Below, piece after piece: positions 1 to 49,052 of a DNA stretch of 49,052 nucleotides. This stretch comes from Desulfuromonadales bacterium (GTDB lineage: Bacteria > Desulfobacterota > Desulfuromonadia > Geobacterales > Pseudopelobacteraceae): positions 1 to 49,052 of the forward strand of contig DUZS01000028.1 of NCBI GenBank assembly GCA_013349405.1. Direction: 5' to 3'. The translations under genes and the position numbers were made by a program. Position 1 is the first letter of the stretch, and each line of letters opens with the position of its first letter. The notes under the pieces were generated by a model. That model was not told the DNA's origin, did no database searches, and saw nothing but the letters and a program-made list of their open reading frames with translations.

Positions 1-126
1 CCGAAGGTTGTCGAGGAATTCCTCCGTTATGCCCTTTCCAATGAAGGCCAGGAAATTGTCGTGAAGGATGGCTATGATCCGCTCACCGCAAAACTGGTTG
101 ATGATCAGTTAAAAGCACTGAAGTAA
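1..126 (+). CDS. pstS: Phosphate ABC transporter substrate-binding protein, C-terminal end (partial)
   Basis: An open frame runs from the window edge to a TAA stop at 124-126 and encodes 41 residues. It contains EFLRYALSNEGQEIV, typical of the last helices of the PstS/PBP-like fold, followed by a lysine-rich end. PstS is the periplasmic phosphate-binding protein that feeds the PstCAB importer. The assignment rests mainly on position, directly upstream of pstC, pstA, pstB and phoU on the same strand. The start, signal peptide and ligand-binding residues lie outside the window, as does any Pho box in front of the operon. Confidence 0.85.
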   Translation, partial: PKVVEEFLRYALSNEGQEIVVKDGYDPLTAKLVDDQLKALK

Positions 127-134
127 TCTTTTAT

Positions 135-221
135 CGTAGGGGCAAACCATGTGTTTGCCCTGTTTTTTTCCTCCCTATTATGAAATTGCAAGAATGGGCG
201 ATTACAAGAATCGCCCCTACG
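135..221. repeat. Inverted pair of CGTAGGGGC stem-loop repeats
   Basis: Two stem-loops of the same design lie head to head. The plus-strand copy begins CGTAGGGGC at 135 and contains the hairpin at 140-160. The minus-strand copy begins with the same CGTAGGGGC (complement at 213-221) and contains an 8-bp stem, 196-203 with 209-216. Both follow the pattern CGTAGGGGCNNNN-loop-NNNNGCCC. They fill most of the 114-base gap between pstS and pstC. No further gene is visible there. Confidence 0.6.
140..168 (+). terminator. Hairpin with T-run after pstS
   Basis: GGGCAAAC (140-147) pairs exactly with GTTTGCCC (153-160) across a 5-base loop. TGTTTTTTT follows immediately. This is a good intrinsic-terminator shape 14 bases after the pstS stop. 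Inside a pst operon it probably gives partial termination, leaving more pstS than permease message; this is inference. Confidence 0.7.
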
Positions 222-240
222 CGATCAGGAATGACCATCA

Positions 241-2469
241 ATGGCACAGAATTTCACTGACAAATCCCGGCGTAACGACCGCCTTGCCGAAATCCTGATT
301 CGCATCGGCGGGCTCTTCGTCATCGTCTCGGTTGTCTGGATCCTGGTGATGATCTCCCGGGTCGCGCTGCCGCTCTTCTACCCGCCATCGGCAAAAATTG
401 CCGCCACCGTAAAAGTGGCTGCTGCAATTTCGTCCGGCAAAGTGTTAGCGATCGGCTCTGAAGAGAACCAGCAGGGCGCGTTCCTTCTTGACGAGAGCGG
501 CACCTTTCATTTTTTCAAACTGGCAGACGGTTCACTGTCTGCCAGCATCAAAGCCCCGGCTGTCCCGACCGGAGCAACTCGCCTCGCCGCCGTGGAATAT
601 CTCGGCAAATCAGCCTGCAATCTCCTCTGGGATAACGGTGCCATAAGCTCGGTAGCAGTCGCACTTACCTCTGCCAAAGCAAAAGACGGCACCATCACCC
701 TCACCCATGACGTTTCAGTAAAAGAAGACATCGCCTTTGCCGCAACCAGCGGCGTGGTGCAATCATTTGCCCGGCCGATCGAAGGCAAGGGCGCGGTACG
801 GATTGACCGCCTCTCCGGTGACCGCCTGCGGGTGAGCCATCAGCTGGTGGAAAAAGATCTGCTCGGCACCGAAAAACGGACTGACACCAGCGCCGACCTT
901 ACCGACCCGCTGCCCGGACGTCTCTCCGCTGTGACAGTAGATGCCAAAGGTCATTATCTCTACGCCGGCACCGACACCGGCTGGCTGCTGCGCTGGGACA
1001 TCTCCGAAGCGGGGACCATCAAACTGCTGGAAAGCACCCCCGCTTCAGACAATCATAAAGCGATCACGTCTCTTACCCTGGTGCTCGGTGACGTATCGTT
1101 AGCCGTCGGCGACGCCGGCGGCGCCCTGACGACCTGGTTTCCGATCAAAGTAGCCGGCAGCGGCGAAGACCGGCGCCTGACCCGCATCCACACCCTGCGC
1201 GCCAACACCGGAGCAACCGCCTTCATCATTGCATCACCGCGTGACAAAACCTTATACTCCGGAGATAGCGACACCATTCATGTCGATCATATGACCTCGG
1301 AGCGGAACCTGCTGACCATCAAGCCGCCTGCAGCGGTCACTCACACGGCATTATCACCGAAAGGCAACAGCCTCGCCGCACTGGACAGCTCCGGCACACT
1401 GACCGTCTGGAAAATGGCTATCCCGCACCCGGAGATTTCATTCGGCACCCTGTTCGGTAAAGTCTGGTACGAAGGCTACGACAAACCGGAATACTCCTGG
1501 CAATCCTCGGCAGCCAACGACGACTTCGAACCGAAGATGAGCCTGGTACCGTTAGTCTTCGGCACCATCAAAGCAACCCTGTGTGCCATGCTCTTCGCCG
1601 TACCGCTGGCACTCCTGGCCGCACTCTACACCAGCCAGTTCATGTCGCCGAAACTGAAGGGGAGGATCAAGCCGGTCGTTGAAATCATGGCTGCCATTCC
1701 TTCGGTCGTCATCGGCTTTCTCGCCGGACTCTGGCTCGCGCCGCTGATCGATAAAAGCATCCTGAGCGTATTTATGAGCATCGTCATCGTACCGCTGATG
1801 CTGCTGGTGACCATCTTCCTCTGGAAACGCATCAAGACCGCTTCACCGCTGCAAAAAGTCACCCGTGGCCATGAATTCATCGCCATGATCCCGGTGGTTA
1901 TTCTCGGCATCTACCTCGCCTTTCTCCTCAGCGGTGTCGCAGAGACAACCCTGTTCGCCGGTGACTTCAAACAGTGGCTGTTCAGCACGCTCGGCATCCG
2001 TTATGACCAGCGCAACAGCATCATCATTGCCATTGCACTCGGCTTTGCCGTCATACCGATCATCTTCACCATCGCCGAAGATGCCCTCTCCAACGTACCG
2101 CGCAACCTGACCGCCGCCTCGCTGGCACTCGGCGCCAGTCGCTGGCAGACCGCCTGGCGGGTCGTGCTCCCCTCGGCACTGCCGGGTGTTTTTTCAGCAG
2201 TCATGATCGGCTTTGGCCGCGCCATCGGTGAAACCATGATCGTCCTGATGGCCACCGGCAACACACCGATATTGAGCTGGAGCCTCTTTAACGGCCTCCG
2301 CTCCCTGTCCGCCAACATCGCGGTGGAGATACCGGAAGCCCCGCTCAACAGCTCACTCTACCGGGTGCTGTTCCTCTCGGCAGTACTGCTGTTCATCTTC
2401 ACCTTTATCATCAACACCGGCGCAGAAGCGCTACGGCAGCGGTTCAGAAAGAAATACGGACGGTATTGA
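241..2469 (+). CDS. pstC: Phosphate ABC transporter permease PstC, with large N-terminal domain
   Basis: This 742-residue protein is one of two inner-membrane permeases of the high-affinity phosphate importer. A first membrane helix lies at about residues 20-42. A roughly 380-residue soluble domain follows with repeated strand patterns such as GHYLYAGTDTGWLLRWD and LAVGDAGGALTTWF, resembling a WD40-like beta-propeller. The transport part starts near residue 435 with several hydrophobic helices. The EAA-type loop is visible as ASLALGASRWQTAWRVVLP near residue 630. Ordinary PstC is about 300 residues, so more than half of this protein is extra. AGGA lies about 11 bases before the ATG. It is followed by a palindromic repeat and then pstA. 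Confidence 0.9.
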   Translation: MAQNFTDKSRRNDRLAEILIRIGGLFVIVSVVWILVMISRVALPLFYPPSAKIAATVKVAAAISSGKVLAIGSEENQQGAFLLDESGTFHFFKLADGSLSASIKAPAVPTGATRLAAVEYLGKSACNLLWDNGAISSVAVALTSAKAKDGTITLTHDVSVKEDIAFAATSGVVQSFARPIEGKGAVRIDRLSGDRLRVSHQLVEKDLLGTEKRTDTSADLTDPLPGRLSAVTVDAKGHYLYAGTDTGWLLRWDISEAGTIKLLESTPASDNHKAITSLTLVLGDVSLAVGDAGGALTTWFPIKVAGSGEDRRLTRIHTLRANTGATAFIIASPRDKTLYSGDSDTIHVDHMTSERNLLTIKPPAAVTHTALSPKGNSLAALDSSGTLTVWKMAIPHPEISFGTLFGKVWYEGYDKPEYSWQSSAANDDFEPKMSLVPLVFGTIKATLCAMLFAVPLALLAALYTSQFMSPKLKGRIKPVVEIMAAIPSVVIGFLAGLWLAPLIDKSILSVFMSIVIVPLMLLVTIFLWKRIKTASPLQKVTRGHEFIAMIPVVILGIYLAFLLSGVAETTLFAGDFKQWLFSTLGIRYDQRNSIIIAIALGFAVIPIIFTIAEDALSNVPRNLTAASLALGASRWQTAWRVVLPSALPGVFSAVMIGFGRAIGETMIVLMATGNTPILSWSLFNGLRSLSANIAVEIPEAPLNSSLYRVLFLSAVLLFIFTFIINTGAEALRQRFRKKYGRY

Positions 2470-2473
2470 TAAT

Positions 2474-2552
2474 GTCCCCCCTCCTAACCTCCCCCCGCTG
2501 GGGGGAGGAATAGAACTCCCGCCCCCAGCGGGGGAGGGTTGGGGAGGGGGAT
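2474..2552. repeat. GC-rich palindromic element between pstC and pstA
   Basis: The left arm begins TCCCCCCTCCTAACC at 2475 and runs to about 2506. The right arm (about 2521-2552) is its imperfect reverse complement, ending GGTTGGGGAGGGGGA. Each arm also contains a CCCCCGCTGGGGG-type inner palindrome. The whole gap can fold into one long hairpin with a short loop. It starts 4 bases after the pstC stop and ends 15 bases before pstA. There is no T-run, so it is more likely a dispersed repeat or mRNA-stability element than a terminator. Confidence 0.75.
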
Positions 2553-2567
2553 TTAAGAGGTTATTGC

Positions 2568-4163
2568 ATGAAAGTATTCTGGAAAACAGGCGAACCGTAC
2601 GTACTGGCCACCGGCGCCGCCCTGGCGGTCATCCTGGTCATGAGCCTCACCCTGATCGGCACCGTCATGACCAACGGCCTCGGCTATTTCTGGCCGCGGG
2701 CACTGGTTCAATTCGAGCTGAAAGATGGTTCGCGAGTACTCGGCCAGATTACCCAGCAGGAGAAAAACCCGCTCAGCGGCGAGCGGCGTCTGCAGCTGAA
2801 AGTCGGCAACCGGGATATCTTCGGTCAGGATTTCCGCTGGATCGACGAGAAAGAGATCACCGCCCGCTCCCTGCCTGCTGATGCCGTGCTGCTGGAGCGG
2901 CGCGAACATGGCAACTATTTCGGCATGCTCAAGGATGTTACTGCAGAAGGCATTACCCTGACCGCAGCAACGCCGTATGAAAAACTGCAGCAGGCCCGCA
3001 AACTGGTGGCCGGCAAAATCGATGCTACCGCAAAAATCAAAAAACAGATGTCCGATCTGAACTACGCCGCCGAAAGCATTAGATTGAAACTGCAGAAACT
3101 TGAATATGACGGCAAGGAACAGAATGCCACCGCAATTGCCGAACTGACCGCTGTCCGCGAAAAAAAGATGGCCGAATTCACCACGCTGAACGAACAGGCC
3201 ACGGCGACCCTGGCTGAAATTGGTAAGATCACCGCCCGGATGACCGACGCCGCCGGCGGCAGCAAAGAGATCTCCCTTACCGAGATCATCGCCCTGCAGC
3301 GTCCCAACAGCATGTCGTTCCTTACCAAATGCGGAGCCTATCTGGAGCGGGTCCGCGAACTGCTCCTTGATGATCCCCGGGAATCCAATACCGAGGGGGG
3401 ACTCTTCCCGGCGATATTCGGCACGGTCATGATGGTGCTATTGATGAGTGTCTTCTCGCTCCCGTTCGGCGTGATCGCCGCCATCTATCTGCGTGAATAT
3501 GCCCGGGACGGCCTGCTGACCCGCATGGTCCGGATTGCGGTCAACAACCTTGCCGGTGTACCGTCAATCGTCTACGGCGTATTCGGCCTCGGCTTCTTTG
3601 TCTACGGTATCGGCGGCAGCATCGACTCCCTGTTCTTTCCGGAGCGGCTCCCCACTCCGACCTTCGGCACCGGCGGCATCCTCTGGTCGAGCCTGACCCT
3701 CGCACTGCTGACCGTACCGGTGGTGATTGTTGCCACCGAGGAGTCACTTGCCTCCATTCCGAAAGGGATCCGCGAAGGATCACTGGCACTCGGCGCCACC
3801 AAATTTCAGACCCTGACCAAAATCCTGCTCCCCATGGCAACTCCCGGTATCATGACCGGCCTTATTCTCTCCATGGCGAGAGCCGCCGGCGAAGTCGCCC
3901 CGCTGATGATCGTCGGCGTGGTCAAGCTGGCACCGACGCTCCCCTTTGATGCGAATTTCCCCTTCTTTCATATGGATCGTAAATTCATGCATCTCGGCTT
4001 CCATATCTACGACGTCGGTTTTCAATCACCCAACGTCGAGGCGGCCAAACCGATGGTGTACGTCACCACCATGCTGCTGCTCGCCATCGTCGTCATCGCC
4101 AGCAGCACCGCCATCTACCTGCGCAACCGGATGCGCAGCAAATATACGACATCGACGTTTTAA
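2568..4163 (+). CDS. pstA: Phosphate ABC transporter permease PstA, with internal coiled-coil insertion
   Basis: This 531-residue protein is the second permease of the phosphate importer. One membrane helix is near residues 15-37. About 220 mainly polar residues follow, including a lysine/glutamate-rich heptad-like region (about residues 135-225) that looks like a coiled coil. The usual PstA membrane core then starts near residue 280. The EAA loop is seen as REGSLALGATKFQTLTKILLP. Typical PstA is about 280-300 residues. The insertion matches the enlarged PstC next door, so the two extra parts may contact each other; that is inference. pstB begins 9 bases downstream. Confidence 0.9.
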   Translation: MKVFWKTGEPYVLATGAALAVILVMSLTLIGTVMTNGLGYFWPRALVQFELKDGSRVLGQITQQEKNPLSGERRLQLKVGNRDIFGQDFRWIDEKEITARSLPADAVLLERREHGNYFGMLKDVTAEGITLTAATPYEKLQQARKLVAGKIDATAKIKKQMSDLNYAAESIRLKLQKLEYDGKEQNATAIAELTAVREKKMAEFTTLNEQATATLAEIGKITARMTDAAGGSKEISLTEIIALQRPNSMSFLTKCGAYLERVRELLLDDPRESNTEGGLFPAIFGTVMMVLLMSVFSLPFGVIAAIYLREYARDGLLTRMVRIAVNNLAGVPSIVYGVFGLGFFVYGIGGSIDSLFFPERLPTPTFGTGGILWSSLTLALLTVPVVIVATEESLASIPKGIREGSLALGATKFQTLTKILLPMATPGIMTGLILSMARAAGEVAPLMIVGVVKLAPTLPFDANFPFFHMDRKFMHLGFHIYDVGFQSPNVEAAKPMVYVTTMLLLAIVVIASSTAIYLRNRMRSKYTTSTF

Positions 4164-4172
4164 GGACTCACT

Positions 4173-4955
4173 ATGTCACAAACGCAAAAACAAAACGACG
4201 GCGCACCCATCCTTACCGTTTCAAACCTGAACCTCCACTACGGCACTGCCCAGGCCTTGAAAAATGTCAGCCTCGACATGATCCGTCACCAGGTGACCGC
4301 CTTTATCGGACCGTCGGGGTGCGGCAAATCAACACTGCTGCGCTGTTTCAACCGGATGAACGATCTGGTGGAGAGTGCGCGGATTGATGGCAGCATCCGC
4401 TTTAACGGTGACGAGGTTAATGATTCGGCAACCGACGTAATCTCGCTGCGGCGCCGCATCGGCATGGTCTTCCAGCAGTCAAACCCGTTTCCCAAATCGA
4501 TCTATGAGAACATCGTCTATGGTTTGAGAATTGCCGGCGTGAACGATAAGGCGACCCTCGATGAAGCGGTGGAGCAGAGCCTTAAGAACGCCGCCATCTG
4601 GAACGAAGTCAAGGATCGCCTCAATGATTCGGCCCTCGGTCTCTCCGGTGGACAGGCTCAGCGCATCTGTATCGCCCGGGCAATTGCCGTCAATCCGGAG
4701 ATCATCCTGATGGATGAGCCCTGCTCGGCGCTTGATCCGATCTCGACGCTCAAAATTGAAGAGTTGATCGAAGAGCTGAAAAGCAAGTACACTATCGTCA
4801 TCGTCACCCACAACATGCAGCAGGCAGCACGGGTATCTGACGTAACCGCGTTTTTTTACCTGGGGGAATTGATCGAAGCCGGGGGGACACGCAAGATTTT
4901 TACCAACCCGGAAAAGAAACAGACTGAAGACTACATCACCGGACGGTTCGGGTAA
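4173..4955 (+). CDS. pstB: Phosphate ABC transporter ATP-binding protein PstB
   Basis: This 260-residue ATPase of normal family length powers phosphate import at the cytoplasmic face. Walker A is GPSGCGKST near residue 46. The PstB-typical RCFNRMNDL follows it. The Q-loop region is [21 protein letters not shown], the signature is LSGGQAQR, Walker B with the catalytic glutamate is [13 protein letters not shown], and the switch histidine is in IVTHNMQQA. The start has AAGGA upstream. It lies 9 bases after pstA and 10 before phoU, in one operon. Confidence 0.97.
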
Positions 4956-4965
4956 GGAGAAATAC

Positions 4966-5637
4966 ATGGAGAACGAACACATCAGTAAGGCATTCGATAT
5001 TGAGTTGAATTTTCTGCGGCAGAGCATCCTGATCATGGGCGGCAAGGTGGAGTTGATGATTGCCGACTCGGTTAAATCGCTCGTCGAAAGGGACACCGTC
5101 CTTGCCGAGCGCACGATTGCACTGGATCATGAGGTCAACGCCGCAGAGGTGGCAATAGATGAGCACTGCCTGGAGCTGTTGGCGTTGCGCCAACCGGTTG
5201 GGCGCGATCTCCGTTTCATTACGATCGCCCTCAAGATCGTTACCGATCTGGAACGGATCGGCGATCAATGCGCCAACATAGCCAAGCGGACCCGGGAGTT
5301 GAACGAAGAGCCGCCACTCAAACCGTATATCGACATCCCCCGCATGGCCCACCGGGCAGAGATCATGGTCAAGGAAGCGCTCGATGCCTTTGTTATCGGC
5401 GATGCAGATCTCGCCGTGAAGGTGTGTAATGATGACAGCTACGTCGATGACCTGAACAGCCAGATACAACGGGAGCTGCTGACCTATATGATCGAAGACC
5501 CGACGACAATTTCTCGCGCCATGAAACTCAACTATATATCAAAATCACTGGAGCGAGTTGCCGACCACGCCACCAACGTTGCCGAAATGGTTATCTTCAT
5601 GGTCAAGGGGAAGGATATCCGGCATATGATCGCGTGA
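4966..5637 (+). CDS. phoU: Phosphate signalling complex protein PhoU
   Basis: This 223-residue all-helical protein has the usual PhoU length and two repeated helical bundles. Metal-binding type motifs occur in each half, including DLERIGDQCANIAKRT (first) and SLERVADHATNVAEM (second). PhoU connects PstSCAB occupancy to the PhoR sensor kinase and limits phosphate uptake. A strong AAGGAG precedes the ATG. It is the last gene of the pst operon. Its TGA stop abuts the metH stop on the other strand, and no PhoR or PhoB is in the window. Confidence 0.96.
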   Translation: MENEHISKAFDIELNFLRQSILIMGGKVELMIADSVKSLVERDTVLAERTIALDHEVNAAEVAIDEHCLELLALRQPVGRDLRFITIALKIVTDLERIGDQCANIAKRTRELNEEPPLKPYIDIPRMAHRAEIMVKEALDAFVIGDADLAVKVCNDDSYVDDLNSQIQRELLTYMIEDPTTISRAMKLNYISKSLERVADHATNVAEMVIFMVKGKDIRHMIA

Positions 5638-8600
5638 TCACCGCGACACATCAAAATACCGCCCCTGCGGGTGATGAAACACCAGCGCCGAAACACTCGC
5701 CTCCGGATCCATCATGTCACCGTCGGTCAATTGAACACCGATCGCTTCCGGTTCCAGCAGACGGAACAGCTTCTGCTGGTCACTCAGCTCCGGACAGGCC
5801 GGATAGCCGAACGAAACACGAATACCGCTGTATTCAGCGTTGAAAATCTGCTTTAGGCTGAGTGCCGGATCATCAATAACACCCCATGAGGTACGAATGC
5901 GCTTGTGCAGGAATTCGGCCGTGGCTTCTGCCAACTCCAGAGCCAGTGCCTGCAGCAGGTGCGAATCGAGATAATCGCCCGCCTCCTTCATCGCCTCGCT
6001 TTTTTCCCTGACACCCCTCCCGCAGCTGGCCACAAACAGCGCCATACTGTCCTGAACGCCGCCGCTTTGCGGACGCACAAAATCTGCCACGCAGAGGCGC
6101 TCACCAGCGGCCTGCCGGGGAAAATCAATACGCATGACTTCGCTCTTCCGGTCGGCCGGGTCAAACAGGACCAGCTCATTGCCGTTGCTGTTGGCCGGAT
6201 AGAAGCGGTACAGCGCCTGCGGCTGAATCAGACCTTCCCGCTCGACCCGCGCCAGCATCTCTTCCACCGTACCATGCAGCTTAAGCGCCTTTTCATCCCC
6301 CGCCGCCAGCAGTTTTTCGACTGATCCAACCAGGCCGAGGTGCTTAGTGTAGAGCATCTGGCGGTTCAGGAAGGGGAGTACCTGCTTCAGTGGAATGTCA
6401 CGCAGGATGTGCTTTTCAAAATCAGGTGGCGGCAGAATCGGTGCTTCGAGTACCAGGCTTTTCTGATCGGTCCGATCGGACTGCTCCGACCGATCGGGCC
6501 GATGAGAGACCACTGCCCCGTGCTGACGCAGTGCCAGCTCATCGAGCAGAACTGCCAGTTCCGCCGGATCAAAAAGGCGATTAGCCAGCTCCAGGCCGGC
6601 CATGGCATCCTTGGCATACAGCACCGGCGCGCCGTATGCCGGAGCGATGCGGCTGTCGGCAAAATTGCGGGAGAGAGCCGCACCGCCAACCATCAGCGGC
6701 ACATTGATGCCGGCCGCCTTCAGATCAGCCGCTGTCGTTACCATCTGCAGGGCACTTTTGACCAGCAGCCCGGACAACCCGATGAAATCCGGCTGTTCAC
6801 GCCGGGCCGCCTCTATCAGCGTCTCCGACCCGACCTTGATACCGAGATTGACTACCTGAAAGCCGTTGTTGGAGAGGATGATCTCCACCAGATTCTTGCC
6901 GATATCGTGGACGTCACCCTTGACCGTCGCCAGCAGCATTTTGCCTTTACTGGAGCTTTCACCTATTTCGAGGTACTGCTGCAGATGGGCTACGGCGGCC
7001 TTCATCGCCTCAGCCGATTGTAATACCTCAGCAACAATCAGCTGGTTGTCGTTAAAGAGCCTTCCCACCTCGGCCATACCGGCCATCAATGGTCCGTTGA
7101 TGATATCGAGCGGCCTGTCACCCCGGGCCAGCACTGAGTCAAGGTCAGCGGTCAAACCGTTCTTGACCCCTTCAACGATGTACAGCGGCAGGCGCTCGTC
7201 GAGCGGCAACTCCGCAGCCGGTGCGTGGGAAGCCGGTTTCTTGTCGCGGAAGGCAGCGGCAAAGGCGGCCACCGGATCTTCACCGCGCCAGAAGATGAGA
7301 TCCTCTGCGAGGCGGAGCTCTTCAGGGTGGATAGACGCGTAGCGCTCAAGATTTTCAGTGTTGACGATTGCATAGGTCAGCCCGGCCTTGACGCAGTGGT
7401 GGATAAAGACGGCGTTCAGCACCTCCCGTCCCGCCTGCGGCAGGCCGAATGAGACATTGGAAATCCCGAGGATCGTGCTGCATTCCGGGAATGCTTCGGT
7501 AATGAGCCGCACCCCTTCGATGGTTTCCACCGCCGAACCGATATAAGCGGCGTCACCGCTCCCGACCGGGAACACCAGTGGGTCGAAGATCAGGTCTTCC
7601 GGGCGCAGGCCGTATGTGTTGACCAGCAGATCGTAGGAGCGTTTGGCCACCGCCAGTTTGCGCTCCCGGGTAACCGCCATGCCATGCTGCGGGTCTTCGT
7701 CGATGCATCCCACCACCACTGAGCCGCCATAGCGATGAATGAGGTCGGACACCTGGGCAAAGCGCCCCTCGCCATCTTCGAGATTTATCGAATTAAAGAG
7801 GCATTTCCCCTGCAGCCGCTGCAGGGCGAGCTCTACAACGCGGGTGTCGGTGGAATCAATCATGATCGGTGCCCGCACCTTGCGCGGCAGGAACTCGAGG
7901 ATACGGGTCATGTCGGAGGCCTCATCCCGGTCAGGATTGGCCACGCAGATGTCAATCACCTGAGCTCCGTTCTTCACCTGATCGCGAGCAATTTCGGCAC
8001 CCTCCTCAAAACGCTCCGCAACGATCATATTCTTGAACTTGCGCGAGCCGATGACGTTGGTGCGCTCGCCGACCAACACCGGACGGGCGTCATTTTCAAT
8101 CACCAGCGCCTCAATGCCGGAGACGACACGGCGGCGGGTCGTTGCCGGACGACGCGGCGGCTTGCCGGCCACCATCCGCGCGATGGCGGCGATGTGAGCC
8201 GGAGTCGTTCCGCAGCAGCCGCCGACGATGTTCAACCACCCTTCATCGACAAATCGTGACAATTTGGCAGCGAGGGAATCGGGCGATTCGGCATAATTGC
8301 CATTCTCATCCGGCAGACCGGCGTTGGGATAGACCGAAACATGGCAGCCTGCCAACTCCGAGAGCGTGCGGAGATGATCGGTCATAAACTCCGGCCCGGT
8401 GGCACAGTTCAGGCCGATACTGATCAGTCCGAGGCTGTCTTCCAGATGGGCGAGGCTGGTGTAGAGCGCCTCAACCCCCTGCCCCGCCAGCATGGTTCCG
8501 GTCGGCTCAATGGTGCCGGAGATCATCAGCGGCACCCGCTGGCCGCTCTCGGCAAACGCCAACCGGATCCCCTCGGCAGCGGCTTTGAGATTCAGAGTGT

Positions 8601-9093
8601 CCTGAGCCGTTTCCAGCAGCAGCAGATCGACACCGCCGGCCAGCAGACCAAGCGTCTGCCCCCGGAATGCCTCGACCAACTGAGCAAAGGTGACACCGCC
8701 GGTAACAGAGATGGTGCGGGTCGTCGGCCCCATTGAAGCGGCCACCCAGCGCGGTTTTTCCGGGGTAGAAAAAGCGTCGCAGGCGCGGCGGGCAATCAGC
8801 ACCGCCTGCCGGTTCAGCTCAAACACCTGATCCTGCAGCCCATACTCCGCGAGAACGATATCGGTTGCGCCGAACGTATTGGACTCGACGATATCGGCTC
8901 CAGCGGCCAGATAGGCACGGTGAACCCCCTCAATGACATCAGGACGGGTCAGGGTCAGCTGTTCGTTGCACCCTTCATATTCAGCGCCGCCGAAATCGTC
9001 AGCGGACAGATTGCACGCCTGCAGCTGGGTGCCCATGGCACCGTCTATAACCAGAATACGCTCGGCAAGGGCCTCGCGAATGTTTTGTGACAT
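5638..9093 (-). CDS. metH: Cobalamin-dependent methionine synthase
   Basis: This 1151-residue protein transfers the methyl group of methyltetrahydrofolate to homocysteine through bound cobalamin. All domains are present. The N-terminal homocysteine barrel has the zinc cysteines GLNC and GGCCGTTP near residues 228-295. The pterin-binding barrel follows with LVGERTNVIGSRKFK. The B12 cap and Rossmann domain carry GDVHDIGKN near residue 726, whose histidine is the lower cobalt ligand. The C-terminal activation (AdoMet) domain has RVSFGYPACP near residue 1094. The domain linker near residue 870 contains a palindrome-encoded insert. AGGAG lies 7 bases before the ATG. No riboswitch was seen in the short upstream region. 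Confidence 0.97.
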   Translation of the reverse strand: MSQNIREALAERILVIDGAMGTQLQACNLSADDFGGAEYEGCNEQLTLTRPDVIEGVHRAYLAAGADIVESNTFGATDIVLAEYGLQDQVFELNRQAVLIARRACDAFSTPEKPRWVAASMGPTTRTISVTGGVTFAQLVEAFRGQTLGLLAGGVDLLLLETAQDTLNLKAAAEGIRLAFAESGQRVPLMISGTIEPTGTMLAGQGVEALYTSLAHLEDSLGLISIGLNCATGPEFMTDHLRTLSELAGCHVSVYPNAGLPDENGNYAESPDSLAAKLSRFVDEGWLNIVGGCCGTTPAHIAAIARMVAGKPPRRPATTRRRVVSGIEALVIENDARPVLVGERTNVIGSRKFKNMIVAERFEEGAEIARDQVKNGAQVIDICVANPDRDEASDMTRILEFLPRKVRAPIMIDSTDTRVVELALQRLQGKCLFNSINLEDGEGRFAQVSDLIHRYGGSVVVGCIDEDPQHGMAVTRERKLAVAKRSYDLLVNTYGLRPEDLIFDPLVFPVGSGDAAYIGSAVETIEGVRLITEAFPECSTILGISNVSFGLPQAGREVLNAVFIHHCVKAGLTYAIVNTENLERYASIHPEELRLAEDLIFWRGEDPVAAFAAAFRDKKPASHAPAAELPLDERLPLYIVEGVKNGLTADLDSVLARGDRPLDIINGPLMAGMAEVGRLFNDNQLIVAEVLQSAEAMKAAVAHLQQYLEIGESSSKGKMLLATVKGDVHDIGKNLVEIILSNNGFQVVNLGIKVGSETLIEAARREQPDFIGLSGLLVKSALQMVTTAADLKAAGINVPLMVGGAALSRNFADSRIAPAYGAPVLYAKDAMAGLELANRLFDPAELAVLLDELALRQHGAVVSHRPDRSEQSDRTDQKSLVLEAPILPPPDFEKHILRDIPLKQVLPFLNRQMLYTKHLGLVGSVEKLLAAGDEKALKLHGTVEEMLARVEREGLIQPQALYRFYPANSNGNELVLFDPADRKSEVMRIDFPRQAAGERLCVADFVRPQSGGVQDSMALFVASCGRGVREKSEAMKEAGDYLDSHLLQALALELAEATAEFLHKRIRTSWGVIDDPALSLKQIFNAEYSGIRVSFGYPACPELSDQQKLFRLLEPEAIGVQLTDGDMMDPEASVSALVFHHPQGRYFDVSR
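6466..6503. repeat. Palindrome inside metH linker
   Basis: ATCGGTCCGATCGG (6466-6479) pairs with CCGATCGGGCCGAT (6490-6503) over 14 bp with one wobble pair and a 10-base loop. It lies in frame inside metH and encodes part of a short Asp/Arg/Ser-rich stretch (HRPDRSEQSDRTDQKS) between the B12 domain and the activation domain. Such a perfect palindrome in a flexible linker looks like an inserted repeat tolerated by the protein. Confidence 0.6.
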
Positions 9094-9186
9094 AGGGTAA
9101 CTCCTTTGTTTTTTTCAATGGCCGCCCATATTACATTCTCAGGCGGCACATGTCATCTGCAAAGAGAACATAAAAATGCGACATAA

Positions 9187-9215
9187 TTGTGTTAGGAATG
9201 TTTTTTTGATATACC
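9187..9215 (+). promoter_or_regulatory. Candidate sigma-70 promoter for ovoA
   Basis: A weak -35 TTGTGT (9187-9192) is separated by 17 bases, including a T-tract, from a -10 TATACC (9210-9215). Transcription would begin about 30 bases before the ovoA ATG. The -35 match is poor, so this is a tentative call. Confidence 0.35.
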
Positions 9216-9255
9216 TTAAGCTGATACAACGCGATGTGCACTCAGGAGATACTTC

Positions 9256-11367
9256 ATGGATCTGCGTAAAACTCACACCATCATCCTTTCCCACGGTGAC
9301 CCGGATATGAAACGCGCCGAAATCCGGGACTATTTTCATGCCACATTTGATATTGATGAAAAGCTCTACGACACACTCCGCCATGATGACACCTATTACC
9401 TCCGCGCCGATCGGCTGCGCCATCCGCTGATCTTTTATTTCGGCCACACCGCCACCTTCTATATCAACAAACTTTCCGTTGCCAAAGTCATCGACCGCCG
9501 CATCAACCCCCGTTTTGAGTCGATGTTTGCCGTCGGGGTGGACGAAATGTCCTGGGATGACCTCAATGAAGCTCATTACGACTGGCCGACCCGGGGGGAG
9601 GTCAAGGCGTATCGCGACCAGGCCCGTGAACTGGTGGACGGCTTGATCTGCACACTGCCGCTGACCCTTCCGATTACCTGGGAGGATCCGTTCTGGGGCA
9701 TCATAATGGGGATCGAACACCAGCGTATCCATCTGGAAACCTCCTCGGTGCTGATCCGGCAGCTCCCGATCGATCAGGTGCAGCAGCTGCCGCTCTGGGG
9801 CATCTGCCCCGAGAATGGCGAGCCTCCGGTGAACCGGCTGCTGAATGTTGCCGGCGGCAGCGTCACCCTCGGCAAATCAAAAGAGCATCCGCTTTACGGA
9901 TGGGACAACGAATACGGTGTCCATGAGGCTCAAGTTTCAGATTTCAAGGCAGCTCAACTGCTGACCTCAAACCGCGAGTTCCTCAAATTTGTTGAAACCG
10001 GTGGATACCGGCAACAACAGTGGTGGGACGAGGAGGGGTGGAACTGGCGTGAGTTCAAGCAGGCAGACTACCCGCTGTTCTGGATCAGGAACGACATCGG
10101 GTGGCGGTTGCGCACGATGGCCGGCGAGATCGATATGCCGTGGAACTGGCCGGTAGAGGTCAACTGCCTGGAAGCAAAAGCATTCTGCCGCTGGAAGGCG
10201 GCGCAGACCGGGACCCCGATCCGCCTGCCGAGCGAAGACGAATGGTACCGGCTGCGGGACAGCTGCAGCATCCCTGACCAGCCACAGTGGCACAGGGCGC
10301 CGGGCAACATCAATCTGGAGTGGTGGGCCTCCTCCTGTCCGGTTGACCGTTTTAAAACCGGTGACTTCTATGACGTAATCGGCAATGTCTGGCAATGGAC
10401 CGAAACTCCGATTTATCCGTTCCACGGCTTTGAAGTCCACCCCTGGTACGACGATTTTTCAACTCCGACCTTTGATACCCGCCACAACCTGATCAAGGGG
10501 GGGGCCTGGATTTCTACCGGTAACGAGACGACACGGGATGCCCGCTACGCCTTCCGTCGCCACTTTTTCCAGCACGCCGGTTTCCGCTATGTGGAGAGCG
10601 CCGCGCCGGTTGTCATCCACGATGATCAGTACGAAAGCGATGCTCTGGCGGCTCAGTATTGTGATGCACATTATGGCGCGGAGCACTTTGGGGTTGCCAA
10701 CTTTCCGGCAACCTGTGCAGGGATCTGCCTGGAATTGATGCAGGGACGGGCCAAAGGAGACTCACTGGATCTCGGCTGTGCTCTGGGAAGATCCTCATTT
10801 GAACTGGCGCGCGGCGGCTTTGAGCGGGTAACCGGGCTGGACTTTTCGACCCGTTTTTTCCGCCTCGCTGCCCGGATGCAGGAGGAAGGTTCCCTGCGTT
10901 ATGCACTTCCGGAAGAGGGGGAAATCGTCTCCTTCCACGAGATAACCCTGGCGGAGTTGGGCCTGGATGAGCGCCGCGACCGGGTGCAGTTCTTTCAGGG
11001 AGATGCCTGCAACCTGCCGGAGAAATTCAGCGGCTACGACCTGATTCTGGCGGCCAACCTGATCGATCGGCTCTACTCGCCACGCCACTTCCTCGCCACC
11101 ATCCACGAGCGGATGAATCCGGGGGGGATGCTGGTGCTGACATCACCCTACACCTGGCTTGATGAGTATACCAAAAAAGAGGAGTGGCTCGGCGGCTATC
11201 GAGCTGCAGGAGAGCCGGTCTGGTCACTGGATGGCGTGAAGGAGGCGCTGGCGCTGCACTTTACCATGGTTGGAGAACCGCGTGATGTGCCGTTCGTAAT
11301 CCGCGAGACGAAACGGAAATTTCAGCATACGGTGGCACAGCTGACCGCCTGGGAGTTGAAGCGGTAA
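9256..11367 (+). CDS. ovoA: 5-histidylcysteine sulfoxide synthase / mercaptohistidine methyltransferase OvoA
   Basis: This 703-residue protein has the three-domain layout of OvoA, which makes ovothiol A. The N-terminal DinB-like domain carries the iron-ligand motif HQRIHLE (HX3HXE) with histidines near residues 155 and 159. An FGE-sulfatase-type domain (about 190-450) follows, with GNVWQWTETP and GGAWISTGNETTRDARYAFR. A C-terminal class I methyltransferase (about 460-703) has the SAM loop LDLGCALGRSS near residue 504. The family joins cysteine to histidine at C5 as a sulfoxide using oxygen, then methylates the imidazole. The lyase OvoB, which releases the thiol, is not in the window. The gene stands alone, divergent from metH. 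Confidence 0.9.
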   Translation: MDLRKTHTIILSHGDPDMKRAEIRDYFHATFDIDEKLYDTLRHDDTYYLRADRLRHPLIFYFGHTATFYINKLSVAKVIDRRINPRFESMFAVGVDEMSWDDLNEAHYDWPTRGEVKAYRDQARELVDGLICTLPLTLPITWEDPFWGIIMGIEHQRIHLETSSVLIRQLPIDQVQQLPLWGICPENGEPPVNRLLNVAGGSVTLGKSKEHPLYGWDNEYGVHEAQVSDFKAAQLLTSNREFLKFVETGGYRQQQWWDEEGWNWREFKQADYPLFWIRNDIGWRLRTMAGEIDMPWNWPVEVNCLEAKAFCRWKAAQTGTPIRLPSEDEWYRLRDSCSIPDQPQWHRAPGNINLEWWASSCPVDRFKTGDFYDVIGNVWQWTETPIYPFHGFEVHPWYDDFSTPTFDTRHNLIKGGAWISTGNETTRDARYAFRRHFFQHAGFRYVESAAPVVIHDDQYESDALAAQYCDAHYGAEHFGVANFPATCAGICLELMQGRAKGDSLDLGCALGRSSFELARGGFERVTGLDFSTRFFRLAARMQEEGSLRYALPEEGEIVSFHEITLAELGLDERRDRVQFFQGDACNLPEKFSGYDLILAANLIDRLYSPRHFLATIHERMNPGGMLVLTSPYTWLDEYTKKEEWLGGYRAAGEPVWSLDGVKEALALHFTMVGEPRDVPFVIRETKRKFQHTVAQLTAWELKR

Positions 11368-11368
11368 C

Positions 11369-11498
11369 TTATTCCAATTCTAAATCAAGGCGCTATCATC
11401 GTTGGCTCGTCTTCGGCTCCTCAACATACTGGTTGTATGCTTTCGTCGCCTCAATCCTCGCCGCCTTGATATCACTCTTGATTTAAAATTGGTATTAA
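11369..11498. repeat. 130-bp element with imperfect terminal inverted repeats
   Basis: The left end, TTATTCCAATTCTAAATCAAG (11369 onward), matches the complement of the right end, ending at 11498, with few differences (shared core CCAATTNTAAATCAAG). A central hairpin pairs CATAC (11425-11429) with GTATG (11435-11439). The element fills the gap between the convergent ovoA and the ATPase gene and overlaps the latter's stop codon. It has no coding capacity and looks like a MITE-type or dispersed intergenic repeat. It could also serve as a two-way terminator. Confidence 0.65.
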
Positions 11499-13429
11499 AG
11501 GGGCTTGGCTTCAAACAGCTTGGCAATTTTATCCCTCCCGGCTTCTATCTGTTCAAACGGAACAACGCGCAACAACTCCTCCAGTGTTGTTTCTCCGGCA
11601 GGAACGCGGCGGAAGCCGTCTTCTATCATGGTCAGGCGGTCTGACTGGGTAAACACGGTATTTCTCAGCGTCGGATTGTCAGGGCGACGGCTGAGCATCA
11701 GCAGCTCATCACTTGTAGGAATCCATAGTTCCACAATCGGCAGACGGCCACTGAAACCGGTATAATTGCACTCCGGACAGCCTTTCCCCTGCATGAATTT
11801 CAGCCCACTGTTGAGCGGAATCCCGAATCCCGACAGTACCAAATCTGATGGTGTGTATTGCACCGGACATTTTCGACAGATGTGGCGCACCAGACGTTGT
11901 GCCAGGACACAACGCAGTGAGGAGCCAATCAGGCTCGGTTCGACACCTATGTCGATAAGCCGTGTTACGGCGCTGGTGGCATCGTTGGTATGCAGGGTCG
12001 AAAGCACCGTATGGCCGGTCAGTGCGGCACGCATGGCAATAGTGGCCGTTTCAAGGTCACGGATTTCGCCAACCATTATATTATCCGGATCCTGCCGCAG
12101 GAAGGCACGCAGCAGCGTGGCAAAGGTGTTACCGATAATGTCATTGACCTCGGTCTGGGTAATACCGTCAATGGTGTATTCTATCGGATCTTCAATGGTG
12201 AGCGTCTTGACGCCGGGGGTGTTGAGGTGAGAAAGGATGGCGTAGAGAGTGGATGACTTCCCGGAGCCGGTCGGCCCGGTAACCAGAAATATACCGGTTG
12301 GCTTATCCAATGCCTGATGGAGGAGTGAAACATGGTCGGGAGAATAGCCGAGCGACTCCAGAGTGAGGGTTCCGCTGCGTTTATCAAGAATCCTGATAAC
12401 GACATTCTCGCCAAAGTGGGTCGGTACCGTGGAAACACGGAAATCAACCCCGCGCACAACCCCACCTTTGGCAACTTTCATCTTAAAACTGCTGTCCTGC
12501 GGCCTGCGCCGCTCAGCGATATCCATATCGCACATGATCTTTATCTTGGAAACAATCTGGCGCGCATGCGGGTTGATCAAAACTTCGTCAGCGCCCATTT
12601 CGATCGTCTGAAGCATCCCGTCAATGCGAAAGCGCACATCCATGCCAAGAGCGGTTGACTCCAGATGGATATCGCTGGCCCCGTCTCTGATACCGGTCGT
12701 TATGATCCGTTTTACCAGGAAATCAACGTCCGCACTGATAAAGTCACTGACGTACCTGGATTTGTTACTTTCCCGGATCTGATCTTCAGACACCTCAAAA
12801 TTAAGCTCTTCATGGTTGGGTGCGTTCTGTAAATTAAAGATCTTCTGCTGGGCGACCAGAATATCGCTCTCCTTGGCAATAACCGCGATTATCCGCATCT
12901 TGCACCAGTTCTCAAGCTGCACAAGTTCTTCCCGTTGCAGCGGAAAGGCCATGGCAATAGTCAGCACTCCGTCTCTGCAGCGCACCGGCGCAATACGATG
13001 GCGTTGCGCAAAAGATGCGTTGATAAAATGGGACATTTGCTGGTCGAATCGAACGCCGGCAAGGTTGATGAACTTGAGGTCATACTGGGACGCAACGGCA
13101 CGAGCCAGATGTTCTTCCCCAACAAGACGCTGCCTGATCAACGTCTTGCCGAGCGGTACTTTTTCTGACAGGCTTATTTTGAGAGCACTGTCGAGACGCT
13201 CTTCATTAATCAGATTCTGGGAAACAAGAATTTCCCCCAATTTACGACGTTTCTTGTTGATATCGAGAACTTGCTCCAAATCCTCTCTGCTTAAAAAGCC
13301 CATGCTGCAGAGCAGTTGGCCGATTGGTTTGTCAGGATGGAGGCGCTGCATTTCAAAAGCCAGATTGAATTGTTCGGGAGTAATCACTTTCTTTTCTACC
13401 AGTAGTTCACCGAGCTTCGCTTCTACCAT
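11495..13429 (-). CDS. GspE/PulE/PilB-type secretion or pilus ATPase with two MshEN domains
   Basis: This 644-residue hexameric-type ATPase carries two N-terminal MshEN-like regions, each beginning with a leucine-rich G(E/Q)(I/L)L motif (KLGELLVEKKVITPEQ and KLGEILVSQNLINEER). MshEN domains often bind cyclic di-GMP. The motor domain has Walker A GPTGSGKSST near residue 383, an Asp box, and Walker B DPDNIMVGEIRD. The zinc-type CRKC and CPEC pairs are near residues 515 and 550. It could power a type II secretion or type IV pilus-like machine. No pilin, platform or secretin gene is adjacent, so the target system is unknown. It lies 31 bases after mutS2 and is probably co-transcribed. GGGAGGA precedes the ATG. 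Confidence 0.9.
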   Translation of the reverse strand: MVEAKLGELLVEKKVITPEQFNLAFEMQRLHPDKPIGQLLCSMGFLSREDLEQVLDINKKRRKLGEILVSQNLINEERLDSALKISLSEKVPLGKTLIRQRLVGEEHLARAVASQYDLKFINLAGVRFDQQMSHFINASFAQRHRIAPVRCRDGVLTIAMAFPLQREELVQLENWCKMRIIAVIAKESDILVAQQKIFNLQNAPNHEELNFEVSEDQIRESNKSRYVSDFISADVDFLVKRIITTGIRDGASDIHLESTALGMDVRFRIDGMLQTIEMGADEVLINPHARQIVSKIKIMCDMDIAERRRPQDSSFKMKVAKGGVVRGVDFRVSTVPTHFGENVVIRILDKRSGTLTLESLGYSPDHVSLLHQALDKPTGIFLVTGPTGSGKSSTLYAILSHLNTPGVKTLTIEDPIEYTIDGITQTEVNDIIGNTFATLLRAFLRQDPDNIMVGEIRDLETATIAMRAALTGHTVLSTLHTNDATSAVTRLIDIGVEPSLIGSSLRCVLAQRLVRHICRKCPVQYTPSDLVLSGFGIPLNSGLKFMQGKGCPECNYTGFSGRLPIVELWIPTSDELLMLSRRPDNPTLRNTVFTQSDRLTMIEDGFRRVPAGETTLEELLRVVPFEQIEAGRDKIAKLFEAKPL

Positions 13430-13460
13430 GGTTTTTTTCCTCCCGATAAAATAGACTTAA

Positions 13461-15830
13461 TCAACTCCTCAGCGTCACTACCGTAGCACCATCCCGCCCT
13501 TCGTGCGGCTCACCCGGCCTGAATCCTGCGACCAGCGGATGTCGCTCCAACTCTTCCCGTACTGCATTGCGCAGCGTGCCGGTGCCAAGACCGTGAATAA
13601 TCCGCACCTCCTGCAGCCCCGCTGCGTGTGCATGGGTAATGAACGGCTCCATCTCCGACAGTGCCTCACTCACCCGCATGCCGATCAGTTTCAGCTCACG
13701 CCGGTCACACTCGACAACAGCCATTTTCCAGGGTGCGGCAGCTGCCTTTTCAGGGCTGCGCCCCGTAGCACCCTGAGGTACCGATAAATCCGTTACGAGG
13801 ACGTCAAGTTCCATTCTTCCTGCTCTCACCCGCGCCTTGGCGTGACGGGAATCAAGCGACAGCACGACCGCGTCATATCCGAGTGACTTAATATGGACGG
13901 AGTCCCCCGATGTAACGGACTTCAGCATCAGCCGATCCGGATGAGCATCGTGGGGCTTAAGCTGCTCCACTAACTCGGCTTCGCTCCGCCGGATTTCGGC
14001 GATGATATCACTCCGCTTCTCAGATTTCAACTCATCCAGCAGGGCGTTTGTGCGACGTCTCGTGGCGGAAATCAGCTCTTTGGCATCATTCCACCCTTTT
14101 TCAGCCGCTTCTTTACGAATCTGAAGCACTTCATCCGCACGGGCATCCAGATCAGCGCTCCGCCGATCAAGTGAACGTTCACGCTCATTGAGAGCAGTGC
14201 GGAGCTCTTCAAACTCCTGCCGTTTCTGGCGGAGTTCGGTTAACATTCCGGCAAACTCGCTCCCGGCATTGCCAAGCATCGTGCGGGCAAAAGCGATCAC
14301 CCTCTCCGGCATGCCGAAGCGACGGGCTATTTCCACCGCGTGCGACTGTCCCGGCTCGCCGACAATCAGGCGGTAGAGCGGGGTAAAACTGGCATCATCA
14401 AACTCCATTCCGGCGTTGATCATGCCGGGTGTCTGGTGGACAAAGCCGATGATATCACTCAGATGCGTGGTGGCAATCACCATGCTGCCCTGCAGCTGCA
14501 GTTCATGCAGCACGCCGCAGGCAATAGCCGCGCCCTGCAGCGGCTCGGTGCCGGCTCCCAGTTCGTCGAGCAGTACCAGAGCAGCACTGCCGCTCTGCTC
14601 GATAATGGCAGTTATCCGGGCGGCATGAGCAGAAAAAGTGGAATGACTTCGTTCAATCGACTGTTCATCACCGATGTCGACCAGAAGTGTACCAAGCAGC
14701 GGAAAAGTTGAGCGCGACCCAGCCGGCACCGGCAGGCCGGAGAGTGCCATAAGCACCAGCATTCCGGCTGTTTTGAGAGCAATGGTTTTACCCCCCGCAT
14801 TGGGGCCGGTAATAACCATGACTGAAGCGCCGTCACGAGCCCCCAGCTCCAGGCCAAGCGGCTCCACCTGTTTCAGAACCCCCCGCTTCTGCATCATCAG
14901 CAGCAACGGGTGCCGGGCTTCCACCAGGCGTAACTCGCCATGCTCATTGATCGAAACGGGCTCAAGATCATAGTCGATGGCAAAGCGGGCCATACTGTTC
15001 AGTGCATCCAACTCCAGCAGAGTTTCAAAACAGGCGGCAATCTGATCGGCATCTTCGCGGAGCCAACTGGAGAGCTGGCGCAGAATGCGGATTTCCTCAG
15101 CCTTTTCCTCTGCGCTCAGGTTTTCCAGTTCATTAACAAACGGTATAATCTCCAGCGGTTCCATGAACGCGGTTTCACCAGAGGCAGAGACATCATGCAC
15201 CACTCCCTTGACCATACCCTTGGAATCCATGCGTACCGGAATGACCCAACGCCCGGAACGCTGCGTGATGAAATCATCCTGCAGAAATTTTTCAACACCG
15301 CTGTCCCGGATAATTTCCTCGATCTTTCTGCGGATGCGCCCTGCAAGTCCCCGCTTTGCACGGCGAATCTCTTTCAGCAGCGTGGAGGCGGAGTCCAGAA
15401 TGCTGCCATCGGCATCAATTGATGCAACAAGCGGCTCGAGAATATCAGGAAATCCCTGCAACTGCGGCTCAATAGATTTCAGCAGCGGGATATCATCACG
15501 AGGAACAAACTGGCGGGTCAAAGCGCCATAGAGCCGAAAAACCGGAATAAACAGCAGTAATTCATGTGGTGAGAGTATGGCTCCATGCGGTCGTAAATGT
15601 GCTAGTGCCGGTCGGATATCCTCAAAATCTCCCAGGGCAAGAGAGATGCCTGCCAGGTCAAGGGAACAGATCTCTCCTATACGTCCTGATACTGTTCTTA
15701 TTTTCTGCAGGTCATCGAGCGGCCGGATTGTACTGATACGATCAATTGTACTGGTGGAGTGCGCATGCCGGGAAATTTCGACACAGATTTTTTCGAATTC
15801 GAGACAAACAATTGTTTCAGAAGCGATCAT
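13461..15830 (-). CDS. mutS2: MutS2 family ATPase/endonuclease
   Basis: This 789-residue protein has the MutS2 layout: a core and clamp region without the mismatch-reading N-terminal domain, then the ABC-type ATPase with Walker A GPNAGGKT near residue 339 and Walker B LVLLDELGAGTEP. A long coiled region (about 510-620) follows, and a C-terminal Smr nuclease domain has IHGLGTGTLRNAV near residue 745. Family members act on collided ribosomes or branched DNA rather than mismatches. The first Met is the likely start. It is divergent from the HDOD gene and lies just upstream of the PilB-like gene. Confidence 0.95.
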   Translation of the reverse strand: MIASETIVCLEFEKICVEISRHAHSTSTIDRISTIRPLDDLQKIRTVSGRIGEICSLDLAGISLALGDFEDIRPALAHLRPHGAILSPHELLLFIPVFRLYGALTRQFVPRDDIPLLKSIEPQLQGFPDILEPLVASIDADGSILDSASTLLKEIRRAKRGLAGRIRRKIEEIIRDSGVEKFLQDDFITQRSGRWVIPVRMDSKGMVKGVVHDVSASGETAFMEPLEIIPFVNELENLSAEEKAEEIRILRQLSSWLREDADQIAACFETLLELDALNSMARFAIDYDLEPVSINEHGELRLVEARHPLLLMMQKRGVLKQVEPLGLELGARDGASVMVITGPNAGGKTIALKTAGMLVLMALSGLPVPAGSRSTFPLLGTLLVDIGDEQSIERSHSTFSAHAARITAIIEQSGSAALVLLDELGAGTEPLQGAAIACGVLHELQLQGSMVIATTHLSDIIGFVHQTPGMINAGMEFDDASFTPLYRLIVGEPGQSHAVEIARRFGMPERVIAFARTMLGNAGSEFAGMLTELRQKRQEFEELRTALNERERSLDRRSADLDARADEVLQIRKEAAEKGWNDAKELISATRRRTNALLDELKSEKRSDIIAEIRRSEAELVEQLKPHDAHPDRLMLKSVTSGDSVHIKSLGYDAVVLSLDSRHAKARVRAGRMELDVLVTDLSVPQGATGRSPEKAAAAPWKMAVVECDRRELKLIGMRVSEALSEMEPFITHAHAAGLQEVRIIHGLGTGTLRNAVREELERHPLVAGFRPGEPHEGRDGATVVTLRS

Positions 15831-16152
15831 AGCGGTAACCTTTATCTATCGGGAGTAATGCCGAAGGGTATCATCCATAGCGCGTATACTTGATTACGTC
15901 AACAGAGTAAACTAACAAATACGTTTATAATTCACTGCAACCATGCTATGAAATCAATCATAAAAAATGCTTACAAACCTGATTTTTAATGAAAACGAGA
16001 ATGACTGGCAGTACTGATGAGAAAGTAGCAGATTGACGTTGCAAATATTAGACATCCGGTATCCATCTCTGATATAAAGAACTCCGTGCAATAACTCCTT
16101 AATTGTCATTTACTGAGAATATGTTGGTAAAAACCAACCGGTGGAGCAATAG
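15831..16152. other. AT-rich divergent promoter region
   Basis: These 322 bases separate mutS2 (-) from the HDOD gene (+). No ORF with coding character, tRNA or strong hairpin was seen. It holds a promoter-like pair for mutS2 at 15874-15902. For the HDOD gene only a weak TATAAA (16072-16077) was found, without a well-placed -35. Confidence 0.6.
15874..15902 (-). promoter_or_regulatory. Candidate sigma-70 promoter for mutS2
   Basis: On the minus strand TTGACG (15897-15902) is followed after exactly 17 bases by TATGGA (15874-15879). The -35 matches at 5 of 6 positions and the -10 at only 3. Transcription would start about 35-40 bases before the mutS2 ATG. Confidence 0.4.
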
Positions 16153-16995
16153 ATGGCTGTTTCCGCAACAATAAGACGGCTCTTGGTACTACAACCGATT
16201 GACCTGCCGGTATTTCATCCGATTGCACTCAAATTGGTGCAATTGCTGGCAGATGTCAATTTCAAGGTTGATGATCTGGTAAGTACCGCAAATGATGATC
16301 AGGTTCTTGCCGGTCAAATTCTCAAAATGGCCAACTCTCATGTCTATAGCGGTCGGGTTAAAGTTGAAACCATAAAAGATGCGCTGATCCGCCTTGGGGC
16401 GCAGCATGTATCAAATCTTGCTATGGCAGCATCACAATCGGCGCTTCACGTCTCCGCCAACACTTTTGTAAATAAAATAATGACAGAGCTCTGGTTTCAC
16501 TCACATGCATGCGCTCTCGGCTGTCGCTGGCTTGCCACAAATACCGGGAACCGAAACATCGCTGAACAGGCTTATCTTGCCGGTCTTTTGCATGATGTTG
16601 GCAAGCTGTTTCTGTTGAAAGCGTTGGAGCGACTGACGAATGCGGGGATGGCGCAGGCTGCTCTTGAGCGGGAACTACTTCTTGAAATTTTTGAAGAAAT
16701 GCACGTAGAGCAGGGGTTACGCCTGATGGAGCACTGGAACATGCCACCGTCATATCGGCTCGTTGTCGCCAGTCATCATCTCAAGGTTGATCGAAGCGCC
16801 TCAAATACTGATGATGTCCTCGTTGCGATTGTCAGATTGGTCAATATTGCAACACGTAAACGGGATCTGAGCCTCAGTACGGATACTGACAGCCTGGCAT
16901 TGCTGGAACTGCCGGAAGCACAGCTATTGAAGACTACCGAAGATCAGTTGAGAGAATTATACGGCATATTTGAAAAATCGAGAGGGGAAATTTAG
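16153..16995 (+). CDS. HDOD domain signalling protein
   Basis: This 280-residue protein is almost entirely an HDOD domain. It begins with the HDOD-typical LPVFHPIALKLVQLLAD and QILKMANSHVYSG, followed by the HD-like GLLHDVGKLFLL near residue 145. The metal-binding residues around it look partly conserved. HDOD proteins are cytoplasmic partners in two-component and cyclic di-GMP signalling, and many lack catalytic activity. No receiver or GGDEF domain is attached. The gene stands alone with its own upstream region, and a strong hairpin lies downstream. Its specific role cannot be read from the context. Confidence 0.88.
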   Translation: MAVSATIRRLLVLQPIDLPVFHPIALKLVQLLADVNFKVDDLVSTANDDQVLAGQILKMANSHVYSGRVKVETIKDALIRLGAQHVSNLAMAASQSALHVSANTFVNKIMTELWFHSHACALGCRWLATNTGNRNIAEQAYLAGLLHDVGKLFLLKALERLTNAGMAQAALERELLLEIFEEMHVEQGLRLMEHWNMPPSYRLVVASHHLKVDRSASNTDDVLVAIVRLVNIATRKRDLSLSTDTDSLALLELPEAQLLKTTEDQLRELYGIFEKSRGEI

Positions 16996-17073
16996 TGACT
17001 GTGCCGGAGAGCATCAAACCATGATGCCGGCAACAAGGGATTTTATTCCGTCATCAACATGATGTAGCATAAA

Positions 17074-17113
17074 ATCACAAAGGGCGTGCCAGGGTTGGCA
17101 CGCCCTTTGTGAT
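17074..17113. terminator. Strong convergent hairpin terminator
   Basis: A perfect 18-bp stem (17074-17091 with 17096-17113) closes a GGGT loop; the left arm begins ATCACAAAGGGCGTGCCA. On the minus strand TTTTATG follows, giving a terminator for the small secreted-protein gene. The same stem lies about 80 bases after the HDOD gene and may block read-through from both sides. Confidence 0.85.
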
Positions 17114-17133
17114 ATGCATTATTCTCCGGAGCG

Positions 17134-17475
17134 CTACTTTACGGCCGGGGCGGGAGCGTCGACTGTAGAAGTCGTTTTTTTCAGTTTTTTACTGTTATCT
17201 TTGGCTGCCTTGTTGCGCTTCTCCAGTTTGGCAGCTCTTGCAGCTGCGGAAACTTCATCTGCCGGGGTCGCGGTCTCGGGGGCTTTTTTTGCTGCGGCAG
17301 CTTGCGCAGCCCGCGCGTCAATCTCGCGCTGCTTGTGCTTTGCGTTGGTTTCAGCGACACGTGGCTTGGTTGCCTGAACTGGCGGAGCGGGTGCAATCGC
17401 ATCTGCGGCAAAGACTGATGTGGCACATGAGATCATGGCAAGGGCTGCTGTGATGGCGTTCAGTATTCTGTTCAT
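17134..17475 (-). CDS. Small secreted Ala/Lys-rich protein of unknown function
   Basis: This 113-residue protein has a clear Sec signal peptide: a positive start, a hydrophobic core, and likely cleavage after SVFA near residue 23. The mature part is low-complexity, rich in alanine, lysine and proline, with KHKQREIDARAAQAAAAKK and KLEKRNKAAKDNSKKLKK. It may form a helix or a coiled, basic tail. No catalytic motif was seen. AGAGGAG precedes the ATG. It has its own terminator. I do not recognise the family, and periplasmic location is inferred from the signal peptide. Confidence 0.75.
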   Translation of the reverse strand: MNRILNAITAALAMISCATSVFAADAIAPAPPVQATKPRVAETNAKHKQREIDARAAQAAAAKKAPETATPADEVSAAARAAKLEKRNKAAKDNSKKLKKTTSTVDAPAPAVK

Positions 17476-17664
17476 GGGGAAACTCCTCTCTGGATTGAAT
17501 TCTTGCTTCTATGCTTAGCACATCAAGTGCCAAGTTGGCCATTGTGCATAACTGTTCGTATTTATGGACATCTACCGCACATATTTTCATCGTCATGCCG
17601 ATTATCTGCCTGAATGAGATAAACAACACCTCAAATGAGGCAGGAGTAAAAAGGCATGAAATGC

Positions 17665-17693
17665 TGGACAAAAAAATAATTATATATTATAAG
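17665..17693 (+). promoter_or_regulatory. Sigma-70 promoter for tRNA-Ser
   Basis: TGGACA (17665-17670) and TATAAG (17688-17693) are 17 bases apart and match consensus at 5 of 6 positions each. The spacer is A/T-only. Transcription would begin about 10 bases before the mature tRNA. Confidence 0.8.
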
Positions 17694-17709
17694 TCCTGTT
17701 CACTCTTGC

Positions 17710-17801
17710 GGAGAGATGTCCGAGCGGTTGAAGGAGCACGCCTGGAAAGCGTGTGTACGTTAATAGCGTACCCAGGGTTCGAATCCCTGTCTCTCCGCCA
17801 T
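17710..17801 (+). tRNA. tRNA-Ser(GGA)
   Basis: This 92-base tRNA has an acceptor stem GGAGAGA (17710-17716) pairing with TCTCTCC (17791-17797), then discriminator G and an encoded CCA (17799-17801). The anticodon stem CACGC/GCGTG holds the loop CTGGAAA, giving anticodon GGA for serine. The long variable arm typical of class II serine tRNAs is present (GTACGTTAATAGCGTAC), and the T arm contains GGGTTCGAATCCC. A promoter lies just upstream and a terminator downstream. Confidence 0.98.
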
Positions 17802-17826
17802 TCTTTAACCGACATTCCATGCAGCA

Positions 17827-17854
17827 AAAAGCCTCTGAGAAATCAGGGGTTTTT
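17827..17854. terminator. Bidirectional hairpin between tRNA-Ser and yhcC
   Basis: A 12-bp stem with two wobble pairs (17827-17838 with 17843-17854) closes a GAAA tetraloop. The outer part is A-rich on one side and T-rich on the other, so a U-run follows in both directions. It serves tRNA-Ser on the plus strand and the yhcC-like operon, which ends 4 bases away, on the minus strand. Confidence 0.8.
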
Positions 17855-17857
17855 ATT

Positions 17858-18805
17858 TTACACACGGTTACAAAAGTTTGAGTCTGTGAAGACTTTACTC
17901 CCCTGGCGCGTCCCGCGTTTCTCCATCTCTGCATCTATCAGATTCAGTATTTCAAACTTCTTGAGCGACCAGAGCGGTGCCACTAGATTGTCATGGCCGC
18001 CGTCTCCGGTCAGGCGATGGATCAGTATGCGTGGCTCGAGACGTTCCAGAAAATCACAGACCAGCCCGGCGTATTCATCTCTGCACAGAACCTTCACCTC
18101 GCCCCGGATGTACATATCAGCCAACTGCGTACCCTTCATGACATGGAGCAGGTGCAGCTTGATACCGTCTACACCGAGCCGGTTCAGCTCAGCTGCCATG
18201 GCGAGCATTTCTTCCCGCGTTTCGCCCGGCAGCCCGAGAATGATATGGGTGCATACCTTCAGGCCTCGTGACCTGGCCCGCTGTATGGCGTCAACACAGC
18301 AGGCGAAGTCATGACGACGCTTGATGACCGCCAAACTCCGGTCATGCATGGTTTGCATACCGATCTCAAGCCAGAGGTAGGTCTGACCGTCAAGCTCCTG
18401 CAGGTATTCAAGAATCTCTTCCGGCAGACAATCAGGCCGGGTGGCCACAATCAGGCCGACAACGTCTGAAACGGCACGTGCTTCGGAGAACAGCTGCCGT
18501 ACATGCGCCACTGACCCATAAGTGTTGGAATATGCCTGAAAATAGGCGATGAATTTTTCAGCCCGGTATTTACGCCGCATGACCTCCTTGCCGTCTTCAA
18601 GTTGTGCCGAAACAGTCAGGTCGCGCCGGATTCCGAACGAACCGGAACCATGGCCGCCGCAGAAGATGCAGCCGCCAGAAGCGAGTGTACCATCACGATT
18701 CGGGCAGGTAAAGCCGGCATCAACCGAAATACGCTGCACCTTGCAGCCGAATTCCCGCTTAAGTTCTTCGGAAAAGGCGTTGTAGCGTTTAACAGAAGAA
18801 CTCAT
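17858..18805 (-). CDS. YhcC-like radical SAM protein (TIGR01212 family)
   Basis: This 315-residue protein has the expected family length. The radical-SAM iron-sulfur cysteines are C34, C46 and C49 in CPNRDGTLASGGCIFC. This is not the plain CX3CX2C spacing but the longer form shared with Elp3-like YhcC enzymes. Further family features are AYFQAYSNTY, GLIVATRPDC and WLEIGMQTMHDRSL. The substrate of YhcC is not established; an Elp3-like tRNA or small-molecule role is often supposed. It overlaps the upstream Fe-S gene by 4 bases (ATGA), so the two are translationally linked, and it ends at a bidirectional terminator. Confidence 0.88.
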   Translation of the reverse strand: MSSSVKRYNAFSEELKREFGCKVQRISVDAGFTCPNRDGTLASGGCIFCGGHGSGSFGIRRDLTVSAQLEDGKEVMRRKYRAEKFIAYFQAYSNTYGSVAHVRQLFSEARAVSDVVGLIVATRPDCLPEEILEYLQELDGQTYLWLEIGMQTMHDRSLAVIKRRHDFACCVDAIQRARSRGLKVCTHIILGLPGETREEMLAMAAELNRLGVDGIKLHLLHVMKGTQLADMYIRGEVKVLCRDEYAGLVCDFLERLEPRILIHRLTGDGGHDNLVAPLWSLKKFEILNLIDAEMEKRGTRQGSKVFTDSNFCNRV

Positions 18806-19614
18806 CTTTTATGCAGCGGCACCTGAGCCTCGCAAGGGACTCTGGTCTGGCAAAGGCCGCAGCCGGTCTGGGGGGTTCCGTACCGCTCAGAAAGAGCTGC
18901 GGGAGCCGTTCCATACACTAATTCACGGCATTTGTCCTTACTGTGCCCGTCTCGTGATATGGCACCTACCGGGCAGCGGCTGATACAGACGCCACAGCTT
19001 CCATCGTGGTAGTGAAGGCAATTGGAGAGGTGACTGGCTGAAGTACGTACGGCAGGAGTGAGCGCCAGGGCCGTGATGACGCTGCCGCAGCGATGCGCAA
19101 TTCCCCGGGGAGTTATAAAACCGTCGCTCAGGCTGAACGTTCCTAATCCGGCGGCGTATGCGGCGTGACGTTCCGACCAGCTTGAGGCGATGCCGACCGG
19201 CGTATCGCCGAACTCCTTCCAGAGCGGAGAATACTGCGGAGCCACGGCAGCATGACCCTTTTCCCCCAGCCATGCGGTTATGTGGCGGCGCAGGTCGCCG
19301 TTGACCGTTTCCCCGTATGTACGGGTCAAGGCCCATTCACGGGAAGGGAGTTCCGTCTGGCTGCGGTTGCTTTCGCGTACAGAGCGGCTGATCGGGAGTA
19401 TCCAGCTGATAACCGTCGCGGCGTGCGGAAGCAGTTCCTCCGGCAGAAGATGAAACGGTCCGATAATACGCCGGTAATCCTGGAATATCGGGTCTCCGGC
19501 AGAGGAAAATCCTACCAGCGGCTCCTCCAGATAGGGATCGTCACTATCCGGCAGGCGATTTCCGGGATGTGTTGCAATGAATCGTTTTATTTCGCTGCAG
19601 AGAAGTTCTTCCAT
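18802..19614 (-). CDS. QueG-like 4Fe-4S protein
   Basis: This 270-residue protein resembles the iron-sulfur half of epoxyqueuosine reductase-like (COG1600-type) proteins. Cysteines C199, C207, C210 and C214 (CGVCISRCPVGAI) form one cluster site. A second group is C229, C252, C255 and C261 (GCGLCQTRVPC). GTFSLSDGFITPRGIAHRCGSVIT is similar to the conserved corrin-pocket region of QueG. The HEAT-repeat tail of true QueG is missing and the N-terminal part differs, so I would not call it queG. It lies between an O-methyltransferase gene (30-base gap) and yhcC (4-base overlap). Confidence 0.75.
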   Translation of the reverse strand: MEELLCSEIKRFIATHPGNRLPDSDDPYLEEPLVGFSSAGDPIFQDYRRIIGPFHLLPEELLPHAATVISWILPISRSVRESNRSQTELPSREWALTRTYGETVNGDLRRHITAWLGEKGHAAVAPQYSPLWKEFGDTPVGIASSWSERHAAYAAGLGTFSLSDGFITPRGIAHRCGSVITALALTPAVRTSASHLSNCLHYHDGSCGVCISRCPVGAISRDGHSKDKCRELVYGTAPAALSERYGTPQTGCGLCQTRVPCEAQVPLHKR

Positions 19615-19644
19615 AATGTACGCACCTCCTGAAAGGTAAGCCGC

Positions 19645-20661
19645 TTACAGCTTGCGGCCACTCATTATCCCGGCGCCATTAGGCAGTTCCAGCGCAAGCC
19701 TCTGTACCGTGGACAGCCCGGCCTCGGTCATCATTGCTGCCAGCTCTTCACCGGAATATGACTGTCCCCCCTCCGTACCAAGCAGCATATTAAGTGAGAA
19801 GAGCGCCGGAAACAGCGGACCATCCTTCGCATCATCGAGAATAAATTCCTGTACCATCAGAATGCCGCCGGAATTGAGTGCCGCTACCGCTTTGCGCAGC
19901 AGAGAGACACATACCGAACGGCACTCGATATGGAGAATATGGGACAACCAGGCGACATCAAAACCGGCCGGTATCGGGTCGGCGTGATAATCACCAGGGG
20001 TAAAGCAAATCCGGTCGGAGAGGTTAAAGCGGCCAACCACTCCTTCAGCAAAAATTCTCGTTGTGGGGAGGTCATAGATTACCGCAGATAGTTGCGGGTT
20101 GGCCTGGCAGAAATTAATTGCGTATGTTCCGGGCCCACCACCCAGATCTAATAATCTGCGACAGTCAACCAGAGGAATGGAAGCGGCAATTCGAGGTGCC
20201 AACTGGCCGGCCAGATTAAACATCCCCATCAGAAAGCTCTCCCTGACGCTCTCATCCTGACCATGAGAAGCAGGCTCATGAATAGGAGTGCCGGATCTCA
20301 CCGCTTCATCGAGGCGTGCCCACCCGGGCATAAGGTGGCGATGATGCATAATTATATGCCCGAGATAGCCGGGGTTCGTTTTGGAGAGTTTTTCTGCGGC
20401 GAATGGTGTGGCACGATAGCGGTTGTCGCATTTTTCCAGCAGCCCGAGCGCGGTCAGTGAATCCAGCAGCATTGCCGTTGCGCGTGAATCTGTATGACAC
20501 TTGTGCGCGACCTCTTCAGCGGTCTGAAATATGTCGACAAGAGCAGTAAATATGTCGAGCTTTACCGCCGTGTGCAGTGCACAGGTATTCCAGTATCCAC
20601 CGGACAACTGCAGCAGATCCGGTATGGTCCATTCGGACTGACTCCTTCCGGACATAGTCAT
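19645..20661 (-). CDS. SAM-dependent O-methyltransferase family protein
   Basis: This 338-residue protein has the acetylserotonin/hydroxyindole-type architecture. An N-terminal winged-helix dimerisation domain (about 10-100) includes TAMLLDSLTALGLLEK. A C-terminal Rossmann methyltransferase domain has the SAM loop RRLLDLGGGPGTYAINF near residue 170, and AVIYDLPTT follows. Related enzymes methylate hydroxyls of small aromatics, and some act in bacteriochlorophyll, carotenoid or cofactor pathways. The substrate cannot be deduced. It sits in a four-gene minus-strand run with an unknown protein upstream and two Fe-S proteins downstream, which suggests redox or cofactor chemistry. Confidence 0.8.
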   Translation of the reverse strand: MTMSGRSQSEWTIPDLLQLSGGYWNTCALHTAVKLDIFTALVDIFQTAEEVAHKCHTDSRATAMLLDSLTALGLLEKCDNRYRATPFAAEKLSKTNPGYLGHIIMHHRHLMPGWARLDEAVRSGTPIHEPASHGQDESVRESFLMGMFNLAGQLAPRIAASIPLVDCRRLLDLGGGPGTYAINFCQANPQLSAVIYDLPTTRIFAEGVVGRFNLSDRICFTPGDYHADPIPAGFDVAWLSHILHIECRSVCVSLLRKAVAALNSGGILMVQEFILDDAKDGPLFPALFSLNMLLGTEGGQSYSGEELAAMMTEAGLSTVQRLALELPNGAGIMSGRKL

Positions 20662-20687
20662 AGTATCAACTCCTTGTATGAAGCAGC

Positions 20688-21194
20688 TTAATGCTTCTTC
20701 TCAACACGCTCCACCCAGCACTGCTCCGTTGAAAGTACCCGCAGGAATTCACCGGCAAAGAGGAATTTGGCACGTGGCACCGGCACACTGATAAACTCCT
20801 TACCGCGGCCTACCGTCATGGCAAAACCACTCTTGCCCCCCCTCTCCCATTTTTCCACAGACACAGTGGTAACTACTTCATCCTTTGAATCACCGGCAGA
20901 AAACATGTGTGGATTCAGCTTTTCTTTACAGGATAGCGCAGAGTCGCAAACCTGGCGTATCAGTTGAGACAAGTTGAAGGCCTCGTCAGGTTCGCAGATA
21001 AAGCGGATTTGCGTTACATCATCCGGTTTCGTCTTCGGGGTCAGTTTAAAAAAACGCAGGTGTATCCTTCCACTCCGCTCAATAACCACCCCATGTTCCT
21101 CTCCGGCTTTAAACGCTTCACGTATTTCAACTCCGGTAGATTGGGAAAATATTTCGTAACTGCGGTAGCGTTTCAACTCAACACTTTGCGACAT
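20688..21194 (-). CDS. Conserved-looking protein of unknown function, 168 aa
   Basis: I do not recognise this family. The frame opens earlier (21257), but the internal ATG at 21194 has GGAGGA six bases upstream and is the better start, giving 168 residues. The protein is soluble with no signal peptide or membrane helix. It mixes charged helices and strands, for example GVVIERSGRIHLRFFKLTP and DEAFNLSQLIRQVCDSAL. A TTGACA lies upstream at 21239-21244, without a convincing -10. It begins the minus-strand run with the methyltransferase, starting just after the ATP synthase terminator. Confidence 0.7.
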   Translation of the reverse strand: MSQSVELKRYRSYEIFSQSTGVEIREAFKAGEEHGVVIERSGRIHLRFFKLTPKTKPDDVTQIRFICEPDEAFNLSQLIRQVCDSALSCKEKLNPHMFSAGDSKDEVVTTVSVEKWERGGKSGFAMTVGRGKEFISVPVPRAKFLFAGEFLRVLSTEQCWVERVEKKH

Positions 21195-21259
21195 AATTCC
21201 TCCATTCGGAAAATATAACGAAGCTGTTGTAGCAAAACTGTCAAAATATTTCCACAAAA

Positions 21260-21291
21260 CAAAAAGAGCGGCATCGCTGCCGCTCTTTTTG
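21260..21291 (-). terminator. Intrinsic terminator of the ATP synthase operon
   Basis: A perfect 14-bp stem (21260-21273 with 21278-21291) closes a 4-base loop. The core is GAGCGGCA. On the minus strand it ends CTTTTTGTTTTG. It lies 24 bases after the atpC stop. Confidence 0.9.
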
Positions 21292-21314
21292 TATAACCCG
21301 TTATAGAAGCCATT

Positions 21315-21731
21315 CTACTTACGAACTGCTTTACCGGCAACCTGCATACGGATAATGGCCCGTTCAAGAGCTGCCTCATAAATCTTATGCTGTTTGTCTT
21401 CCTGAGTAAGTTTTTTAAGTGCTTCTTCAGCACGGCCAAGAGCCGCCTTGGCCCGTTCGATATCGATTTCCGCTGCGATTTCTGCCGTTTCAACAAGTAC
21501 GATAATTTTATCTTCCTGAACTTCGAAGTAACCCCAATTAAGCGACATATGCTCGGCAACTCCGTTGTTTTTATAAACGAGTTCACCAATCCTGAGTGAG
21601 GTCAGAAACGGAGCGTGACCAGGGAGGACGCCGAATTCCCCGAGTTTGCCGGTTGCAGTAACTTCCTCAACCTCGGTATCAACAACTTTTTTATACGGGG
21701 TAACTATTTCAAGCTTCATCTTTTCAGCCAT
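21315..21731 (-). CDS. atpC: ATP synthase epsilon subunit
   Basis: This 138-residue protein of normal length belongs to the F1 central stalk and regulates ATP hydrolysis. The N-terminal beta-sandwich has MKLEIVTPYKKVVDTEVEEV and the conserved GEFGVLPGHAPFLTSLRIGE. The C-terminal helical hairpin follows. It is the last gene of the operon, separated from atpD by a 102-base gap that holds a GC-rich palindromic repeat, and it is followed by a strong terminator. Confidence 0.96.
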   Translation of the reverse strand: MAEKMKLEIVTPYKKVVDTEVEEVTATGKLGEFGVLPGHAPFLTSLRIGELVYKNNGVAEHMSLNWGYFEVQEDKIIVLVETAEIAAEIDIERAKAALGRAEEALKKLTQEDKQHKIYEAALERAIIRMQVAGKAVRK

Positions 21732-21747
21732 ATATCATTCCTTGTTA

Positions 21748-21833
21748 GCCCCTTCCGGCCTCCCCTTATCAGGGGAGGGGCAAGAAAGAGATCTTCAGTA
21801 TCTCCCCCCTGAGAAGGGGGGATCAAGGGGGGT

Positions 21834-21836
<3 letters not shown>
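21748..21836. repeat. GC-rich palindromic element between atpD and atpC
   Basis: The left arm (about 21748-21780) reads AGCCCCTTCCGGCCTCCCC then TTATCAGGGGAGGGG. The right arm (about 21802-21836) carries TCCCCCCTGAGAAGGGGGG and AAGGGGGGTTTA, its approximate reverse complement. Each arm is itself palindromic. The end overlaps the atpD stop codon. The same family occurs at 40571-40643. The element lies inside a highly expressed operon with no T-run. Confidence 0.7.
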
Positions 21837-23279
<1,443 letters not shown>

Positions 23280-23302
23280 TCATATAGTGTTACGTAATAA
23301 TG

Positions 23303-24169
23303 TTAGCCTTTAATTGATTCGGAGCCGGAGATAATCTCCATCAGCTCGGTAGTAATCGCCGCCTGACGCGCTCTGTTGTACTGGAGGGTCAATTTGCCGA
23401 TCATTTCGCTTGCATTCTTTGACGCACTGTCCATGGCGGTCATGCGGGCACCATGCTCACCGGCAACCGTCTCCAGCATCGCTTTAAAAATCTGTACTTC
23501 GATATTCTTCGGCAGTATTTCTCCGAGCAGTTCACTCACGGACGGCTCATAGATGAACTCAACCGGGGTTTCTTCAGTGTCACCGGCCTCTACCTGCGCT
23601 ACCGGCAGCATCTGCTCAAAGGTAATATCCTGGGTCATAACGGTACGGAAGGAGTTATAGAGCAGTTCGACCTGATCATATTCTTCAGCAACAAAACCGT
23701 CGATTATTTCCTGTGCCATCATGGCTGCGGACTGATAGTTCGGCTTTGCCAGCACGTTAGGAAAGTTCTTGTACACCGTATAGCGGCTTTTGAGGAATTC
23801 ATAGCCCTTACGACCGATCGTCATGACGTTGATCTGCTCGTATGAATCCTTTTTTTCCTTGATGTAACGGTCAGCCGCCTTGCAGAGATTGGTATTGAAA
23901 CCGCCGCATAAGCCTCTGTCCGAGGTGAGCACGACCAGCAGCAGTTTCCTGGCTTCCCGTTTTTCAAGCAGCGGGTGGAGATCGCCTTCAAGGTTTGCAG
24001 CCAGTGATTGCAGCACTTCACCCAGTTTTTTTGCATACGGGCGGGCGGCCACAACATTTTCCTGGGCACGGCGGAGTTTTGCCGCCGAAACCATCTTCAT
24101 GGCCTTGGTGATCTGGCGAGTATTTTTTACGGATACAATCCGTTTTTTAATGCTTTTAAGGCTTGCCAT
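23303..24169 (-). CDS. atpG: ATP synthase gamma subunit
   Basis: This 288-residue protein is the rotating shaft of F1. The N-terminal helix contains [34 protein letters not shown] sequence and the C-terminal helix carries [20 protein letters not shown]. Both are hallmark coiled-coil segments. The central domain includes [15 protein letters not shown]. Length is typical. It lies 18 bases after atpA. Confidence 0.97.
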
Positions 24170-24187
24170 ATCTCAAACCGTCCTTGA

Positions 24188-25696
24188 TTACGCGGTAAAT
24201 TCTTTTTTCAGCTGACCCATGGCGGCAATAATTTTGCCCTTCAGACTGTCATCTATGGCTTTCTTGTCGCGCAGCTCGGCAAGCAGTTCTGCCTGACGGT
24301 TGTCGAAGAAGGCGTACAGTTCTGTTTCATATTTTTTGAGTGCAGCAACCGGGTACTCATCGAGGAAACCGTTATTGGCGGCAAAAATAATGAGAACCTG
24401 TTTTTCGTTGGGGATCGGGCGATACTGAGGCTGCTTGAGGATTTCAACCAGGCGCACACCACGCTCAAGCTGCATCTGGGTAGCGCGGTCAAGGTCGGAG
24501 CCGAACTGGGCAAACGCGGCCATTTCACGATACTGGGCCAGGTCAAGACGCAAGGTACCGGCAACCTGCTTCATCGACTTGGTCTGAGCAGAACCACCGA
24601 CGCGGGAAACCGACAGACCGACGTTAATCGCCGGACGGACGCCGGAGAAGAACAGATCGGATTCCAGATAAATCTGGCCGTCAGTGATGGAAATAACGTT
24701 GGTCGGAATATAGGCGGAAACGTCACCGGCCTGAGTCTCGATAATCGGCAGAGCGGTCAGTGAACCGGCGCCGCAGGCATCGGACAGTTTGCAGGCACGC
24801 TCAAGCAGGCGACTGTGGAGATAGAAAACGTCACCCGGGTATGCTTCACGCCCTGGAGGACGACGGAGCAGCAGGGAGAGCTGACGATAGGCAACGGCCT
24901 GTTTGGAAAGGTCATCATAAATAATCAGGGCATGCTTGCCGCTGTCGCGGAAGAACTCGCCCATGGTGACACCGGTGTACGGTGCAATAAACTGGAGCGG
25001 TGCCGATTCGGAAGCGGTGGCAGCAACAACGATGGTGTAATCCATGGCGCCATGTTCGGTCAGCTTGGAGACAACCTGGGCTACGGTAGAACGTTTCTGC
25101 CCGATAGCTACGTAGATACAGACAACATCGCCACCCTTCTGGTTGATGATCGTGTCAACGGCAACGGCGGTCTTGCCGGTCTGACGGTCGCCGATGATAA
25201 GTTCGCGCTGTCCGCGCCCGATTGGCACCATTGAGTCAATAGCCTTGAGTCCGGTAGCCATCGGCTGATGCACCGACTTACGGGCTACGATGCCGGGTGC
25301 TTTGATCTCTACCTTGCTGAAGCTGCTGGTATTGATGGCGCCTTTACCGTCAATCGGCTGCCCGATCGCGTTAACAACACGGCCGATCAGCGCTTCACCA
25401 ACCGGAACCTCGGTAATACGGCCGGTACGCTTGACAGTGTCCCCTTCCTTGATCTCGGAGAATTCACCGAGAATCGCAACACCGACGTTATCCTCTTCAA
25501 GGTTGAGCACCATGCCGGTCACGCCGCCGGGAAACTCCAGCAGCTCTCCTGCCATGGCACCAGCAAGGCCGTGAATACGGGCAATACCGTCACCAATGGA
25601 GATGATTGTGCCGGTTTCCGACACCTCAACCTCTTTGCCATACTCTTTGATCTGTTTTTTGATAATCTCGCTGATCTCTTCGGCTCTGATTTCCAT
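24188..25696 (-). CDS. atpA: ATP synthase alpha subunit
   Basis: This 502-residue protein is the non-catalytic nucleotide-binding F1 subunit. Walker A is [13 protein letters not shown] near residue 170. [45 protein letters not shown] is a family hallmark spanning Walker [20 protein letters not shown] matches the C-terminal domain. It lies 8 bases after atpH, and the order alpha-gamma-beta-epsilon is the standard one. Confidence 0.98.
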
Positions 25697-25704
25697 GGAT
25701 GCTC

Positions 25705-26247
25705 CTACCCCTTCTGTAATATATCTTTAATCTGTTTAAGCTGAGTCTTAACACTGTTATCATACGCAATATCGCCAATCTGGGTAACAACGCCACCCAG
25801 AAGAGATGTGTCCACTATCATCTGCGGTATGACTTTTTTACCGCTTTTCTTTTCCAGTGCGGCTTGAATTGCCGTAACCTGGCTTTCGTCAAGCGGAAAT
25901 GCCGATGTGATGACCGGGCGGATAACACCGGAGAATTCATCAGCCAGCTTTTCATACGTCTGAACTATTTGTCCGAGGAATGCGACGCGGTTTTTATCCA
26001 CCAGCAGCATCAGAAAATTTCCGACTAATTCAGAGCAGGCCGTTTTGCCGATCAGCTCCTGCATAATGGCTTTTTTCTGCTCTTGCGTAAATGACGGGTC
26101 GGCAAAAGCAGCCCGCAACTCACTATTGCTGCTGAATATACGGTCTATTATGGAAAGCTCACTGCGAAAGAGGTCGATCAGACCACCTTCCGAACCAAGC
26201 TGGACGAGTGCCTTGGCATAGCGTTTCGCAAGCGCGTTATTGATCAC
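25705..26247 (-). CDS. atpH: ATP synthase delta subunit
   Basis: This 180-residue protein links the peripheral stalk to the top of F1. It begins [17 protein letters not shown] and ends with the conserved strand region [24 protein letters not shown]. The start codon is GTG and overlaps the atpF stop (GTGA), which points to coupled translation of atpF and atpH. Length is normal. Confidence 0.96.
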
Positions 26248-26858
26248 TGGATCTGTACCACCTTGTCAAGATATTCGCCGACAAATCTGTCGTGGTCGTT
26301 TTTCTGGATTGCGCCGGTCAGCCTTCCGGTGGCTATTTCAACAGCAAGGCGGGCCGCTGCTGCGCGCAGTTCATTGCGTGCCTTCACGGTTTCCTGCTCT
26401 GCCGACAGCGCAGCCTGGGCAACAATTTTTTCTGCGGCGATGGTGGCCTCGGCAATGATCCGGTTTTTTTCCTGCTCACCTTCGCGAATGATTGCCGCAT
26501 GCAGTTCATCAATTTCTTTCGCCGCGTGGTCAATCTTTGCGCCATATTCGCGCAGCTTCGCTTCTGCGGCATTACGGGCAGCTTCGGCATCTTTCAGGCT
26601 TTTTTCAATATCGGCCTGGCGGGCGGCTAAAGAACCCTTGACATCAGCTTTTTTGAGCGCAAACACCATAATGCCGACAAGCACGGCAAAGTTGAGAACC
26701 CGCCAGCCGAAATCCTTCATCTGCGCGCCGCTGTCCGGGTGGTGTGCCGCAGCACCGCCGCCTTCAGAGGCAAAACCGGCAGATGCCAGCAGGATAAGAA
26801 CGGAGATGTATGCCAGCGTGAGTATAATTTTTTTGGAGCGATCGGTTACCATATTCAT
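26244..26858 (-). CDS. atpF: ATP synthase b subunit
   Basis: This 204-residue peripheral-stalk subunit begins with a hydrophobic segment (about residues 10-28) that looks like a signal or first membrane helix. A second membrane helix is at about 50-68 (FGWRVLNFAVLVGIMVFALKKA). A long charged coiled coil follows to the C-terminus. The extra N-terminal hydrophobic segment is longer than in a plain b subunit. It pairs with the b' subunit encoded just upstream (2-base gap) and overlaps atpH by 4 bases. Confidence 0.93.
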   Translation of the reverse strand: MNMVTDRSKKIILTLAYISVLILLASAGFASEGGGAAAHHPDSGAQMKDFGWRVLNFAVLVGIMVFALKKADVKGSLAARQADIEKSLKDAEAARNAAEAKLREYGAKIDHAAKEIDELHAAIIREGEQEKNRIIAEATIAAEKIVAQAALSAEQETVKARNELRAAAARLAVEIATGRLTGAIQKNDHDRFVGEYLDKVVQIQ

Positions 26859-26860
26859 AA

Positions 26861-27286
26861 CTACAGGCTCCTCCCGAGGATTTTCTCGCAGATATCACCG
26901 GACAGGGCTTCGGCCTGCTTTTTCAGCAGTTCACGCGCTTCCCCCGCTTCTCTGGCAACCCTGCTGCGGATAGATGCGAGAGAATCGGCTGCCTGCGCAC
27001 GTGCTTTTTCAAGCACCACGGTTTCTTCAGCCTGTGCAAGCTTCAGCGCCTCGGCACGACGGGCACCGGCTTCACTCTTTGCTGCGTGCAGGCGGGCTTC
27101 ATACTGTGCCATCTTGATCTGTACTTCTGCGTCGACTGATTCGGTCTTCTCGCGAGCCGAGTCGATCACCTGACGGCGGTCGGCCAATACCTTGCGGATC
27201 GGCTTATACAGAAAGACGTTGAGAACAAGAACGAGGATGCCGAAATTGATCAGCTGAATAACAAACGATAAATTTAATTCAATCAC
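26861..27286 (-). CDS. atpX: ATP synthase b' subunit
   Basis: This 141-residue second b-type stalk subunit has one N-terminal membrane helix (VIQLINFGILVLVLNVFLYKPI, about 9-30) followed by a highly charged coiled coil. Having b and b' together is typical of photosynthetic bacteria and of Geobacter-like deltaproteobacteria. It is the first gene of this operon. The a and c subunits are not in the window and must be encoded elsewhere. Confidence 0.92.
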   Translation of the reverse strand: MIELNLSFVIQLINFGILVLVLNVFLYKPIRKVLADRRQVIDSAREKTESVDAEVQIKMAQYEARLHAAKSEAGARRAEALKLAQAEETVVLEKARAQAADSLASIRSRVAREAGEARELLKKQAEALSGDICEKILGRSL

Positions 27287-27352
27287 GACCTACCCCTTGC
27301 AGGTATGCTGAGTTGTTTACTGATTTCCCGGGTACGGGTGCAAAACAGAGGC

Positions 27353-27382
27353 TAACTACCATTATTTACAGACTGCTGTCAA
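27353..27382 (-). promoter_or_regulatory. Candidate promoter for the ATP synthase operon
   Basis: A perfect -35 TTGACA lies on the minus strand at 27377-27382. The best -10 is TAGTTA (27353-27358) at 18-base spacing, which is weak. It lies between the hairpin repeat and the atpX start, leaving a leader of about 60 bases. Confidence 0.4.
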
Positions 27383-27409
27383 GAAAATTAAATTTTGAAG
27401 AACAAAACT

Positions 27410-27517
27410 TTAACGCAAAGGGGCAAAGGTGCTAAGACGCAAAGAAAGGCAAAAAAGAAGTGTTAGAAACTAAAATGAATTGTTTGGCGTCCTTGCGTCT
27501 TGGCACCCTTGCGTTAA
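27410..27517. repeat. AACGCAA-type inverted repeat between parB and atpX
   Basis: The left arm starts TTAACGCAAAGGGGCAAAGG at 27410, and the right arm ends CTTGCGTTAA at 27517. Reverse-complemented, the right arm reads TTAACGCAAGGGTGCCAAG, so the arms match over about 35 bases with a few changes. Both arms are built from short (A)CGCAAAG-type units. The centre (about 40 bases) is non-coding. It looks like a relative in design, not in sequence, of the AATAACACGG elements at 33-43 kb. It may also end the parAB transcript. Confidence 0.7.
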
Positions 27518-27532
27518 TGAATGTGGCAAGCC

Positions 27533-28387
27533 TTACACATCTAAAAGATCAATAATCCGTGTCAATTCATCGGCATCACTGAAGTGGATTTCCAGCCTGC
27601 CCCCTTTTGAGCCTACCTTACGGATTGCCACCCGCGACTGAAAGCGTTTTTGCAGCTGCTCTTCGAGTGACGACATCAACAGGTCCGGCTGCTGCATGCG
27701 CTTTACCGGGATTGGATGAGGATTCATTTTCAGTCTGCGGACGAGCTCTTCGGTCGCGCGAACGCTTAACTGCCGGTGCAGGATTTCGTGACGCGCTTTC
27801 TCTAGGAGCTCACCGCTGTCAAGCGCCAGCAGCGCCCGGGCATGCCCCATGCTGAGCCGTTCCTCGATAAGATCCTTTTGAATTTCATCCGGCAGCTTGA
27901 GCAGCCGCAGCGCATTGGTTACCGTTGTGCGGTTTTTACCGACTCTGCGGGCAACATCTTCCTGAGAGATACTGAAATGTTCTACCAGCGAGCGGTAGGC
28001 GTGCGCCTCTTCGATCGCGTTCAGGTCCTGACGCTGAATATTCTCGATCAGAGCCAGTTCCATTACGACATCCGCTGTCGCTTCACGGATAACGACCGGA
28101 ATCTCGTGCAGCCCGGCTTTCTGCGCTGCCCGCCAGCGGCGTTCACCGGCAATAATTTCATACCAGTCATCTCTTCTGGTTACAACCAGCGGCTGAATAA
28201 TTCCCTGTTCGCGAATTGATGCCGCCAACTCCTCCAGCTTCTCCGGAGCAAAATGTTTACGCGGCTGATCACGATTCGGACGGATTTTTTCGATCGGACA
28301 GATAAAATAATTTTTTGTCTCATCGACTGTTTCTGTTACCTGCAACAGCGCAGCCATCCCTTTGCCGAGGCCGCCTATTCTAGCCAT
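27533..28387 (-). CDS. parB: Chromosome-partitioning protein ParB
   Basis: This 284-residue protein has the ParB/Spo0J layout. The N-terminal CTPase domain has IRPNRDQPRKHF, ELAASIREQGIIQPLVV and the box II GERRWRAAQKAGL. The central helix-turn-helix includes SQEDVARRVGKNRTTVTNALRLL, and a C-terminal dimerisation region follows (EIHFSDADELTRIIDLL). It loads as a clamp at parS sites near the replication origin. It overlaps parA by 8 bases, so the two are coupled. No parS-like 16-mer was noticed in this window by eye. Confidence 0.96.
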   Translation of the reverse strand: MARIGGLGKGMAALLQVTETVDETKNYFICPIEKIRPNRDQPRKHFAPEKLEELAASIREQGIIQPLVVTRRDDWYEIIAGERRWRAAQKAGLHEIPVVIREATADVVMELALIENIQRQDLNAIEEAHAYRSLVEHFSISQEDVARRVGKNRTTVTNALRLLKLPDEIQKDLIEERLSMGHARALLALDSGELLEKARHEILHRQLSVRATEELVRRLKMNPHPIPVKRMQQPDLLMSSLEEQLQKRFQSRVAIRKVGSKGGRLEIHFSDADELTRIIDLLDV

Positions 28388-29189
28388 TATTCTTCTCCCT
28401 CTGGATTATCTCACGGGCCAGCTGTAGATAACTGGCAGCGCCTCGCGACGTGATATCGTAATAAATGATCGGCTTGCCATGGCTGGGCGCTTCCGCAAGT
28501 CGGACGTTGCGCGGGATTACTGCATCAAACACCTGTCCGGAGAAATGCGACCGAATCTCGGCTGCCACCTCTTTACCCAGATTGCCGCGCGCATCGTACA
28601 TGGTCAACAGGATGCCTTCGATAGTCAGGAGCGGATTGAGGTTTTTCTGGATGAGCCCGATGGTCTGAATAATCTGTGAAAGCCCCTCCATCGCATAAAA
28701 TTCGCACTGAAGAGGAATCAGTACCGAGTCGGCAGCAGTAAGGGCATTGATCGTCAGCAGATTGAGCGACGGCGGGCAATCGATGACAATGTAGCGGTAC
28801 TGACCGGCCAGCGACGCCAGCATGAATTTCAGTTTCTGTTCCCGTCCGGTCAGTGTCGCCAGCTCCAGATCGGCGCCGGCCAGATCGGAATTGGCCGGCA
28901 GGATATGCAGAAACGGCTGTCCGGTATCTACCACCAGACTGCGCGCGTCAGCCTCGTTAATCAGGCCGTCATAAATGGTGTGCCGGAGCGACGTTTTGTC
29001 CACCCCGACACCACTGGTAGCATTCCCCTGCGGGTCGATATCCACCAGTAATGTAGGGCGCTCTGCAGCGGCGAGAGAAGCGGCAAGATTGACAGCAGTG
29101 GTCGTCTTGCCGACCCCGCCCTTCTGATTGGCGATACAGATGATTTTAGTTTGTGGAATCAAGGGGAGTATGCTCTTTTCACGGTTCAT
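28380..29189 (-). CDS. parA: Chromosome-partitioning ATPase ParA/Soj
   Basis: This 269-residue ATPase has the deviant Walker A KGGVGKTTTAVNLA near residue 20, with the signature lysine. LLVDIDPQGNATSGVG and YIVIDCPPSLNLLTINAL cover the switch and Walker B regions. It works with ParB to move origins apart. A short N-terminal extension precedes the core. It has a good promoter upstream. The parA-parB-atp order matches what is known from Geobacter-like genomes. Confidence 0.96.
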   Translation of the reverse strand: MNREKSILPLIPQTKIICIANQKGGVGKTTTAVNLAASLAAAERPTLLVDIDPQGNATSGVGVDKTSLRHTIYDGLINEADARSLVVDTGQPFLHILPANSDLAGADLELATLTGREQKLKFMLASLAGQYRYIVIDCPPSLNLLTINALTAADSVLIPLQCEFYAMEGLSQIIQTIGLIQKNLNPLLTIEGILLTMYDARGNLGKEVAAEIRSHFSGQVFDAVIPRNVRLAEAPSHGKPIIYYDITSRGAASYLQLAREIIQREKNNG

Positions 29190-29235
29190 TTAGAAAATTT
29201 ATTATTATCAGGTGCTTGCGGATTTTGCGTGGCGT

Positions 29236-29264
29236 AATGTAGCACAGTCGTGTGCAATCGTCAA
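29236..29264 (-). promoter_or_regulatory. Sigma-70 promoter for parAB
   Basis: On the minus strand TTGACG (29259-29264) is followed after 17 bases by TACATT (29236-29241). Matches are 5 of 6 and 4 of 6. Transcription would start about 40 bases before the parA ATG. Confidence 0.6.
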
Positions 29265-29277
29265 AGGAAAGACCATT

Positions 29278-29302
29278 AAAAAAAGGCGGGATCACTCCCG
29301 CC
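29278..29302 (-). terminator. Terminator after the secreted propeller-like gene
   Basis: GGCGGGA (29285-29291) pairs with TCCCGCC (29296-29302) over a TCAC loop. On the minus strand seven Ts follow (29284-29278). It lies about 37 bases after the stop of the 502-residue gene. Confidence 0.88.
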
Positions 29303-29338
29303 TCGTTACCTTCTACCCGACAAATCCAAAGGGAAAAT

Positions 29339-30847
29339 CTACTCAACCTTCTTAATCGTCAGCGATGATGCACCCCTCTCGTTCATACCGGAGCGCTGCA
29401 CCGTCTGCAGCATCAGCAGCTCGTTGCGTGCCGCATCAAAATAGTAATCCGGCATATAATTCTGGGTTGCCCGCGTATGCCATTTTTCGTCAAGAGTCGA
29501 CCCGTTCCAGGCAAAGCAGTATACCGCACCGGTTTTATAGGTGCGCGCATTGCCAAGCACCATGAAACCATCATTTTTCCCCACCACAACCGCCCCGCTT
29601 GGGGTAACCTGAATACGCTGATTCATAAAGATCCAGCGATACTGATCACCGGTCGTCCTCATTTTGTCTGAGTCGTCTCTCTGGAAAAACAACTCCGACC
29701 CGCCAAATTTGTCATTACTGCGCCACAACTCCTTCCGGTTCTCGTCATAGACGATCAGGTAGTTGTCCGTGCTGAGGACGGCGGTCAGCAGAGCCCCATC
29801 AGAAGCGCGAAATTGGTTGAAGGTATAAATGTTCCCATAGCGCGGCATTTTGATGTGGTTTTTAAGTGTAATCGTTTTCCCGGAACGGGTCGCTTCAGAG
29901 ACATCGCCAAAAAAATCGGCATCACCACGCCCCATGGTCTGGGCAAAGAGTTTTTTGGGGCCACCGGCAACGCTGAACGCGCGAAAATAGTAGGGCTGCT
30001 CATCTGCAATCTGCACCAGCTTGTCCCCGTTGACCTGCCAGATTTGCGACACAAGTTCACCGGCCCGAATTACTGTGACATAGAGATCGAGGTTGCCGAC
30101 ACCATCTTCCAGCGTATCAAGAGAAATTATTTTGCGGGGCTCAGCCAGTTCGCCCTCGGCAATCAGGGCCATTTCTTTACCCTGACGGTAGTAGGATATC
30201 CGCCGGGTTTCCGCCAGAAACAGTTCACGGCTGCCGTCAGCACGAGTCCGCCCTACCGCCATCAGACTGGCCGCCCCCGCGAGCCGTTTGCTTTGCCAGC
30301 CTCCTGTATCATTCCGGCTGACTTCCTGCGGCTTGATGAGCTCGCCATTCAGTATTGGGTTTATCTCACTCCCTGTTGCGGGAGTCCGGGGCGGTTGAAC
30401 AGTATCTGGTACCCTCGCCAACTCGGCAAGAAGCTTTTCCTCGGTGGTAACGGGCACCTTTGCCAATTCAGCAAGGAGCTTTTCCGCCAGTGTGCTAATG
30501 GCAGGGATCAATTCGTCCTGGTTATCCCCCTGGACGAAAGCGCGTGCCAACGTTTTGCCGCCAACGGTTTTGGCGAGGGCATCCACACTGAACACCTTGC
30601 CGATAGAGACATAGCTGCCAGACACAACTGCATCCGCCTCGGCCGCACTGCCGACCGCCAGCACCGTGCCTCCGGTCAGGCGTGACGCAAACAGTGTCTG
30701 CAGTGTCGTCTTCATTTCATCCTTGTTCTGCACACCGGTTACGCTCATGTCGGCGACAAACAGGCGCATCTGGGCGGCAACTACCGGAACAGCCGATAGA
30801 GCCAGTGACATCAACAGCAGCGCCATCAGAATAATTTGTTTTTTCAT
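29339..30847 (-). CDS. Secreted protein with FlgO/CsgG-like start and beta-propeller-like repeats
   Basis: This 502-residue protein has a Sec signal peptide (cleavage near VVAA, residue 25). The first mature domain (about 26-135) contains MRLFVADMSVTGVQNKDEM and ADAVVSGSYVSIGKVFSVDA. This resembles periplasmic FlgO/CsgG-type domains that sum a dynamic set of small proteins. A short linker holds two copies of a 15-residue unit (EKLLAELA(K/R)VP). The rest (about 170-502) is strand-rich with repeats such as SLMAVGRTRADGSRELFLAE, like FG-GAP/VCBS propellers. The role is unknown, perhaps at the envelope. It has its own promoter and terminator and sits next to a porin gene. Confidence 0.7.
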   Translation of the reverse strand: MKKQIILMALLLMSLALSAVPVVAAQMRLFVADMSVTGVQNKDEMKTTLQTLFASRLTGGTVLAVGSAAEADAVVSGSYVSIGKVFSVDALAKTVGGKTLARAFVQGDNQDELIPAISTLAEKLLAELAKVPVTTEEKLLAELARVPDTVQPPRTPATGSEINPILNGELIKPQEVSRNDTGGWQSKRLAGAASLMAVGRTRADGSRELFLAETRRISYYRQGKEMALIAEGELAEPRKIISLDTLEDGVGNLDLYVTVIRAGELVSQIWQVNGDKLVQIADEQPYYFRAFSVAGGPKKLFAQTMGRGDADFFGDVSEATRSGKTITLKNHIKMPRYGNIYTFNQFRASDGALLTAVLSTDNYLIVYDENRKELWRSNDKFGGSELFFQRDDSDKMRTTGDQYRWIFMNQRIQVTPSGAVVVGKNDGFMVLGNARTYKTGAVYCFAWNGSTLDEKWHTRATQNYMPDYYFDAARNELLMLQTVQRSGMNERGASSLTIKKVE

Positions 30848-30870
30848 AGTTCCCCCGTTCTGTTTTGCCG

Positions 30871-30899
30871 ACTATCGCACAGCTGTGCCGATAAGTCAA
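30871..30899 (-). promoter_or_regulatory. Promoter with 12-bp palindrome in the spacer
   Basis: On the minus strand TTGACT (30894-30899) and GATAGT (30871-30876) are 17 bases apart. The spacer holds a perfect palindrome GCACAGCTGTGC (30877-30888), well placed for a repressor. It lies about 25 bases upstream of the start of the 502-residue gene. Confidence 0.55.
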
Positions 30900-30926
30900 A
30901 AAAAGGGCGGGATCGCTCCCGCCCTT
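30896..30926 (-). terminator. Terminator after the porin gene
   Basis: A 10-bp stem, AAGGGCGGGA (30903-30912) with TCCCGCCCTT (30917-30926), closes a TCGC loop. On the minus strand a run of Ts follows. It slightly overlaps the -35 of the next gene, so the end of one transcript and the start of the next are packed together. Confidence 0.88.
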
Positions 30927-30952
30927 CGTACTGCCGATGTATAAAACGACAA

Positions 30953-32425
30953 TTAGAACGTGTAGTTCAACTGGATGTTGGTCAGGTAAGGATTGGAAGC
31001 ATCGTGAATACCACCCGGAAGTATCAGGCCGGTACTCTTACCGTATGCATCGCCCAGTACCAGGTACGCTGCGGTGGCACTGGCGGTGAGGTTGCTATAC
31101 AGTTTGTAGCCGACCGTGGCATTGAACTCATAACCAAGATCCTTGCTGGCAGCAGTAGTTGTAGCGGAGACACGCGCCTTTGCAACCTGTGCCCAACCGA
31201 TGTTGCCGTTATAGAACAACTTGTCGGCCGTGCCTTCATAGCCGGCAAACAGGCCAGTAATACCGCGTCCGCCCCTGGTAATGTCAGAGGAACCGCCAAC
31301 CGCGGTTGACGAGTTAATGGTTGCGCCGTTACGAACAAGCAGCCACATATTGGACGGCATGAAGTAGGTAACGCCATTACCGATCGGCTGCCAGGATTTG
31401 TTCTTGCCAGTGCCGTTCTCGTCACCTGTCAGGTAGAGGCCGGAAAGGAGGAGATTGCCCGGGCCGACGGCAGTTTTCGTGGCAAGCGCGACAGCATAGG
31501 CAGAGGTAGCATCAGTAGTCAGGCTGGTATAGCCGCCCGTAGTCGATAATGCTGACGTAGTCTGGGTCTGGGTATTGGACTTACCGGTCTGATAGCCGAG
31601 TGCGGCAGTAAAAGAGAGCGGACCGAACTTGCCGGCGCCGTTCAGGCCAAGGGTGTGATTAGAGCCGGTCCCGGTGGTGCTGGTGCCAACCTTGTCAAGA
31701 AGCAGATAATAGCTGGCGCCGAGGGTAAGATCCTTGCTGAGGGCATACTTGACATCAAACGTATTAAAATCCTGAGTATAATTGTTGCTCCCCTTACCGG
31801 TTGCGTCATAGCCAATGCCATTAGTAGAAGACGAACCAACGGTGAAATAGCCATAGGAAGCGGACAGTGCGTTAAATTTTTTGGATAACACGACTCCGGC
31901 TGCGTCAAAGTTTCCGAACAGGCCGAACATGGAATCACTGTACGGCTGGGCGCCTATTTTCACGTTGGTCCCAGTCAGCGGGCAATTGAAGTCAAGATAC
32001 ACGTTCTTGGTTTCGAGAGAAACTTTGTCTGTATCCAACCCGCCGCCATCACCATTTGCAGAAGGATTTGTCGTAGCGGTGGTTGTGAAAGCACCCGGAA
32101 CGTACTTACCTGACGACTGAGAACCACCAAACTTGGTGTCAAGCTCGAAGTGAGTGACCAGTTTCAGGTCATCACTCGCCTTGGCTATGTACTGAATGCG
32201 GGCGCGCTGCTCAAAATACTTGTCAGCGCTGTCACTGGCTGTTTTTTTACCAGCGGCATTTTCTGTGCCCAGACCGAACCCGCCAGCGCCCGACAAAGCG
32301 TTGGTCAAATAGCCAAAAGAGCGGTACATACCGTGAAACTCGTTATCGAATGCCATTGCCGGTACGGAGACCGCTGCCAAAGCACCTGCTGCTGCTGCGA
32401 TTGCTACTGTTTTTTTCAAATTCAT
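30953..32425 (-). CDS. Outer-membrane porin-like beta-barrel protein
   Basis: The frame opens at 32440, but GGAGGA sits correctly before the ATG at 32425, giving 490 residues. A Sec signal peptide (MNLKKTVAIAAAAGALAAVSVPAMA) is followed by a mature protein rich in Gly, Ser, Thr, Tyr and Asn. Alternating strand patterns (LTLGASYYLLLDKV, LSFTAALGYQTG, LSASYGYFTVGS) and a terminal phenylalanine (NIQLNYTF) fit a barrel assembled by BAM. It resembles putative porins of Geobacter-type bacteria; the substrate is unknown. It is preceded by a strong promoter and a leader of about 350 bases containing a terminator-like hairpin. Confidence 0.85.
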   Translation of the reverse strand: MNLKKTVAIAAAAGALAAVSVPAMAFDNEFHGMYRSFGYLTNALSGAGGFGLGTENAAGKKTASDSADKYFEQRARIQYIAKASDDLKLVTHFELDTKFGGSQSSGKYVPGAFTTTATTNPSANGDGGGLDTDKVSLETKNVYLDFNCPLTGTNVKIGAQPYSDSMFGLFGNFDAAGVVLSKKFNALSASYGYFTVGSSSTNGIGYDATGKGSNNYTQDFNTFDVKYALSKDLTLGASYYLLLDKVGTSTTGTGSNHTLGLNGAGKFGPLSFTAALGYQTGKSNTQTQTTSALSTTGGYTSLTTDATSAYAVALATKTAVGPGNLLLSGLYLTGDENGTGKNKSWQPIGNGVTYFMPSNMWLLVRNGATINSSTAVGGSSDITRGGRGITGLFAGYEGTADKLFYNGNIGWAQVAKARVSATTTAASKDLGYEFNATVGYKLYSNLTASATAAYLVLGDAYGKSTGLILPGGIHDASNPYLTNIQLNYTF

Positions 32426-32774
32426 GTGTGTTCCTCCCATTTTTTATGATAGCTGCTTGCACAACTTCGATTAACGTACTGTAAAACCACTATTGATGCG
32501 CCGTTCACCACCTTTCAAAGTAAATTTACCTGCTCTTCCCAAGCAACAGCATCTGTCTGAAAATTATAATCTATAAAAACAAATACCTCTACGCATCCAG
32601 CTCAGTAGCGGACGCGTAAAGGTATAATTTTTCCTACGCTTATTATTGTTTTTTCTGAAACGTTCACAGTGTGTTTCGCTCCCGCTCTTTGCTGCCAGCT
32701 GTGCTGGACTCAGTTTCAATAATCGGTCAGCTACTAGATAGGTTCGTTTGTTTCAGGTCTTGTTCTATTCAATT
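32426..32774 (-). promoter_or_regulatory. Long structured 5' leader of the porin gene
   Basis: From the inferred transcription start (about 32774) to the porin ATG lie some 350 untranslated bases. On the minus strand ATACCTTTACGC (32625-32614) pairs with GCGTAGAGGTAT (32594-32583) with one wobble. TTGTTTTTATAG follows directly. This is an intrinsic-terminator shape in mid-leader, consistent with attenuation or a riboswitch. A smaller hairpin, CCAGC-ACA-GCTGG, lies upstream of it. I could not match the leader to a known riboswitch class. No other gene is present in 32426-32870. Confidence 0.55.
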
Positions 32775-32780
32775 GCGGCG

Positions 32781-32808
32781 AATATACTACAAATCAAACG
32801 AATGTCAA
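32781..32808 (-). promoter_or_regulatory. Strong sigma-70 promoter for the porin gene
   Basis: On the minus strand TTGACA (32803-32808, perfect) is followed after 16 bases by TATATT (32781-32786, 4 of 6 matches). It fits a highly expressed outer-membrane protein. Confidence 0.78.
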
Positions 32809-32870
32809 CATTTTATTCACAATTAGCCATAAAAATAGAACAACAACTTATTTTTATGCTTTAAAACCGT

Positions 32871-33275
32871 TCAGTGCCCCGCCTGACACAGCTCCGTCAG
32901 CACACCAAGGCTGCTCTTTGGATGTATAAAAGCGATACGAGTTCCATGTGCGCCATTGCGTGGTTTCTCATCAACCATGCGCGCACCCTCTGCCAGCAAT
33001 TTGGCGATAGCGGCCTCGATATCGGCAACCTCGTAGGCAATGTGGTGGATGCCGACCCCGTTTTTTTCGATGAATTTGGCAACCGGGCTCTCTACGGAAG
33101 TCGGTTCCAATAGTTCAATCTTTGATTCTCCGACTGCCAGCATGGCTACCCGCACCTTCTGTTCGGCAACTTCTTCGATCCCGGCAAAAGCCATACCGAG
33201 GCTATCGCGGTAGAACGGGATAGAGGCGTCCAGGGATTGCACGGCGATACCGATGTGATTTATTTTAGTCAGCAT
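32871..33275 (-). CDS. mce: Methylmalonyl-CoA epimerase
   Basis: This 134-residue protein belongs to the vicinal oxygen chelate (glyoxalase-like) fold and interconverts (S)- and (R)-methylmalonyl-CoA. Metal-ligand regions are INHIGIAVQSLD (His near residue 6), GVGIHHIAYEV and GVLTELCQ (Glu near the C-terminus). The frame opens at 33314, but those 13 extra residues (MLRCSVLFRKGSI) come from the inverted repeat. The ATG at 33275 with AAAGGG upstream is the real start. It is the last gene of the propionate series. An AT-only stem at 32829-32855 may end transcription. Confidence 0.93.
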   Translation of the reverse strand: MLTKINHIGIAVQSLDASIPFYRDSLGMAFAGIEEVAEQKVRVAMLAVGESKIELLEPTSVESPVAKFIEKNGVGIHHIAYEVADIEAAIAKLLAEGARMVDEKPRNGAHGTRIAFIHPKSSLGVLTELCQAGH

Positions 33276-33291
33276 TATAGAACCCTTTCTG

Positions 33292-33729
33292 AATAACACG
33301 GAGCAACGGAGCAACTGAGAAAGTCAACAGACAATTCTTTTGATTCCGTCTTTAAGAAGCTTCGTGTAAAAGTTTATCAACAAGCCGGTTCGTATCCCGG
33401 ACAGTTTTAGATACGTGTACAACTGGGCCTCGTGAACTGGTTGCAGCTTTTCAACACATTTCAGCTCAATAACAACGGCTCCACCTACAACCATATCCAT
33501 TCGTAAGCCATCATCAAGCCTAATTCCCTTGTAGCTGACCGGCAACAGCTTCTGCCGTTCCACCTGCAAACCTGCTGTGGTCAACTCATATTCGAGGCAT
33601 GTTTCATACACGGACTCAAGCAAGCCAGGACCTAGTAAACTATGAACTATCAGTGCCTTACCAATTATCAATTCGGTCAATTCTGACTCAAAGAGCTTTT
33701 TCTCCGTTGCTCCGTTGCTCCGTGTTATT
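33292..33729. mobile_element. Inverted-repeat element carrying a GxxExxY gene
   Basis: A 438-bp unit has near-identical ends of about 31 bases. The left end begins AATAACACGGAGCAACGGAG at 33292, and the right end is its reverse complement finishing at 33729. Each end contains tandem 8-base units (CAACGGAG). Between them lies a single gene, which also uses the right end as its N-terminal codons. The unit sits between the methylmalonyl-CoA mutase stop and the epimerase start. Three shorter copies lie in neighbouring gaps. I infer a small mobile element; no transposase is present and no target duplication was obvious. Confidence 0.75.
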
Positions 33730-33737
33730 CCAGTCAT
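33324..33737 (-). CDS. GxxExxY family protein, PD-(D/E)XK nuclease-like
   Basis: This 137-residue protein carries the family-naming motif in GPGLLESVYETCLEYEL (G, E and Y spaced GxxExxY). A PD-(D/E)XK-type core follows: RMDMVVGGAVVIELKCVE gives the D...ExK triad, and HEAQLYTYLKLSGIRTGLLINF is the conserved C-terminal helix and strand. Catalysis is untested in the family as far as I know. The ATG overlaps the mutase stop (TAATG), so it may be translated by coupling. The first 13 or so residues (ITRSNGATEKK) are encoded by the element's inverted repeat. The stop lies just inside the other repeat. Confidence 0.85.
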   Translation of the reverse strand: MTGITRSNGATEKKLFESELTELIIGKALIVHSLLGPGLLESVYETCLEYELTTAGLQVERQKLLPVSYKGIRLDDGLRMDMVVGGAVVIELKCVEKLQPVHEAQLYTYLKLSGIRTGLLINFYTKLLKDGIKRIVC

Positions 33738-35389
33738 TATAAAACAACCGTCTCCGTATGTTTCCCGAATACCACTCTGAATACATCTGATATTTCGCCC
33801 AGTGTCGCGTAGGTCTTGACCGCTGCCAGAATGTACGGCATCAGGTTGTCCGTGCTTTTTGCGGCTTTTTCCAGTGTTGCCAGTGCCGCCGCGACAGCTG
33901 CGCCATCCCGCCCGGCCTTCATCGCTGCCAGTGACGCTTTCTGGGAAATCTCCACCTCTTCCTTGACCCGCAGCAGTCCGGTCGGTGGCGGCTCTTTGAC
34001 GGTAAATTTGTTGACACCGACGATGATCAGCTGTTCTTTCTCAATGTCTTTCTGATAGGCGTAGGCTGAATCCTGAATTTCTTTCTGCTGGAAACCACGC
34101 GAGATGGCCTCAACGGCGCCGCCGAGTTTGTCGATCTTGTCGATATAGTCAAGCGCCGCTGCTTCGATCTGGTCGGTCAACGATTCCACCAGGAACGATC
34201 CGGCGAGCGGATCGATACTGTCTGCCGCACCTGATTCATAGGCGATGACCTGCTGGGTGCGCAGGGCGATGCGGACCGAGTCTTCCGTCGGCAGAGCCAG
34301 CGCCTCGTCGCGGGAGTTGGTGTGCAGCGACTGGGTGCCGCCCAATACGGCGGAGAGCGCCTGAATAGTGACACGCATGATGTTGTTGTCCGGCTGCTGG
34401 GCGGTCAGGGTGCAGCCGGCGGTCTGGGTATGAAAGCGGAGCATCTGCGATTTCGGATCTTTGGCGCCGAAACGCTCTTTCATGATTTTTCCCCAGATGC
34501 GGCGGGCAGCGCGGAACTTGGCCACCTCTTCAAAAAGATTGTTATGGGCATTGAAGAAGAAAGCGAGGCGAGGTGCGAATTCATCAACTTCCAGCCCGGC
34601 CTTGATGGCGGCTTCAACATAGGCAATGCCGTCGGCCAGCGTGAAGGCGACCTCCTGGACTGCGCTGGAGCCGGCCTCGCGGATGTGGTAGCCGGAGATG
34701 GAGATGGTGTTCCATTTGGGTACATGGTCTTTACAGTAGGCAAAAATGTCGGTAATAATGCGCATCGACTCTTTGGGCGGATAGATGTAGGTACCGCGAG
34801 CCATGTACTCCTTGAGGATATCGTTCTGAATGGTCCCGGAGATCTTATCCGCAGAAGTCCCCTGTTTTTCGGCGACGGCAATGTACATACAGAGCAGCAC
34901 GGCAGCGGTAGAGTTGATCGTCATGGAGGTGGAGACCTTGTCGAGCGGTATGCCGTCGAAGAGGATTTCCATGTCGGCCAGTGAATCGATCGCGACACCG
35001 ACCTTGCCGACTTCGCCAAGGCTCATGCCGGCATCGGAGTCATAGCCCATCTGGGTCGGCAGGTCAAAGGCGATTGAAAGCCCGGTCTGACCGGCGGAGA
35101 GGAGATATTTATAACGCTCGTTGGACTCTTTGGCGGTGCCGAAACCGGCATACTGACGCATGGTCCAGAAGCGGCCGCGATACATGGTCGGCTGTACGCC
35201 ACGAGTGTAGGGGTACTCGCCCGGAAGGCCGAGCTGCTCTTCATAACCGGGATAATCAAAACCGGGGGTAAAGCAGCGCTCCATCTCGATGTTTGAGGAG
35301 GTCAGGAACGGATCCATCCGCTCAGGTGACTTGGCAAGACCTTTGACAACCTTCTCATTCCATTTCTTTTTACTGTCTTGAATGCTCAT
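33737..35389 (-). CDS. Methylmalonyl-CoA mutase, catalytic (large-type) subunit
   Basis: The frame opens at 35410, but AGGAG lies before the ATG at 35389, giving 550 residues. It interconverts (R)-methylmalonyl-CoA and succinyl-CoA by a radical mechanism. The catalytic barrel is complete: [55 protein letters not shown] and [15 protein letters not shown]. The cobalamin-binding domain (DxHxxG) that ends single-chain mutases is absent, so a separate small B12-binding subunit must exist; none is in the window. It lies between carboxylase and epimerase genes, with inverted-repeat elements on both sides. Confidence 0.93.
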
Positions 35390-35430
35390 ATATGACTCCT
35401 TTTCACGCACAAATTCAGTTTAAAATCATT

Positions 35431-35581
35431 AATAACACGGAGCAACGGAGCAACGGAGAAAGTCAAAAACATAAATCTTTTGGTTTAACCCCACAGGCAT
35501 CAAGCTTTTATCTTGGTTTTCCCCAAATATTTTAGTCTTTTAGTCTTGGTTTCCTCTGTTGCTCCGTTGCTCAGTGTTATT
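35431..35581. repeat. Short copy of the AATAACACGG inverted-repeat element
   Basis: A 151-bp unit has left end AATAACACGGAGCAACGGAG (35431 onward) and a right end, finishing at 35581, that is its complement with two or three changes (one GAGCACTGTG-type change near the tip). The roughly 80-base centre is non-coding. On the minus strand the inner left edge reads GACTTTCTC, as in the gene-bearing copy at 33292-33729. It lies between the carboxylase stop and the mutase start. Confidence 0.8.
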
Positions 35582-35604
35582 CAAATGTTTATTACGGTTT
35601 TAAT

Positions 35605-35640
35605 AAAAAACCAGGGGAGAAGTCATACTCCCCGCCCTGG
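35605..35640 (-). terminator. Imperfect hairpin with T-run after the biotin carboxylase gene
   Basis: On the minus strand CCAGGGCGGGGAG (35640-35628) pairs with CTCCCCTGG (35619-35611) with a bulge. TTTTTTATT follows. It would reduce transcription from the carboxylase gene into the mutase gene, although both may belong to one regulon. Confidence 0.6.
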
Positions 35641-35672
35641 CTTTTACTTCATAATCAGCAAACCGTACCTGC

Positions 35673-38552
35673 TTAAAGAACCGCTTGCAAATACTCTGTC
35701 GTCCGTTCGCGTTTTTCTTTTTCAACCGCCTTCGGATCTACTTCAACAAACTTTTCGTCTGGCGTAATCTTGAAGAGCGGCTGCCCTTTCTGGACGATGG
35801 AACCGTCACCGCTCTGGATAACAATCTTGTCGATGGTGCCGGAGTAGGTCGCCCGGACGGTATTGAACATCTTCATGACTTCGATGATGTACAGCGCCTG
35901 CCCTTTTTCAAAATGCATCCCTTCATGGACAAAGGTAGGCAGACCGGGGGCTTCCTGGCCGTAATACATGCCGCCGCAGATCGCGACGACTTCATCGGCC
36001 TTGGTTGCCGGGGGCGGAACCAGAATTTTTTTCATGCGCACCTGAAGTTCCGAGTCAAACAGGTAATCCGGAATGGTTACTTCAAGATCCTCTTCCACCT
36101 TGAAATCCCAGAAGTTGGTTTTATCGGCGACCAGGAACAGCATGCCAAGCAGCTCAACTCCGGCCTCAAAGCCGAAGTGCGAGGCACGAATCTCTTCCCA
36201 CAGCGTTGCAGAAAAGCCACCTTGCGGCTTTTCCTTGCCAAGGATTGCCACCAGTTTTGCGTGGTCATCGACACCGAGCTTGAATGTTGCATTAAGTGTT
36301 GCGTAGAAGCTGAGTGCTCTCTGGAGAACTTCGTTGTCATGGCTCCAGATAACTTCGGCAGCCGGCACATGGCGCCGGTAGTGCATATTCAGATATCGGT
36401 AGGTTTCATCAAGGATGATCATCGGGTTTTTGAGCCAGATGACGTTGCCTTTTTCCATCTTGAAGTTTTTGCGGTTGATACTTAACCAGCCGGATAGCAG
36501 ATGCGGGTCTTCGATGAATTTCTCGATTGGGCGGGTCACCAGAGTGCCTTTACGGTCGAGCGTCTGTGACATAGCCTTGGCGGCATCAGGCTGATTCGGG
36601 AACTGCTCGGCAATGATCTTGGCATAGTGCTTCTTCATCTGGATAAAGGCAAACACCGGATCAAGCTTGCTGGCCTCTTCCTTCAGAAGGCCGACCAGCG
36701 TCAGATACGGCACGACAAAGCGGGTGGTCGGCTTGGCCATAACGTTATAGCCGAGGAACCAGTTGACCAGGCCGTAATGGAACTCTAGATTGGTGCCGAC
36801 ATCGTTACCGCGTAATGTGGTGTGGCAGAGAACTTTCGCCATCTGCTTGTAGCTCTCGAGACGGTCTTCGCCCTTGGTAAGAAGCAGTGCGATGTTAGAG
36901 TCATACGCCCCGGCAACTCGGTAGCGCATGAACATACCGGTGTCGGGATTAACGAGGCAGATACCCTGATCGTCGCGGATTTCACCTTCAATCGGCTTTG
37001 ACCAATAGCGGATCACGCCGCCGGCGTGCGGAGAAAGCGACGCATCGGTCGCATTCAGGCGGGCTTCAGCGGAGGCATTGAAACGGACAAAACGTTCCGG
37101 TTTCGGCAGCCGCTCCTTGTGACGGGCGATAAGCGCCATCGCCTCAACAAGTGATTCCACAATAAAGAAGTCGTTCTTGTCTTTAGGGTTGGTGAATTTG
37201 AGGCTGTAGCAGAGTTCGGTAACGCGGTGCTCCACCTGAATCCGGGTGTTAACCTCCATGAAGTAGTGACGGTCGCGGTCAACGATGCACTCGAAAGTCG
37301 AGGCAGAATCAAGCCCAACCGCCAGACCGAAGCGGGCCGACTCTTCTTCCATACGCTTCAGCACCTTCAAATCGCTCTCGAGCGCCTTTACCTCGGCTTT
37401 GCGACCCGCCTTTTTGGCACTTTCAATGGCGGTGGTCAGCCCTTCCTGGGTAACGGAGATCTCGAGCAGTTTCTGCTCATGCATCTGCAGGGAGCAGTCA
37501 CGTCCGCCGAGAGAAACGCACCAGACACCATTACCGAGCAGCTGGATTTCATTATGACGGGTCTGCTCAATATTGAGCTCGACGAGCACGTTTTTGTTGT
37601 CGCCGACACCGTTGGCCTTAACCTCGTTCAGAACTTCGCGCACCAGTGTCGGTGCTTCCTTGGCTGCTTCGGCAATCTGCTTGTCGGTTGCTTTTTTGAG
37701 CGTCAGCAGCGAGGCACCGAGGATACGCTGCCCTTTACCGCCACCACCGCCGATCGCTTTTATACGGAAACGGCTCTGCGGATGCTTTTTAAAAAGCTCG
37801 ACAACTTCGGTCTGTACCTGGGCACACAGCTCTTCAATCGAGAACAGGTCAACACCCTTGCGATACGAGGCCATGAGGATGTGATCAGCCAGAGTCGCAA
37901 CATCAATCTTCTTATCAGCCAGAACGTTACTATCGCAGTCAAGTCCTTCGGCATCGGCAAGTTTGAGCAGCTTTTCACGGGTCGGGAACTTTTTCAGCAG
38001 CGTCAGCGCCGTGATATTGTTAATACCGGGGGTAACACTGACATTAACCGCCAGGGCGGTGCGCTTGGCTTCGTCTTTTTTACCCGCCTTGGCCTGTGTT
38101 CCGGCACAGGGCCCGATAAACTTGAGTCCTGCGTTTTCAATGGTTGCCACAAACTCTTCATCTTCCGCCATGAAGCCGTAGCCGGCAAAAACAGAATCAT
38201 AGCCGTTATCTTTGGCAATGGTAATAATCTGATTCATCCGTTCGACACGCTCTTCCTTACTGGCGCCGCTGTAGTCCGGCACCCGGTGGACACGGGTAGA
38301 GTCAGTCAACTGGCGCAGTTCGGGAGCCAGAGCGTTCGGATAGACGATCGAATCCTTCTCCGAGAGCAGAATGCCGTAATGGGAAATACCCATCTCGGTG
38401 TAGACATCCATCGCCTCTTTGCGGATCGGGCCGCGGCAGACGATCAGCGGCTTCAGGTCTTCACAGGCAAAGGAGCGCACCCATTCGGATTGTGACAGGC
38501 TCAGGCGGCGCTCGCGGTGAATCAACGGGTTGTGCTTGTAGTAATCAGTCAT
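35673..38552 (-). CDS. Oversized biotin carboxylase / biotin carrier fusion (acyl-CoA carboxylase alpha)
   Basis: The first 25 residues of the open frame are upstream and partly repeat-derived (LLSCSVLLKK). The likely start is the ATG at 38552, giving 959 residues. The ATP-grasp biotin carboxylase part has FAGYGFMAEDEEF, the glycine loop IKAIGGGGGKGQR (near residue 265) and EVNTRIQVEHRVTE. An unfamiliar central region spans about 560-840. The C-terminal biotinyl domain carries the lysine in EVMKMF near residue 895. Usual alpha subunits are about 660 residues, so this form is some 300 longer. With the carboxyltransferase encoded upstream, it probably carboxylates propionyl-CoA. Confidence 0.87.
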   Translation of the reverse strand: MTDYYKHNPLIHRERRLSLSQSEWVRSFACEDLKPLIVCRGPIRKEAMDVYTEMGISHYGILLSEKDSIVYPNALAPELRQLTDSTRVHRVPDYSGASKEERVERMNQIITIAKDNGYDSVFAGYGFMAEDEEFVATIENAGLKFIGPCAGTQAKAGKKDEAKRTALAVNVSVTPGINNITALTLLKKFPTREKLLKLADAEGLDCDSNVLADKKIDVATLADHILMASYRKGVDLFSIEELCAQVQTEVVELFKKHPQSRFRIKAIGGGGGKGQRILGASLLTLKKATDKQIAEAAKEAPTLVREVLNEVKANGVGDNKNVLVELNIEQTRHNEIQLLGNGVWCVSLGGRDCSLQMHEQKLLEISVTQEGLTTAIESAKKAGRKAEVKALESDLKVLKRMEEESARFGLAVGLDSASTFECIVDRDRHYFMEVNTRIQVEHRVTELCYSLKFTNPKDKNDFFIVESLVEAMALIARHKERLPKPERFVRFNASAEARLNATDASLSPHAGGVIRYWSKPIEGEIRDDQGICLVNPDTGMFMRYRVAGAYDSNIALLLTKGEDRLESYKQMAKVLCHTTLRGNDVGTNLEFHYGLVNWFLGYNVMAKPTTRFVVPYLTLVGLLKEEASKLDPVFAFIQMKKHYAKIIAEQFPNQPDAAKAMSQTLDRKGTLVTRPIEKFIEDPHLLSGWLSINRKNFKMEKGNVIWLKNPMIILDETYRYLNMHYRRHVPAAEVIWSHDNEVLQRALSFYATLNATFKLGVDDHAKLVAILGKEKPQGGFSATLWEEIRASHFGFEAGVELLGMLFLVADKTNFWDFKVEEDLEVTIPDYLFDSELQVRMKKILVPPPATKADEVVAICGGMYYGQEAPGLPTFVHEGMHFEKGQALYIIEVMKMFNTVRATYSGTIDKIVIQSGDGSIVQKGQPLFKITPDEKFVEVDPKAVEKEKRERTTEYLQAVL

Positions 38553-38595
38553 CGCAATGTATCTCCAATCATGTAGTCGGATAAAATATTTTTTT

Positions 38596-38760
38596 AATAA
38601 CACGGAGCAACTGAGCAACGGAGACAAATCTTAAAATCAAATTCGTAGACAATAAATCTTATTTTTTAAACCCGATTCAATTCTTTAATTTTCTTTTCTT
38701 ATTGCCGTTCTCAGTTGCTTGCCTAGAGGCACCTACTTTTGGCCGTTGCTCCGTGTTATT
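38596..38760. repeat. Short, disrupted copy of the AATAACACGG element
   Basis: A 165-bp unit has left end AATAACACGGAGCAACTGAG from 38596 and right end GTTGCTCCGTGTTATT to 38760. The right arm appears interrupted by about 24 bases (GCCTAGAGGC... to ...TTTTGGCC), so only the outer part pairs well. The centre is AT-rich and non-coding. It lies between the carboxyltransferase stop and the carboxylase start. Confidence 0.75.
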
Positions 38761-38778
38761 TAAGATTGCCTTTACGGA

Positions 38779-40512
38779 TCAGTGGAACTCTCTCTGGATG
38801 CCGCCCATCGGTGATGGCTTGTAATGGCGCAGGAAGAAGTTCATGTTTTCGCCCAGCACCTTACGCAGGTCGGTCGGCATGACGATCGACGAGATCGAAC
38901 CGAGTGCCAGACCCTCTTTCGGGTTCATGAGCTCTTTCTCGTAACGGGTGTTCAGCGCGCCTTCCTGCAACTTCAGCCACTCTCCGGCCTCTTTCTCGGC
39001 ATCTTTTTTGGCATCATCGCCGTTCATTCCGGCGGCGATGCGCTCTTTGGCACCGTTTTTAACCATATCAGCAGCGGTGCCGCGAATTTTGCGCATTTCA
39101 TCCTTGTAGACAAACTCTTTACCAGCCGGCCCCATAACCGCAAGACGGGTGGTCGGCAGCGCCAGCACCAGGTCGGCGCCGGTCGGATAGTTGTTGTAGG
39201 AAGCATAGGCGCCGCCGTAGGCATTGCGCAGGATCAGGAGAATGCGCGGGGTACGGACATCGACGATGGAGTCGAGCATCGAGCGGCCGGCCTGAACGAT
39301 GCCGCGTGATTCCTGCTCACGACCGGGGAGAAAACCGGTGGTATCTTCCATGAAAATGATCGGAATATTGTAAATGTTGCAGAAACGGACAAAGCGGGCG
39401 ATCTTCACGGCGGAGTCGCAATCGATCTGGCCCGAAGATACGGCGCTGTTATTGGCGCAGAAACCGACCACGTTGCCGTCAAGGCGGCCAAAGGCGGTGA
39501 CGACTTCACGGGCGCGCTCCGGCTGCAGCTCAAAATAATCGCCATGATCACAGATCTGCTGAATAATAATTGAAACATCGAACGGGGTATTGAAACCGGT
39601 CGGTGAGTTGAAGGCTTTTTTCAGCAGCGTGTTGATCTCCCAGGTTTTCCGGTCAAGCGGGTCGCTCGTCGGCTGATAGGGTGACATAACACTGTTGTTG
39701 TCAGGAATATAGGAGAGCAGCCGCAACGCCTGGCGCAGCGCGGCAACTTCGTCGTTCACTGTCAGATCGGCAACACCGGACTTGCCATGGACTTTCGGTC
39801 CGCCCAGCTCTTCCGGGGTAATATCTTCGCCGAGAACCGACTTGACAACGCCCGGGCCGGTCAGGCCGAAGAAGGTGTCATTCGGCTGAATGACAAAGCT
39901 CCCCTGACGTGGCAGATAACTGCCGCCACCGGCGTTAAATCCGAACATGCACATGATGGATGGCACGACGCCGCTGATTTTGCGCAGTGCCGTAAAAGCC
40001 TCGGCATAACCGTCGAGGCCGCCGACACCGGCCGGCACAAAGGCACCGGCGCTGTCATTCATGCCGATAACCGGAATGCCCTTTTCTCCCGCCATGTTAA
40101 ACAGCTTGGCGAGTTTACTGCCGTTGGTGGCATCGATGGAGCCGGCTCGTACGGTGAAATCGTGTCCGTAAATAGCGACGTCACGGCCATCAACGTTGAT
40201 TATTCCGGTAACCAGTGAAGCGCCGTCGAGGTTTTTACCCCAGTTTTGAAAGAGAATATTCGGCTGGCTGGCAGTAAGGGTGCGAATACGCTCCCACACG
40301 GTCATACGCTTCTTGAAGTGCTGCTTCTCGATCTGATCGATGCTGACCGAATGAATCGGACGCTGAATCAGATCGTGTCCCGCCTGCATGGCCTCTTCGT
40401 AGCCGCCTTTTTTACCCGGGATTTCACCTGGAATGGTAAATTCCTGGGTTTGTGCCGGTGCGAAAGGGTTTTTCAGTGATGGTTTAATTGCAGTTTTTGA
40501 CATCTTCGCCAT
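38779..40512 (-). CDS. Acyl-CoA (propionyl-CoA) carboxylase, carboxyltransferase subunit
   Basis: This 577-residue carboxyltransferase has two crotonase-like halves. The N-half has the acyl-CoA loop [21 protein letters not shown] and [11 protein letters not shown]. The C-half has [19 protein letters not shown], the oxyanion region [19 protein letters not shown] and [14 protein letters not shown]. It moves CO2 from the biotin carrier encoded downstream to the acyl-CoA. Propionyl-CoA is inferred from the nearby methylmalonyl-CoA genes; glutaconyl or other CoA esters cannot be excluded. It follows the XRE-cupin gene with a GC-rich repeat in the gap. Confidence 0.88.
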
Positions 40513-40570
40513 CCTTCCTGTGTGATTATGTACCAGCTACCTCAGTTGAAGTATGTTCTTTTAAATCAAA

Positions 40571-40643
40571 CCCCTTCAAACCTCGCCTTATCAGGGGAGG
40601 CTGCAAAGTGTCCCCCCTGACAAGGGGGGGCTAAGGGGGGTTA
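40571..40643. repeat. GC-rich palindromic element between the XRE gene and the carboxyltransferase gene
   Basis: The left arm reads CCCCTTCAAACCTCGCC then TTATCAGGGGAGG. The right arm has TCCCCCCTGACAAGGGGGGG and CTAAGGGGGGTTA. The order and sequence match the element at 21748-21836. The end coincides with the stop codon of the XRE gene (40641-40643). Function is unknown. Confidence 0.7.
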
Positions 40644-41204
40644 GCGGGTTACCACAGCCAGCACTTTGACTTCTGTGCCATCTTTTGAGAGAAGCCGATG
40701 CTTTAAAGCTGAATCAAAATAGACACAGTCGCCCGGCTCCAGGATTATCCGCTTTTCATCAAGGACAAGTTCTGCCGTTCCGCTCATAATGAAGAGAAAC
40801 TCTTCACCGTCGTGACTGTAGGTGTTCTCTTCAAGCGCTTTTTGGGTAATGGAAAGCAGAAACGGTTCCATTTTCTTGTTCTGTTTATGAAAGGAGAGTG
40901 ATTCGTACGAATAGCCCTGACTGGTGCCGGCCTTTGAAATAACGCGGGGAATAGATTTACGCTCGTGCGCACGCACGACTTCGTAGCGGCACTCCTCTTC
41001 GTCCTCGGTAAAAAAAAGACCTATTTTTACATCAAAAAATTTGGCAATTCTGGACAGGGTCGCAATCGGCGGAGAAACATTATTATTTTCGATCTGGGAA
41101 ATGAGGGCAGGTGAAAAGCCGGTCTCCTTGGCAACAGCCTGGAGAGTCAGCTTTTTTGACAGGCGGAGCTTTTTGATTTTAGCCCCAATGTTGAATTCGC
41201 GCAT
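40641..41204 (-). CDS. XRE-family regulator with cupin sensor domain
   Basis: This 187-residue protein has an N-terminal XRE helix-turn-helix (KLRLSKKLTLQAVAKETGFSPALISQIENNNVSPPIATLSRIAKFF, residues about 12-58) and a C-terminal cupin domain (about 115-185), with HDGEEFLFIMSGTAELVLDEKR and LEPGDCVYFDSALKHRL. Such proteins sense small molecules and control nearby metabolic genes. It lies just upstream of and co-directional with the carboxylase-mutase genes, making it their likely regulator. Its own promoter overlaps a palindrome, which suggests autoregulation. Confidence 0.9.
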   Translation of the reverse strand: MREFNIGAKIKKLRLSKKLTLQAVAKETGFSPALISQIENNNVSPPIATLSRIAKFFDVKIGLFFTEDEEECRYEVVRAHERKSIPRVISKAGTSQGYSYESLSFHKQNKKMEPFLLSITQKALEENTYSHDGEEFLFIMSGTAELVLDEKRIILEPGDCVYFDSALKHRLLSKDGTEVKVLAVVTR

Positions 41205-41248
41205 TCAAACCCCTGACAATAAAAGTAAAACTCAGTTTCAGTGCGGGG

Positions 41249-41277
41249 TTTGTATACAATTTGCTTTACAATGTCAA
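41249..41277 (-). promoter_or_regulatory. Promoter of the XRE-carboxylase operon with overlapping palindrome
   Basis: On the minus strand a perfect TTGACA (41272-41277) is followed after 17 bases by TACAAA (41249-41254); TATACA (41251-41256) at 15 bases is an alternative. A 10-bp perfect palindrome TTGTATACAA (41250-41259) covers the -10 and is a candidate operator for the XRE regulator. The leader is about 40 bases. Confidence 0.6.
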
Positions 41278-41353
41278 TAAAATTCCTTCTAACAGATGCT
41301 AAAAAAACAACAGCAAGGGTAAAATTAGTTTACTCTTGGTAAATGCGATTCAT

Positions 41354-42634
41354 TTATAGCCTGAGTTTGCGTGCCAGCAGCTGCAGGGTATGAATTACCT
41401 CAACATTTGAGCCATGCTGTTTGAGACCATCTGACAGCTGCATCATACAGCCGGGGCAGCCGGTCGCAACAGCCTGAGCCCCGGTAGCCTCAATCGCTTC
41501 ACTTTTCCCGTTGTTGATGTTCATGGAGGAGTCGTAGTGATAGACGTTGAACGTCCCCCCCAGACCGCAGCACTTGTCTGCTCCTGCCATCTCCACGAGT
41601 GTAACGCCGGGTGTCTTCTGTAACAGCTCGCGCGGTTGTCTGGTGATGCCACGCGTGCGGAGATGACAGGGGTCATGGTAGGTGACGCTGATTTCTTCGC
41701 CGCTGCCGGTTTCAGCCGTATCAAGCCCCAATAGATGCAGCAGTTGAGCAGCATCGACGGTTTTTTTCGCCAGAGCATCGAGCCGTTCACGCAATTCCGG
41801 ATTGCGTTTACCCACCACGAGCGGATAGAGGCGATGCAGGGCACCGCCGCAGGTAGCGCAGGCACTCATGACATAATCAACTTCGTATTTTTCAAATTCG
41901 GCCAGATTCTTTTCGGCAAGATCGCGCACCGTCGCCAGATCACCGCCTGACATACCGGGCAAGCCGCAGCACTGCTGCCCTTTGGGAATAATGATCGTAC
42001 AGCCGAGGTGACGAAACAGCGCCAGGGCGGCCTCGCCGACTTCGCTATAGACAAAATTGGTCATACAACCAACAAAAAAAGCGATGCGCGGCTTGCCCGG
42101 CTCTCCGGGAATGACTTCCGGATGCTGATCCATGAAACTGTTTTTGGCAATTTCAGGAATATAGCGGGTAGTACCGACAAACGGTGCCGGGAAACGGAGA
42201 CGCAGTCCGGATGTTGCAGGAACTTTTTTGAAGAACAGCGGCCCTAAGATCCCGGCCATTTTAGCACCCATCTTCATCCGGGTTCTGCTCTTGATCACCT
42301 GACCAACTGCAGCATGAAATGTGGTCAGACCACGTTTCTGAGCCAGGGACTCCCGGGCCGCAATAACAATCTCGTCGGTCGGAACATCGTTGGGGCATTT
42401 ATCGACACAACTGCCGCAGAGCAGGCACTTGGACATGGCCTGATAGGTCTGGTCATCCAGCTCGAGATCGTCAGCCAGGATATGCTGGGCCAGCGCCACC
42501 TTGCCGCGAGCGACAGCCGGCTCGCGCTGAAACGCCGTGAAGGCAGGGCAGTTCTGACGGCAGGCACCGCACTTGACACATTTTTTCAACTGATCTTCAA
42601 CCCGCTTGAGAGGATCTTGTATTTTGTCTGGCAT
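41354..42634 (-). CDS. GlcF/LutA-type (Fe-S)-binding oxidoreductase subunit
   Basis: The frame opens at 42712, but its first 26 residues (with CRLSLLLRCSVLLKK) are repeat-derived. The ATG at 42634 with AAAGG upstream gives 426 residues. Two 4Fe-4S motifs, CVKCGACRQNCP and CLLCGSCVDKCP, lead the protein. Two cysteine-rich CCG domains follow (CCGLPGMSGG and CCGLGGTFN). This is the electron-transfer subunit of glycolate/lactate-type oxidases, normally paired with a flavin subunit GlcD. No such partner is in the window. It is separated from trmFO by an inverted-repeat element. Confidence 0.88.
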   Translation of the reverse strand: MPDKIQDPLKRVEDQLKKCVKCGACRQNCPAFTAFQREPAVARGKVALAQHILADDLELDDQTYQAMSKCLLCGSCVDKCPNDVPTDEIVIAARESLAQKRGLTTFHAAVGQVIKSRTRMKMGAKMAGILGPLFFKKVPATSGLRLRFPAPFVGTTRYIPEIAKNSFMDQHPEVIPGEPGKPRIAFFVGCMTNFVYSEVGEAALALFRHLGCTIIIPKGQQCCGLPGMSGGDLATVRDLAEKNLAEFEKYEVDYVMSACATCGGALHRLYPLVVGKRNPELRERLDALAKKTVDAAQLLHLLGLDTAETGSGEEISVTYHDPCHLRTRGITRQPRELLQKTPGVTLVEMAGADKCCGLGGTFNVYHYDSSMNINNGKSEAIEATGAQAVATGCPGCMMQLSDGLKQHGSNVEVIHTLQLLARKLRL

Positions 42635-42650
42635 TTGAGAACCTTTCTTT

Positions 42651-42791
42651 AATAACACGGAGCAACGAAGCAACAGAGAGAGTCGACAGACTAAAAGATC
42701 ACTACCCCACAACGGTATTCCAAACGAACCAACAAAGACAACATTAAATATCTTATTTGTTTTCTCCGTTGCTCCGTTGCTCCGTGTTATT
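42651..42791. repeat. Short copy of the AATAACACGG inverted-repeat element
   Basis: A 141-bp unit has left end AATAACACGGAGCAACGAAG from 42651, and its right end finishes CTCCGTTGCTCCGTGTTATT at 42791, overlapping the trmFO stop by one base. The 80-base centre is non-coding. On the minus strand it keeps GTCTGTCGACTCTCTC near the left end. This parallels GTCTGTTGACTTTCTC at the 3' end of the GxxExxY gene in the 33292-33729 copy and suggests an internal-deletion derivative. Confidence 0.8.
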
Positions 42792-44095
42792 CATATCTGG
42801 TGCTTCCACTCTTCCAGCGCCACCAATGCACGCTCCGCCAACCTCTGCCGCCGTTCCTTCTTCTTGATCCTCCCCGGTAGCTCGGGAAAAAGTCCGTAAT
42901 TCACATTCATCGGCTGAAAATGCTTCACATCGGCATTGGTAATATGATGCATCAGGGCACCGAGAGCCGTTTCCGGTGCTGGTACCGGGATTGGCTGCCC
43001 CTGAACAAGATGAACAGCGGCAATACCGGCAAGAAAGCCGCTGGCGGCGGACTCAACATATCCTTCCACACCGGTAATCTGACCGGCGAAAAAAATACGG
43101 CCATCGCTTTTCAACTGCTGGGTTGTCTCCAGCAGAGCCGGAGAGTTGATAAAAGTATTGCGATGCATCGAACCGAGCCGCACAAATTCGGCACTCTCCA
43201 GGCCCGGTATCATGCGAAACACCCGCCGCTGCTCCGGCCAGGTCAGCTTGGTCTGAAAGCCGACCAGATTGTACATGGTTTTATCACGATTTTCGGCGCG
43301 TAGTTGTATGACCGCATGAGCCTCATGGCCGGTGTGCGGGTTAAGCAGGCCGACCGGCTTCATCGGGCCGAAACGCAAAGTTTCAACGCCGCGCGAGGCA
43401 AGCTCTTCCACCGGCATGCACCCTTCGAAGTGGACTACTTTTTCAAAGTCACGCGCCGGAACCTTCTCGCCACAATTCAACGCATCGATAAACGCCAGAT
43501 ATTCCTCTTCATTCAGCGGGCAGTTGAGGTAATCATCGCCATCCCCTTTGCCGTAGCGTGATGCGGCAAAGACCTTTGTCATATCAAGCGAATCGGCGGC
43601 GACAATCGGCGCAATAGCGTCATAGAAGTAGAGCCGGTCACCGGTCAGCTGAGTCAAAGAGGTGGCCAGGGCATCACTGGTGAGCGGCCCGGAGGCGATG
43701 ATAACGATACCTTCGGCAGGAATTTCAGTAGCTTCACCCCGCTCAATCCGGATCAGCGGATGTGACTCAATTTTTTCGGTAACGTATGCGGAGAAGAGTT
43801 GGCGATCAACCGCAAGTGCGCCACCGGCCGGGACCGCAGTGGCTTCGGCAGCCTCCATCGTCAAAGAACCGCAGCGGCGCAGTTCCTCTTTCAACAGCCC
43901 GACCGCGTTATCAAGCGAAATGCCACGCAGGGAATTGGAGCAGACGAGTTCCGCGAGCCCCGGAAGTTCGTGGGCCGGGGAGAACCGGAGCGGCTTCATT
44001 TCATGGACGACAACGGAGACGCCGCGCTGTGCGACCTGCCAGGCCGCTTCACTGCCGGCAAGACCGCCGCCGATGATGGTGATGTGGTTATTCAT
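42791..44095 (-). CDS. trmFO: TrmFO, folate/FAD-dependent tRNA m5U54 methyltransferase
   Basis: The frame opens at 44119, but AAAGGA precedes the ATG at 44095, giving 434 residues. The protein uses methylenetetrahydrofolate and FADH2 to make ribothymidine at tRNA position 54. The FAD-binding start is [16 protein letters not shown]. Family motifs include [43 protein letters not shown] and [16 protein letters not shown]. Length is typical. It lies 8 bases after the SEC-C gene, so the two are likely co-transcribed. Confidence 0.97.
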
Positions 44096-44103
44096 AGTTC
44101 CTT

Positions 44104-46515
44104 TCATTTTCCGCAACACTTTTTGAATTTTTTACCACTGCCACAGCTGCAGGGATCATTGCGCCCCACTTTGGCCGGGGCGCCGAACATGCTCTGACTG
44201 AGTGAAGGACCGGGGAAGGAGATGCGCTTTTTGTAATCATTGTAACCGGCTACGTAGGCGTTTATAAACTCACTTCGCTCATTGGGCTTAATATGATGAA
44301 AGACAACATTCGGCAGATGCCGTGCTCCCTCGTGCAGGGCAAAGAATGCTTTCTGATAATTGCCCTTTTGCTGTTCAAGCTGAGAAAGCTCAAACCACCC
44401 CTCGATCAGACGTGGTTCAATACGCACCGCTTCTTCATAACAGTCTGCAGCCTTGTCAAAACGCTTGATAAATCTGAGAATGTTCGCATACCCGAGCTGC
44501 AACTCGACCTTGGTCGGATGCCTGGCAATTTCCTTCTTATAAAGTGTAATAGCGTCAGTCAATCCCATCTCTCTCCCCATGGCGGTTAAGTGTGGCACAA
44601 TGGTGAGGGGTGAATCTTCTTCTGCTGCCATTCTGGCAATCTTGTCCTTGATTAACGTAAGCCGTATCAGTTCAACCGTTACTACCATCGAACCGGAAGA
44701 TGTAAGCGCAAGCGTATCTTCCCTGCCACAACCAAGACAGTTGAGATCATCGGCAATAAACGGTTTTGGCTCTGTCTGGCTGACAAACACCGACTCAACG
44801 GCATAATGAGAAATATCGCCGCAGGCACTGCATACCATCTCAAGATTCAGCTCATCCCGCGTTATTTTTCCCAGATCGCTGATGTCGAGAGCCGCCCGCC
44901 GTTCGGCGTCTTCTGCTTCGTAGGCAAGATACTCTTCTTCCAGAGCGGCAAGCTCTTCCGATTCGATCCCATGTAGCTTGTTCAGAATCAGGTAAGCGCG
45001 ATCAATCTCGCTCTGCCCTTTGCCGGTCAATGGCGCAAGGCGTGCGATAAAGCGCTGATCCGGAAGTGCTTCAATAGCTGATGCCAGAGTCTCCTTATCT
45101 GATTTTGCCAGCTCATCGAAATGGCGCTCAAAGTATGCCACAGCCAGTTCACTGCCGCTCTTTTCGAGAATGCCCTCCAGATAATAATGCTTATCTTCCT
45201 GATTAGACTCCAGCACTGTGATGATTGCACTCACCGCCTCCTCACCAAACCCGACCAGTGCCGTGGCGCACGCTTCACAGAGCAGGTCAAAATCTGCATG
45301 CGTAGCGTCAATTAACGGTGGGATAAACTCCCGATAGCGGAGTTGTCCCATAATTTCGGCAATACGCACTGAGCCGTACATGTCCCTCTGTTCTTCAAGT
45401 GCTTCGGTCAAGCGGGCAACCGCCTGAGCTCTTTCCAGCGTGGTAAAATGAGCGACAATAGCGTCTGTGACCGGCACATCCTGCAGATTCGTCGTCAGAA
45501 AGGAAAGTATGGCGTCAGTTTCATCCATGGCTGGTTCCGGATTCGCAACCCATGCAGCTGCGGCAATACAGGCAGGAAACAGCGCGAACAGGCCGGTGGC
45601 TGCATCGTGTTCGTCAAGGTCCGGAATGTTCTGCCAGATATCCCGGCAGGCATCAAGTACCAGGATCACCCTCTCCGGCAGGCGCTGCTTATGCTGCTCA
45701 TAAAAAGCCAACGCAGGGCGATATTCGAGGTTACCAAGTTTTCTGATAACGTCATCCAATTCGACCGCAAGTATGCTCGGTACAAACAACGGGATCTCTG
45801 CAAACTTCGGGACAATGTACCCTTCCCATTCATCCTGAATCATCGTGAGTGGTTCGGTCGTGCCCATCAAAGTACCCATCAGAAATTTAAGATCACTATC
45901 GATGGCATCCAGTTTCAGCTCCGGCATGGCAGTAGCAATTATCCTGATAAGATCAAGTAGCTGGAGATGATGCGCATTCCAGGCTAGATCCGTCAGCACA
46001 ATCGTCATTGTCGGGTTTCGCGTTGGGTACCCGGCTTTATTATAAAATTCCTTCATGCACGCGTCGGCAAATTGTCTCAGCATCAGTTCCGGCAATTCAC
46101 CCGCTGCTCCGATTATGGCGTATAACCGTTCCGGTTCGTGCGGTGACTGCTGCAAAAATTCCAGAAATATCTCCAGAGCACGTTCGGGCCAATGCCGGGC
46201 CAGCAAACCCAGGGGGTAAGAGGAATTCCAGGCGGGAAGATCCCGCCATATGTCAGCCAGAAAAGGGAGATGCGGCTGCAACAGATCATCCGGCAGTTCG
46301 CGGAACAGGCATAGCAACAGAAAATCGTCAGTGAACTCGGACATCAGTAAACTGATGGTTGCTTCATCGAACAGGGCACGTATCGCCATGTCAGCAGAAG
46401 TTTCATTCCACCGACGCAGATCTCTGATATTGGCAAGCGCCCACTGCGCGATCAGGGGGTCACGGGTGTGAATCTGGCTGAATGGAATGCCTGCAAATGA
46501 TGGTGTGGTGTTCAT
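44104..46515 (-). CDS. Large helical-repeat protein with C-terminal SEC-C motif
   Basis: The frame opens at 46551; the ATG at 46515 follows CGAGGCCACC and gives 803 residues. Most of it is HEAT-like or alpha-solenoid sequence (for example [26 protein letters not shown]). A small cysteine region (CSACG and CLGCG, about residues 595-640) may bind zinc. TPR-like helices follow ([28 protein letters not shown]). The last 20 residues form a SEC-C zinc motif, [22 protein letters not shown] tails are adaptor motifs also found in SecA. The function is unknown. It is the last gene before the attC-bounded cassette region. Confidence 0.8.
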
Positions 46516-46595
46516 GGTGGCCTCGTTATCGAATATTGCCTTGTAAAGCAACCCTTAAGCTCCCCTGATGCGCTTGATTCAAGGCTCTCGTGGTA

Positions 46596-46656
46596 GCTCA
46601 ACGGCTCGGCAGAACACCTGCCGGTTTTTAGGGCAGGTGCTTCTGTCTGGTTATAC
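46596..46656 (-). repeat. Integron-type attC site A
   Basis: On the minus strand the 61 bases read: R'' GTATAAC (46656-46650), spacer CAGA, L'' CAGAA (46645-46641), extrahelical G (46640), stem CACCTGCC, loop CTAAAAACC, stem GGCAGGTG, L' TTCTG (46614-46610), spacer CCGAGCC, R' GTTGAGC (46602-46596). R' fits GTTRRRY. The site begins 3 bases after the stop of the 132-residue gene, the usual place for an attC. It aligns base for base with site B, with covarying stems. Confidence 0.85.
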
Positions 46657-46659
46657 ATT

Positions 46660-47058
46660 TCAGCTTGGAGCTAGTTGAGAACATTTAGGACACCGGTAAA
46701 TTCCGTACTCAGAATTATGAACACCTAAATCAGATAGATTGTCAGGAAAGCATTTCGCGCAGTACTTACCGCCTTTTGTTTTGTGGCTGTAGTAGTGTCT
46801 AAGTTCATCAAAATTGTAGTCTTCTTTTCTAACCCTATATTTCAACTTCAATATTATAAGAGAGGATATTAATGCTGATACCAATATCAGTGATACAGCT
46901 AATGCTGTTACTTGTTGTTCCTTTGTTAGTATTTTATCAAAGTCGAAAGGATAAGTTGCCGGAGCGTGAGCAAGCAGCCATACTATTAGGGATGTGGATA
47001 TCAACCATACTATTCGCTGTTGAATGTCTTTTAGAAGGAGTTCGATGATTTTATGCAT
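46660..47058 (-). CDS. Two-helix membrane protein with C-terminal zinc ribbon, unknown function
   Basis: This 132-residue protein has two likely membrane helices, about residues 16-31 (IVWLISTSLIVWLLAH) and 48-71 (VTALAVSLILVSALISSLIILKL). A cytoplasmic or external tail has two cysteine pairs, CAKC and CPKC (about residues 98 and 124), typical of a small zinc ribbon. GAGGG lies 9 bases before the ATG. I do not recognise the family. It is the attC-proximal gene of the predicted cassette and ends three bases before site A. Confidence 0.75.
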   Translation of the reverse strand: MHKIIELLLKDIQQRIVWLISTSLIVWLLAHAPATYPFDFDKILTKEQQVTALAVSLILVSALISSLIILKLKYRVRKEDYNFDELRHYYSHKTKGGKYCAKCFPDNLSDLGVHNSEYGIYRCPKCSQLAPS

Positions 47059-47101
47059 TGAAAATTTCCCTCGTTATTTCTGTTCTAACTTGGTTTTAAA
47101 G

Positions 47102-47123
47102 CGTCACCTAATTAAGGGTGACG
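47102..47123 (-). terminator. Small hairpin at the end of the secreted-protein gene
   Basis: CGTCACC (47102-47108) pairs with GGTGACG (47117-47123) around an AT-rich loop that includes the gene's stop codon. On the minus strand TTTAAAA follows, so termination would be weak. It lacks R boxes and an extrahelical base and is not an attC. Confidence 0.4.
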
Positions 47124-47623
47124 GTAGTAAGTGTGACTCCATCAGATATCAATAACTTCTTGAATTTCAACCGGCGAAGGTCAGATAATAGTTTGTTGTC
47201 ATTTGCCAATCTTTTTCTTAAAGCACAGTTAATTTTCAGGGTGGTATTACCTTTACCCTGTACCGAGACTGTGCCACGAATTCCTTTATAATCGAGTTCT
47301 GTCTCGTAGTACTTTGCAAAGTTCTTTCTGTCTTCAATTTGCCCGACTGCTTCGTACTTTATATCCTCTCCAGCCTCTTTTTTCTCAAGTGCTGGGAGCT
47401 TAGCATATATCCGTTGGGCTTCTTTGTACTCTGGAGCAGTTTTAGGGATGGCATCCAGCTGAATCCTTGCTACATGAGGTTGGCCGTATTTCAAGAACCT
47501 TTTTGCGTCAGCTAGGTGTTCTGCAGGTGATTTATTATAAAACGCAGGACTTGCATTCTCGTTAGCAAACGCTGATTGAGCAAAAATAGTCATACAAAGA
47601 AATGCTACAGCAAGCAGCCTCAT
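47108..47623 (-). CDS. Secreted or periplasmic protein of unknown function
   Basis: The frame opens at 47707, but those codons overlap the predicted attC. The ATG at 47623 with AGAGGAG upstream gives 171 residues. A Sec signal peptide (MRLLAVAFLCMTIFAQSAFA) is followed by a helical segment, SPAEHLADAKRFLKYGQPHVARIQLDAIPKTAPEYKEAQRIYAKLP, resembling a TPR-type hairpin. A strand-rich end follows (ELDYKGIRGTVSVQGKGNTTLKINC). I do not recognise the family. It is the first gene of the predicted cassette, 50 bases before the membrane zinc-ribbon gene. Confidence 0.75.
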   Translation of the reverse strand: MRLLAVAFLCMTIFAQSAFANENASPAFYNKSPAEHLADAKRFLKYGQPHVARIQLDAIPKTAPEYKEAQRIYAKLPALEKKEAGEDIKYEAVGQIEDRKNFAKYYETELDYKGIRGTVSVQGKGNTTLKINCALRKRLANDNKLLSDLRRLKFKKLLISDGVTLTTVTLN

Positions 47624-47694
47624 ATATTTCTCCTCTTGGGTAATTGTGCCTACTACGGAGCACTCCGTTATTTTCTGGGGTTTTCGGTTTTGTT

Positions 47695-47754
47695 GTATAA
47701 CGGGCATGAAGTTGACCCGCCGGTTTTTGGGCGGGTCGAACTTTCTGGTTGGAA
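47695..47754 (-). repeat. Integron-type attC site B
   Basis: On the minus strand the 60 bases read: R'' TTCCAAC (47754-47748), spacer CAGA, L'' AAGTT (47743-47739), extrahelical C (47738), stem GACCCGCC, loop CAAAAACC, stem GGCGGGTC, L' AACTT (47713-47709), spacer CATGCCC, R' GTTATAC (47701-47695). The plan is identical to site A, but the L stems and inner stems have changed on both sides to keep pairing. R'' and R' here come from different cassettes, which explains their poor match. Confidence 0.85.
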
Positions 47755-47853
47755 ATTTTCTTTTTCGCCATTGTTTATATGAATTTTGTCAAAGGCGTAG
47801 GTTTTGACACCTCACTGCTATTAGTTTTGATGAGGCTTAAATGTGTCATTGAA

Positions 47854-48021
47854 TTATAAAGTGCATCTGAAACATATCCACTTTGTTTCCAATTTGTCAT
47901 AATCCATTTCATTTCCGCATGTCGAACAAGTAGGCGTATTTTCTGCCTGCTCACATTTTGAGTTATCGCCATAAACATATTGAAGTGCAAGCAAGTCTTC
48001 CAGCAAGTCGGGTTTATTCAT
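47854..48021 (-). CDS. Small zinc-ribbon protein, 55 aa
   Basis: This short ORF begins MNKPDLLEDLLALQYVYGDN and has two CxxC pairs, C32-C35 (CSTC) and C50-C53 (CFRC), with 14 residues between, a rubredoxin-like or zinc-ribbon spacing. GAGG lies 8 bases before its ATG, which is 12 bases after the stop of the upstream GIY-YIG gene, so the two are probably co-translated. It overlaps a longer frame without such signals, which I consider spurious. The function is unknown; it could be a partner or antitoxin-like regulator of its neighbour, but nothing in the sequence proves this. Confidence 0.65.
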   Translation of the reverse strand: MNKPDLLEDLLALQYVYGDNSKCEQAENTPTCSTCGNEMDYDKLETKWICFRCTL

Positions 48022-48032
48022 AAGTGGCCTCG

Positions 48033-48944
48033 TTAAATATCAAACTTTTGGTTTGCATGATACTCAGCTTCTTCCCAGCTCATTTTAAGATTTTCGGCAA
48101 GAAAGTTTTTATAATTTGTTACAAAATCGAAAACTCCTTCCCATCGTACTCTTTGTCGTTCAGTTCGTTGCCTAAAAGCGTTAGACTGAAAGAGTAAATC
48201 CCAATGCCTTTTAGCTTCTGCTGTATTGTTAGTTTCTCCGAAATATGAAGCCAATGCCGCATATGACAGCTCGTATCCGTGTTTTAACGCTATTCTATGA
48301 CATTCAAGCCCTTTACCAGCATGACCTTGCCTATATCCATTTAAAGCATTATCGTTACCGAAAAGTTTGTGAAATATTGTTTTTCGCTCAAATTGTATCG
48401 GAATTCGACCAATCCCTTGTGCCTCAAAAAGATGTATAAATCCTTGTTCATAATAAGCTCTAACACATCCCTTTTCCGCTGCCTTTCTATACATATCTAG
48501 AGCTTTATCGACGTCGAGGTCATAGTTTGGTGTTTTCATATATTTATCTGCTTCTCGGACTAAATCAGCCCAGTCAGCACTATTGCTTTGAACTTTTGCT
48601 ACTTGTTTAATTTTAGACGCGGATAATGCTTTTTCGGACGCTATCCCTATGAAATCCGCTGTAGATTTTATAGCATTAATAGCTTCCTGGAGAGGAGCTT
48701 GGAAAAATTCCCGATTACTGCTTACACGAAATCCCTTTTTTTCGAGTATTCCGTGTGCATACTTCTCGCCTAGATCACAATCGGCTATACATACACTGTG
48801 GGCAACCATAAACTGCATCGGAACGCCGGTTGCAGAAGATAGTTCATTTGCCCTTTTGTCTGGGTTTGTGGTTGTTTTACCTACCTTAACAAGCCCTTCT
48901 AAAGCTGGATTTATAAGTGCGTAAATATAACCAGGGTTTCCCAT
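48033..48944 (-). CDS. GIY-YIG-like (T5orf172/MUG113 type) protein with Sel1-like repeats
   Basis: This 303-residue protein starts GYIYALINPALEGLVKVGKT, the strand pair of a GIY-YIG nuclease fold in its T5orf172/MUG113 variant. ANELSSATGVPMQF, a histidine in YAHGILEKKGFRV and the acidic NREFFQAPL near residue 80 complete the domain. After a linker, Sel1/TPR-like helices follow (ALDMYRKAAEKGCVRAYYEQGFIHL and GLECHRIALKHGYELSYAALASYFG). Related proteins occur in phages and mobile regions. GAGG precedes the ATG, three bases after the stop of a further gene. It is AT-rich. Confidence 0.78.
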   Translation of the reverse strand: MGNPGYIYALINPALEGLVKVGKTTTNPDKRANELSSATGVPMQFMVAHSVCIADCDLGEKYAHGILEKKGFRVSSNREFFQAPLQEAINAIKSTADFIGIASEKALSASKIKQVAKVQSNSADWADLVREADKYMKTPNYDLDVDKALDMYRKAAEKGCVRAYYEQGFIHLFEAQGIGRIPIQFERKTIFHKLFGNDNALNGYRQGHAGKGLECHRIALKHGYELSYAALASYFGETNNTAEAKRHWDLLFQSNAFRQRTERQRVRWEGVFDFVTNYKNFLAENLKMSWEEAEYHANQKFDI

Positions 48945-48947
48945 TAT

Positions 48948-49052
48948 TCACCTCATATTTTGTTTTATACGCTTTGCTAAACATTTCTTCTGTATTTCTA
49001 GCGAGTTTACAATATGCTGATTAATTATTTGTTCGTATGCATCAATCTCTGT
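48948..49052 (-). CDS. C-terminal end of an unknown protein (partial)
   Basis: An open frame enters from the window edge and ends with TGA at 48950-48948, giving 34 residues: TEIDAYEQIINQHIV then NSLEIQKKCLAKRIKQNMR. It is helical and ends in a basic stretch. The stop lies 3 bases before the ATG of the GIY-YIG gene, and the sequence before that ATG (ATGAGG) lies within this frame. A co-transcribed gene is therefore likely. The family cannot be told from so little. Confidence 0.5.
   Translation of the reverse strand, partial: TEIDAYEQIINQHIVNSLEIQKKCLAKRIKQNMR

Follow-up and report, generated by a model that had tools for sequence, protein, structure and literature searches.

Two attC sites and a complete gene cassette, probably part of an integrase-less cluster between topA and trmFO in a Desulfuromonadales bacterium

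Clusters of attC sites lacking an integron integrase are known as CALINs (IntegronFinder 2.0, PMC9024848), and their counts are inflated in draft genomes because similar attC sites break assemblies (PMC9024848). Published work already covers intI genes of Geobacter, CALINs, and also intI pseudogenes, to which nearly a third of the surveyed genes belong (PMC2426708, PMC9024848). The integrases of 'clade 15', which belong to chromosomal integrons of Geobacter and other Deltaproteobacteria, carry a gene fusion of about 120 residues (PMC2426708). Within the genus Treponema, integrons have been lost (PMC3607928).

The locus described here lies at the right end of the window, by which we mean the whole stretch of 49,052 nucleotides that was analysed. 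It agrees with a CALIN, as the available parts of PMC9024848 present it, in having at least two close attC sites in one orientation and, given a contig join discussed below, no intI beside them; there is no difference in kind, and what is also known here are the flanking topA and trmFO genes, one cassette whose ends close exactly and, at another place in the genome, a broken intI. Compared with the Geobacter chromosomal integrons covered by the available parts of PMC2426708, the window's genome differs in that its assembly holds no intact intI; the integrases of its relatives have an extra N-terminal part that fits the fusion reported there for clade 15, and attC sites of the same type adjoin the relatives' intI genes. 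With Treponema (PMC3607928, again as far as the available text goes) it shares the decay or loss of integron systems in some lineages of a genus otherwise having them, and it differs in that attC sites and cassettes persist here after intI was broken. Among the papers listed by literature searches on Geobacter integrons (including those of Geobacter metallireducens), attC sites and gene cassettes, no title concerns this locus. An earlier reading, made from the letters of the window and hereafter called the sequence-only reading, had named the region 'undescribed', which holds for the new instance and not for the kind: the locus is a further instance of an already known element type.

The two attC sites and the cassette between them

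An attC site is an imperfect inverted repeat of which one single strand folds into a hairpin that is bound by IntI and cut in R' between the G and the TT. Two such sites had been claimed on the minus strand near the end of the window, and both are present where they had been placed, folding as had been described.

46596..46656, minus strand: attC site 1 (the left one, closing the cassette downstream), from alignment, DNA fold and covariance models
47695..47754, minus strand: attC site 2 (right), from alignment, DNA fold and covariance models
46602..47700, minus strand: complete gene cassette (1099 bp), starting with the first T behind the cut in site 2 and ending with the G of site 1
47108..47623, minus strand: cassette gene 1, 171 aa, secreted-looking (signal-like N-terminus by inspection)
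46660..47058, minus strand: cassette gene 2, 132 aa, membrane-looking (two CxxC pairs by inspection)

Site 1 is made up of R'' GTATAAC (46656-46650), the L stem CAGAA/TTCTG, a single unpaired G, the inner stem CACCTGCC/GGCAGGTG with the loop CTAAAAACC, the spacer CCGAGCC and R' GTTGAGC (46602-46596). Site 2 has, in the same order, R'' TTCCAAC (47754-47748), AAGTT/AACTT, a single unpaired C, GACCCGCC/GGCGGGTC with the loop CAAAAACC, CATGCCC and R' GTTATAC (47701-47695). In both, R'' ends in AAC and R' starts with GTT, as is expected of attC core sites, and the imperfect inverted repeat shows the L stem, the unpaired base and the spacer of an attC, with its changes compensated in pairs. In the aligned sequences, 5 of the 13 stem pairs differ between the two sites, always with both sides changed and with none broken, which bears out the earlier claim that the stems differ and keep their pairing. 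When folded as single-stranded DNA, site 1 reaches -12.9 kcal/mol (z -3.93) and site 2 -12.6 kcal/mol (z -4.22), with 0 of 200 shuffles equally good in either case; the minimum-energy fold of both consists of a 5-bp stem, the unpaired base and an 8-bp stem, and leaves the outer R''/R' arms outside. By convention we take the folding (bottom) strand of these sites to be the window's plus strand. An Rfam scan of the window returned one tRNA and nothing at either site, and a scan of the window for the loop pattern gave 12 matches vs 5.6 expected and is not used as evidence. Together with the covariance models presented below, we regard it as confirmed that both hairpins are attC integron recombination sites, whose recombination by IntI is predicted from their sequence.

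The R'' of an attC derives from the start of its own cassette and is hence complementary to the R' of the site just upstream in the array. In the window, R'' of site 1 is the exact reverse complement of R' of site 2, so that 4 of 4 variable bases agree, a point that the sequence-only reading had not made. The interval 47700-46602 is one complete cassette, judged to be so because both of its ends still match, as they would in an excised circle; its borders presume the cut position given above. In 500-bp steps, the G+C fraction is 0.50-0.53 over 44000-46499 and 0.38-0.42 over 46500-48999, the drop falling at the first attC site, and a promoter scan found 4 patterns vs 6.0 in shuffles.

Neither cassette gene belongs to a Pfam family above cut-off. 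Among about 5.8 billion proteins, gene 1 has 5 matches, itself included, and gene 2 has 2, at 94 and 75% identity; both proteins are near-orphans, and these two near-orphans are now placed on a cassette. The family of gene 1 has matches in 5 of the 141 genomes of the order, its own included, and two genome-contig scans with gene 1 and its family found no relative. As to the setting of its relatives, attC-like matches (E 0.003 and 0.09) flank the one in genome G074 and two stronger same-strand matches are nearby, the only attC match in G002 has E 0.7, and G070 and G082 have none at E <= 1. The label 'Geobacter-like', given to the genome earlier, fits insofar as a homologue of a cassette protein is named Geobacter by NCBI.

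The block between topA and trmFO

The window is the whole of contig C28, and it breaks off in the cassette that precedes the complete one, so that what lies further upstream has to be sought on another contig, C18.

47701..49052, minus strand: downstream portion of the cassette before, truncated where the contig ends; runs on into C18 provided that the 8-bp overlap is genuine
47854..48021, minus strand: 55-aa protein with two CxxC pairs
48033..48944, minus strand: T5orf172 protein, 303 aa (PF10544, 49.2 bits, cut-off 20)
48948..49052, minus strand: peptidase-like gene, last 34 codons and stop; its first part is at the start of C18 (L126:3-449)
C18:605-679: third attC, in the same orientation as the window's two given the join
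42791..44119, minus strand: trmFO (GidA family), a conserved gene that borders the block on its right
44104..46551, minus strand: 815-aa TPR/SEC-C gene between the last attC and trmFO

The T5orf172 protein, presumably GIY-YIG-type, also matches the defence-related PADLOC model PDC-S57 (E 6.4e-24). The peptidase-like gene is not recognised by Pfam; it has an HExxH motif by inspection and a weak PADLOC match (Lit model, E 1.5e-5). Its last 8 bases on C18 recur as the opening 8 of the window's minus strand with the reading frame preserved, and its homologue on a stretch of another genome (L137, of G001) covers both the C18 and the C28 parts. That stretch is 82.6% identical to window positions 48751-49052, and its attC matches at 3360-3444 and 5160-5231 enclose the peptidase-like gene and the T5orf172 gene. 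Based on 8 bp, one reading frame and one homologue, and not on reads, the C18-C28 join is probably true. Reading from topA towards its start, C18 carries an HD-domain gene, a 201-aa gene, a Sel1-repeat gene, the third attC and the peptidase-like gene running off the contig. Matches to defence-related PADLOC models were also seen on C18 (L126:676-4223), where the 201-aa gene resembles DarG (2.2e-9) and the HD gene a dGTPase (4.5e-7).

Given the join, three attC sites in one orientation lie between topA and trmFO, which are about 9.5 kb apart, and no intI was found in the interval, C18 and C28 taken together. We therefore consider it most likely, with a probability of about 0.85, that the right end of the window is the downstream part of a CALIN, since an intI beyond 49052 is improbable where an overlapping contig continues past a third attC and reaches topA, which usually adjoins trmFO. 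The sequence-only reading had left the choice between an integron array and an orphan attC cluster, and had pointed to the sequence beyond 49052 as the place to look for intI; provided that the 8-bp join is true, none was found on C18 as far as topA, and of the two the orphan cluster is favoured. Several observations speak against this reading. The join has only 8 bp to it, and the cassette that spans it does not close, R' being GTTGGTC on C18 and R'' TTCCAAC in the window (2 of 4 variable bases). Moreover, among the 11 attC sites first listed in this genome an exact start motif upstream is found for site 1 only, leaving the other 10 without an exact cassette border.

If the cluster is a CALIN, an integron integrase would have placed the cassette 47700-46602, and this enzyme may have been the genome's own, of which a broken piece would survive on contig C4, or may have come from elsewhere. 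The cassettes would by now probably be stationary, because no intact integrase was found in the assembly, and their genes would be ordinary accessory genes. The locus would thereby offer a checkable case of cassettes outliving their integrase, in which the probable former platform on C4, the C18 and C28 cluster, scattered attC sites and relatives whose topA adjoins trmFO can be compared in one genus.

The 815-aa TPR/SEC-C gene was considered as a further cassette and rejected, as no attC closes it. In 28 other genomes it finds only short matches, to its C-terminal motif or its repeats.

Integrase genes and other attC sites in the genome

The assembly, which is 96% complete and consists of 60 contigs so that an intI could be missing from it, contains no sequence that scores above cut-off for either of the two IntI families tried. 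Weaker full-length IntI-family matches on C7 and C12 are taken for putative Xer-type recombinases. The best intI match of the assembly is on C4, corresponds to residues 144-301 of a relative's 469-aa IntI, lies in two frames and lacks the catalytic end. On its array side, facing away from it, is an attC match that the relative-based model R3 (see below) scores at E 4e-5 and that the earlier model R2 does not list at E <= 1, and a PIN/MazE-type toxin-antitoxin-like pair lies between the two. The segment L065:3938-5811 on C4 is thus probably a former integron platform with a frameshifted intI piece. The IntI proteins of relatives (L055:1033-2442; L044, L045, L046) are about 450-470 aa long, with the extra N-terminal part mentioned above; one relative's IntI matches IntI4 (2a3v) over residues 162-455, and a single-sequence structure model of a relative's IntI had a mean pLDDT of 35.9, too low to be of use.

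A first listing gives 11 attC sites in this genome, the window's two included, and R3 adds the one on C4. Two same-strand sites occur in three regions besides the window, one on C17 and two on C10, and some sites stand single beside ordinary genes. The sequence-only reading was to be given up if covariance models missed both sites and the same stem-loops lay scattered at ordinary gene ends; the second is in part the case, yet both sites match, and the scattered stem-loops score as attC themselves. At L066:346-2257 (C10), two same-strand matches enclose a TumE-type toxin gene with an HTH gene, and a DUF4160/DUF2442 pair. At L129:7899-7974 (C10), a degenerate attC-like site has GGTATAG in place of a GTT-type R' and adjoins ordinary genes; from its sequence it is probably an eroded single attC site.

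These observations bear on an unlikely alternative that overlaps with the favoured reading, namely that an integrase acting in trans inserted the cassettes at a place between topA and trmFO which had never held an integron, and that the CALIN is hence not a decayed one. It is consistent with the spread of attC sites over several contigs while the intI piece is on C4, and with the finding of no intI remnant between topA and trmFO. In 15 of 23 relatives, the end of topA is found no more than 1.5 kb before trmFO (of the remaining eight trmFO loci, three reach less than 0.75 kb upstream), and the trmFO loci of all 23 show no attC at E <= 0.5. However, the start motif predicted for the Sel1 cassette was not found on C18, other scattered sites are likewise without exact starts, and some genes of the block (HD, 201 aa, SEC-C) have no attC, so that the block may be the work of a different element. 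Were planting in trans correct, an attC cluster without intI would be a primary product of integrons too, and not only a ruin, and the broken C4 intI would be the lost source.

Less likely again is that the window's end belongs to a complete integron cut by the contig end, with intI and attI just beyond 49052. The contig does end inside the array, draft genomes do inflate CALIN counts (PMC9024848), and an intI above the family cut-off is present in 20 of the 39 genomes searched, this genome being counted among the 39. On the other hand, C18 overlaps the window's end within one gene and, given the join, has no intI beside the array; an IntI query found nothing in the window and, in L126, only a 36-residue match, of E 0.05 and located at 13 kb. 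The reading with an intact integron past position 49052 is therefore rejected on the C18 overlap, which, given the join, leads to topA with no intI found.

attC models across related genomes

A first covariance model (R1), built from four sites of this genome, has matches at E <= 0.01 in 36 of the 39 genomes, its own included, and at E <= 1 in 4 of 9 intI-bearing stretches of relatives (L058, L059, L063, L064). The second (R2), from 50 matches that include the window's two sites, lists 6 matches in the window with filters off, the two sites at 87.2 and 71.4 bits and the next at 17.2 bits (E 0.1); it adds L060, and two further intI-bearing stretches, L140 and L141, also match. In 7 of these 11 stretches the attC matches are divergent from intI and read away from it; the other four (L056, L057, L061, L062) have no attC match, and their array sides extend for no more than 1.7 kb.

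Because R2 contains the window's sites, R3 was built to avoid circularity: its sources are 34 matches, spread over 8 stretches that belong to 7 other genomes in which intI is intact, and it holds no site of this genome; the source sites were picked and aligned with R2, which does include such sites. One source stretch, L130, belongs to the L064 array, its sites lying 9-18 kb from intI, and one match that was kept, L063:8010-8084, is on the wrong side of intI relative to the array and perhaps not an attC. The covariance check that had been called for earlier turns out clearly, R3 matching the window's two sites at E 5.5e-18 and E 1.9e-13. It also finds 10 further places in 7 stretches of this genome at E <= 4e-5, and one more at E 3.4. 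Covariation in the 34 source sites is 0.439 vs 0.133 when shuffled, with 0 of 500 shuffles as high; of five covariation measures, the one for further pair types does not stand out from shuffles (294 of 500). The AAC/GTT pairs outside the hairpin are kept in 33-34 of the 34 sites, and matches on both strands occur in 0 of 27 loci, 4 of which hold one site only.

The complementarity of R' and R'' seen in the window recurs widely: 30 of 82 neighbouring attC pairs agree in all four variable bases, when 10,000 shuffles give a mean of 3.3 and a maximum of 10 full agreements, and the mean agreement is 2.68 vs 1.64 shuffled (sd 0.10). Left out of these counts and of the strand count were 3 hits of L132, a stretch of the contig that also contains L063, and 2 pairs of neighbours separated by more than 3500 bp. 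This echo between neighbours amounts to a simple test for cassette borders that is independent of the hairpin score.

It is very improbable that the hairpins are transcription terminators or REP-like repeats and not recombination sites: a scan for terminator-like patterns does mark plus-strand hairpins overlapping both sites (6 patterns in the region vs 2.1, sd 1.7, in shuffles), and single sites beside ordinary genes would suit such elements, but this reading is rejected on the AAC/GTT pairing outside the hairpin, the strand uniformity and the R'/R'' echo, which requires cassette exchange and has no reason to arise in a terminator, and no plus-strand gene near the sites is evident in the list of open reading frames.

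A smaller observation concerns the starts of cassettes: the first ~75 bp after the attC are common to the complete cassette (window:47627-47700) and to one on C17 (L067:7476-7547), at 86.7% identity, and the genes that follow are different.
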